64,000 nucleotides of DNA from positions 23,947,380 to 24,011,379 of the forward strand of contig NC_049982.1 of NCBI RefSeq assembly GCF_000003815.2, given 5' to 3'. Shown here piece by piece: positions 1 through 64,000 of this stretch. Both the position numbers and the translations under genes were made by a program. Origin of the DNA: Branchiostoma floridae. Taxonomy: Eukaryota; Chordata; Leptocardii; Amphioxiformes; Branchiostomatidae. Below the pieces are notes generated by a model that made no database searches, was not told the DNA's origin, and saw only the letters and a list, made by a program, of their open reading frames with translations. Position 1 is the first letter of the stretch. Every line of letters begins with the position of its first letter.

Positions 1-6194
<6,194 letters not shown>

Positions 6195-9100
6195 GAAAAG
6201 CCTCTGGAACTACAGGAAAAAAACTTTGGAGCACTTTGAACAAAGAGACAGTCCAAGCCCCTCTTGCTCCTACTGCAGCCAAAGCAAGCTTCTAGCTAAC
6301 TCAATCAACCAATGACTACTGATTAACCAAAGCTAGTTAATACTAGTTGTTGCCATTTTTTCTGTGATTGTGTTTTGTGCGTTTGTGCTCGTGACCAGTG
6401 CTATAAGCCGAGTTGAGAACTCTTTACCCGAAGCTGTGGTGAAAATTTCCTTTTGTTTTATGTCTTAAGTCGTGGACTCCTTACCCCACATGCTACCTCA
6501 CAGTATAACAGACAGCCTGCCTTATTTTGCTCAGGGTGCTTTTGTTGCCCCCCTCCCCCATCATGCTGTACATTGGCACAGTCAATCTCCCATATATGAG
6601 ACACTTCCAACAACCTCACGTTTTGTATAGTGTATAGAGAGCTGTGCATAGCCCAAAGCCAATTGGAAAAACAGGGTTGTTTTCTAACATAGGTTCAGAC
6701 AGTACAGTACTGATAAGAAAGGAAGGTTGTTCTCATTTTGTACGTCGTAGACACGAGGGTTGGTGGGATGGAGTATTGAGCCACAGAAACGTTACCATTC
6801 CCTCTGACACCACTCCAGACAGTCATTAACAACATTGACACTGTCACGTCCAAACATCTACTGTCAAATTTCTATCAGCTATGTAGTAACCCTAAATTTC
6901 TTGTGTGTAAAAAAAAATCTTCTTGAAAACCAGAGCTGTCTGATTTAGGAATTTCATAACAAATATGCAAACTGTCTGAAATGAGTAGGATGCCATTCAT
7001 AGAATTTCTATCTGAAATGAAAATTCCACAGCCCTTAAATGGAAGAAATCTAAGCACCTACTGTCATAACTTATTGTCAAAACAGATTTTTTTTAAATCT
7101 CTGGTTCTAATAGCAGTTGCTTAACTTTTCTGTTAAAATTTTCTCAAACCTTGGGATTTTTCTGTTTCTTTTTTAAAATGGTTTATACATGTGGTCACTG
7201 ATTTTGTCTGTGAATGAAATGGTGGATTTTCAGACCAGAAAGTTAATACCGAATGGTTCAAAATGGTTCAAATTATCACGATGGTTTAGTTTCCAAACAG
7301 GTGTAAGTAGACGTTTGCGTGACCCGTCCGATAACTGATGCAGCCATCCCTCTGTAATGTATTGTTATTGCCTAACTCTACCTGGACATATATATTGCAA
7401 CTGCCTTGCCGACAAAGAAGACACACAAAAAAACCAAAGACTATAACTCCGCTTTTGTTGCCTTTCTTACTCGTGTACACAAACGAAGAAGTACTCTGAA
7501 ACCTTGTCAGTCCTTATGACAGAGCCAATATCTTACCTCAACATAGCAAACAGTCTCCTATACCCAGTAACAACAATACTACTGGTACATACAGGGATGC
7601 CAACTGTGGGGTTTCAAAGAATGTAGTAATGATTGTTTAAGGGGATGAAGTTGAGTGAACTCCACAGAGGGCAGCCTTGTAACATATTACATCGTGGCAT
7701 GGAAGATCACTTTCAAGAGATCCAGAACATCACAAAACTACTGTCAAAGTAGTACTTTCTTATTTCTCGAGAAAGAAGAAGGCGTCTTTTGAAATTGTAT
7801 GATTTTTTTATGAATAGCATGTAAACTCTGAGGAAATTTTTGGTCCAAATGTGCATTAATTCTGTCTTTCTCCCACCCCATGTCATAAATGTCACAAAAG
7901 GATTTCTTGACAGTATTCTTCATGCAGGCAAACAACATGCGATCCTAATAGGCTAATGAACCCACTGTCACTTCTGTCAAAAATTACTGACAAAAATTAC
8001 TGCTGCAAATTTCTGAACTATAATACAATGTACAACATGTCTAGAAGGATTCATGAATTAGTACACAAAACTGCATAGAACAATTTTTTCCTTCTATTTC
8101 TTCTTGCTATGTGAATCTTACACATACAATACAGCAACAGTCATTTTTATTTTTGTTCAAGTCGTAGCCATGTGATTGTGGTCCCTACTGTACCAAGCTT
8201 TCTTTTACAAATCCCTGTGACTGAAAACTTCAGAGTACTGTAATAGAAAAGAGCTCCTGATAGAAGGACCATGTTTCCCAGGCTACTTGTATATGCAAAT
8301 GAGTGAAAAAAGCCAGGGCAGCTTGTCTCCATGTTTCTATGGCAACAAAGGGCCTTGATTGACACCTGCCTATCAAAGCTGTCTCTGTCCATCCCTTTGC
8401 CCTCTCTATATGAAATACCAAATATTTTGAAAGAGATTATATGTTGCATGTGAAAAACCAATCTTGTCTGGGCACCTACTTCTAGTTGTGACTACGTATT
8501 TGTGTCGTCTTTGAATGTGACATAAAATAGCGTTGGTGAAGTCTGTCTCAAAGCGGACCACAGATCTGGTATTTTTTAGACGTCTTCTTTTTGTGAAGAC
8601 CTACGTCTTGTAAATAGACTGCAAGAATTTGAAAGAAACTGTCGTGATTCTAAAAAAAGATGGCTCAGAACGACAGCTTTAATGGACAGCTGTTGTATAA
8701 AGGCGACTGTACAGAGAACTTGTGTGAAACTGCCGTTATATGCAGTTGTAAAACCAACATAGCAGCAACCCTTGTTCTTGTCTCTACTTGTATGTTGTGT
8801 GGCCGACATGTGGCCTGTGTGTTACCTTACCTTGTTTGATAGATGATAAATAAACACATGCCAAAGGTTTATTACAAAACTTCCTATGACGAGACAAAAA
8901 GGGGGCAACTTGGATGGACCATTGCAGTCTTTGTGTAGAGAAATATCGATAGATAAAGTCAAATTATTGTAGTTATAACTGTGTAGAGTGCTGACCTCAC
9001 TAGAACTCTGCGTTGAGAATAGTGTACTCCAGAGAGATACCTTGAGCATAGCTTTGGGCTAACATGATATGGCCAGGCCTGGTTTCTAATGCTGGCTGTG

Positions 9101-10897
9101 TAAGTACGAAGCTGTACATGTACCTGCTGTTCATCAGGCTGTTCCACCCTGTAAATACTCATGCTGTGTCATCATGACGGTCTTGCTGTGCTCTTGCCAG
9201 TTAATTAAATTTGCAGAGACCATGTCTTGCCGAAAGTGAATTTTTCAGCTATGCTGGCTCTTCCACTGTTTCAAAAAACAAAGATGGAAAATTTTGGTAT
9301 ATTTCTTTGTTTGTTGTTGTTGTTCTATAGAAAGGTTGTAAGACTGGCTTTATAATGAATTGTACTACAAGAAGGAATTGACCGGAGTGTGATAAAGCCT
9401 ATAAACCCAGTGGTTTCCATGATTATAGTCTTGTTTTTTCGTCTGTATTGTGCGCCGTCCTCTAAACAAGAAAAGCCATATTTCTGCACATGCAGCCAAC
9501 TCCAGCTCAGGGAAAAACGAAGACGATTCACATAAAACATGCCTCCATGGAATTTCTCAAACTTTTAAAGCGACAATCTAACACTTATTGACCACACGAG
9601 AACAAAAAAACAAAATAGCCTGGATTTTAGTTTTGTAAGAACCATTTTGCAGTAGCATAGCTCCAAACTGAAGTTATTTGTTGCTATTATATTGTTGTTT
9701 TTAAACATCGCTAACATTGTGGGACAGCCTGGTCTATGTTTTTGCTCCTTCTCGGCTGCTTTCTTAGGTCTAATTGATGTGAAGCTGGCTTGTATTGGTC
9801 ATGTTTGAACCCAAGACTGAATCTTGGAATGATAGTTGTATTACTGATGTGGAAGATTGTAACATTTTAAGTAATGGCATTTCTTGAGGAAAATGCTCTT
9901 AAGGTTTATGTCCTGACTTGTCCAGAACTGCTTAAGGGACATTTTAAAATTTTTTTCTCCAAGTGAATTTTGGAAGGAAAAAGCACCAAAAGTTGTATTG
10001 AGTAGAAATATTATACTATAGATTTGGGGATTATGAGACTGTTGTCATCTTTTACAGTATGAAAGAAAGAAATACATTTATTCTCCCATAGGCAAAGACT
10101 GTTCCGAATGTTGTGCTGTCCCCATGTAATGCAGTTCAGCTAGGCAGGCTGGATTCACGTAAAAGTCCACTTTTCTGTTCTCGCGAAATCTTACATTTCA
10201 TTCATCTCATGCCCTTGTACAGATGACGGTCAAACGCAATGGCGCAACAGCAAGACGACAAAAAAATGAACTCCGAAGACTTGATCTTCTTGCTATTTTC
10301 TTTAAAGGAAAACGACTACCAAGTGGTCACTTTTTGAATGTTCTTTCCGTAGCCAGTAGTACAAAAACCTTGTAGATGATATGTTGAAGACGTCTCAGTC
10401 AGTGTTAAAGTTTGACTTGTAGAGTTTAAGAAGTAGCCAGTGAAAAAAGAACACCTGTAACATTCCCTTGGATAGGACAGTGAATGAGTCCGTGTATTTG
10501 CTTATCCGTGTGCTAGCTGTATAGTCTTGACCAGTGAACATTGTGTAAGTATATGGTTCTACCAGGCATACCTTGCCGTGCCTGGCGATGGTAAAGCCAT
10601 CGTTAAAAATACTACTGTCTCCTCTTATAGCCGGGACCAGCAAGGCCCCTACTCCGTCATTGTAACTCTGTGGATAGTAGATTGATTGAAGAAACTATAG
10701 CTCCAAGTTTTGTGCTAGTTTTTCCCAGCCTTTGGTTCACCTGAGCATCTCGATGTGTGAAAAAGCAGGAGTCTTCTCCATGTGAAGGGTCTGTCGGTGT
10801 TTTTACTGTGCTGTGCTTGGTGCAGTTTGTGTCAAGCATCATTTACAGTTGAATAATGCATTATTAATAAAGTATATTCCTTTATTCTGTTAATAAA
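6195..10897 (+). other. Probable long 3' UTR or downstream region of FIGNL1
   Basis: No convincing exon was seen on either strand. The stretch is AT-rich and has only short random frames. AATAAA signals occur at 8849-8854, 10866-10871 and 10892-10897, so the transcript could end anywhere from about 1 to 4.7 kb after the stop. Assignment as UTR rests on the absence of other genes and on these signals; no transcript evidence is available. Confidence 0.4.
10866..10897 (+). terminator. Candidate polyadenylation signals after FIGNL1
   Basis: Two AATAAA hexamers (10866-10871 and 10892-10897) lie within 32 bases, with GT-rich sequence after them (about 10925-10965). This is a plausible distal cleavage site for FIGNL1; the hexamer at 8849 is an alternative. 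Confidence 0.35.
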
Positions 10898-11001
10898 AAA
10901 AGTTTTATAGCAAGAAAGGAGCACGGTGTGATCTTGTGTTTTAATGGGTGAATGTTGTTGATTGTACTATGCATGATTTGGTATACATGTATATCGCAGA
11001 C

Positions 11002-11104
11002 TGGTATCCAACCCTATTATACATGTAGCTGTCAAGTCATGTTTGTCCACTAAGAATTCCTGTTTGCAAGGAGAACTCAGCAGCTATAGTAGGGTTGGAT
11101 ACCA
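11002..11104. mobile_element. Short MITE with terminal inverted repeats
   Basis: The ends TGGTATCCAACCCTA and TAGGGTTGGATACCA are exact inverted complements 103 bases apart, enclosing AT-rich non-coding DNA. The size and structure fit a miniature inverted-repeat transposable element. No coding capacity. Confidence 0.65.
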
Positions 11105-11141
11105 AGCTAGAATACAGTGTTTAGGTCACTAAACAGTTATG

Positions 11142-11321
11142 GTCACATTTCCAAACCGTGGCCCAGTCGGGCTGCATTCAGGAACGGAAAGTATGATCAT
11201 ACAAAAGACAACAGAATGTTTTAAAAATTAGTCATCACTATAATTAGTGTAATATTATGTTCCTTGAAAAAAAATTCGTCTCTGCAAACATCCCAACCTG
11301 GCTCCAATTCGGAAATGTGAC
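11142..11321. mobile_element. MITE with CATTTCCAAAC-type inverted ends
   Basis: Left end GTCACATTTCCAAACCGTGG is mirrored by CCAATTCGGAAATGTGAC at the right end. The same terminal family (CATTTCCAAACTGGGGCCC) bounds the larger palindromic element at 57791-58190. Non-coding, in the FIGNL1-METTL27 spacer. Confidence 0.6.
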
Positions 11322-12259
11322 TGGAAGAAAAGGAAAATCATTTAGTATAAGTTAACACGCTGGAAAGGCATAATGTACAAGCAAGCTCATGATAATTCCC
11401 TCCTCATCAATAAACCCCTTAAGAAAAGGACAGCTCTGAAATTTTTGTTAGAATTTTGGACCTAGACGAAACATACAAAAAGTCATATTGATTTATAGTT
11501 TATTCTTCCATGTCAAGTTCTTATGTACTGTACAATATTGTGTAAACCATGTACTAAATTCAGTATGCCAAAATATTACAAAGGTTTTAGCCTAGTTGCT
11601 TTCAATATCATGCATGACATGGGCCCATAATGTACTTTTTACTGAAATGAGTACAAAATGTTAGAAGTGATTATCGAAAATTCTCCCTAGCTAGATTTCA
11701 TAAACGCCCAAGGTAGATTTCATATCATAGTGGTTAGCCCAGTAATGAAGATACAACAGTTCATATTTCATAGTGTTGTGTGTAGCACATCCCAAACCTG
11801 CTAGGAGGCTCTTTTTAGTACTGACAACCCAGTGAGTGAGGCCAAGGGCAATACTGACCTGAAGTAACCTGTCCTGTGGTTTGACTCTGAGCCTCTTTGG
11901 CGTACGGCACAGTCGGAGTTGGGGCCAGGAAAAGGTAGGCTCAACTAGAATAGCTTTAGATTGTTGTAGTGTGTTTGCGGCTATTTTTGGAAGGTCATGT
12001 ACTAGACAGATGTCGATACGGAAAGGCTTTGGTCATCCCTCTCACTAACACTATAAACAGCTGACTATTTGGCAGGAACGATCTTCAAACAGATGGAAAG
12101 TCCGAATTGTTTCTTTATAATACTCGTGTTTTTTTCCCATCATTTGTAACGTTACTTGGGTGCGTATTTATGTCTACAGGAGACGAAAATTGGATATGGA
12201 AAAAGGGACCAATCAGGTAAAGAAAGGGACGTACAAATGACGGGAAAACTGGCTTAAAA

Positions 12260-12514
12260 CATCTGCTTGAAGATTGACCTAATTTCTCCTACTGCCCAGT
12301 TGACCAAGATCATATATGTCAGATCGGATAACCTCCAAGCAAATCCACGGTGGCATAATATAGTATCAAACCCACCGTAGGTGCCCGTTTGACTCCCTTT
12401 GGCCGACTATACAATGTACTCCTTGGCCAGCTTTGATACTATATTATGGCACCGTAGGATCTGCTTGGAGATTAAGATCAGATAGAATTAGTTCCTAGTC
12501 TCTTCAAGCAGATG
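12260..12514. mobile_element. Nested pair of inverted-repeat MITEs
   Basis: The outer arms (CATCTGCTTGAAGA near 12260 and TCTTCAAGCAGATG ending at 12514) enclose a second element at 12332-12470. Its arms of nearly 40 bases share CAAGC, a TTTGATACTATATTATG core and its complement. Both carry variants of the CTCCAAGCAGA terminus that recurs through the window, so one family member appears to have inserted into another. Confidence 0.6.
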
Positions 12515-12744
12515 CAAGTTAGGGACTGAGCATTTTCTGTATTTAGGTACAGGAGGGAAATAAGAAAAATTAAGGAAACTTTCCCCAACAAGCGAAATGC
12601 TACATCAGCTTGGAGGTGATATCTCTAAACAACTTGCTCATGATCTCACATCAGCTATACAATAATACATCTGGTGTATCATTTGCAGCCAATAGGTAAT
12701 TTACCTTTATCCACGGAGTAACCAAGTACTTAAAGTATTGTTTG

Positions 12745-12826
12745 TACACCCAATAGTGTCTGTACCCCCCATAGTGTCTGTACCCCCAGTAGTGTCCGTA
12801 CCCCCAGTAGTATTCGTACCCCAAAT
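12745..12826. repeat. 18-bp minisatellite, about five units
   Basis: The unit is close to GTACCCCCAGTAGTGTCT and is repeated with one or two changes per copy. Because 18 is divisible by three, the minus strand reads as a hexapeptide repeat (GVQTLL-like), which is a by-product. It lies about 150 bases upstream of the METTL27-like start. Confidence 0.85.
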
Positions 12827-12981
12827 TGTTTATCTTCCCAGCAGAAAGAGGTAGAATTGCAATAATTGTTGGTATCCGATGTTGTGTTCCCACATGCAAG
12901 TATGCAAACATCAACCACACTGATTAGCTGTATTCCTTGATGCCGCCCGTCCACACAGTTGGAGTTACTGTACCTGTGACC

Positions 12982-15572
12982 ATGACGGACACACCCGAGG
13001 ACGTTCACCACAGACTGTGGCATGTTTTAACCCCTGGTATCCCGAGGGAACAGTCACAGGAGCTGTACCGTACTTGGGCCCCCCTGTATGAACAGGTATG
13101 TAGGAACGACTGTAATGTGGAGTGACATTTTGTACTAACAAAAGACATGCATATTAGTAAATAAAAACCCCAATTTGTCTTGTAGAGAGGTTAAGGAGGC
13201 TAATTTAAGTGTACTACCATTGAACTAGCCCTCTGCTGTAGTATAGTGATTGCACAGCTGTGTGGCCCAAGGACATGAAGATGGGCACCACCCTATACAC
13301 CATATGAAGGGCTTTCACTTGCAATGTTTTTAACTCTCACTCTAGGACATGAAGACATCACAGTACAACGGACCCCGTCAGGTAGCCCAGACATTAGTGA
13401 AGGCTCTGGGGAGCAGAAGTGATGCTCACATTCTGGACGTAGCTGCGGGGACGGGGTTCGTTGGAGAGGAGGTCTCACACTGGACTTGTCTGTTTTATTG
13501 CAAAAATGATAAATTAAAGCCCATTAAATTGCATTAATATTCTTAAAAGAAATGGCAATGGTGCATGGACTTCTACCATTAGTTGCACCTATGTACATTG
13601 TATAAGACTTGTGAGTACCTTCTATTGATAAAAGATGTCCCACTGAATTACATGTATTATCATCATGATGGTATTTTAATGTGTACCAGACTTTGTTCAT
13701 AAAACACCTACTTTGTACTAGTATGTTACTATTAGTCATCGTGCACATGTTTGATGTAATCTTAATCTCCAATTTGCCATTTCTATATTGAAACTTTTTA
13801 TCTGACCAAGGACGTTATATGAATATAACGTCCTTGATCTGACTGTATATAACTAAGATCATGAGCTTAAGGGGTCAGTTTGCTCATATTATTGCATCAC
13901 AGGGTGTGTGTGTGTCTGTATCACTGCAGTTACTGTATGTTCTGCCAGGGGGGTGGGAGCATATACCAGTTTCTACACGTTCACGCCAAGGGGGCTAACT
14001 CTCTGAGGGGGTGAGTCTGCTATCTCTGATTGCCTTTCTTGTTCAGCTCCAGAAGCTGGGCTTCAGTAATCTGGACGCCCTGGATGCCAGCCAGGAGATG
14101 CTGGACATCGCCCAGACCAAACATGTGTACAACAACTTCATCCTGGACTTCCTGGGGACTAACAGGTTAAACATAGAGGATGGTAAGCTGATAGTGGCTC
14201 ACTTGTTTACCAATTTTTATCAGGTTCATGTAGGATTTACAAGATTATGGTATACTGACAGAGGATGGCCGGAAGATAGTGCATTATGCATATTGCTTAA
14301 GGTAGTTAATAGGGTTTAAACTTCAACCTGCAAAGGTAGCACTTTGGCACCAAGTTTGTGTTGACAAATTTGTTTGTATTGCAAACTCAGTTAACCACAC
14401 ACCGGATGATGATGTCACATCCACACAGATTTATTTACGGACAAAGACCCCTACTCTTTTCGATAAGTGTGGTGGGTTCTTTAACATGCTCTCCTCAAAC
14501 ATGGAATTTCTGATATCCTTTCCGAGGGATAGCCCTGATATGACCAAAGCTTAGGCCGGTACTCATTTACAACCAGAGTGAAGTGAGGAAATTCATGTCA
14601 TGGAAGCCGGCAGGGCCTCTGGACTTTGAACCCTACCATCACACGGCATAGTGCCAATTGGTTAGGGAATATGGCAATAGAAAGAAGGTTAAGTACTGGT
14701 ATCTAAACCATACCATTCATTACTTCTCCCCAATGTAGTGAAGTGTTGTTTTTTGCCTGTTCATTTGTCTGTTTATCTTGTGACTTCTACAATGTGTGAT
14801 GCTATCTGTAATAAAAGACTGACTTATTTGCATTGAAGAAAAAAACGGATTAATGTTAACGTTATACCTTTTGTGAAATTACAGACACGTATGATGCGAC
14901 CACCTGTTGCGGGGCGTTCTGTGAAGGTCATGTGAAGTGTGACTGTCTGGAGGAGCTCATCAGAGTGGTCAAACCAGGTAAGACCACCTTCTCTCTCCCC
15001 ATGGCCTGTCAAGCTGGGCCCATTCTTAAAGGCTCATTACTAATGTCCACTTCAGAAGCTGAACATCTGTGCTAGACTTAAGATCTAACTTTTACATAAT
15101 GCATGTATCTTTTGCGTGTGTCTTTGTTGTGATCTGTACATGTGTATCTAGTGCAATAGAAAATTGTACAATAAAGGATTTTGATTTTGTGCTAAGTTTT
15201 TAGTAGAAATATAGTCTTTTGGTAATAATGGGTTCCACAGTTGCTGACATCTGGGAGGCATTTACTTGAGCTGTACTGCTGTGGAAGCTGTCTCTAAAAG
15301 TGGTGAATTCCATGACCATATATTATATCTATTATCAATCCACAATTCCTGTATGTACCTTAAATCAGGCTATTCCTATTTACCCCCCAGGTGGTTTTGT
15401 GTGTGTCGGGATCAGGAAGTTCTTCCTGGAGACAGTGGAGGAGTATCACAAGCTGGAGCCACTCATGGCAGACCTGCAGCGCAGGGGATTGTGGGAACCC
15501 GTGTCACGTCACGTCACACAGGACTACTGCGAAGGCTACGACGGAGTCGTCTTTCTTTTTAAAGTCAAGTGA
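12982..15572 (+). CDS. METTL27: METTL27 (WBSCR27)-like SAM-dependent methyltransferase
   Basis: Class I methyltransferase resembling the protein encoded in the human Williams-Beuren region; its substrate is not known to me. Five exons in phase: 12982-13095, 13346-13471, 14047-14182, 14885-14977, 15391-15572 (TGA), 216 residues. An in-frame upstream ATG at 12940 would add 14. The N-terminal helix (YRTWAPLYEQD) precedes motif I, ILDVAAGTGFVGEE (SAM-binding glycine loop), then LDALDASQEMLDIA (motif II acidic end, ribose contact), a TYDATTCCGAF strand, and VKPGGFVCVG (motif III/IV hairpin). Length and motif order match the human protein, about 245 residues. All exon joints use GT-AG. The ATG at 12982 was preferred because the protein then begins shortly before the first conserved helix. 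Confidence 0.88.
13807..13837. repeat. Perfect hairpin in METTL27 intron 2
   Basis: CAAGGACGTTATAT and ATATAACGTCCTTG form a 14-bp perfect stem around a very short loop. It could be a MITE core or a local palindrome; no other signal surrounds it. Confidence 0.7.
14390..14660. repeat. Dispersed SINE/LINE-derived repeat fragment
   Basis: Lies in METTL27 intron 3. It contains a GGTACTCATTTACAACC...GAAGTGAGG block and a TTTGAACCCTACCA box-B-like stretch. I recall such blocks from repetitive elements common in amphioxus and other marine animals. Related fragments occur near 50.1-50.3 kb and 59.4-59.8 kb. Confidence 0.4.
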
Positions 15573-18500
15573 TTGAGGATTAGACTGCAGTAATGTAGTA
15601 CATGATAGGATTTTTTGTCGCATATTAAACGTAACGGTCATCAACAATTAAAGGAACATGCTGTACATCAACTTTTCTGTCACAATATAGCTGATCATGA
15701 CTTTTGCACAACACTAGTCCAAGACTAGTGAATAGAATGTACCAAATGACTGTCCTACTATGGTTTTTGATGTAACATTATTGCAATACATGTATTTCTA
15801 ATTTATGACATCCCACAAAGCACATAACTAAAGCGCATACTAGTAGCTATTAAGCATAAAGTTTTGTGAATGTTAAAATTCATTGTGGTGAAAATCAAAA
15901 GCGTTAGATGAGAGAGAAAGGCAATTGAGCTGTCATGTGCGCGGGTGAAAGTGAGCTACCCAGGTTTTTCCATTCTCCTATGTAGAGGGACCACAGTCGT
16001 GTCGAAACTCCTAGTCTGAGTTAGCTAGCCGTTGGGGACCGTGCGTAGGAGGATGCGTTTTTCAGCTGAAGTAGAGTCCATTCCAAGACACCACACCGGT
16101 TTTTCAACGGTATTTGTAATATTTTTTAACTGTCATGAAATTATTAATTGTTATGAACATACAGTAACTGTTATACTCGACAAAGTGCGCATTTTGGATA
16201 CGGCGCGGGACAACTTTGTGGGGTGTGTGAAGGAGGCAATTTACATCAGGGTCCATGAACCCCCTCTGATCCTTGATGGTGGTAGATTCCGTCTTCCCGC
16301 CAAGCTGTTTTACTCCTGACGTCATCATAACACCTGCGCGTTCCAGAAAGTAAGTGCAGTAAATCAGACAAGACATCTGATGAAGGTCGGCGGCATTGAC
16401 TAAAAATCCGGTGTACCGGTGTTCTTATTGGACCGGTCCGGAAAAATTCGGTGGACCGCGGCCGAATATATTGAACCTATTAGAAAATAAACAGATTATA
16501 TGATCAGAATTCACACGTTTGGGGGCTTACCGGTCGAAGAAAATGACAAGAGTGAACCAGACTAGAACTTATAGTCATTTCTACAAAGTTTTACAGTCAA
16601 TCGTACAGAGACAGGATTGCCTTGCAGGATTTAAGAATGCCAGTGGGAGTCAAATACTCCACAACATACGTAATGTGGTACGTTCATATACTGAATCAGG
16701 TCCAGACCTGGACCTGATCCTCCGGACCTGGACCTGAATTTTCTGTACCGATACCCCTAATGGTGAGTAACGTTATATCCTAATGTGTTGGAACAAGTCT
16801 CAAATTGTACCACTTGGTACGACAATGTTGTCCAAGATCTTTGTTTGTGGTGCCTGACATACACAACAGAACTGTAATACGAAAATACATTTTACGGATG
16901 TGACAATGTCTTACTCTTAGTTTTATCAAGGAGGCTAAAAATCACAGGCCTTTGTTTTTTAACCTCCTTGGTTTTATTGACTTTAATTGCTTGGCTACGC
17001 CAGTCAAGTGTTCCAAAATATATTTTGAAAAGTCGGGAGTGGCTGGACATCGTAGAAATGTGTTGGCGGTTTAGAGGGAGTCGTACAGCGGTCGCGAATC
17101 GTTTTGGAGGATGTGCGCTGAGGATGCAATTTGCAGCCAAAAAGATCAAGGTAACAGTTGCTAAGGTGTCCGATATTTGATATATGAAAAGATAACACAG
17201 CATTCCAGACACATGGCGCTCTGGGTGTCGAGTATCTCTCTAACTGTTGTCCAAATATTCGAACTTTTCTGCTCTGGTTATTAGGAAAAGCACAGCTCTG
17301 TGTTGTTTCTTGTCAATCCTGATAAAGGTAACGTTACTCTTTTTGGTTATCTTTTAGGTTAACTACCGGTTTCGGTGTATTTCTATGCTCCTTTGTTGTC
17401 TATATTAAAGGAGGATCTCGTGCACTTGTCTGTTGATAAACATCCTGAACTTTGTGACGTGCATATCAGATGTTGTCACTGTCACTGTTAATTTCACTGA
17501 ATGTTCAAACCTGTTGCCGTCTGAACCTCATGTAGCCATCCCTAACCCCACCAAGAAAACAAAGTTTATGTTGTACTTTTGACCCGACTGTTGAGATACC
17601 TTGCGTGACAATTAACGTTACTGTCTCACCTGGCACGGGCATTTATTTTCGTACATATTTTTCAGCCCAGGTGAAGTCACGCACGAGCGTACCTGCTGAA
17701 CTTGGCCACTGAAAACATGGCTAGGGGCCAACTCAGTTTGTTTGGTGTCATGCCGAGCGCATGAGTCATGCATGCGCATTGTATTTTACATATACTCTAA
17801 AATAAACCTATAAAACCTGTGAGTAATAGATAAAAAGGATTATTACGTTTTTAAACATCTACTATTTGATAGTCCGTAGCGCAAACGTAACTAAGAAATA
17901 TTAATCAAGTGTTGGAATTGAATTGATGCGGATGTTATAGTCAGGTGTTGGTTCCGCGTATTTGATAGGAACATAGAGATACAGATGTGAACACTTAGTC
18001 ACATCGGTCAAAAACAATATTCTGTCGTCAGATGTTAAACTCCGTCACAGAGTAAAAACGGACCGGCATAGTTTGTTGGAGGAAGTTGGAGGACAGATAA
18101 AAATATACCACGTGACCATCGGTACCATCCACCATGCATATCGCACCTGCGTACCTGCCCACAAGTACTCTCAACCACCCGTTCCAAACGTCACTCTTCA
18201 TATTGTTTCTTTAAAAGTGAAAGCACGCAGGAGACAGAGAAACAAGACACTTCAAGACTTCCTTTGTTTCTGAGGCTGCATATCTTCTGTTGTTGGACTT
18301 GTTCGGGCAACGCAAGGTAAGGGCAGCCTCCACAAGGCTTCCTACGGGGATACGGATCGTACAATTCGGCAAAAATAGGAATGATTGGCGAGGAGAGTCA
18401 GTCCACGCTAAAGTTAACATTCCGTCTGCGTGGAAAGAAGAAAACTATGGTGGCCAAACTCCCCTGACAAAACATTCTCCCTATAGTCAGCGTAGTTAGT

Positions 18501-20020
18501 CTGGCAGGGACAAAGGTAAGAGGACTTTATTCGTAAACTAAACTATGCGTGTGAGCTTACTATTTATATGGAGGTCACCTCGTCTTTAATAAAAAGGCGC
18601 ACGTTTCCTTGTTACGTCTTAGGAGAGTTAAGATCTCTCTATAGTGATTTCAGAACTGTGAGAAACACAATCTGCAACCCGTATAGGAATTTTGTTGATA
18701 CATGCACATGCATATTGTATGAAATGTAATATTTCACAAGACTTTTTGCTGAGAATTGCCTTTGTAGATTTAACAGAAGGGGTGTATGATATCTAAATAT
18801 CAATGTGTGCATGCACCTTGTTATAAAATACAATTCGCAACAGGTATGAAGGCCAGCCAACCTCTCTTGACATTTCCTTAGAATCATTGTGGACATAAAG
18901 GCGTTTAAAGAGAGGCGTCTAGAGGCCATGCCGTGTTCGGTATCTCGCGGCATCTCAGTCTGTTTTATCACCATGGATCGCACCTAATACATTTGTTATG
19001 AAGCATACTAAGAACACATGAAAGTATCACGAATTCACATGACATGTGTTTGCTGTCAGGTAAGTCAGGTAAGTAAATTCGTCAACAAATGGAAACAACC
19101 AAACAACGATATCCATCACTTCCTGTTTCCTCTTGCCCTGGATGTTTTGACATTCTGCCAGTTTTTGTCCCATGACTGCGTGTTATGGGTTGACAATTTT
19201 AAATGGGCCAAAGAAACCGTGGCAAGTTCTTGGTAGTCCTTGTTTAGGGGGACTGATCCGATGATGTGATCAAGTGTCTTGACGCGTACGTGTTGGGGCA
19301 AGCTCAGTCTGTCTACTATCCAAGCATAGGTTTGGCTCCGGCTGTTTTTGACGACCGACAAACATGAAGAAAACGGTACAAAATAAAAGCCCGGCAAAAA
19401 CACGTCAAAAACAGCTAGCCGGAGCCAAACCTCTGGTTCGAAAGTAACATGCATTGGCATAATACCGGCCGTAAGACTTATACCGGCCGATAAAAAATAA
19501 TGGAATTTAAAGAGATCTACACATGCAATAATAGTTTCTGAGGTATGCACACTTCAGACATCTAGGTGTCCAATACATCATTTACAAAGCATCGATAACG
19601 ATGCATTCGAAGACAGCAAGGCCAAAAGTTTTCAGTTCATTTTCGGGGCAGGCGAGCTCGTCGTGGGACAAACACACTGTCACGTTCATCGCCATATTTG
19701 TAGATAATAATCACATGTGCTCACGGCACAAGACGAGCATGATTCAACAGCAATCTTGAATTTCTTTTGGTGACCTACAACTCGTGTAAAAGTGTGAAGA
19801 ACCGTTGCATTATCGCCCGGATCTACGACTGAATGGGTCAAATTGAACGTACGCCGCCATTTTTCCCGCCATTTTTAATGCTACCATAGGATGCTACGCC
19901 AGCAGTAAAATTTTACGTCATAGCGGTTGTGACGGACCAAAATTAAATGAAAATTCTTGTCAGTATACGCCCATTTTCTCATGACTTTTTGTATGCTCAT
20001 GCAGGTTTTTGTTTTGTGCA
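15573..20020. other. Spacer between METTL27-like gene and IRG locus
   Basis: No gene is supported. Isolated splice-donor-like sites (CGCAAG|GTAAGG near 18316, ACAAAG|GTAAGA near 18514) could belong to unseen non-coding first exons. A CCGGTNTACCGGT-rich stretch near 16405-16460 and an inverted GACCTGGACCTGA cluster near 16697-16738 look like transposon debris. A GCCGCCATTTTT motif near 19850 resembles a YY1 site. Confidence 0.5.
19316..19444. mobile_element. TA-flanked MITE, GGTTTGGCTCCGG family
   Basis: The ends CTATCCAAGCATAGGTTTGG and their degenerate complement are flanked by TA on both sides, as expected for Tc1/mariner-like insertion. The inside shares AAGAAAACGG, ACAAAATA and AAGCCCG blocks with the element at 40811-40978, so the two are family members. 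Confidence 0.7.
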
Positions 20021-20021
20021 G

Positions 20022-20230
20022 CTACTAACAGGAAAGGAAGGAACAACAGAGGATGTATAAAGGTACATAGCGGCAGTTAATTGTGCCGTGTATCGTTCGG
20101 CCGGTATTTTGTACCCCCTCCCAACCACGCGCCCGTTCTCCGTGCAATTCCGCGGTGTGTTCCAATTACGATATTATGTTTTTAGCAGGACAAGAGAGAC
20201 AAAATAATATACACAGAAGAAGTGGCAAAG
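20022..20230 (+). other. Two candidate non-coding 5' exons upstream of IRG copy A
   Basis: TTTTGTGCAG at 20012-20021 followed by a donor at 20063 (AAAG|GTACAT) defines a 41-base segment. TTTTTAGCAG ending at 20188 with a strong donor at 20231 (AAAG|GTAAGC) defines a 42-base segment. Neither is coding. The coding exon of each IRG copy is itself preceded by a conserved acceptor-like AAG|GAA, which implies upstream non-coding exons. Only splice-site shape supports this. Confidence 0.25.
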
Positions 20231-20714
20231 GTAAGCTGTAACAGCAACATGTAACTGGAGAAAATGATGCGTTGATCATTTGCCAAATTAGCATTGCTTG
20301 AGAAATTGCAGTAAACCGACCGGTATTATGCCAATGGATGTTACATGCATTTTTAAAACTGTTTTGGTATTATGTTGATAGCTCATTTGATGACGCACAA
20401 ATAAAATACCAGTTAAGGAAATTAGCAGCTAATCTGCATAATCAATGAGTTAATAAATGCACTTCGTCCATAACAGGACTCTCGAACTCGTGACATATGT
20501 AACTGAGGATGCAGATAGATATAATTATGCAAATCAGGCGTAGCGTATGTACAATACCCAAGTCGGTCGATTTTGTTTATCAGTGATCAGTCTACCCATT
20601 TCAAAGGTCCAACAAAAAGTAACGAGGTCTATCCCACATTAACAATGCTGTTGTGCAACGGGAACAATAACGTCATTTGCCTTTTGCAAGGAAATCAGTG
20701 ACACCTGACAAACT

Positions 20715-22009
20715 ATGGGGACCAGGCAGTCTCGTCAACCTCGTGACAATCCATATTCTGGAATGGAAATGGTCGTCTTCAGCATGTCTGAAAATTGGTG
20801 AGTGGAACAGCTCGTCATATGTATGCTTACTAATTACTTAGCTGCAGTATCAAGTTCAACCACCAGGAGGGCCCAAATTAAACCAGACCGTCAGGACAAC
20901 TACACTTACCAATGTACCAAATATCATCGCAATCGCAGGGTTGTGTTCGAGAAATATTACGCAGGAAAAGCACCAAACAGACATGCTACCAAAAGTGTGC
21001 GTCCATTTTCATGGAGGTAATGAGCAACGGTTTGCGATGTTCAAGCAGCTGGTGTGCTTGTTTGTCTTGGTGTTTGCTCCGTAGTTATGTGAATATTCCA
21101 GAGTGGTAGCCTTTCAGATTGTACGGTGGAAATGGTGTAATAGGGTTAGTTCTCGTCCAATGTTGTAGCAAGTGAAGCATGTTTTGGTGGAGTGGACATT
21201 GATGATGTCTTCGTCATCAGTGGCAGATTGGAAAATATCCAGGGCGGGCATTGGGATGCTGCTGCACTGAAGGAAGCCATTCTAAAGCAGCTGGACATAC
21301 CACAAAAGATGTTGCTGATGACGGTAACCACAGACTACTCACCAACCATGGTAAGGGCCAAGGCGGAAATCTACAGGAGCCGGGCCTGGAGAGTAGCTCT
21401 GGGAGTGGCTGCTGTGGGAGGTATGCTGTATGCAGGAACATTCGTCAACGGAGGTGTGTACATATGACATTTATTTACGTTTGCCGTGTAGAGCGGCTTT
21501 CTATCATAGCAAGCAGGGCACTAGTCTTAAATCAAAACTGATATTGGTACTTGGATTGATTTCACATATCAAAAAGGACCGTAATACACCTTCAATTTTC
21601 CTTCGTTGTACATATAGCTACGATGGTGACGGCAACAGAGCTGTTTAAAAAAGGCTTTGGCCTTCACCAGACCTCGGTGAGAAAGCTGGCTAAGTTGACA
21701 GGCAAGGATGAGGGGGAGTTACAACGCTTCGTGGATGACAAGCTGTCTGTTGTTAGCAAAGTTCAACAACTCCTCAAAGGTGAAATCAATGTGAAAACTC
21801 TCAGGCAGGCTTTTGTGGCAGCAAATGCTCATCTTGACATCTTTATGACAGCTCTCGCAGTGGATGCTGCCGTCGACGTCGCAGTCCCCTTTGTCGGGAG
21901 TCTAGCGATAGTTCCCTTCTCTTTTGGTCTCGCATGGCGCATACTCTGTATTGTCATCGACGAATATGAGCAGTGCGCGCTCGCTTTGCATGATTTTGCT
22001 TTCCGTTAG
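20715..22009 (+). pseudogene. IRG family GTPase copy A, GTP-binding domain deleted
   Basis: Paralogue of the complete gene at 29554-31902. Exon 1 (20715-20797, begins MGTRQSRQPRDNP) is open and ends at the same GTGAGTGG donor as copy B. Exon 2 survives only from the equivalent of residue 255 (21192-21453, VDIDDVFVISG onward). Exon 3 (21618-22009) is fully open to the TAG and ends CALALHDFAFR. About 745 bases present in copy B are absent: the end of intron 1, the exon 2 acceptor and all G motifs. The joint lies in GTGGACAT, also found at the 3' breakpoint in copy B, with a close match at the 5' one. No stop or frameshift is seen in what remains. It cannot hydrolyse GTP; it is either a young pseudogene or a truncated helical-domain protein. 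Confidence 0.8.
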
Positions 22010-22110
22010 CCTAAACTAATATACCTACGTAGATTTGTTGTCCCTAAATGCATTTAGTTATATTTCAGCCATACATAGTATGGTGAAATATATTGTATTC
22101 GTAATGTTTC

Positions 22111-22143
22111 TTCTTTCTTTCTTTCTTCTTCTTCTTCTTTCTC
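22111..22143. repeat. Pyrimidine microsatellite (CTT/CTTT)n
   Basis: A run of TTC and TTTC units about 100 bases downstream of the IRG copy A stop codon. Simple-sequence DNA with no other signal. Confidence 0.85.
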
Positions 22144-22317
22144 CTGTCAAATCTTCAAAGTGATTCATCTCCGCCGTTCCTGGACCGAATGATCTGAAAT
22201 TTGGCACAGTGGTAGAATGGGCCAATACCTTGATGCTTTTTTCTCAGTTTTTTCATATCTGCCTCTAAAATGATTTTATTGAGATTTTTTGGTCAATTTT
22301 AGACCAAAACTGTATAT

Positions 22318-22990
22318 TTTGGCCCCTGTACCCTGGTATTACAACCAAATGAGCTGAAATTTGACAGAGATGTGCCTTGATAATGCCCCCATATAAATTC
22401 GATAACACTTTTGGTGTACAGTACAACAAAATGCTTATTTTTGCGATTTTTTGACCAATTTTTGACCAAAAAAGGACACTTTTGGCCCCTGTTCCCTGGT
22501 ATTACAACCAAATGAGCTGAAATTTGACAGAAATGTGCCTTGATAATGCCCCCATATAAATTCAATAACACTTTTGGTGTACAGTACAACAAAATGCTTA
22601 TTTTTGCGATTTTTTGACCAATTTTCGACCAAAAAAGGACACTTTTGGCCCCTGTACCCTGGTATTGCAACCAAATGAGCTGAAATTTGACAGAGATGTG
22701 CCTTGATAATGCCCCCATATAAATTCAATAACACTTTTGGTGTACAGTACAACAAAATGCTTATTTTTGCGATTTTTTGACCAATTTTTGACCAAAAAAT
22801 GACACTTTTGGCTCCTGTACCTTGGTATTGCAACCGAATGAGCTGAAATTTGACACAGATGTGCCTTGATAATCCCTTCATATAAATTCAATAACACTTT
22901 TGGTGTACAGTGCAACAAAATGCTTATTTTTGCGATTTTTGGCCAATTTTTGACCAAAAAAGGACACTTTTGGCTCCTGTACCCTGGTAT
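22318..22990. repeat. 163-bp tandem repeat, four units and a partial fifth
   Basis: The block beginning TTTGGCCCCTGTACCCTGG recurs at about 22318, 22481, 22644, 22807 and 22969, a period of 162-163 bases. Each unit holds AATGAGCTGAAATTTGACA, a CCCCCATATAAATTC block and TTTTGGTGTACAGTACAAC. Copies differ by few bases. Minus-strand reading frames stay open through several units and yield overlapping frames of 139-205 codons, each repeating the same peptides; this follows from the repeat and is not treated as a gene. Confidence 0.9.
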
Positions 22991-24232
22991 TACAATTAAA
23001 TGACCTGAAATTTGGTATAGATAGGCATTAGATACTTGGTAACAAGATTCAAGTAAAATTTTTGACATAAACAACTTTAAAATGATTAATTTTGGCACTT
23101 TTCTGAGGGGAAATTTGTTTTCTTTTGGCCTCCTGACGTGACCTTCCGTGACCCCGCACAGAGCCACACCTGTGCGCGTCAGCCGGAGAGTTAATTGAAT
23201 CAAAGACCTAGCCAATCAGCGAAGAGGAGGCCAAAGGCTAATTAATATTCATAAGCGGGGCCTCATGATCCCGTATATAGCAGTGTTCCCGCCAGGGGGA
23301 GCGAAGCCCGCCTAAGGCTCTCGCATTTTAGACTATTCAGAAGGCTTTATATTGTATCAGTTCTTAGGGGCATATCTATGATAATCGCAGCAGTCACTTA
23401 TAATAACTTCTCTTCAGGAGTTTAGCGTAATACTATTTCAGGTCAAACCGTCAAAGGCAACTAAAAACAAACTTTAACGTTACTGAGTTCAACAGTACTT
23501 AACGGTATATTTTGCACCCCTGTACCCTGGTATGAGTAACATTTGGTATAGATAGGCATAAGATAGTTGGTAAAATGATCGAAGTAAAATTTTTGGCATA
23601 AAGTACTGTAAAGGGCTTAATTACAGCACTTTTTTTAAGATAGGCATAAGATAGTTGGTAAAATGATCGAAGTAAAATTTTTGGCATAAAGTACTGTAAA
23701 GGGCTTAATTACAGCACTTTTTTTAGGCGAAATTGGTTTTCTTTCGTTCTCCATGCCATGACCTTTCGGACGTTTACCCCACAGAGCCGACATCTGCACC
23801 TGCGTCTAGCCGGCAGGAAGAGTTAATTCAATTAATGGTTCAGCCAATCAGCGAAGAGGAAAGCGAAGGCTAATTAATATTCATAACCGGGACCACACAA
23901 TACGTTAACTTGAAGACTCAGACCGTACAGACTTCTCGCCAGGATTTTTTCAAAGCGTCGGACAGGGGTCCGGGGGCCGCCGAATGTCCCAGGCGGGGTC
24001 CAGGGGCAGGGCCACTGTGGGGGGGACCCAGGTGGGCGAAGCCCCCCCGGAAGCTCTTGCATTTTAGACTATTGAGAAGGCTTCTTTTATCAGTTTTTTT
24101 AGGGCCATATCTACGATAATCGTAGCAGTCACTTACTTCTCTTCAGCAGTTTGACTTTAAAATATTTCGGGTCAAAGCTTCAAAGACAACTAAAACCTCA
24201 TAAACAACAAACTTTACTTAGCTCAACAGTAT
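22972..24232. repeat. Large direct duplication (about 540 and 720 bp copies)
   Basis: Copy 1 (about 22972-23509) and copy 2 (about 23510-24232) share, in order: CCTGTACCCTGGTAT, an ATTTGGTATAGATAGGCAT block, AGAGTTAATT, GCCAATCAGCGAAGAGGA, ATTAATATTCATAA, GCATTTTAGACTATT and a final AACAAACTTTA block. Copy 2 additionally carries an 88-bp internal duplication (units starting at 23551 and 23639) and a GC-rich insertion near 23950-24050. The first part resembles the adjacent 163-bp repeats, suggesting a common origin. Confidence 0.8.
23211..23283 (+). promoter_or_regulatory. Promoter-like cluster: CCAAT, ATTAATATTCAT, TATATA
   Basis: GCCAATCAGC (23211), the octamer-like ATTAATATTCAT (23241-23252) and a TATATA box near 23275 have promoter-like spacing. 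The first two elements are preserved at the same spacing in copy 2 (CCAAT near 23844, octamer 23873-23884), although the DNA around them has diverged. No gene downstream is recognised, so this may be a transposon promoter. Confidence 0.35.
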
Positions 24233-27200
24233 ACAGAAATATTGTACGGGTTGCTATCCTTAGTTGAAGCGCTTATTTATAGCGCTAGTATCTTCGCTGC
24301 GCCGTTAGCCGCCGTGCGACTTTTGTTGACGGTCTGATATCCCTACGTCGCCGCCTCGCTGATATTCCCACGGACATGTTTCAAGAAAAATACCCAGCAA
24401 AAAACGCTGTTCTGCGTCAAATTCTATTCTATAAAACATGTGGGACTCAGTGTTACAGTCTAAATATTTTGTAGAAGCACCGCTGTAGGAAAGAAGGTCC
24501 AAGCAATGTAAAACATCACGTAGTATGAAGTTCGCTGTCAACTGGCACACAGCACATGACTGTTTGAAACTCTAAGTCTAATCAACAGCCGTGTTTGATT
24601 GATAGCCGGCGGTCCCTTGATGAAGTCGGCGAAAGGTGCGTTAGTTAGAAAATCTGCGTTTAGTTTTGATACGTAATTATAAGTTAGACAGTGGCGAGAA
24701 TGATTATTTTCTCATCAATATTTCTCTTCAGAATTATTTGAACTTAATTGTACATCTAAACAATTGGCTTACCTGTGCAATGTTTATATGATTAATGATC
24801 AGTGTACTGAAATCATGTGTAACGTATGGCTCCTAGTCAATAGATCAGCATTTTCTCTATAGTGACCACCTGTCTATAGTGGCCACATTTCCTAGTGCTG
24901 TTGTTGTTTGACATAAACTTTGAACATTTAAATTGTAAGTAACTTTAAACTGCCAGAGTTTCAGCCCAATAAAACACTCTCAGCGCCAGGGTATGAACAG
25001 ACTGACCAGACAGACGAAAATAAATCCTCGAACAAGGTTCAATCGTATCTTCCGGGTCTGGCAGGAAGTTGTTAAACTAAAATAAGAATAGGCTCGATGG
25101 CTGATTGCATACAAAGTAAAACAGTTTAACAGTTTTACAGCTTGAAGAAAACAAACGCTCCTACAGTACCTGCACCTGCTTGATTATTATTAAATCGTAT
25201 GCCCTACTTGAATAAAAAAAGTTCACTGCAATAATAAATGTACCCACATCACAAGGAGCTTATACTTTTTTAAACTTACACCTAGTTATCGTACTGAAAA
25301 TTGTTAATGACATTACATGAAGTCATTCAACAATTTTCAGTCATGATGAAAATTTTCTGAATGGAAGGTGTGATTATTGTCATTTTCTGAAAAATAGAAG
25401 CAAGCTCTGTTTTTACCTGGAATCAATTCACAATACTAGTCCACTTTGGGGGATAATGTACTGTTAAGAGGATGTTCCATTTTTGCGCAGGGGTGATTTG
25501 GAACAGTCCAATGTTGCGTGGGAAGGGGTATGGCTGAAATATGCTGTATTTGCTCTTAAGCAAATGTCGGCCTTTCTAGTTAGAAATATACTTGTTTCAT
25601 ACATTATGAATACTCATGCTGTTCGTCCATCAGGTTTGGTATACCTGAAGTGAAACTCCAGCCTTATTCGTGTGGTGTTTGTCTTAAAAAAATTGTTGTA
25701 ACATTTCATCTAATTATCTATAACATACCAGTAGCAAACGATGTCAGGGCATGTCAGAGGATTCGAATCCAGGACATATGGGTTCCATACGAAACATCCT
25801 AACCATTATGCTACGTAGTCTATAGATTATCAATGGCTGTAACTAAAGATATTATCGAGAGATGTGAGGCATGTTCTGATTGGTTCCTAACAATTTAATT
25901 CCTGTAAGATTGTTATTGACAGAAAATCCTGTCGATAGCCATGGCCTTCTTAGATTGCATAATCGGATCTTCACCTTCATAATTTCACAACAAAAAAGCT
26001 TACCGATCCCAGTTGCCTAAACACGCTGGCTGAAATGCCAGTTTCGTTTTCAAAAGCTCCATATATTCAGTTTATATGTACTATTGTGGAGGATCCGGAA
26101 GTAAGCGAAACCACATTGATGTAATACAGTAGCTGTGTTATATTGATATCATTGATGTTATGGAATGCATGAGACAAAGCTCAGGCTATACAGTCTGCCA
26201 AACAGGTATGTTGAGAATTCTTAGGAATAATTGGTTTTGCTGTTACATGTATCACAAAATGATCACACACATGTATTTGTATGTAAATGTACTTGATGAT
26301 AATGTAATGTACTTAATTACTTAATAAATACTCGGAATGTGGTAAAACCTTTACAATCAACCCCTTATGTGCTGTTTCGCCTGTTATACCGGCAATACTT
26401 ATACAAATACCGAAGTCGTTTTAGGATTTCAGACACGACACGGTAACGTTAACGTAAGTTGCAAGTAACAACTCCTATGAGGTATATTAGCCCATGTAAC
26501 TTAAACCATTCTTGCTTTCTATAGGGTCTTGGATTTGGTTGAAATATTGTTTTACATCCTAACCATGTAACTGTTATAGCAATAAAGAACAAAATAATTT
26601 GTTTTGCTTACTCCAAACGTTTTGTCATTTTTGGTTCGTATGTGAATTCTGGAGATAAAAGTATGCTTAGTTCGAACAGAAGCACGGGACTACAGCCCTC
26701 TTGCCAGCGAGAAAACGATCTGGTTTTGCAGCAACCTCTTCAAGTCATCGTGGACTTAAAACCACCATGGAAATGACCAACCACAGTAGTCCGTCAGGAG
26801 GTGACCCTCCTTCCCAGAAGTAACCGACCAAGTTGAACAACGCAACTTTGTATCTGTCTGTTTGTTTATCAATGGATCTCTTTCTCTTTCAAAATGCTGC
26901 AAGGTGTAGGTCACCTAACAGTGCAAATTAGACTTTGACGCTAGGAGAGCTGTTTGATGTGCTCTGGGCTGAAATGACACGCCTTTGTGTTGACGTTAGT
27001 TGTTTACACCGTCATCTATTGGCGGGAAAAGCTCCTGTTATGCTATGTTATGTTATGTTATGTCACTGTGTAATAGAAAGTGACGACTGAGTGTAATTAA
27101 AAGTGGACACAATACATATTAACGTTACACAAAAATAACTTATATCAGGCGGATTACCAGTCTATTTCCAACTTGCGACGTCAAACCAAAACATTGTTGC

Positions 27201-29553
27201 ACAGGTAGAAATCCTGGTTAAACATCGGCGTTTCATGCAAGCAAACAGATAAATACGAGTACAAAAAGCCTGGAATCTCTACCAGTTTTGGCGCCCGCAT
27301 AAAGCTGTGAACCCGATGATTTCCATACGCCATGCGGTGCAGTTTGGATTATTTCTGGATCATTTCAAATGCTTGTACAGCATTTGTACAGTTGACAGAA
27401 TGATTCTGTCGTCAGTGCGTTTTTTCCCCACTGTTGACACAATCATCCTCGGGCCTGTCCTACCCGCTAGTCTCTGACGCCAAAGTGTAGTACGCAACAA
27501 TAACGATAGCTACTACAGCCCGTTCAGATGTACTACGGCCCGTCCTGTCGTATACCATACTCTCCAAGCAGGGGGTGATTGGGGAAAACCGTGACCTTTT
27601 TTCTTAAAATTGTAGTACTGTTATGCCGTCTTTTTCTGTCTGTACGGTCGATTTCATCAGCCGCGGCGGCTCGTGAATTAGCACGGTCCTGTCCGCCAGC
27701 CTGCCAGTGTAAGGTCTACAGTACCGTACTGTACAGTCGAGGGCTCGTCATGCAGAGAATGTCATGTGTCTACATGCGGGGTGCTGACTTCATGAAGGCC
27801 GACATCACTTTACGTTAGATTCGTGAAGGCCATGTGATCAGTGACTAACTCTGCATTTTACTTTGGCATTTCCTAGTGATATCTCTACATACTTCAAAGT
27901 TATGTCAAATTGAAGATCTTAGATTCAGGTTCGAAAGCCAGTTTAATAGCTCAAGGAAATAACCTCCTTGGATAGCTCAGTATGCTTTTCTTTATTACTG
28001 TTCTTGCCAATTTGCTGTTCCAACGTTGATTTTGATTCCTGCATGCAGCGATTACTTGGCTTGCAGTCTCCTTCCCGAAACTATATAGCGGCGAGCGAGT
28101 TTGAAACTTAAGTTGTGCCAAACAAAATATAGTTGCGCGGCAATCGGGTATTTCGAACTTTGCATGATATCAGGTGACCTGCAGGATAGTTAATCATGAG
28201 GACTTCACGTGAACAACACATGAACAAACGATAGATGCAAACGACCCCATACCTGCCAAATGTCGACCTCAAGTTTACGAATGATATGCGAGAGAACAGA
28301 ACTGCGTACAATACTCTATTTCATGGCGGTAATATAACCGCTTCCACACGTCAGAACGCCGGGTCTAACACAAAAGGTTGCCTAGACCACCTCGCTGCCT
28401 TTGAGTTGCGTGGACAAAGCAAGCAGGCGTCCATGACAATGCATTGCTTGTATAAATATACCTGTTTTTCTGGGTGTTGGTGTTACTAGTACATAATTAC
28501 TACTACTTTCAACCTACCTGGAGGCATTTCCAACCACAAAGCACTTCCAGTCAGAGTCAAGCACGAGATATCTGACGTCCCATCTGCAACACATCTTTAA
28601 AGGGACCACAGTGGTGAGTGGAAGAATGAACTTGATTATTAATAAGCTTCATTGCAAGGGTGTACTAAATTTAAATCCAAATAAAGTCGGTTATGATTTT
28701 AGAATAAGTTTTTAGTTATAGTAGCTCCTTATTTATCTTTATTTATTCTCTCCAACCAGGAAGAAATATGTCATTAAATGTTATTTGAATTTGTTACCGA
28801 AGTGTTTAACATCGACAGTGTTAAACCAAATGTTTTAGAACGCAAGAAACGAACATGAATAATCTAGTCTAGTTCTTGTTCTGCTTGTTTTCTTAACAAT
28901 TTCATAATTAGATGGGCTGTGAAGTCTTACACTATTAGACAATATTCAATATTGAATTATGTTTGACTCAGTTTATAATTGCCCAGTTCGTCTCGTATGG
29001 CACTGTTTTAAGGAACTTCTTGGTGCACGTAAAATAGCATATTGCAGTAGTTCAGAAGAACATATTCCAAGTCGGACATCTCATAGGAAGCTGTAATCTG
29101 CTTGAACAAAATATTGAACAAGTAGGCCACAGCAAGCAAAGTTTATGGGTGACATCAGCTCGCTAATTAATTTTCACCTGATTTTGAAAAAACACAAATG
29201 GGAAAAAAATGTCGTGTGGTAGCCTTGATTGTCCGAATGCACTTGTGGAAGGAACACTTTTGAGGCACCTGTAGCCATGACTATAGTTGCAGAAGTGAAA
29301 CTAGTTCGATAGTAAAAGTGGCACCAATGTGGAAGCCATGACTAGTTGTCAACCTTGTTCGGTGAAATCAGTCCACCACACTAGCGTCACTTTGTGCACC
29401 GCTGGAATACAGGAATGCTGTAAAAGACTTCTTGACTGTGATACCATATTTGTCGTTTCAATTATTGTTACAACGTTAATGGTGTCTATTTTGGAAATCA
29501 GATAAATGGCTATATTTATGTTTTCTTAAGGAAGGCAGTGACACCTGACAAAT
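24233..29553. other. Spacer between the two IRG copies
   Basis: No coding exon is supported. From about 25600 to 26940 the DNA is paralogous to 32450-34070 downstream of copy B, with shared blocks GCTGTTCGTCC, GGCTGTAACTAAAG and CTTTCAAAATGCTGCAAGG, so it is the 3' part of a tandem segmental duplication. An interferon-response-element-like AGTTTCGTTTTC lies at 26040-26051. A (TGTTA)n microsatellite lies near 27040-27062. A candidate donor (CACAGTG|GTGAGT) near 28613 could end a non-coding exon of IRG copy B. Confidence 0.6.
25748..25820 (-). repeat. tRNA-derived SINE head or tRNA pseudogene (copy A module)
   Basis: On the minus strand a box A-like TAGCATAATGGTTAGGATG is followed by a perfect box B core GGATTCGAATCC at tRNA-like spacing. 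A five-pair anticodon-arm-like hairpin is also possible. The 3' acceptor half does not pair with the 5' end, so it is not a functional tRNA. The same piece sits in the paralogous module near 32600-32690. Confidence 0.6.
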
Positions 29554-31902
29554 ATGGCGGCCGGCTTTCCTCATCGTGACAATCCAGATACTGGACAGGA
29601 AAGGGTCTTCAGCCAGTCTGAAAATTGGTGAGTGGAACAGCTAGTTATATTTGTGCTTAGTGAAGAGTGCTACTATACTTATAGAGAGAAGTCAATGACG
29701 AAAACTAAATACAACTTCAACTTGTTTCTAGATTGCATTGAAAAGACAAGTAGCAAAATAGCAAACATTAGGTATCGTTGTCCTTGGCGTAGGGAAAGGA
29801 CTATTTGTGAATTCAATCACAGCTGTTTATCGGCAAGATATTGTTTACACCCCGTGGACAAAGGAAACATGTTTAGCTACATTTTTTGGTTTGGAATAAA
29901 AAGGTACATGGCAGAGGTTATTGTTGCGAAACTCCGCAAGAAATAAACTCACTTCAAAATGAACGAAGCTTTATTATGTTTGTCACAATGTCCCGTCTTG
30001 GTCATTGGCTGATCACTTACCTCCTGGTAGTGCTCTCAACGAATAACTCCAAATCCAGAAGTCTCTTCTGATGCTTTATTCACGAATCTTATCACGAATT
30101 TTATCTCTTGTCAGTTGCTGCTGGCAGAGTCTCTACTTCAGTTTCCCTCTAATCCGCATGCGTGTTAGTCTCATTAATATTAAGGCTCATTAATATTAAC
30201 ACTTACCATGTTCAAGTAGTTGGTGTGTGTGTCCGCAATTGTGTGAATATTGCAGAATGGCAGCCTGCCAGGATGTAGGGTGCAAGTTGTGTAACAGGAT
30301 AATAGAATAATTGCATGTCTTTGACTCTGGTCCAATGTTGTAGCAAGTGAAGAACGTTTTGTGTGGAATTGACATGGTTGATGTAGTCTATAAGTATGTG
30401 GGTGTTTTTTTTCCTTCAATACAGTGTGGAGATCAGAAGAGATGACCTAGGTCCGGAAGAGCAGGAGATATTCCGCCGGTTCGCTGACCAGGTCCAGGGA
30501 GTGAGGGGTGACCTGCCCCCAGAGGAAATGCTACAGATGTTACGGAGGGAGCTTGGGACGGACGACCGCGAGGATGCGTGGATGGGGCAGGCGTACGTCC
30601 GTATTGGCATCGTAGGTAGCTCGGGTGCAGGAAAATCCACCTTTATCAACTCCTTCCGGGGACTTGAGGCTAGCGATCCGGGAGCAGCTGACGTTGGAAC
30701 CACGGAAACCACGAGGGAGACTGCAGAGTACCCCCATCCCGAACACGACCACGTCATCCTGGTGGACTTCCCAGGAGCTCTCTTCAAATTACAGGAAGAA
30801 AATTGGCATCCTGTCACCTTCAATATGGAAGAATACAGAGTGAGGTTTGGGGGCAAGATGAAGGAATGCAACGTTTTCCTCGTCTTCACAAGTGAGCGCG
30901 TCCATGACAACGCCGTGTGGATCGCCAAGGTGGCCAAAGATATGGGAAAAAAGGTACTGTTCGTCCGCTCCAAGTTCGATCGGGACCTTGAAGACAAACA
31001 GCGTGACAAACGGAGCTACTTTGCAGGGGGACAGAAGGAGGGCGAAGAACGACTTCTTCAGGAGCATCGAGAGGACTATGTCACCAAACTGGATACACTT
31101 GGATATGGACGCGTGGACATCCGAGATGTCTTCGTCATCAGCGGCATACTGGAGCATGTCCAGACTGGCCATTGGGATGCTGCTGCGCTGAAGGAAGCCA
31201 TTCTAAAGCAGCTGGACATCCAACAGAAGATGTTGCTCATGACAACCACCACGGACTACTCACCAACCATGGTGAGAGTCAAAGCGGAAATCTACAGGAG
31301 CCGGGCCTGGAAAGTAGCTCTAACAGTGGCTGCTGGAGGACTCATACCCTTGGCAGGGACATTCATCAATGCAGGTGTGTATCGTATTCTTACAGATCAT
31401 TTATCTGCCAAAGTAGGCAGAGAACTAGAATCTCCCTGGCTTAGATTAGACGATTTCACTTTTCAAAAATACGATAAAGCAGCTCACTTCCGCCGTGTCC
31501 TCCATTGCAGGTACTATGGTGACGACGATGGCGTTGTTCAAGAAAGGCTTTGGCCTTTACCCGACCTCGGTGAGAAAGCTGGCTAAGTTGACAGGCAAGG
31601 ACGAAGGGGAGTTACAGCGCTTCGTAGATGACAGGCTATCTATTGTCAGCTACGTCGAACAATTCCTCGAACGTGAAATTGATCTGCAAACTCTCACACG
31701 GGCTCTTGTGGCAGCTAATGCTAGTCTTAACATCTTGATGACAGCTATGGCAGTTGATTCTGCTGTCGACTTCTACCTTCCTTTTGTCGGTGGCCTGGTG
31801 ACAGCTCCCTTCTCTTTCAGTCTTGCCTGGCACGCTCTGCGTTTAGTCATAGACCAGTATGAACAGTGCGCGCTAGCTTTGCACGAGTTTGCTTTCCGTT
31901 AG
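29554..31902 (+). CDS. Immunity-related GTPase (IRG/p47 type), complete copy B
   Basis: Exons 29554-29627, 30425-31374 and 31511-31902 (TAG) join in phase to give 471 residues, within the usual IRG size. Domain order: a helical N-terminus (about 1-80), then the G domain with G1 GSSGAGKST (residues 89-97, the GKS form), a G2-region threonine-rich stretch (TTETTRET), G3 DFPG (139-142) and G4 SKFD (207-210). An all-helical C-terminal domain runs from about residue 255 and includes hydrophobic segments (VALTVAAGGLIPLAG; FVGGLVTAPFSFSLAW). In mammals IRG proteins are interferon-inducible and attack pathogen-containing vacuoles; a defence role here is inferred from family. The chosen ATG is conserved in copy A, and exon 1 follows an AAG|GAA acceptor-like site shared by both copies. 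The next ATG, 42 codons into exon 2, would leave the G domain intact, so the start is likely but not proven. Confidence 0.9.
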
Positions 31903-31964
31903 CCTAACCTAACATACGTACCTATTTTTTTTTTCATTTCGGGATATGCGCCCAAAATGCACTT

Positions 31965-32120
31965 AGTTACCTTCGCCAAGAAGGTTATACGTTTGGCGTG
32001 TTCGTCTGTGTCTGTGTGTGTCAACTGTATAATTCGAGAAGCCTTGGATAGAACCTGATGATATTTGGTATGTATGTAGGGGTCAGGAAAACAAATGTCA
32101 AGTTCGATAACGGACCCCCT
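31965..32120. repeat. Dispersed TTCGCCAAGAAGGTTAT repeat motif
   Basis: A segment beginning ACCTTCGCCAAGAAGGTTAT, then GTTCGTCTGTGTCTGTGTG and a GATGATATTTGGTATGTA block, resembles a repeat I recall as widespread in marine animal genomes (variants of CCAAGGAGGTTAT followed by TGTTTGTCTG). It follows the copy B stop codon by about 65 bases and may lie in its 3' UTR. Confidence 0.4.
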
Positions 32121-32449
32121 AGCGGCTTTCTAAGGTGTTATAGCAGAACTTTCATTTTTGACATCTCGTGTTCTGGACATGCTGAGTGGGACAAAGAGTA
32201 AATGCTGTAAATTTGAGCTCCCTTGTGGCTTTTCTGGTACTGCATTGGCCGTTTTTGTTTCAAACTTTTGACGACAATAACACATGGACTTCCAGATGGA
32301 TTGTCGTAGCCTGATTTCATCGCGCTTCGTAGGCCCGTCTTACATTGCGGGGAGTGGCCAATTAGCCTCGGAAAGCGGAGTTTTTGTTATACAGACTCGG
32401 ATTGTCGTAATTTGGTATTTGGTGAAGGTATGAGGTCGTGGAACTCTTG

Positions 32450-34070
32450 TTTGAAATACAGTATACTTGCATTCATGCTGTTCGTCCGTCTGGTTCCCGG
32501 TATACCTGCTGATTGACACATCAGGCTTACATGTATTCAGAAAAATAAAAGCTGTCGTAACATTGCATATAATTATCTATGACGTCGACATAACTAGTGG
32601 CAAACGATGTCAGGTCATGTCAGGGGATTAGAACCCAGAGGTCCCTCTGGGTTCTATGCGAAACACCCTGACCATTATGCTACTTAGTCTAGATAATCAA
32701 AGGCTGTAACTAAAGGATTATCGAGAGCTGTAAGGTATACTCTGATAGGTTCCTACCAATTTCATCCCTGTCAAATTATTATTGACAAGAACATCCTGTC
32801 TTGTCATTAATAGTCTTTGCCTTCTTAGATTGCATAATCTGATCTTTACCTTTAAAACATTTACCAATACTTACCAATCCCAATTGCCTGAACATGTCTT
32901 TTTCATAAGGCACTATTTTGATTTACTCCATACATTCTGCTCGAGCTCCAGTTCGTATGTACCATTGTAGGGGAAGTACAAGAAACCACATAGCTGTGAT
33001 AGTCAGTAGGCTGTTACGTATTACATGTAGATTGATGACATTGATGCTATGTAATGTATAAGAGAAAGCTCTATACAGTCAAGTGAATAATTTTTACTAG
33101 TATCACGTGCATGTATCTATGTGTAAATGTACATCATAAATTATAAATAAGAATGCCACTAAAACCGGTTGAATCAATCCCATACTTCGTAAGCTGTTGT
33201 GCTATACGTTGATGGGCGTTTATACCGGCTTTATATTGATAAAGGAGTCATTTTTAGGATTTCAGAAATGACACAGGTTACTATTGATTTTTTATTATAT
33301 TTTGATTTGATTTATTTTGGCACATATTCAACAATTAAAACAAATGATGATACAGAATGAAAAGAAAACATGCAGGGGGAGCAGAAGCCTATGCAGCTTT
33401 TCGTGGATCCCCCCAGAATATAGATTGTAATGAAGCGTAATGTACATAATCTAGATCCGAGAATGAAATGTAATATACATAATCAAAGCTATTATAACGT
33501 TACCACCTTTTAAACTGCGACCATGCTGTTAAAGGTCGCTTTTTTCAACAATACCTAAGAGGTATGTTATTTTGCTTGAATTAGTGTGTTTTGTTATCTT
33601 CGGTCTTGGATTTTATGCAAATATTGATTTATATCCTGATCTTATATAGTAATAAAGAATAAAATTATTTGCTTTGCTTAATCGTCATATGTTCTGTCAT
33701 TTTTGGTTTGTATGAATGTGTTTTAAATCTTTGGACTCTATGTATATTCGTGAATCTAGAGAAGTATACCCTAGACCTGGAGATAAAAGTGCGCTTATTT
33801 TTCATAAAACAATCTTTAACAGTTTTTTTAACAACCTCTTCATTGTGAACTTAAAACGACCATGGAAATGACTAACCACAATAGTCCGTCAGGAAGTGAA
33901 CCTCCCTCCCGAAGGTAACCAGAACAAGTTGAACAACTCAACTTTGTTTATCAACAGACCCGTTTCTCTTTCAAAATGCTGCAAGGTGTAGGTCACCTAA
34001 CAGTGCAATATAAACTTGGTCGCTGGGGGAGCTGTTTGATTAGCTCTGAGCTGGAAGGACACATCTTAGT
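32450..34070. repeat. Downstream module of IRG copy B, paralogous to 25600-26940
   Basis: The order and spacing of shared blocks match the module after copy A, including the tRNA-like piece (minus strand, near 32600-32690, box A TAGCATAATGGTCAGGGTG, box B decayed to GGGTTCTAATCCCC). Homology continues to AGTGCAATATAAACTTGG near 34000. This shows the IRG gene and its downstream DNA were duplicated as one unit after the SINE had inserted. Confidence 0.75.
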
Positions 34071-34839
34071 GTAGACGTTACACGAATGCGGCAAAGGGAA
34101 CACAGGGACAAAGCTGCGAACAGCATTACACACTTAACTCCAGTACTTCGTCAGAATACGACCCTCCTACTCGGAGTAATGACAAAATGTATATGTCTGA
34201 TCGTTAAACAAGAGTATGGTTATTTATCATCGCACATACAGAATATGTCCTGAACGCCAAGGTAAGTGTGTCAGTCTAGTTTGGCAATATATCACTTGAA
34301 CTGAAACTTGACATGTCATGGTGTAGTCAGGGTAGCTCATCTGTTTCAGCTGTGTCTATATGTACAGGTACATGTAAAACTATCAGATCTAGGACGCTAA
34401 AATTTATCCCGTTCACGAAAGAAACGGACGTAAACAGGTAATGGCGAAGAAGACTGGAGGTCAGGTGTATTTGTAAGACACCCAGGCCAGAAGGAAGGTC
34501 GGAGGTAGTGTGTGCCTGAAAACGTGTCCCGTCAGGGACGACTTTTTGGGAAGTCCGACGGTGGCGTTTGGAACCGCCGCATGACCGGCAAAATAACCTC
34601 TTCTCTTGCCTTTCCTAATGTAGCTTAATAGTCGCAAAGGAGCATTGCAAATACGCTAACACAGAAGCAACGCGTTATCAACTCAACAAGTACATTGTGG
34701 ATATGCATATGGACACAAGTAAAAGGTCAAGAAAAAGACCATTGAAAGCAATCGTACAAACTCTCCAAGCAGATGTTGCCCGATACAGATCGCAAGGTTT
34801 TCTGAGTGACGGCCGGGCTTCTCGGACAAATCCCGTCAC

Positions 34840-34854
34840 CCCCCCCCCCCCCCC
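34840..34854. repeat. Poly-C homopolymer run
   Basis: An uninterrupted run of about fifteen C within the left foldback arm; the right arm lacks it. Likely replication slippage or an assembly-sensitive site. Confidence 0.9.
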
Positions 34855-35460
34855 ATATAAGCAGATGAACAATTGGGTAAAAGACCAAATTTATCAAAGG
34901 AAAACTGACGATGTCCTTCTGTTCTTAAGCTATTCAATACGTACAGCATATGCTGTAGACATTAATGTAGGTGGCGCTTCGACGGGCGGACATGGTGTCA
35001 CAGGGGCTCCACACGCGGCGCCTAAAAACTATCCTTTTTATGTACACTAGTGTCTTTGACGTCATTCTAGATGTGTATTAAGATATCTGGACCTATTTGA
35101 GAAAGATTTCACAGACTTTAATCATAAGTTCTTGGTCATTTTCACGTTTCACAAGTTGGGACTACATACCCTATGAGAGACCAAGCTGCAGTACATGCGT
35201 CATGCAAAGTGGCTAAATGACTGCTAAATTGCCAACTTTCCTTCTTTTCGAGAATGGGGAAATGGTGAAAGACTCGCAAAGGGGTTTGAATTTTTGTGGT
35301 TTATTTGACTTTGTCTTCCAAAATGTGACCATTTGAGATTAAAAATGGTAATATCTAAGACCAACAAAACCACGAGATATTAGGTAATAAAAGACACGTT
35401 GCCGTAAACCAATAGAAGTGGTCAAGTGCATGTCCCGTAAATAGTCTATTAGGTTACAAC

Positions 35461-35640
35461 ATCCAATTCTATTTTGGGAAACATGCACGACGACGTTCAA
35501 CAAATGCAACGATGTTTCTGTTTCATCAATAGATCCGAATTTTATTTCAAAATATTGTGAGCTGTGTAGATCACTTGTGAATGCAATATAACATTGGGAG
35601 CCAGGGAAGCAATATGACGGGCCATCGGCTGAAAGAACAA
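35461..35640. repeat. Third, diverged relic of the IRG downstream module
   Basis: GTTCAACAAATGCAAC, TTTGTTTCATCAATAGA-like spacing, TTTCAAAATATTGTGAGC and AGTGCAATATAAC-like blocks align in order with 33920-34040 and 26840-26960. Similarity is visibly lower than between the two main modules, so this copy is older. Confidence 0.55.
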
Positions 35641-37291
35641 CTTACCGTACAAATTACCTCAGGAAGAGGGAACATTGATGACGGATTTAGTGCGTATTAT
35701 ACATCAAGTACAGTCGAAGTGGCCTTCTGTGGTACAGACCTGGCAATGATGAAGATGGAATAAGAGATGTGAAAATACAAATGAACAGGAGCCGCAAAGA
35801 CGGAAGCACAGAATGGACGCAATAAGCTAAAGATGGGATCATAAGAGAGCAGAACCACAAGATCAAATAGATAAATCATGATAATGATAAAAACGTGTAT
35901 TCACTGGTCATCATTCTGAGTTACGTCTCCGTCACACCATGTACCATATAACATTATTATCATTCTTCGTCATTTTGCTTCAAAACAGTCTATTGAAATT
36001 AGCTACATACAGTCGACACAGTCAAGAAATACAAATGCTCTCCTTTGGACTTTGGTGTAGACTTTTTGCGTTCCATTTCAATAATCTGTGCTCCAGTTTT
36101 GGCAAAACCTTCCTATGTATTCGATTCGTATATTCAAATCACTTAAAATTGTTCAACCTTCATTATTGCAAATTCATTAGCACAGAAGGCCACTTCTACT
36201 TGATTTAATCAATGACATTCTATATGATGTCCTTGATTTAATCAATTACACCCTCTTGACATCCTAAAAACTGATTTGAACTAGCTCAACAAAGATCACA
36301 AAGTTTTTTAAAAGAACTTTGATACCGAGAACATGGTGTAACAAACACTAAATCAGTTATCTTTGTTACTTCATCAGGAGGTAGAAGAAGGTGTAACAAA
36401 CTGATCCAATATCCAGTTTATGTCTTAAATGTTGCCATTATTAATCTGAAATGGTGATATTTTGGAAGACAAAGCCAAATAAGCCACAAAAATTAAAAAC
36501 CCCTTGCGAGCTTTTCACCATTTCCCCATTCCTGAAAAGACGGAAAGTTGACAATTTGGCGGTCGTTTTAGCCACTTTTCAGAACGCGGCCGGGAGCGGT
36601 ACTGCAGCTTGGGCTCTCCTGGGGTATGTAGTTCCGACTTGTAAAGTGTGAAAATAAACAAGAGCTTATGCTTAAAGCGTGCGAAAACTTTCCTTCATAG
36701 GTCCGGATATCTTAATACACATCTAGAATGACGTTTAGGACGCTAGTCGACATAAGAAGGATCGATTTTTAGGCGCCGGGCGAGGAGCCCCTGTAACACC
36801 ATGTCCGTCCGTCGAAGCGCCACCTATATTCAAGTATGTATCATATCTTGTACGTAATAAGCAGGTTACGGATGTATGTGGACATTACCCGCTTTCCTCT
36901 GACATCTTTGGCCTTTCACTCAAGTTTTCATCTACTTACATAGGGTAAAAGTCTGTCAGAGAAGTCCGCTCGTCACTCAGAAAACATTACCAGATTCCAC
37001 CCCAACATCTGCTTGGAGACCTTCTGCGATCTGCTATGACAACTTTTACTTTCACTTCATTTTTACTTATATCTATATGTATATCCACATCATTGTTAAG
37101 TTGATAACGTCGTTTTCGTGTTTATATCTTTGCAAAACGCCTTTGAGACTATTAGTCTACATAAGGAAAGGTAAGAGAAGAGGGCGGTTCCAAACGCCAA
37201 GTCTTCCCAAAAAGTCGCCCCGGACGGGACACATTTTCAGGCACTTACCACCTCCTTCCTTCTACCTGTCTTATACAAACATACCTGACCT

Positions 37292-38639
37292 TTTCCTAAC
37301 CCTATACTGGTCAGTATGATCGCTCCTAGTAGAGCTTTTATCGTTATTTATTTTTGTCATTTCACTTTTCACAGAGTATGACGTAAGAGTGCCATGGCAC
37401 TTTTACGGTAGTGGTAGTAACTCTAAGTCAATTTCATAGTACAACACTCATTTGAGCCAATTATAGATACGTAGATTGACATTGAATAAGATTTGTCGAC
37501 ACACCTTTACGGTGCTGATCATGAACCTGGAAGTCCAAAGCTAATTGTAGTCTAACTTGAGGAGGGTTTCCAGTGCTGAAGTCTCACTCTGGAATTCCAG
37601 TGCTGACGGTAACTTCAAAATGGTGACGTGATGAAGACTGAAGTACTAGTGACGTTTGCATATTTGCGCCTTTGACTATAACAAAATACCCTTAAACATA
37701 TATATAAACAAATCAACTCTAATGCGGTAGTGTAATGAAGTGAACATTTTTTGTTAGTCCTCAACTTCCTTTGTTTGTGCAATATTAAGTTATGATTAAA
37801 TCTCCTGTTCTTCTTAAACTTTCCGGTACATGATATAATCCTGCACCCGCCCGTTTTGTTTTCTCCGAAGTGTTCGGAAAGTCTGGTGCCAGAAATGAAC
37901 AATAATTTGGTGAGTATTTGATAACTTTTATTCGATAACTCGACAGTCACACAGGAAAGCTTGTTCCTTATCTATTCCTTCTATCCCGTCCTTAATCACT
38001 GTAATTTTATGTTTATTTGCATAGAAAAATACTTCATGATTCTTGCGAGTTATCTACAACAAGGCCAGTGTACAAACTAAAATAGGATGAAACACCAGAG
38101 TCGTAATTTTACAACTATTTTTAAGTATAGCTTTCAGTAAGGCTATGAAAGACAGTGAACGGGCATCTGCGACAATCTTCTTTTTATCCCAATACAACTG
38201 TACGAATCCTACACGACTGTCCTATATAGGAATGTCACCAATTTGCAGCCGTACACCCATCGTGCGAAGAATGCCACTGGGGCTGTAACATGCATCATAA
38301 ACATTTACACGTGAAATTTCATAGAGAAGCATTCTTTACGAATATTAGAACCAAAACACACATCTCCTTTACTGGTACACAGAACGATATTTTCATACTG
38401 CTATCATGTTCAACTCATATATCCGTCTACCTAGGTCAATTTGTCTATACTTTATTCCAACTGCGAGACCAGATCACTCATACATTAATCTGCTGTTATT
38501 GATAATATTTCTATGTTCTGTGTGTAGCCTCAGGCCTATTGTCTATATAGCTAATAGTTGTTATTGGTTGCCATACATTGTACCTTGTGCGGTTGTTGAG
38601 CAATAAAATTCATTCATTCATATATATATACGTGGTCAG
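37292..38639. other. Spacer and METTL21 3' flank with a probable LINE tail
   Basis: No gene is supported. The segment from about 38290 ends in AATAAAATTCATTCATTCA at about 38600, followed by a (TA)n tract. The simple ATTC repeat after AATAAA looks like the 3' tail of a non-LTR retrotransposon. A minus-strand AATAAA at 37927-37932 could serve the METTL21-like gene. Confidence 0.4.
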
Positions 38640-41311
38640 TTATTTTGTTCTGGCCTCGTACAGTCGGACAGCTTTGCCCTGATTGGGCAGCTCGTGTTCT
38701 TTAACAACGTTGAACTCTTTTGTGAACATGTTTAGAAACTTTAGGTCTCGGTCAGGAACACGCAGGTGGAAACCTGTGAAAGAGAAGAAGACAAAATGAT
38801 TACCTAATGTTTAAGTAATGTTAGCAGAGCGTCCAAAAAACATTACTTTTTACTATAGGACAAAATCCTGCTATTATTCTTAGTAGTAGTCTGGTTCCAG
38901 GTATATGGTGATTCGGTATGGTTGGGTTGCATGCAAAACAAAGACTTCAACCATTGCAGTTTATGACTCTTGTTGAATAACCTTGTGTGATAAAACCTAA
39001 CATTGCTTGCTACAAGCTAATTAACGTCCCTGTTGTAACATCAGAATACTTTTTTTCAGTGAAATACTCATGCGCCTCCGCTTCTCCGAGCAACCGTGCC
39101 AGAATAGTCTTTACTTGAGCTATCGGAAGACAACAAAGGTAATTTTTGATGGTGAAATGTTCGAATGAAGGGACAATAAAATGGCCATTGGTGAAGCGTA
39201 CCCAGCAAAATGGTTGTTTTTGAATCGCTCAGGTATTTTATGGTCTGAATCAATCCTTCAAAAACCTCCGCGTCATACACAAGGTCACTCCCGATGACGT
39301 AGTCATAGTGCGCTGCCTTGGGGAAAGCCTGCAGATCCACGCCCCATGCTAGAGGGCACACCTAGACGGGGACAAAGAGACGTTACTTGTGTCAAAGAAA
39401 ATAATAGATTTCAACGTCTTCATACATACTGTACACCTCTGTGCTACAAAGCCAAGATAAGTAACGTCGGCGCAGTTTCAAGGCATAGCTGAGGACGTTT
39501 AAAAAGACGTTTTAATCGTTTAGCTTTCATGTTCATTATTCTAATGGAACCATTTTGAAAAAAAAATACTTTGACCACTTGTAACGGAAAATTAATGAAA
39601 GAGTTTATCAAAGAAAACCACGTGTCTACAGTGCAGATTAATTCTAAGATGAAACACCCTGCATCTGATAGCACAGAACCATACTAAAAGGAGGTACACA
39701 ACAGAATGAACAAGTCTCAGAAAGTTTCGCCCTATTCTCTCCTGGTCCTGCAGTCTTCATCAGGTTAAAATGACCAATGTCTTCTCTCTAGACACGTTAC
39801 TGTGCGGTGAAATGACGTCAACTTTTATACTAAGAACGGTGTAAATATCTGTGGCGTGTAGATGGAAGAAACAATGGGCAAAAGACTGAAACTTTGGGTT
39901 GATACATACGGTGGGAGGGTGCTCAACTCCACGGGTGTTGATCGCCACGTTAGGTTCAAGGTTATAGATGATGTCAGGAAGGTCAGTTAAGGTCACATCA
40001 GCACCTAGAGAAGAAGAGACCATGGTTTAGGTTCCAGGTACGTCATGCGACAGTAGATTGGGGTCATCTATAGGAATTCGAAAGTAGTGGATGCGTCGAA
40101 CGAAATTCAGATGTCTTGTGTAAAGTAGAGTAGATTCATTCCTCAAGATACCGACATCTTTTGCATCGCAGTTTTCCAGGGCTCGGTAAGACATCTGGAG
40201 CTGGTTTGTCGTTAACTATTATCTACCTATATGAAAATCACGACGTTTGTGACTATGTGGCAAAGAGGTATGCATGTAGTCAATAGTCTACAGTCTACAC
40301 ACTTACCCAACAGACTTGTGACAATCCCGACCAGCCCCGTCCCAGAGCCCAGTTCTATCACCTTCTTATCCTTCAGAGGGAAGACACCGCTCTCCAAGTA
40401 TTGACTGAACACGTCAGCCTGGACAGGATATACGAGTATAAAGTAGAGAAGTTCAAATCCTTCGCACGTCATATGGTGTATAGGGCAGAGCCTATCTCCG
40501 TCTCCTTAACCCTTGATAGATGTGCAACCCACAGGTATTAGGCGTCTCTAATATTGAATGTTATACAGGCTTTTGTAAAATAAGGTTGTCATAATACAAA
40601 CAATCTACAGGAGGGACTTATCTTACCATTTTTTCGCCACCTACGTGGCTGCCTTCCTCACGGCCTAGGTATACACCGCTACTTCTTAGCTATTCCCCTC
40701 GTCTCAGGGACAGCGATCATCAAGGCCACAAGGAATGAACCTGAGCACTTACCGAAACGTCGGTCAGGTCTAGGTTCTGTTATACCACTTAATTATGTAT
40801 CAGGTATCTACTCTCCAAGCAGAGGTTTGGCTCCGGCTGGTTCCATCGGGTTTACTAATTTATGTTTTGTCCTGTTTTCTTCATCCCCGCCGGCCATTAA
40901 GAAAACGGGACAAAATAGAAAGCCCGATAAAAACGTCTAAAATACGCTTACGGTGGAGCCAAACCTCTGCTTGGAGAGTATAAGATATCTGTATGGCCGA
41001 TGTATTTGTCACACTTAGGCGTAACACACCTTGTTTTCCAGCAACCTACAAACGTAACGAAACTTTGGCCATTCACGCTAGCTCACCGTTGTCCACAGTT
41101 TGGTCCCAATAGCCGTCATGTCCCCAACGTTCCTCTCCGTTATAACAATGTCCCTCCCCACAAAGTGGAAGTTCTGGTCCCGAGACCGACTCCGCATCAT
41201 TTCATAGATAGTCTCTTTCGTCCACACAACCGCATCTTCGCTGATTTCTCCGTCGGCTCCATTCGGAGTATCTTCGGAAGAAGTCGTCGTGTCCTCGGTT
41301 TCGATCGGCAT
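38640..41311 (-). CDS. METTL21-family protein-lysine methyltransferase
   Basis: Five exons on the minus strand: 41311-41087 (ATG), 40418-40307, 40004-39910, 39361-39202, 38773-38640 (TAA), giving 241 residues with consistent phase. The protein has a short acidic N-tail, the FVGRDIVITE strand pair, the KLWTTADVFSQYL helix, motif I VIELGSGTGLVGIV (SAM binding), the post-I acidic turn LTDLPD, and GSDLVYD with the DxxY signature of the METTL21/METTL18/VCPKMT group. It ends in a KAVRLYEA strand. Family members methylate lysines of HSP70 chaperones (METTL21A), eEF1A (METTL21B) or muscle proteins (METTL21C); the substrate here cannot be told. The family is recognised with confidence, the orthologue is not. 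Intron 1 holds a MITE. Confidence 0.87.
39690..39780 (-). repeat. Probable LINE 3'-end fragment in METTL21 intron
   Basis: Read on the minus strand, CTGATGAAGACTGCAGGACC followed by GGGCGAAACTTTCTGAG resembles the 3' motif of CR1/L2-like retrotransposons. A similar CCGAAACGTCGGTCAGG stretch lies on the plus strand at about 40750-40767. Short fragments only. Confidence 0.35.
40811..40978. mobile_element. TA-flanked MITE in METTL21 intron 1
   Basis: CTCTCCAAGCAGAGGTTTGG at the left is exactly complemented at the right end, and TA flanks both sides (40809-40810 and 40979-40980). The target duplication and short length fit a Tc1/mariner-derived MITE. Internal AAGAAAACGG and AAAGCCCG blocks match the element at 19316-19444. 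Confidence 0.85.
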
Positions 41312-41867
41312 CTTTCGAGAGGGAAGTGGTCTTCAAGCGTTACCGGTCAGCTTAGATGTTACACAGGTAAATATCTTCCACAATACTCTAACAAAGAGAT
41401 GGCAGACTTCGCCTCCTCAGATGGCAAGCACCCTCTGTCATAATATACAGAAACTGCACTGCTGAAACGCACAGAGACACTGCATGGGAAAAGCAAGAAA
41501 AACAAAACAATACATATCTCTTCATTTTCTAAATCTTTAACATATTGCGTCCCATATTAGACAGGTAGTTGATACTTGTTTAGCTTATTATTCACTAGGC
41601 TGACAAGAAAGTATGAACGACAAGACGAGGGCAGCTTCACATACAGATAAAAAGAAGTAAGTATTGCGAATTTAAGAAACAAAACCAATAAAATTTCATT
41701 AGATAGAAATGTTATATTATCGTTATTATAGATGTTCCACAGAGAAGGAAACAACACTAATCATAAAAGGATGCAGCAATCTCACATCGAAGCTGGGATG
41801 AAAAGATTTCGTGACAAAAGTACAGTAGTAGAGCCAAGCCCTGTGGATACAAACAAGATCTTCATAC

Positions 41868-41926
41868 CCAAAACAAGAACTTCATATCCAAAACAAGAAC
41901 TTCATATCCAAAACAAGATCTTCGTT
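41868..41926. repeat. About 20-bp tandem repeat, three units
   Basis: The unit AAAACAAGAACTTCATATCC is repeated three times with single-base changes, upstream of the METTL21-like gene. No function is apparent. Confidence 0.85.
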
Positions 41927-41929
41927 GCC

Positions 41930-42172
41930 CTACATATCCATTTGGGATAAACTATCATATTGTGGTTTGCCAACTTGTGTTGTATCGGATAATGGTAAAA
42001 TCACCGGCCACAAGCACAGCAAAATGTCCTTCATTCTTTCAAACCTACGGTCCATGCTAGACAAGTATTTGTGCCTCACTGATGTCCTCTTTGAGACTTG
42101 ATGCAGTTTTCCTGAATTTAGGTCAAGGACAAAATCTGAAAGTCGACTGAACAATGAATCTACCAGCGCCAT
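41930..42172 (-). CDS. Unrecognised 80-residue open frame (possible small gene or first exon)
   Basis: An ATGGCG start opens a frame beginning MALVDSLFSRLSDFVLDLNS, continuing with a basic region (KRTSVRHKY, MDRRFERMK) and a hydrophobic LLCLWPVILPL stretch. Codon use looks more gene-like than neighbouring random frames, and the frame closes at a TAG. The first 50 or so codons could instead be an exon ending at a weak donor (GGACC|GTAGGT or GGCCG|GTGATT). I do not recognise the protein. It starts about 860 bases upstream of the METTL21-like start on the same strand, so it could also be part of an alternative 5' end. Confidence 0.3.
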   Translation of the reverse strand: MALVDSLFSRLSDFVLDLNSGKLHQVSKRTSVRHKYLSSMDRRFERMKDILLCLWPVILPLSDTTQVGKPQYDSLSQMDM

Positions 42173-42251
42173 ACTCAGACCTCAGCGAGCGAACATAGCA
42201 GCTTCAGGACTTAACAGTCGGCAAATACAAACAATGCACCAACACGAAACT

Positions 42252-42285
42252 GTCTAGTACTTTTGTACTGTACTGTACTGTACTT
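42252..42285. repeat. (TGTAC)n short tandem repeat
   Basis: Four consecutive near-identical ACTGT/TGTAC units between the open frame at 41930 and the next spacer. Simple-sequence DNA. Confidence 0.75.
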
Positions 42286-45200
42286 TTGTCATCAATGTAA
42301 AATATCCAGAAATGTGAAAATGGATAATATTGGATCATACGTACCGTTATTCTCTGCAGGAATATACGATGGTATCAGGCTGTATAGGACATGTACATGG
42401 ATATCGTTTGCCCTCAGACACATATATGCTATACAAGGCCAGAGGACGGGCTTATTTTAGAGACGTTGGCTGGTTCTGACCAGTTATAATTGGTGATGGG
42501 CACTGTGCAGTTTCAGAAACATAACCCAGAACAACTGCGTTGTCTTTATGAATATACAGGGCTCTACCTAATCTGTGTTTTGATGTAACGCTGAAGAAGT
42601 TAATTTTTTTCTACATCATTGTCATGCATGTACTGATGTTGTGCATCAGATCAACCTCCTTGCTCAGATTTAGAGAAGAGCACCCCCTCCCACTTTTCCA
42701 AATTCCAAAGCATCCGCAGTAAAAGACCCATGCCGCAGCTGTGATAATAACGTCATCACTCACTGACTGATGATGGCAAAAGAGCCATGTTCTCACAAGG
42801 GATGCTATTTCAAGCCACGGTATTAACGTTATATGTTTACTCAACACTAACGTTATAACGCAGTACCCAGTTATCATTAAAGGTTTAGGCCATTTGTTTT
42901 GAGTCACGCTTAAATCGACTGTGTAATTCAATTAGTTCAAGGCATGGCCAATTTAATGCATGGGAAGGGCAGTAGATTGCATTCGAATCCAAGCGATACA
43001 TGTATAACATGCCATCTATGTTTTCATAGGTCGGGGGCATTGTTTGCTTTGGAAACTGGAGCCTCCAAACGAGGCAACAAAGTAGTCACTTCCTCCTTGA
43101 CCCCACAAACGGGTTACGGGCGATGGGAAGGTCATACTTATAAGGCATTTTTACGTGACGTCATAAGGAGATTTGCATATCAGTGAATCGTAGCTCAATC
43201 ATTTTAGGACACCAAAGACCTTCTCATATAACATCTAGTAAGTGTACAATGATCAAAGAAGATAATATCATAAAAACACATTTAAAATGTTTATAGAATT
43301 TGAAAAATAAACACCAAGTGCGCTTGAGCTCCGGCCCATTCAAATGTAAATGAGGACACCAATATGGCGGTCAGGACATAAGCTGAACATTACATTGGGT
43401 GACCTAGGATGCACACTGTATTGATTGCCAGCTTAACAAATACATTGCTTAAAAGGCCAATCCAATTTGATTCCTTGGTTTTGTTAAAAACGTCGTTTCT
43501 AAGGAAGAACAACGTCACGATTTTGCCCTCTGACATCTGCTTAGAGATTACACTAAATATTAGGGAAATCTCTAAGCAGATATTGGATGGCAAAATCGTG
43601 TAAATCTTGAAAAAACAAGGAAGGCAAGGACAATGGCATTGTGGTATTATCAAAACAAATATACGCCAAGTCTTTCATTCCACTCCATTCTTTCTATGTT
43701 CTAGTCTCTTGCTACCTGCAGGAATTATGAGAGTTGAGTCCTGTTCTTGCATTCCACTGACAACTTAATAAGAACAGAGTCACAAGCATATAGAATCTGG
43801 GATTTATATCATTAGTCACATTCGTAATATATCAGGGACTCCTTTGTACATTTGGCATAAATTTCATCACATGAACTCATGATGCTGGGGGTCAAGGCAA
43901 AGAAAAAAGTAATTTCATAACAATCAAGTTTGACAACAATCATCATATGAATTGCACAACATCCAAGACAATGGGTGACGAGCCATATTGCAATCTTAAT
44001 GTTGCTAACTCTCTAGATGCAAAACAAAAACTGCACTAAACACTTTTACCAACTTCCTATATGGTAAGTTCAGTTACAAGCATCACCAATGTGCAAAAGT
44101 CATTTCTGTACATTTTCATTGTCATATGTATTCTACAACCAGAAAATAACACAGGACAAAACAGATCACATTTTGTACACCAAATTTCTTTCTGGATGTA
44201 GCACAAAAATAGGATGGTTTCAGTACAAGTGATTGGTGCAGTTCTTTCTTGCTTACAGCGATAAATGTGAATGAAAGTATGAAAGTTGTGCAATGAAGAA
44301 AGTATAAGTAGTTGTTATATCTCTCTTCTCATAAACCCCATTTGGACAAAAGTCCAGAAATGAACAAGTCAAGTTGCCTACAAATAGCATCAGACTAAAG
44401 AAAGGCTACAAAATTTCAGCTTTTTTCCTTTTATAGTAACTTTCTTAAGTATTAATCACATACATGTAGCTTATATTTATTTTGCATGACAGCAATCATC
44501 AATATAAAGGGTACGGCATACATCACATTTTTTGCCACAGAAGATAACAAAGAATTGAGAAGCTTTTTCTTAGCCCTGAAGGGGGCTTGTTTATCGGAAG
44601 GGGTGGGGGGATCTGGAGTAAGATGGGGTTTAGTAAGACATTCACATTTCGTAGAAAATATCATTAAAATGAGGGATTTGACAAGTCGACTGACAATTTT
44701 ATAATCATCCATGTATTGAATCTATATATAGGGGACCTCCAAGCCAATTGTATATAGATATACTTGATTATGTTGTCAAAGACCACAAAATGTCATTATC
44801 TCCTTTTCAAGTTTTCTGGGACTTTTTTTTTACAACTGCAGAAATAACTCAGTTTTATCTGTTCACAACTCATGACTTTGTGATGGAAAACCAAACATTG
44901 ATGACTGCCTGGCTGAAACATTTGATTGGACACTGTTTGGAACTGATGTCTGAAACTTGGGCCGTGATTGGTTGGAACTGACACTTGAGTTTTTGTTGAT
45001 TGGCCTCTGAAAACTGGTCTGTTATTGGTTGAAACCGACATGTGAATACTACTGGGCTGTGATTGGGTGAAACTGACACCTGGGCAGTGATTGAACTGTC
45101 CAGTTTTCTACACCATACCAAAATCAGTCAACATGAAAGATCATAAAATTTCTTTTCCGCTGGCATTTTTTTCAGCACCATTCAGTAGATGGGGAAATAT

Positions 45201-47336
45201 ATGAATTTAGAGGCCAGTCGGCAGTCCTGGAGAGGCTGTATGAAGATATTCCATCTCTTTCATAGCGTTGTAAGACATGTTCAAACATTGAGAAAACACT
45301 GCTCCTATAAAAATATGATCCTAATACAAAACATCAGATTTTGGTACAGAAATATCCAAGTCCTGTCAAGACTGGGGTTGCCATAGATGTCTGTATGTAG
45401 AAAAAGGAATATAAAAACTTGCTCGGTTTTACTTTGCATATATCATACATGCATACAGTCATGATACAGTGGAGTTACTTTGGACACAGTATCTAATGCA
45501 ACCACTGAAGTTTCTGCCTCTGGCTTTATCTATTAATTAATTACACAACTTTGTGTGGAGACAACAAAATATCATTTTCTGAATTTTCTGTGGGGTGTTA
45601 ATACATGTTACCTTTTCTTTACTTGTACAATTTGACTATCTAGCAACATCAGAAAGTAGCACTGAGTACAACTTGAAATAAAATTGAGAGTTAACAAAAA
45701 ACGATAACACTAAAAACAACCATAATTTGCATCAAAGAAAAGAACAGGGATCTGTAAATAAGTGAAAAGAGGTGTATGTAGAAATGTTACAGAGTTTACA
45801 GTTGGTTCCAAGCAATTAAGTCTAATCAAATTCAGTAAGTTTAGAGCTGTCAGTTGTTGTATACTATATTTGAATGAAAACAACACATGAGAGTTGTGCA
45901 AAACGTCTTACAAACAATTTGCCAATAAACATAATGTGCCGCAGTTTTCAAAACAAAGCAGCAGGGAATCCACTGGAATTAATCTAAACTGGTCATTGCA
46001 TACATGGCTGCACATGTACTGGTCACTTATGTACATTTTTTAGAAGAAGCCTGGCTTAAAATATGACAGATACATAAAAATCTAATCAATTTGTTTGACA
46101 ACTTTTCAAGCAAGCAACTGTGACGATCAAACTAAAATTGCTTACGGGATGAAGACGCACAAGCCAGACGAGTCATACCAGAAGCTAGTCAATTTTCAGG
46201 GCATTGTCATCAGTGCTGGCCAAATTCAAGGCAAGAAGCAACCAAAACTCTGGGCAAGTTTGCATGAGTATTCTTTCTCTTCTCTAAGAACTGTGCAACA
46301 TACACTATTGTTACACAGCAAAAAACTCACATCATGCCAAAGGGTATACAATTTTCTAAGAACTTCAATATATATCACTGACCTGAACTTGTATTCACGA
46401 TCCATTGGGACAAATTGCATTGTCATGTTGCTTACACATGTATACATTTGGCTGGGCGAATAACCTAAATTTCCTCATATTTACAAGTAGTCTGACTTTA
46501 TAAATTGAATCGAGATTAAAACGTCTTCCACAAGTTGCTCACAAAGTTGGACTGATACTTTACACACGAATGACAAAAATCGCATCATTAATTAGCAATA
46601 ATAAACAGGTCTGATTTACATATCTACATACATTAGGAGGCTTGTTTTGAACAGGGTCAGTCTTACATATATGTACAATATGCACACTTGAAAAAAACAA
46701 ACTTTGCTGCAAAATTATCACTGGCAGTTTCATAATTTGCATTCAAATGATATTCATCAAACATTTTAACATTACTGTGAGAAAAAAAAGTTAGATAAAC
46801 CTTTACAAGATGAGAGAATTTAGTGCCAGAATCTTCAACCTGGCAAAAACATTACGTTAACTACTGAATAAAGTGATGTACTATACAATGTACACTTACA
46901 ATGGGAATGGCTTTTAAAAGGTGCAAACTCCTTTCTGGTTTCCTATTTTTTCCACAAGTCATTTATCGATTTAAGCTATTGTTAAGTTAAACAGCAAAAA
47001 AAGCAGCATTGCTGGTTAAGGAATGAACAGCCTTCCTTTTTTTTCTTTTCCCACATCGAACGTTTACGTAGTAACAAATCACAAATGAAGGGTCAAAGGT
47101 GTACCAATTTTGTCTGTGGCACTTCGCGAGATGTGATTGGGAGCTGTGAGATTAGTTGCTACTAAAACCTTTAGCTGCGGCAAAAACAAGCACCCTTACT
47201 TGGCAAAAGCCAGTCACAACTTTACTAAAAAAAGGAAGTCTCCAAGGGAAAAACTAGCCATATTATCTCGATGGGTCATACCACTGTGAACTAGGGGTGG
47301 CTATATACAGGTAACTAAGGGTGATCCCATGACACC
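42286..47336. other. Spacer and probable 3' UTR of the TBC1D14-like gene
   Basis: No coding exon is supported. The right part probably includes the minus-strand 3' UTR; a minus-strand AATAAA lies at about 44473-44478. Near 44920-45090 a degenerate tandem motif (TGATTGGTTGAAACTGACAC) occurs four times. A GGTCCTCCAAGC-like MITE terminus lies near 44730. Confidence 0.45.
43515..43598. mobile_element. Short hairpin MITE, CTTAGAGATT family
   Basis: CGATTTTGCC...ATCTGCTTAGAGATT is complemented by AATCTCTAAGCAGAT...GGCAAAATCG around a loop of about 17 bases. The CTAAGCAGAT terminus is a variant of the CTCCAAGCAGA family. Confidence 0.7.
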
Positions 47337-49710
47337 TCATTCCTTTTCTTTGTCACTATTCTGGGATGCCAGGCCCTCCTTCACTGATGACAGGACCTGC
47401 AAAAAACAAGAAAACTTTAATTGTCTCTTCTAAAGAAAACTTCAGCTAGACATCTGTGGATCTGGTTTGTAGGTCTGAGGATAAAAATGTTCTTCTGACA
47501 CAACCTAGCGAAGTGTATTTGCTTGACATTGATCCAACTTGTTAGATATGACTATGGATCAAGGAAGCTATCTGGGTTACAAAATTCACACCAATCATTA
47601 ATAGAAAGGGGGACTTCTCACAGTCTCAAAAATTTTTCATTCAGACTCACATGAAACAATTAGAAACTCACAAAGGGACACAAACATTTAGCGCAAAAAA
47701 AAAATATTGTTCCAGATATGAAATAGGTCATATTATTTTTAAAGACAAATTTGTCTTGTAATTGTATGAACCTAATAATACAGAAGTTATATACGACTGC
47801 AAGTACCACTATTTAACACAACAATGTCCATTCACACAATCCATGCTCCAAAACCACATGCATCCTCAGGTTCCTGAATTTTAGCCATGTGCCAATGTTT
47901 ACTTCCTACCAGATCTAGATTGTGAAAGATGAAGGCCAGCTCAACCTTTTCATCCTGCCAGTCTCCAGTCTCAAATCAGCCTGGGAACAATCTCGCACCA
48001 AGGACAGCAAGAGAACACACACTAGGACATACAAACAAGCAACTCTGTACACACCTCTTTGAATTTCTTGTTCTTGGCCTGCATGTTGATGGCAGCAATG
48101 GACTGGAACAGTTTGTCATCTGAGATGACCTCTGGCAACTTGGTGAGGAACTGCACTATCTGGATGAAGTCCATGTTCACCAGGATGTCCTCATAATGAA
48201 GCAAAATGCCTGGAAAAGGAAACACAGAGACATAAGTAACATCATTTTAAAGAGAAATACATTTGTATCTGTGGCTCTTTGAGGCACATTCTGGAGGGTG
48301 CCTATGGACTACGACCATGTTTCCAATAACTTACCTGTACAAGTAGTTGATAGGGATATGCAATCTGTATGCAGGCTTTTCACATGACGTCTCTTGCACC
48401 ATGTTGCCCAGCTCGGACATGTAGTAAGGGATTTGCATTTGACATTTCCAATGGTGACATAAAGCAGGCAGCCCAATGCATGAGAGAAGGGGAACCTGGT
48501 GTGCTTGGCTGAAAACATGAGCCCCTGCAAAGCTACATTACTTGTATTACTTGTAACATGTACTTGAAAAAAGTGACTTCACCTCAGTCAAAGATTACTG
48601 CTATACACTGTACCTTTAGATAGACAAACCAATGAGTTGGACTCACCTAATGCTGTTCTAAACAGGAACTCCTCTCCGTCCCTACAGAACACGTCCCACA
48701 CTCGACTGGCCACGTCCAGTGGGAGAGACTTGCTATAGAGTGTGAAGATCCTACAGAAGAAGAAAAAACAATTTGCATTAGTGTTCTATGCTGTTGAGAC
48801 CAAATACAATACTCGACATGTATATACATTTACTTTCGCTGAGTCTTAATTTTGCAGAAGAGGGTTAAAGAAGGTTATCAAAGTGTATTTTGATTTTTTT
48901 TTTACAAATTTCTATTTGCTGTACAAGGACAGTGACAATGCAGTGACTTTTTTAACAGCACTGGATACAAAGAACAAACAGAGGGTAAAGGTACTGGGGG
49001 GTGGAGCTCAACCCTATCCTTCCTTTGCCTTTTACACCCAACTGAAGTCCAGTAACCATTTACACCTGGGTTGATTGGTAGCATGACAGGTTTTGAACTC
49101 AGGGGGTAGTTACGCCACCCGACTCAACAATTTTTCTGAAACAACTTTGTAGAGCAGAACAGCAGCAATATGATGGAAACACATATTCTGAAAGGAGAGG
49201 TCGCAGTGGAAATAGAACCTACCAGTCTATGAGGTAGAGGTCAGGGGTCACCTTCCACTTCTGGAACAGGGCGTACAGTTTCGGCAGGTTCTCCTCAAAG
49301 AACACCTCATATGTGTCGAAGTATATCTTCATCTGGAGAATACCATAAGGAAAGCGTTAGAGATACAGGTACATGTTGGTGACTAAGCAAAGGTACAGTT
49401 GCATGTTGTATGCTGTAATATGGACAAAAGTTGTATTCAAATCTTGCCCCAAGAGCACAAGATTGGAACATACAGTTTCCACTACTCGAATGTATGACAA
49501 AGTTTGAAATTAATTTTTTGGTCATTTCTTTACATGGAAAGACTAATCAATCCTACAGTATTCTGTAGAAATATCCACGGAGTCAAAATCGCTCATTATT
49601 TTGCTACCTTTCCAGTCCTATGGACACAAAAGTGGGGTACAGTGATGTACACATTGTATGGTAGCACTGTATTGTGTATAATTATGTTGGGAACCACACG
49701 CACGCACGCA

Positions 49711-49741
<31 letters not shown>

Positions 49742-52700
49742 GCACACACAGACACCCTGATTTTCAGAGACATACAAAAAGGCAAACAGACAAGCATACA
49801 CAGACACACACACAAACCAAAGCAAGTACCACACATCCCTATCCGTACCTGACCACTATCTACTCTGAAGAAGGCCAGCTGACAGGGTTTGTTCAGCAGG
49901 TTAGCGAAACACACGAAGGCGTCAGCTGGCTCCATGTTCAGGATCAGTACTGCTGCCAGGAACGACATCCCCTGGACCTGGGGAGGGGCAGGCAAAACAT
50001 GTATTACAACTGTATCTCATCATGTGCCACCTAAAATTTAACAGTTCTTTGTGGATGTCGATGTGCAGATGTTGGCACATTGGCTCACCAAATCCGTAGT
50101 GCGTTTTTTGCACACGTTTAGACACATGAGCCAAAGAGGCTCGGTGGGAGTCACTCCACTCCAAAGTTGTGGAAAGGCACTTTACACAACCTTTCGCAAG
50201 GCCACAACGTTGGGGCATGGTGGATATCTAACTTGGGACCTCTTGACTCTGAGCCCAACGCGCTATCAGTCACGGCACACCAACGCCACTACACCTACAC
50301 AATCAAAATAGCTTTCTACATACTAACTTTAATTTCAAGATATGACAATGATTTTTTGCTTTAGGTCATTTTGAGCCACAAGATAGGCTAAGCTATAGAA
50401 GGACCCAAGAGGAGAAAATTGTGAACGATCTGTCACCACTTGCTTGTTCCTTACTGCCCTTAGATTTATATCAATTTCAATTTTCTATCTAATATTGAAA
50501 ACAAGACTTAAAAGGTACATATTCCGATATCTGGCCGGATATTTAACAGAAAATTAATGGGAAAATGTATACATTCAAATACATAAGAAAGTTCAAATTT
50601 CTTTAGAAGTTTGAATAGATGGATGAATACGTACATATCCCACATCTGGCCGGTAACACACGTACGCCCCCAGAACTCCGTGCAGCATGTCGTGGTACGG
50701 TCCACCCTGGGGACAGGAAACATACATGATTACTGACAAATCTGATAAAACAACGTTAACAACTATGATACATTTATAACTTCTAGGTCTATGGCTTCTA
50801 TCAAACTATCTATGTCAAAACACCACATTATGAATCATTAAGATGTGTTTGGCTCAGTGTTTTATACGTGTTCTATTAACCTTTCACTAGGTCCGTGTTA
50901 ACTCGTAGCACTGAGCCAGTTACTACATCTGCTCATCAGGCTAAAAAACTAATGGCAAAAGCAATAATTACAGTAATCCAGCAGTTTTGTTTTCAGACTG
51001 CAATTTCAATGTCTAATTGTAGTAAGATGTTATGACCAAGAAAGACAGATTTTCTTTAGACATGGTATAGAATAGAACAAACAAGTCCTATAGTCCATGG
51101 GCCAGACCCCCAAATTTTACATATCAGTACCACCTGAGGGGGCAAATTTTCCTTATGATTTTTAAGTAGTAGGGTATCTGAGGGATATATTTTGATATGA
51201 TAGCCATCGCAGAGTGGTAGCTTTGACCCGGCTATCTGCCCTTGACCTTTTGACCCCAATCTGGACCACGCCCTTTGATATGATTATACAAATGGGTGTG
51301 TAAATCAATTAAACAATAATATTTTCAAATGAAACTTGCTGGGCTGATACAGAATGAATCAAGGATTACAGAAAACTTAATTTCATTTCCATATCTGGAT
51401 CCTATGAAGAGTTATGAGTCTTTTAATTATTATTTTTGAGCAAATTTTGGATGAAAAATGTTAATTTCTACTTTTCAAAGGCTGACATTTATTCTGAACT
51501 CACATTTGACCTTTTTTCATGCTTTTATCTGCTTTGCTGTATCATTCCCTGCATTCTAAAGTTTAAATCATGAAAATCCGCCATTTCTATCTAGAGATAT
51601 GAGTACCTAAATAAATACACACCTACAGGCATTGTGTTGGGGAAACCGTTGCTAGGGCCGTTGCTATGGAGGTGCTGGGCTGCAATCCCAAGCAAAATGC
51701 AGTACAAAGCCTAGTCTTTTGATATATTTTATGTCCTTATACCTTCCAACATATTATAGAGAACATGTTAAAGGTGTCATATGTAAGGTAAAGTATAATT
51801 CTAGTTTAAAACTTACATGCTATATGTATAAGTTAAATAGCATTATCATCCTACATGCATAATAGGCCTTGCACGAGTGTGCATACTATTTCCCACAACT
51901 ATGAAATAACACTTGACAGTGTTACATGTGTAGCAGGCACCGATGACAACAATGAAGGGAGTATGAGGCAAGATTCATATGAGTCTGCTCTGGATACTGC
52001 GTATCAAGAGCTGTTCCAATTCATACGGAATGATCTGTTCAGCAACCCTAGGGTACTACGAATGACAGACCTCTCCTCAAGATTAGTGGAGTCTATAAAG
52101 TCTCTTGGTATAGAGCAGATCAAAGACTCCACCAAGAAACACATGTGGCGGAGTTTAGAGAGCGAGTTTTGTAGTACCCTACACTTCTTTTCTGATGACA
52201 ACCGCAGACTGTTTGTCTATCCTGACAATCTATCTAGATGCGACCTTGTCAAAGCGCATCAGGCCTTACAAAAGGAGCTGAACACTCTTAAATCACTCCT
52301 TAACAAAGATGTTGTTGCCAAGGCAGCCCTGTTACTTAGAGACGACATAAGAAAGCAGGATGTTTCTCAAGCCTGGCCACCGGTGATCACAGAGGAGGAC
52401 CAAAGTAGAGACATCATCCCTCCGTCAGTCGTCAAATTCTTCTGCTACTTGCTGACAGGCGGTTTCAACAATGCCGATGCATCACAGAGGGTGGAACGAC
52501 TTGTGACCTCATTCGGATATGACATTGTGTATGCTGTAAGCCAGGGAAAAGTGAAAACACCCAAACACATCACTTTGGCTTTTTCCATCAAGTGACTGAC
52601 AGGAAACGTGGAGCTTGTGCAACTGCTGAACCGACTTGGTTACAGTGTTTCTTACAGTACTATGGAGGAAATCAGTACGGCCCTTTGCCTTCAGAAGCTG

Positions 52701-55700
52701 TCAAGTGGTGATGGTGACATAACCCTTCCAAGTAACTTGCATAATCAAGTTTTCACCACACTTGCCTGGGACAACATCGATCGACTGGAAGAGACCATAA
52801 GCGGTGGCCGGACATCTCATCGTGTCAATGGCATTGCTGTCCAACCCAAGGTAACAGAGTCCCCTGAAGTAGAAGCCCTCCCTCCATTGACTAAAACAAA
52901 GAGAAGAAGCATTGACGCCCAGCAGCCAGCATTGCCAGCCTACAATGTTGGCCAAAGAGAGGGTACTGAACCATGCCAATCTGTTGACCTTGAGCAAGAT
53001 GATATCACTCACACTACACGGCTGAAGAACATGATTTGGATGATAGCTCGTATACTTAAACAAAAAGAGCAAAGCATCAGCAGCTGGACAGGCCTCTACA
53101 TCAAATCATGCAGTGATGTCCAAGTAATCCCTGACGTTTGCTAACTTCCCACCATCAATGCCCCTCCAACACAGATGTTCACCGTGTACGAAATTCTCAG
53201 GCAGTCCTTAATCATTAAGGATAAGCTTCAGTTAAAGAAGATCGTCTGTGTCTTTGATCAGGCTATCTATGCGAAGGCGACAGAGGTCATATGGAAGCAC
53301 AAAGATATTTTCAAACCAATAGTCATCGGAATGGGATCTTTCCATACATGCTGTACACTTCTGGCAATTATCGGAAAACGCTTCCAGGGTGCAGGTCTGA
53401 GGGACCTTGCCATTGAATCTGGGGTAGTAGCAGAGGGTTCGGTGTCTGGAGTGATGGACGGACGCAGGTACAACAGAGCAGTCAGGTTCCACAAGCTAGT
53501 GTACGAGGCCTTACTCAGGCTTGTGTGGTCAGGGTTTCTGTCCTGGATGCGTCAGAACCACAATGAGGATCTCACTGACCTGGAAGAAGCAACGGAAACC
53601 ACTGACACCACACCAATGATGTATCACAACAAGCTTTACTAGGCATCCTACAGTCAGCAACAAATAACAGATTCTGAATCATGTGCATGTTTGACAACTA
53701 TGTCACCACCCTCCGAAGTGAGAGCAGCCGTCTCACACAGTATTGGATGTCCTACATCGAACTCGTAGAGATTTTGCTGGGTCTCCTTCGAGCAACGAGG
53801 GAGGGTGATTGGCTGCTACATCAAGTGTCCATCCGCCAGCTCATCCCATGGTGCTTTGCCTATGACAGGGTAAACTATGCAAGGTACCTGTCATACTACT
53901 ATGCACAGATGTCACAACTGCAATCCCAACATCCAGACGTGTATGCAGAGTTTATGAGAGGACACTTTTCTGTTCTGTTCAGATTGGCCATGCAAACCCG
54001 TTTGGACGTATTCCGGTTGACCAGACTATTGAGGAGACGGTGAACAAAGACACACAAACCGCCAGGGGGACAAAGGGGTTCAGCCTTAACCACTCAGCTA
54101 TATCAAAGTACTACTTCACAGCAGAACACAGGTGAGTATCTACTTGAAACAACTGAGGGACATGACTAGTGGTGCCAAGAGTAGTAAGTTTTCTCATAAA
54201 GATCTACAAACTACACGCATTACAAGGGATGAAGCCGATGTCAGCTCATTGGTCGATTTAATGGAGAACAACTGGATCAACCCAATGTCCTCAGAAGAGC
54301 CCGACCTTGTCAGCTTGTCCACGGACAGTGTGGCACATCCCTCCCTACATATTTCCAACGCACACCAAATGGGAGAGGACGCCTATGTCTCCTTCCGAAG
54401 GAATCGCTTGGAGCAAGACCCACCAGAAGTAAAGTTCCATGACAAGCTGACAAAACTAAAACTGAAGACATTCTCCAATATTGGCACTAAGAAGACCAGT
54501 GAAAAGGGCAAAACCAAAGAAGTTGTCCTGCAGGTGGACAGAAACCTGTTCAGGCACATTATACTGATCGCAGAAAGCAGGCAGCTCCGCATTAAATATG
54601 TCCTGACACATCCTCTCGGTCCCCTTCCATGGTCTCTTGCAAATGCTGATGGCACTTTACGTAAGACCAACAAAGCTGCCCTTGCAAGAGAGCTGGAGAG
54701 TCGTGTTTCACCAGCAAAAGACACCCCCAGCTCCATCCACCTGTCCGATCGATGGCATGAGCATCCTGCAAAAGATCAACGGCAACAACATAACGTTTTC
54801 TGGGCTAGCAAACACCACAATGTCCATAGTTCTGATGGAAGTTGTGAACAGTCACAGAATTGATGTTGTATTTGACGTGTAAAGGGACCAGTCCATCAAA
54901 TATGCTGAGTGGTTCAAGCGTGGGTCCAGTACAGCATTACAGTACAAAACCATAACTGGTTCTGTCCAGTTCAAACAACAAGTCATCCGTGATCAAGTTT
55001 CTGATTGAAGAATGGAAGCAGCCAATCTACAGAGAGAAACTTAGGAACAAGACGCTGTATGCTACCTGTGAGGATGCCTGCTACATGTTCACTAAAGACG
55101 AATGGGTGGATATTGCGGAGCTACAATGCTCACAAGAAGACGCTGACACGCGCCTCCTACTTCATGCACTCAACGCTGCTGAGTCTGGTTCTGAAGCAGT
55201 TATCATCAGAGCAGACGCTCATGGTCATCAGCCTCGCCTTCGCTAAACGTATCCCATGCAAGGTGTACCAAAAGTGCGGTACAAAGAGCAGGACACGATT
55301 CATTGACATTGACAAGTTGGCAGACGCATTGGGAGAAGAGGTCTGTAAAGCATTGGTTGGACTACATGCATTCACAGGTGGGTACCAGTATTGCCTTACC
55401 TCACGAAGATTTACATGTACACTATGCATGTACCCCAAAAACATTTTGCATGATAAGTCCACAATATTTTTAAACACATACTTTGCATAGTTTTGTAACA
55501 TGAATTTTGCTTAACAGATACAATCAATTGAATAGACACACCTCACATCTACAGGAGCTGATAGTGAATGTTAAATGCCACTCTTAATGTTGTTTCCCAG
55601 GATGCGATACTGTCATCGCATTTTCTGGCCGTGGAAAGTTGGGCGCTTTCAAGCTTATGTTGAAGAATACCAGAATGCATTTCAGCAACTGGGAGAAAGC

Positions 55701-58700
55701 TGGACGGTACCGGTGTTTCCTGATGGCAACCTGTTCAAGAGGATTGAGCGCTTCACCTGTCAGATGTACGTGTCGTCTACGTGTCGTAGCTGATGTAAAC
55801 GAGATGCGGCACCACTTGTTCAGTGCCAAAAAGGGAAATGTGGAATCAAGTGCGCTACCACCATGCCGAGACTGCCTTCACCTACATGTTAAACGAGCAA
55901 ACTATCAAGCCAGTGGAGGGGGTGCCTACAGAACGACCCTCAGGTACCAAGCCCAGTAGATGCAGGATGGAAGTTAGATGAAGATGGTAATCTCTCCATC
56001 ACATGGCTACAATCACCTCCCGCGCCAGCTGCTGTACTGGAGCTGCTGACATGTAGCTGCTCTGGGTCATGTACTCTGCCCTCCTGCTCCTGTCTTGCAA
56101 ATGGTTTGAACTGCACAGAAATGTGTAAATTGAAAGACTGTAGCAACAGGAAAGATGAAGAAACCGAAGAGGATCTGGACATTGAACTCTTCTCTAGTGA
56201 TGCTGATGACACATCTAGTGATACTGATGATGAATAGATAATAATCAAATGTAAAGTTGACGTGATCATGATAACTGTGCTTGTACATGCCATATTTTGT
56301 AAATACTCAGGGCATATGGGTTGTTAATCTATATAGACAAAAAAAACAAACTTGTTGCTTTGCAGTATGTAGTTACAGCTTATGCAGCTATGGTTTATGA
56401 TATGGCATCGCCATGTTATCAAGTAGATAAAAAGTTATTTATTAACTTGTTATTAGATAAACATAATACTCATTAACTCAATATCTTATTGGTCAGCTTA
56501 TTCTACACCTGATTACTCTTCCAAAACAAAAGTTTTTCGACAAAAAAGTGGATTTAGCACTGCATTTTGCTTGGTATTGCAGCCCAGCACCTCCATAGCA
56601 ACAGCCCTAGCAACGGTTTCCCCAACACAATGCCTGTAGGTGTGTATTTATTTAGGTACTCATATCTCTAGATAGAAATGGTGGATTTTCATGATTTAAA
56701 CTTTAGAATGCAGGGAATGATACAGCAAAGCAGATAAAAGCATGAAAAAAGGTCAAATGTGAGTTCGGAATAAATGTTAGCCTTTGAAAAGTAGAAATTA
56801 ATATTTTTCATCCAAAATTTGCTCAAAAATAATAATTAAAGACTCATAACTCTTCATAGGATCCAGATATGGAAATGAAATTAAGTTTTCTGTAATCCTT
56901 GATTCATTCTGTATCAGCCCGGCAAGTTTCATTTGAAAATATTATTGTTTAATTGATTTACATACACATTTGTATAATCATATCAAAGGGTGTGGTCCAG
57001 ATCGGGGTCAAAAGGTCAAGGGCAGATAGCCGGGTCAAAGCTACCACTCTGTGATGGCTATCATATCAAAATATATTCCTCAGATACCCTACTACTTAAA
57101 AATCATAAGGAAAATTTGCCCCCTCAGGTGGTACCAATATCTCCTCTGGCCCATGGACTACTAGTTTGGAAATTAGTAAAAAGTTGTGCAATATTTACAT
57201 GGGTAAAATGGGTACAGGATGATGATCATGAATGGATGAAAAGACGTTGAATTCATAGTTTTTATGTAAATCCCATAGACCATGGATTGGGGTATTCATA
57301 TCATCATAGCTATGGAATCCATCACAATTAGTCATGAATTCCATGGCTGTGAAATGTTTGGAAGGTGAGGTAACTGATATCAGTACTTAGTACAAATCCA
57401 CAATACTCTAGTGGCTATGGTCGCCGCAAAAGAGAAATTTGCTTAGGCAACCTATACATGTAATTCCTAGGGCTGGGCAAGTTTTATCAATGAAAAAGTG
57501 CACAGTACAGCCACAAATTTTGTGACCAGAAAAAAGGTCCTTTAAACTAAGAGTAAGCACCTTTACAGGCACAGTCAAACTTGGTCTCATAAATGCCCAG
57601 ATGAAACTGCAAAAAAAGTGGTTGCTGGGTAGGTAAAACAGACGGTTAGCACAGGGTCTTAGCTGTTGGATGAGACTGTTTCAATGTGGCTTGTTATGGC
57701 TGGAGGTGGCTATCTGTGCCAGGCGGTTGGCTGACCAAGTTTGACTGCACATGTAACTACAGACAGAAACTGAGCTGTCTTAGGCCTACGTCTCATTTCC
57801 AAACTGGGGCCCGGCCAGACAGCTTTCAAGAATAAAAAGTATGATATAGAAGACACCAAGACGACCAAGAGAACGGTCGTGGGCATATTTTGTGTAACGC
57901 TAGTTCACCTTTATCGAGGGGTAACCTTTATCCGTTGTCTTTAAAAACGGTACATTTAGGAGTATTACATTTGTAAGTCTGAGGACTGTGGTTTCAAATT
58001 TTCAATATTTTCTAAATGTTCCGATTTGAAACCACCTTTCGTCGACTTCATATCTCTAAATACGCTTTTTTGCAAATAACGGATATAGGTTACCCTCGGA
58101 TAAAGGTGAACCAGCGTTATATTTCTACCTATACGTTTCTATTTTTTGTTTTCAAAAACAGCCAAGCCAGGCCCCAGTTTGGAAATGAGATGGAAGCCTT
58201 ACAAAGCTCAGTGCATGTGTGAAATACTAGCATATGGGTTCCATGATCTTGAAGCTATACTGTATAATGTTTCAAAGTTTAAATATTCCTTTTCAAGAGT
58301 ATAAGAGTATAAGAGACTTTACAAACTCATTTACCATTTTCACGACAGTGCCTTTGTCCACTATTTCTTCCTGTTAGGCCAGAAAACAGTGTTAGTTGTC
58401 TTTTTTGGTGTTGATATTTCCGTGGACAAGTCATGACATAGGGCATTCCAACCCAAGAAACATTCACATGAAATTGCAAGCAATTATAAACAAACTGAAA
58501 GATGGTATTTTTAGGCTTATACTTTTATCAATTGCTTGCAAATGTCATCCAATTATTTTTTTTCAGCTAAAAACATAAACATAGAAATTAATTTCGATTA
58601 TGATATGCTGATTTGGTTTGATGAAGTTGGAATGCTCCAGTACACATCCGTGATTGGTTAGATAGGTGATCCTCAATTTCCAATCAAATGACAAAAAAGT

Positions 58701-61700
58701 AATCTTTTGATTGGTCAATCATGGCACTTTTCCAACACTTGACACTGGTTTTAGAATTCTGTGTGCTTTAATTTGTCAATGCGTATCTGATCTCATGGTT
58801 TTGGGGCATGTACAGAGGACTATACCATCAAGTCCCCTTTACAAAACCCTGGTGTTTTTATATTGACAAGTGTACAATATATGATCTTAGAATCAACTGG
58901 TGCAAATCAATACTACCTGAGGCTTAGTAAAAGAAATGTTGTGTTTCTGGGTACCCAACAAACTTTTTTGTCCACCACAGATAGCAAGAGACAGATTAAT
59001 ACAGTTTCCACAATTGCCGATGAAAAAATTTAGTTATCCAACATCTTCAGACAAGGGGGATGATCACTTTGGTTAAAATTGATATCATCAGACCCCTCTG
59101 TACGTTCTTCACTGAGGACCTCACTCGGTAGGTAACAGATAAGAGAATATTGAACTGAAAATCTAGAGAAATAAAATTATAAAATACAACCAAGTCCTAC
59201 CCCACTAATCATATCTTTTAAATACTGTAACCAGAAACACAGCATCAATTTTACTAGGCCTAATCTGATTAGTTGAGGATTAGTTGTGTTAGTGCTGAAG
59301 AAATAAAAGAAGCCGCACCTTCTGGAAGATACAGAGATGAGGGAAGGTTCTGCTGATGTCCAGCTTGATCAGCTCCACACTGGACTCCCTGTCCCAGTCT
59401 GCTGGGGACGGATCTACACAAGTGCGAAAAGCCGCAGCATACGAAACATTTAACAAGAATACCATGTTTGTATTGCATTTGGGAGCTCACAGGTTCAAAC
59501 CCGGCTGGGTCATATAAAAAATGTCCCACATAAAGCTTTCTCTCCCAGCCACTCAGGTGTATGGTAGTTGAACACACACCACTACCAGTGAACTTGCCCC
59601 TTGCTATAGTGCTTGCATAGTGCGTGGCCCGTGGGCTGTAAAAACAGAGAAGGGCACCATGCCAGCAAACACCTCACCGTGCCTATCTACGGCATTCTAC
59701 CCCACTAAGTTCTAAAGATCTTCCCAAGGCTATGGAGAAAAGGGAAGGATGGAGGGAGAGAGTCATGTCCATCCGTGCAACCAGTATGCCGGGATGATGA
59801 TGATGAAGTTCTCAAACAAAGGACTGTCAGAGAAGCCCAGCAGTGAGAAAATGATCTTCTACTCTAACATCTGCTTGGAGATTTACCTTTGCTATCCTTC
59901 ACATTCTCCTTATGCTGTATGAACAATTATTCTTCAGGCTTTTTTGTTCAAATATTATATGATATACTGCGAGGAATGAGAGTTGCGGAAAGGTTTAGGA
60001 ATGGAAGCACACCTTCGTCTGACTCTGGTCCTGACTCACACAGCAGCTTGATTCTGTCCTTGGCACGGGCTCTGAAGATCTCATACAACTCTGGAGAAGT
60101 CAGAACAAGAGTGGTGTTAACAAACAACATGGCGACATCCAGTGTCAGGCCATGTTTCCTAAACATGGTAGTCATGTTTTGTTGTTTTATTCTATCTCGC
60201 ACAATATGCTTTAACAAGTGAGGATTGGANNNNNNNNNNNNNNNNNNNNNNNNNNNNNNNNNNNNNNNNNNNNNNNNNNNNNNNNNNNNNNNNNNNNNNN
60301 NNNNNNNNNNNNNNNNNNNNNNNNNNNNNNNNNNNNNNNNNNNNNNNNNNNNNNNNNNNNNNNNNNNNNNNNNNNNNNNNNNNNNNNNNNNNNNNNNNNN
60401 NNNNNNNNNNNNNNNNNNNNNNNNNNNNNNNNNNNNNNNNNNNNNNNNNNNNNNNNNNNNNNNNNNNNNNNNNNNNNNNNNNNNNNNNNNNNNNNNNNNN
60501 NNNNNNNNNNNNNNNNNNNNNNNNNNNNNNNNNNNNNNCATCTAATTTATCGTAAAACGTTGTTATCAGTGGTAAGATATTAGGGAGGTCTTAGAATCTA
60601 TGTACAATTTAAAATGGGCAATGAGAATTTTGTTTCATTCGTAATGTACTAACCCCACACATACAAAAACAAATACATGTACATGTGTCAATGCCATCCA
60701 CTTTGTACCAAGTGTGACAACTGCTAGAACAACTGTTCCTATATTTTTTGTTGTGTTTGATATTTTGTTTATAAACAACCGCACACCATATCAATCTTGC
60801 CTTGGATGGGTTAGCCTGGCATGTTACTCTGAGATCCAAACATTCCAAAAACATTCCAAAACCCATAGGGTGGTGGGAAAACACTTGCTAACATTTCCAC
60901 GCACCAACAGACTATTTTTCTCACAATTTCTTGAATCCAAAAAGGGCTCTTTGAAATACCACCCTGCATACATGTGTATAGTGTTTAGTTCTTCAAAATA
61001 GTGATTACTGTTAGTACAGTCCTTCCTACACCAGATGGTGCATAGGGCGGGGCCCATCCTATTTCAATAGCCCTTCGGCCACACAACTTTTGAGCAATCA
61101 GTACAGCAGGGGGCTAGTCCACTGGTAGACTAGCGGTGTGTGTATCAAAATTCATTTTAAGTTTAAACATTTACATTTGTACAAGTTATTATGTGCTACC
61201 TGCACCAAAATAAAAGTACACTTTGCTTTTCACTCATGATTCAGCCAAAAGCTTCTGTGGGAAATTTTCCACTCCAACATATCACATTAAGTTGTGAAAG
61301 AACTTATCTGGATTTTTTTTAGCCCTTTTATCTTACATAAGTAAACACATGGTTTAAATCAGTCCCATGTCCTATTGGCACCAATCTAAAGTGAACCACC
61401 TGTAAGGATGTACCATCTATTTGTTCTATTCAAGGTAAGACATTCTGAAATAGCATTCAAGAACTTACAAGTCCAGCAATTGTTTGAAGTTGCAGTACAA
61501 AGCCATGCAAGGTACTCAAACTTATAGCAAACCAAGCAAAACAAATAAGGACGCAAACTGAAGAACACTAGAAAAAAACAGTAACATCGTAAGAATATCA
61601 TCCCTTTTTTCCAAGAGTGGACTGATCCAATCTTAAATGGACTTGGAGACTTTCTGCCCCCCATGGAGTGTTCCTGATCTGTCAGTATTGTGTGGCCCCA

Positions 61701-63335
61701 TGTGTCCTCCTACACACTAACTGGCATGTGGGATGTAATACAGGAGCTGGGCTAGCCCTAGCCTGGATTCCATACCCCAACCTCAAGATATATCTTTCCT
61801 GCATGATAGATACTTGAGATCGGGCTGGGGTTTGGTAACCAGGCTAGGCTAGCCCTGTGAATTGTCAGGATGTGGAAACTGCATGGAAATTTTCCTAAGA
61901 GTAAGACCATGCCAAGTTATTCTCTCCATTGGATGGCTGAAATTGAAACATGAGCCATTGCACTTCTGGCTACTGCAAAAACACCATACTTTATCCTCAA
62001 AGATNNNNNNNNNNNNNNNNNNNNNNNNNNNNNNNNNNNNNNNNNNNNNNNNNNNNNNNNNNNNNNNNNNNNNNNNNNNNNNNNNNNNNNNNNNNNNNNN
62101 NNNNATATGACAGAGATGGGCCTTTAAGTAGAATCTTACCATATGTAATGTTGAGGTCATTTCCAATGGCCAGTTTCCAGACCTTGCCTCGTATTGAGGG
62201 AGGTAACCCTTGCCACCACAACTCCTGTGCTTTCTTGGACTGTTTCCTATCAAGGTGGATGGAAAAAAAGTATTAATAAAAATTCCCCTGACTTCCGGAT
62301 ATCATACGAGGCTGGTATAACAAAAACAAATGTACACTAGTAAGATACTGTAACTTCATGTACTTTTGCTGGGTGTTAACTTCACAGTAGAAGGAAATGG
62401 TGGTATTAGTGGTGTTTAAAGTTTGAAATTGAAACAATGAAATCATCCTATAGTTAGTATTGCAATGGAGTTGCATCTTTGCTGTGTCATCACTTGCGGC
62501 CGAGAGGTCAATACGAAAACCAAAAACATGAAATGAAAACCAATAAATTTGTAAGATTTGTAAATAATATATACTGTAGGCATGTGACTGTACAATGTAG
62601 GTCACATGCCTATTTTCCTTTCTAAACCCCATGAATTTTCTATTTTACATAGTGCTAGGTTAGAGTTAGGTTTCTCAGTTGAGCCAGTTAAATACATGGT
62701 GAGTTATTCAAAAATTTTCCGAGACTCACTTCCTATAGAACAAAACTGTCTTCTACGTAAGAAAAGAAGTTTTTGCTCACATCATGTCCCAGTTGTTGAG
62801 GATCTCGCTGTTCCACACCTCCATGGCAGACGCCACCGTGTTCTCATGCTTGATCTGCTGCTGCAGTTGCATCATCTTCTGCTTGATGTCCTTCTTTTCT
62901 GTTAGGGCATAGAGGAGACGTTGTTCACAACATGTTTACTCCTTTTTGCACTCCTGTGTTCTAATGATTTCAACAAGTAACTGGCTTTAGTAAGGGCCTT
63001 TCTTTCAAATGGGGTGTAAAATTTTAGAAGCGACGTTTGATGAGAACCACACCTCAAGCATGTTGCAGGAGAGTCACACCTCAAGTATATTGAAGAAACT
63101 GCCACCTTATTGAGAAGAGCAGGGGTAAGGGGCAACTCCTGCGTTAACCCAATCTGTTTTTGCATGTATTTACTGTGTATTACACCTCAAGGCAGTTTAT
63201 CGTTTATGTGTTACATGTATGAACAAACAAACAAACAAACAAGCCAACAAACCTCTCCTCTTGGCTTCCTCCACCATAGCCTCATACTGCTCCCTGTGTT
63301 TCTGCTCCTCCTCCGCAGACTTGGGAGGGAGATTC
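47337..63335 (-). CDS. TBC1D12/TBC1D14-like RabGAP, 3' eleven exons (5' partial)
   Basis: Rab GTPase-activating protein; human TBC1D14 acts on RAB11-dependent recycling and autophagosome formation. Minus-strand exons in phase: 63335-63253, 62898-62781, 62246-62140, 60090-60013, 59413-59319, 50706-50635, 49977-49849, 49332-49223, 48750-48647, 48209-48055, 47396-47337 (TGA). The 369 residues begin with a coiled-coil-like stretch ([21 protein letters not shown]). The TBC domain follows: [20 protein letters not shown], then [12 protein letters not shown] with the catalytic arginine finger, then GY-VQGMSF with the glutamine finger across an exon joint, FFRVDSGQ, and [19 protein letters not shown]. 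Both catalytic residues are present, so GAP activity is expected. It ends in a polar tail. TBC1D12 and TBC1D14 cannot be separated here. One intron (50707-59318) holds a 6-kb transposon; the N gaps are intronic. Confidence 0.93.
49690..49762. repeat. (CA)n microsatellite
   Basis: CACGCACG units grade into an uninterrupted CA run and then CACACAGACAC, within a TBC1D14-like intron. The long plus-strand frame crossing it is an artefact of the repeat. Confidence 0.9.
50090..50290 (-). repeat. tRNA-derived SINE in TBC1D14-like intron
   Basis: On the minus strand TGATAGCGCGTTGGGCTCAG (box A region) is followed by AGGTCCCAAGTTAGATATCC (decayed box B), then a body with AAAGGTTGTGTAAAGTGCC. The body sequence recurs in amphioxus-type SINEs as I remember them. 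Not a functional tRNA. Confidence 0.55.
51091..51703 (+). repeat. Left terminal inverted repeat of the transposon
   Basis: Pairs with 56559-57160. The inner border lies at GCAAAATGCAGT, after which the two arms diverge completely. There are no open frames of note; the promoter of the element's gene is expected here or just inside. Confidence 0.85.
51855..56237 (+). pseudogene. Decayed transposon protein with nuclease-like motif and CXC domain
   Basis: One ancestral reading frame is traceable through successive open segments: 51855-52595, 52608-53144, 53175-53642, 53681-about 53980, then segments to 55246, 55601 and 56237. The first three are in the same frame, separated by in-frame stops (TGA 52593, TAA 53142); another stop is at 54880. 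At least six frame changes follow. Recognisable blocks: [13 protein letters not shown] with [133 protein letters not shown]; and a C-terminal cysteine array. I recall homologous unnamed proteins from lancelet and coral annotations. The function is presumed to be transposition. Confidence 0.75.
55378..55600 (+). other. Spliceosomal intron inside the transposon gene
   Basis: The frame reading HAFTG breaks at a GTGGGT donor and resumes at TTTCCCAG|GATGCGAT to give [12 protein letters not shown], joining into a contiguous conserved HAFTGCDT block. The 223-base segment has a pyrimidine-rich end. The intron indicates adaptation to host nuclear expression. Confidence 0.65.
56559..57160 (-). repeat. 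Right terminal inverted repeat of the transposon
   Basis: Inverted complement of 51091-51703. Outermost sequence CCATGGACTA is followed by CTA. Mostly single-base differences from the left arm, plus about 11 bases missing near the outer end where the left arm has CCCCCAAATTTTAC-type sequence. Confidence 0.85.
57791..58190. mobile_element. 400-bp palindromic MITE in TBC1D14-like intron
   Basis: TCTCATTTCCAAACTGGGGC at the left is complemented by GCCCCAGTTTGGAAATGAGA at the right. Further in, CGCTAGTTCACCTTTATC...GGGTAACC pairs with GGTTACCC...GATAAAGGTGAACC, and GTTTCAAAT pairs with ATTTGAAAC. The whole element can fold into a single hairpin. Ends are related to the element at 11142-11321. 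Confidence 0.75.
59430..59800 (+). repeat. tRNA-derived SINE-like element
   Basis: A box-B-like AGGTTCAAACCCGG lies at 59490-59503, followed by CCACTCAGGTGTA and GGGCACCATGCC blocks that recur in diverged form near 4490-4760, 13260 and 61030. It starts only about 20 bases beyond an exon of the TBC1D14-like gene (59319-59413). Confidence 0.45.
60230..60538. other. Assembly gap (N run)
   Basis: About 309 undetermined bases inside the intron between exons 62246-62140 and 60090-60013. The flanking exons join in phase (NITY-ELYEIF) and match family continuity, so no coding sequence is expected in the gap. Confidence 0.95.
61030..61140. repeat. SINE fragment related to 4490-4760
   Basis: CCAGATGGTGCATAGGGCGG, CACACAACTTTT and GGGGCTAGTCCACTGGTA occur in the same order as AGATGGTGCACAGCGTGGCA, CACACAACTTTG and GGAGCTAGTCCACTGGTA in the FIGNL1 intron. 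Confidence 0.6.
62005..62104. other. Assembly gap (N run)
   Basis: About 100 undetermined bases, 35 bases beyond the donor of exon 62246-62140. The exon itself is complete. Confidence 0.95.
63222..63251. repeat. (CAAA)n microsatellite beside a splice donor
   Basis: Repeated CAAA units lie directly against the 5' splice site of exon 63335-63253 (GTTTGT on the minus strand), so repeat length could influence donor context. Confidence 0.85.
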
Positions 63336-63979
63336 CTGGGGAGGGGGGAAAAATATCATCAATATTCATTGAAATATCATCAGAATATCACAGATTATGT
63401 AAGTACAGTATCATTGTAATATCATCGACCATGGAAATATGGGTGAAAAACATGATCTCTATTACCCTTCCTTCTCACTACATGTTCAGTTATAAATGTA
63501 TTGACACTAAGAAATCTTGGTGGAGGCAGCAACTTTTAACATCTTCAAGTCGCTGGCTGCCGCGGAATAATCCAAGTCATTACAACCCCGGTCAGCTCTA
63601 TGGTGACGGACCTGGCATGGTAATTTGGACAGATGAGTTACGGATCATGGTTGATATTATTAGTAGTAAACCGACGCGCATGTGCACCTCAAAAGCCAGA
63701 ATGTTCTACACGAAGAACATGGGCTTCCAAAGAAGAAGAAGAAGAAGAAATCCCTTGCCCCTGAGGCGTTGCCAAAAAATATCATTCTATGCAGTTAGTA
63801 TTGAACTTGAAGGTAAATGAAAGACTCTTGCTGTATTGGCATACATCATGTTCCAAATACCATGTGAGACATGGCATGAGCAAGCAAGCAAAATTTAGAG
63901 ATTGGAGTGCTAAGCAGATGCATGTAAACCTTACTTGACCTACTTCTCTTGTGCCACTCATGGCTTGTAATCTACTCAC

Positions 63980-64000
63980 CCTTCTCCAAAGATTTAATCA
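63980..64000 (-). CDS. Possible next upstream exon of the TBC1D14-like gene (edge)
   Basis: On the minus strand the window edge reads an open IKSLEKG segment ending in a good GTGAGT donor (complement of 63974-63979). However, the open frame leaves one base over, while exon 63335-63253 needs two bases upstream. Either a further small exon lies between or this donor is spurious. Confidence 0.25.

Follow-up and report, generated by a model that had tools for sequence, protein, structure and literature searches.

Is a broken gene that lies between two long inverted repeats in the lancelet Branchiostoma floridae the remains of a mobile element and, if so, of which kind? I performed a sequence analysis of a 64,000-nucleotide stretch of DNA (the window, in whose positions all coordinates below are given) and of related loci. 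It is concluded with good confidence that the window holds a cut-and-paste DNA transposon with long arms whose gene is dead, and that this copy most likely belongs to the AcademX type of the Academ superfamily.

Ends, target duplications and empty sites

The original prediction had described a 6-kb element with inverted arms of about 0.6 kb and CTA on both flanks. Its bounds were found to be exact to the base, and the triplet was read directly at both edges: CTA is followed by TAGTCC on the left, and GGACTA is followed by CTA on the right.

51091..57160, + strand: whole element, 6,070 bp, defined by its arms and by CTA at both edges
51088..51090, unstranded: left copy of the 3-bp target duplication, CTA, read at the flank
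57161..57163, unstranded: right copy of the 3-bp target duplication, CTA, read at the flank
51091..51703, + strand: left inverted arm, 613 bp
56559..57160, - strand: right inverted arm, 602 bp

The arms agree at 563 of 577 positions of their main block and are the longest inverted repeats listed by a repeat search of the whole window. The outermost 16 bp are the same at both ends and are followed by a short end-specific stretch. When the 613-bp left arm was compared with the B. floridae genome, the element proved to be repeated, with at least 60 matches (40 of 175 candidates scored). A sister copy in the same genome (L011) has an apparently intact two-exon gene within a span of about 7.3 kb, while remoter relatives have open frames of 1,516 amino acids (twice) and 1,583 amino acids. 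The arms of the relative L037, to which L038 is nearly identical, match each other at 586 of 587 positions. Viral contigs scanned with the A1, A4, L067 and L035 queries yielded no relative. A scan of bacterial and archaeal genomes yielded one, L070, on a contig of 6,512 bp from a MAG assigned to Planctomycetota; it is taken for putative eukaryotic contamination.

A perfect 3-bp duplication flanks all eight insertions with both ends readable, the window copy included, and the sequence of the triplet varies. Eleven loci (L009, L011, L012, L013, L015, L018, L054, L055, L057, L058 and L059) have no readable end pair and were left out of this count. Empty sites were found for two relatives. The joined flanks of the C8 relative match an uninterrupted site at 180 of 180 positions, and three further empty places match them with 98-99% identity; for L037, 20 matched places span the junction with 73-89% identity. 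Five of these 24 empty places were read, each with a single copy of the triplet. The empty site of the window copy itself was searched for in the genome and was not found.

Could the locus instead be a host gene caught in an inverted segmental duplication? Such an origin would fit the window's own subfamily, where both arms are visible at only three of six loci. However, the duplications at every readable insertion, the exact empty sites of a relative and the outer end that at least 30 further loci share with 77-79% identity speak against it. The idea was rejected on the empty sites and the duplications; for the group as a whole, the empty sites essentially refute it and leave it next to no probability.

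The decayed gene of the window copy

The single large decayed gene that had been predicted is real. Compared with the sister copy L011, the window gene lacks 1,198 bp, has 13 more indels in its coding part (nine of which are not a multiple of three) and carries three stops in the L011 reading frame of exon 1. The large deletion takes out a C-x2-C...H-x2-C block which the relatives conserve. The intron at the GCD motif is also present in L011.

51923..51924, + strand: junction of the 1,198-bp deletion (reference L011), with the 5' part of the gene gone; same junction in L010
52593..52595, + strand: in-frame TGA, common to L010; TCA in L011
54724..54724, + strand: 1-nt frame-shifting insertion, common to L010
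55378..55600, + strand: GT-AG intron interrupting the GCD motif, from the window sequence and from the intron edges and open frames of L011
56235-56237, + strand: gene stop, beyond the cysteine cluster

L010 is an insertion elsewhere in which the same deletion, stop and frameshift are found next to a different duplication. Since the lesions are common to the two copies and the duplications differ, the lineage of the window copy was probably gene-dead already when it moved, mobilised by the enzyme of other copies. Gene conversion could be an alternative source of the common lesions. If the lineage did move in this state, dead long copies like that of the window would still spread in trans.

The nuclease module and the cysteine cluster

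Which enzyme did the gene encode? Relatives with an intact-looking gene encode a protein whose zinc-finger-like N-terminus is followed by a large half with a probable DDE core, then by a FEN1/XPG-like nuclease and finally by a cysteine cluster at the C-terminus. The following remains of its C-terminal part were located in the window.

54519..55790, + strand: remains of the FEN1/XPG-like nuclease module, from motifs and sequence profiles
54751-54753, + strand: D of the DGM motif, nuclease module
54874-54876, + strand: D of the VFD motif, nuclease module
55136-55153, + strand: EDADTR, nuclease module
55606-55608, + strand: D of the GCD motif, nuclease module
56052..56141, + strand: C-terminal cysteine cluster, CXC-like, from the sequence (PF03638 E 0.021, below the cut-off)

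The acidic EDADTR motif, the nuclease-like protein and the C-terminal cysteine array had all been predicted, and all three were recovered. By profile, the C-terminal part of the protein appears to hold a nuclease of the FEN1/XPG/EXO1 type. The reading of the EDADTR block was changed: it belongs to this FEN1/XPG-like module and not to the likelier strand-transfer part. In alignments A3 and A7, the acidic motifs stand in order together with a GCD...G-x-GK segment, and the succession DGM, VFD, EEADT, DTD, GCD...G-x-GK is that of the FEN1/XPG/EXO1/GEN1 family. The DTD motif is kept in the relatives and was lost in the window copy at an 8-bp deletion near 55218.

In two runs of a nuclease profile against the PDB, Exonuclease 1 took the first five of ten places (best E 3.2e-4) and the first five of six (3.8e-4). 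It came out weaker with the first nuclease profile, made from five sequences (E 0.049), and at only E 0.17 with a profile of the whole protein, while a search with the L037 sequence alone returned one meaningless match. The host's own XPG-family exons were also matched: with the nuclease profile, fragments of these loci rank 1, 2, 3, 4 and 6 of 2,064. In that ranking, just two matches exceed the HMMER inclusion threshold, every match is confined to the GCD...GK segment, and L063, one of six host loci, went unmatched. What sets the module apart from the known family is that it sits inside a transposon protein and is too diverged for the Pfam XPG models. None of these matched at E <= 5 for the nine members of A9 (an alignment of nine rows, including two exons of one gene, from which L069, which breaks off, and L038, nearly the same as L037, were excluded), and none matched the window pieces or the other relatives scanned. 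A search of the genome with PF00867 did not recover the elements.

For the cysteine cluster, the CXC model (tesmin/TSO1, PF03638) gave E 0.013-1.1, all below the cut-off, in the window copy, L035, L037, L038 and L070, and no match in exon 2 of L011. Nine pieces of the window gene gave sub-threshold matches only with Pfam and NCBIfam. The remaining sub-threshold Pfam matches in the relatives were judged to be chance. Among the literature matches listed, none by title joined XPG with a transposase, and none of those for a CXC domain and transposases contained the term CXC domain.

The N-terminal half and the place of the element

52596..54060, + strand: remains of the candidate DDE half, from invariant positions; the frame changes inside the stretch
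52770-52772, + strand: invariant D (WDNID), candidate DDE half
53256-53258, + strand: invariant D (FDQAIY), candidate DDE half
53343-53345, + strand: invariant H (SFH), candidate DDE half
54031-54033, + strand: invariant E (DQTIE), candidate DDE half

In the N-terminal half, DNID, the D of FDQAIY, the H of G-x-FH and a later E are invariant among proteins that are about 30-36% identical. This pattern suggests that the acidic blocks form a DDE core, with a probable RNase-H-like fold; a PDB search with this half gave no match. The N-terminal half is the likelier strand-transfer part, and for this reason the nuclease is probably accessory. It is very unlikely that the FEN1/XPG-like module acts as the transposase while the N-terminal half merely binds DNA or targets. 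A link to solved enzymes was indeed detected for the nuclease alone, but the widely spaced D, D, H and E stay invariant at such low identity, and Academ is listed with the DDD/E-transposase superfamilies (PMC9587614). With strand transfer assigned to the N-terminal half, the protein would bind the inverted arms, and the DDE half would cut and join the 3' ends with a stagger of 3 bp, the source of the target duplication of that length. Flaps at the transposon ends, or the second strand there, may be trimmed by the FEN-like module, and the cysteine clusters may assist DNA binding.

The nuclease of AcademX is XPG-like. AcademX elements are reported to have a nuclease and 3-4-bp duplications, and AcademH elements a helicase and 9-10-bp duplications (PMC10045372). 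The elements studied here have a nuclease by profile and a 3-bp duplication (8/8 readable insertions), which is the combination reported for AcademX; thus, the element is probably a new member of an already named, little-studied group, with AcademX compared by description only. That description, as far as available, leaves the kind of nuclease unstated and does not mention a C-terminal cysteine cluster, which is present here. AcademH would share the superfamily, if the Academ filing is right, but differs in duplication length and in its helicase; no helicase family was listed for L035, L037, L038 and L070.

The original prediction had offered an Academ-like or a still unnamed superfamily. The first part stands as the best filing, and the second is unneeded. 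A separate superfamily, whose likeness to AcademX would be limited to duplication length and an independently acquired FEN-like nuclease, is unlikely. It would agree with the fact that no direct sequence link to Academ was made and that every Pfam model tried stayed below its cut-off. Against it stand the AcademX combination itself and the length of 6-7 kb, close to the mean of 5,565 bp given for curated bivalve Academ elements (PMC10294476). Literature searches on Academ with XPG found nothing relevant, and none was found on Academ, amphioxus and transposable elements.

The N-terminal half of L070 matches DUF6589 (PF20231), whose function is unknown to Pfam, at E 7e-4 and 18.8 bits, under the cut-off of 27. 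At five places in the genome, a DUF6589 match and a FEN-like module match occur with equal open-frame length. In contrast, no DUF6589 match was found in the window pieces, L011, L035, L036, L037 or L038, nor was DUF6589 found in the literature searched. It is possible, at somewhat less than even chance, that DUF6589 marks the catalytic core of AcademX-type transposases with a built-in FEN1/XPG-type nuclease processing the ends, that is, a two-nuclease pathway in animals.

For functional tests of the superfamily, a single animal genome provides what is needed: an Academ-type system with relatives that look intact, arms that are almost identical, and exact empty sites. DUF6589 gains a suggested meaning, and proteins with DUF6589 or with the nuclease-plus-cysteine-cluster layout therefore deserve a check as transposon genes.

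Inverted arms, copies and target duplications

The element occupies 51091-57160 (6,070 bp) of the window, which is G000:C4:23947380-24011379 of a 513-Mb, 431-contig assembly. As originally predicted, inverted arms of about 0.6 kb (613 and 602 bp; the main block agrees at 563/577 positions) are flanked by CTA on both sides. The terminal 16 bp are the same at both ends and are followed by a stretch that diverges between left and right. Since a difference of the same type recurs in the related copy L010 and three of the short elements (L014, L016, L017), the two ends are distinguishable.

Other repeats were observed in the window:
57760-58221: foldback of about 460 bp just beyond the element (outer arms 82 nt at 74%, inner arms 53 nt at 83%)
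34494-37262: second nested set of inverted arms with 75-87% complementarity (60, 103, 171, 147, and 61 nt), probably a further inverted-repeat element of greater age, about 2.8 kb long
22154-23105: tandem array with a period of 163 bp
21185-21915 and 31106-31808; 26745-26998 and 33840-34080: two pairs of dispersed direct repeats with 80-86% identity, separated by about 9.9 kb and 7.1 kb

Searching the genome with the left arm, as suggested with the original prediction, did recover other copies, in numbers that are lower bounds because 40 of 175 candidates were scored. At least six loci including the window belong to its own subfamily (at least 90% identity); three of them (window, L010, and the sister copy L011) have both arms, and L009, L012, and L013 are fragments or single arms. 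At least 30 further loci match the first 146-150 bp of the left arm at 77-79%, among them four short elements read at both ends. A perfect 3-bp duplication was found in 8/8 insertions with both ends readable, a count that omits 11 other fetched loci having no readable end pair.

Duplications flanking the eight insertions
Window element: CTA
L010: TGT
L014 (short, 1,178 bp): TAA
L016 (short, 1,375 bp): ATA
L017 (short, 1,305 bp): TAA
L056 (short, 1,146 bp): TAA
L037 (distant relative): TAT
C8 relative (L038 plus L053, 9,085 bp): GTA

Empty sites were found for the two distant relatives but not for the window copy, whose flanks match themselves alone in the joined-flank search. An uninterrupted stretch on contig C9 matches the joined flanks of the C8 relative at 180/180 positions, and three more places match at 98-99%; each of the three places read out of these four has a single GTA. 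For L037, 20 places span the junction of the joined flanks at 73-89%, with a single TAT in both of the two places read. The L037 and C8 copies are 98.6-99.7% identical across three long blocks and have near-identical arms (586/587 and 584/586, respectively), which points to fairly recent movement.

A nuclease-like module and a putative DDE-type core

In L011, open frames of 1,462 and 224 aa connect across a GT-AG intron that interrupts a GCD motif. The intron is also present at window 55378-55600 and is missing from the seven relatives readable there (L035, L037, L038, L066, L067, L068, and L070). It was probably gained in the window/L011 subfamily. The full layout lies in a single frame in L035 (1,583 aa), L037 and L038 (both 1,516 aa), and L070 (1,466 aa, 5′ end open). 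The L070 contig (JAJRVU010000273.1, 6,512 bp), which encodes this open protein of an animal-type transposon in a Planctomycetota MAG bin, is probably eukaryotic contamination.

The module around EDADTR, the acidic motif of the original prediction, has the motifs DGM, VFD, EEADT, DTD, and GCD...G-x-GK in that order, and its sequence is read here as FEN1/XPG-like. Exonuclease 1 tops the PDB list in all three module profiles (5 rows, E 0.049, 5/7 matches; 8 rows, E 3.2e-4, first 5/10; 9 rows, E 3.8e-4, first 5/6). The 9-row profile was also compared with 2,064 translated fragments: 503 came from six host loci that PF00867 had identified, and the others from the parts of the window lying outside the element. 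Five of the host loci supplied the fragments at ranks 1, 2, 3, 4, and 6 (E 7e-4, 0.004, 0.017, 0.81, and 2.6), all matching only in the GCD...GK segment, and the sixth locus, L063, was unmatched by this profile. Counting against the FEN1/XPG reading, the transposon proteins had no match to Pfam XPG models, and the whole-protein profile reached only E 0.17.

The N-terminal half likely contains a DDE-type core, because four positions are invariant across five relatives: in L070 numbering, D341 (in DNID), D552 (in the FDQAIY block), H581 (in G-x-FH), and E799. Since further acidic positions are also invariant, the triad assignment is a guess. A PDB search with this half gave no match, and that of L070 matches DUF6589 at E 7e-4, under the family cut-off. 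The genome has at least 55 DUF6589 matches, five of which have a FEN-like module match close downstream on the same strand, with the same open-frame length reported for both matches.

DUF6589 with a FEN-like module
C3:1293524-1295863: open frame 1787 aa
C6:26077746-26080337: open frame 2762 aa
C7:10621306-10623888: open frame 2147 aa
C9:929644-931953: open frame 1886 aa
C11:10202961-10205264: open frame 1338 aa

These places, with their long open frames (1,338-2,762 aa), make up a more distant group. The C7 copy (L067) was read over its nuclease part alone, as was another place, C6:13800648 (L068).

Probable filing in Academ and probable spread of a dead copy

Academ is counted among the DDD/E-transposase superfamilies in PMC9587614. 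According to PMC10045372, AcademX makes 3- or 4-bp duplications and AcademH 9- or 10-bp ones, lengths linked there to the encoded nuclease and helicase, respectively. PMC10294476 gives 5,565 bp as the mean length of curated Academ elements from bivalves. The window element shows the features open to comparison (a 3-bp duplication and a nuclease-like module), and AcademX is its probable filing, the comparison with Academ being one of described features rather than direct kinship.

The window copy is dead: it carries a 1,198-bp deletion, 13 other coding indels (9 frame-shifting), and, when exon 1 is read in the frame of L011, three stops. It has the deletion junction, a TGA (TCA in L011), and a 1-nt insertion in common with L010, while the two copies lie on different contigs within different 3-bp duplications. 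Substitutions are near star-like (window and L010 agree against L011 at 126 sites, L010 and L011 agree at 110, and window and L011 at 107), and thus the branch common to the window copy and L010 is short. Gene conversion may be an alternative source of the common lesions. Since these are shared despite the separate contigs and duplications, they are most simply explained if a copy that was already broken was transported by an enzyme made elsewhere.
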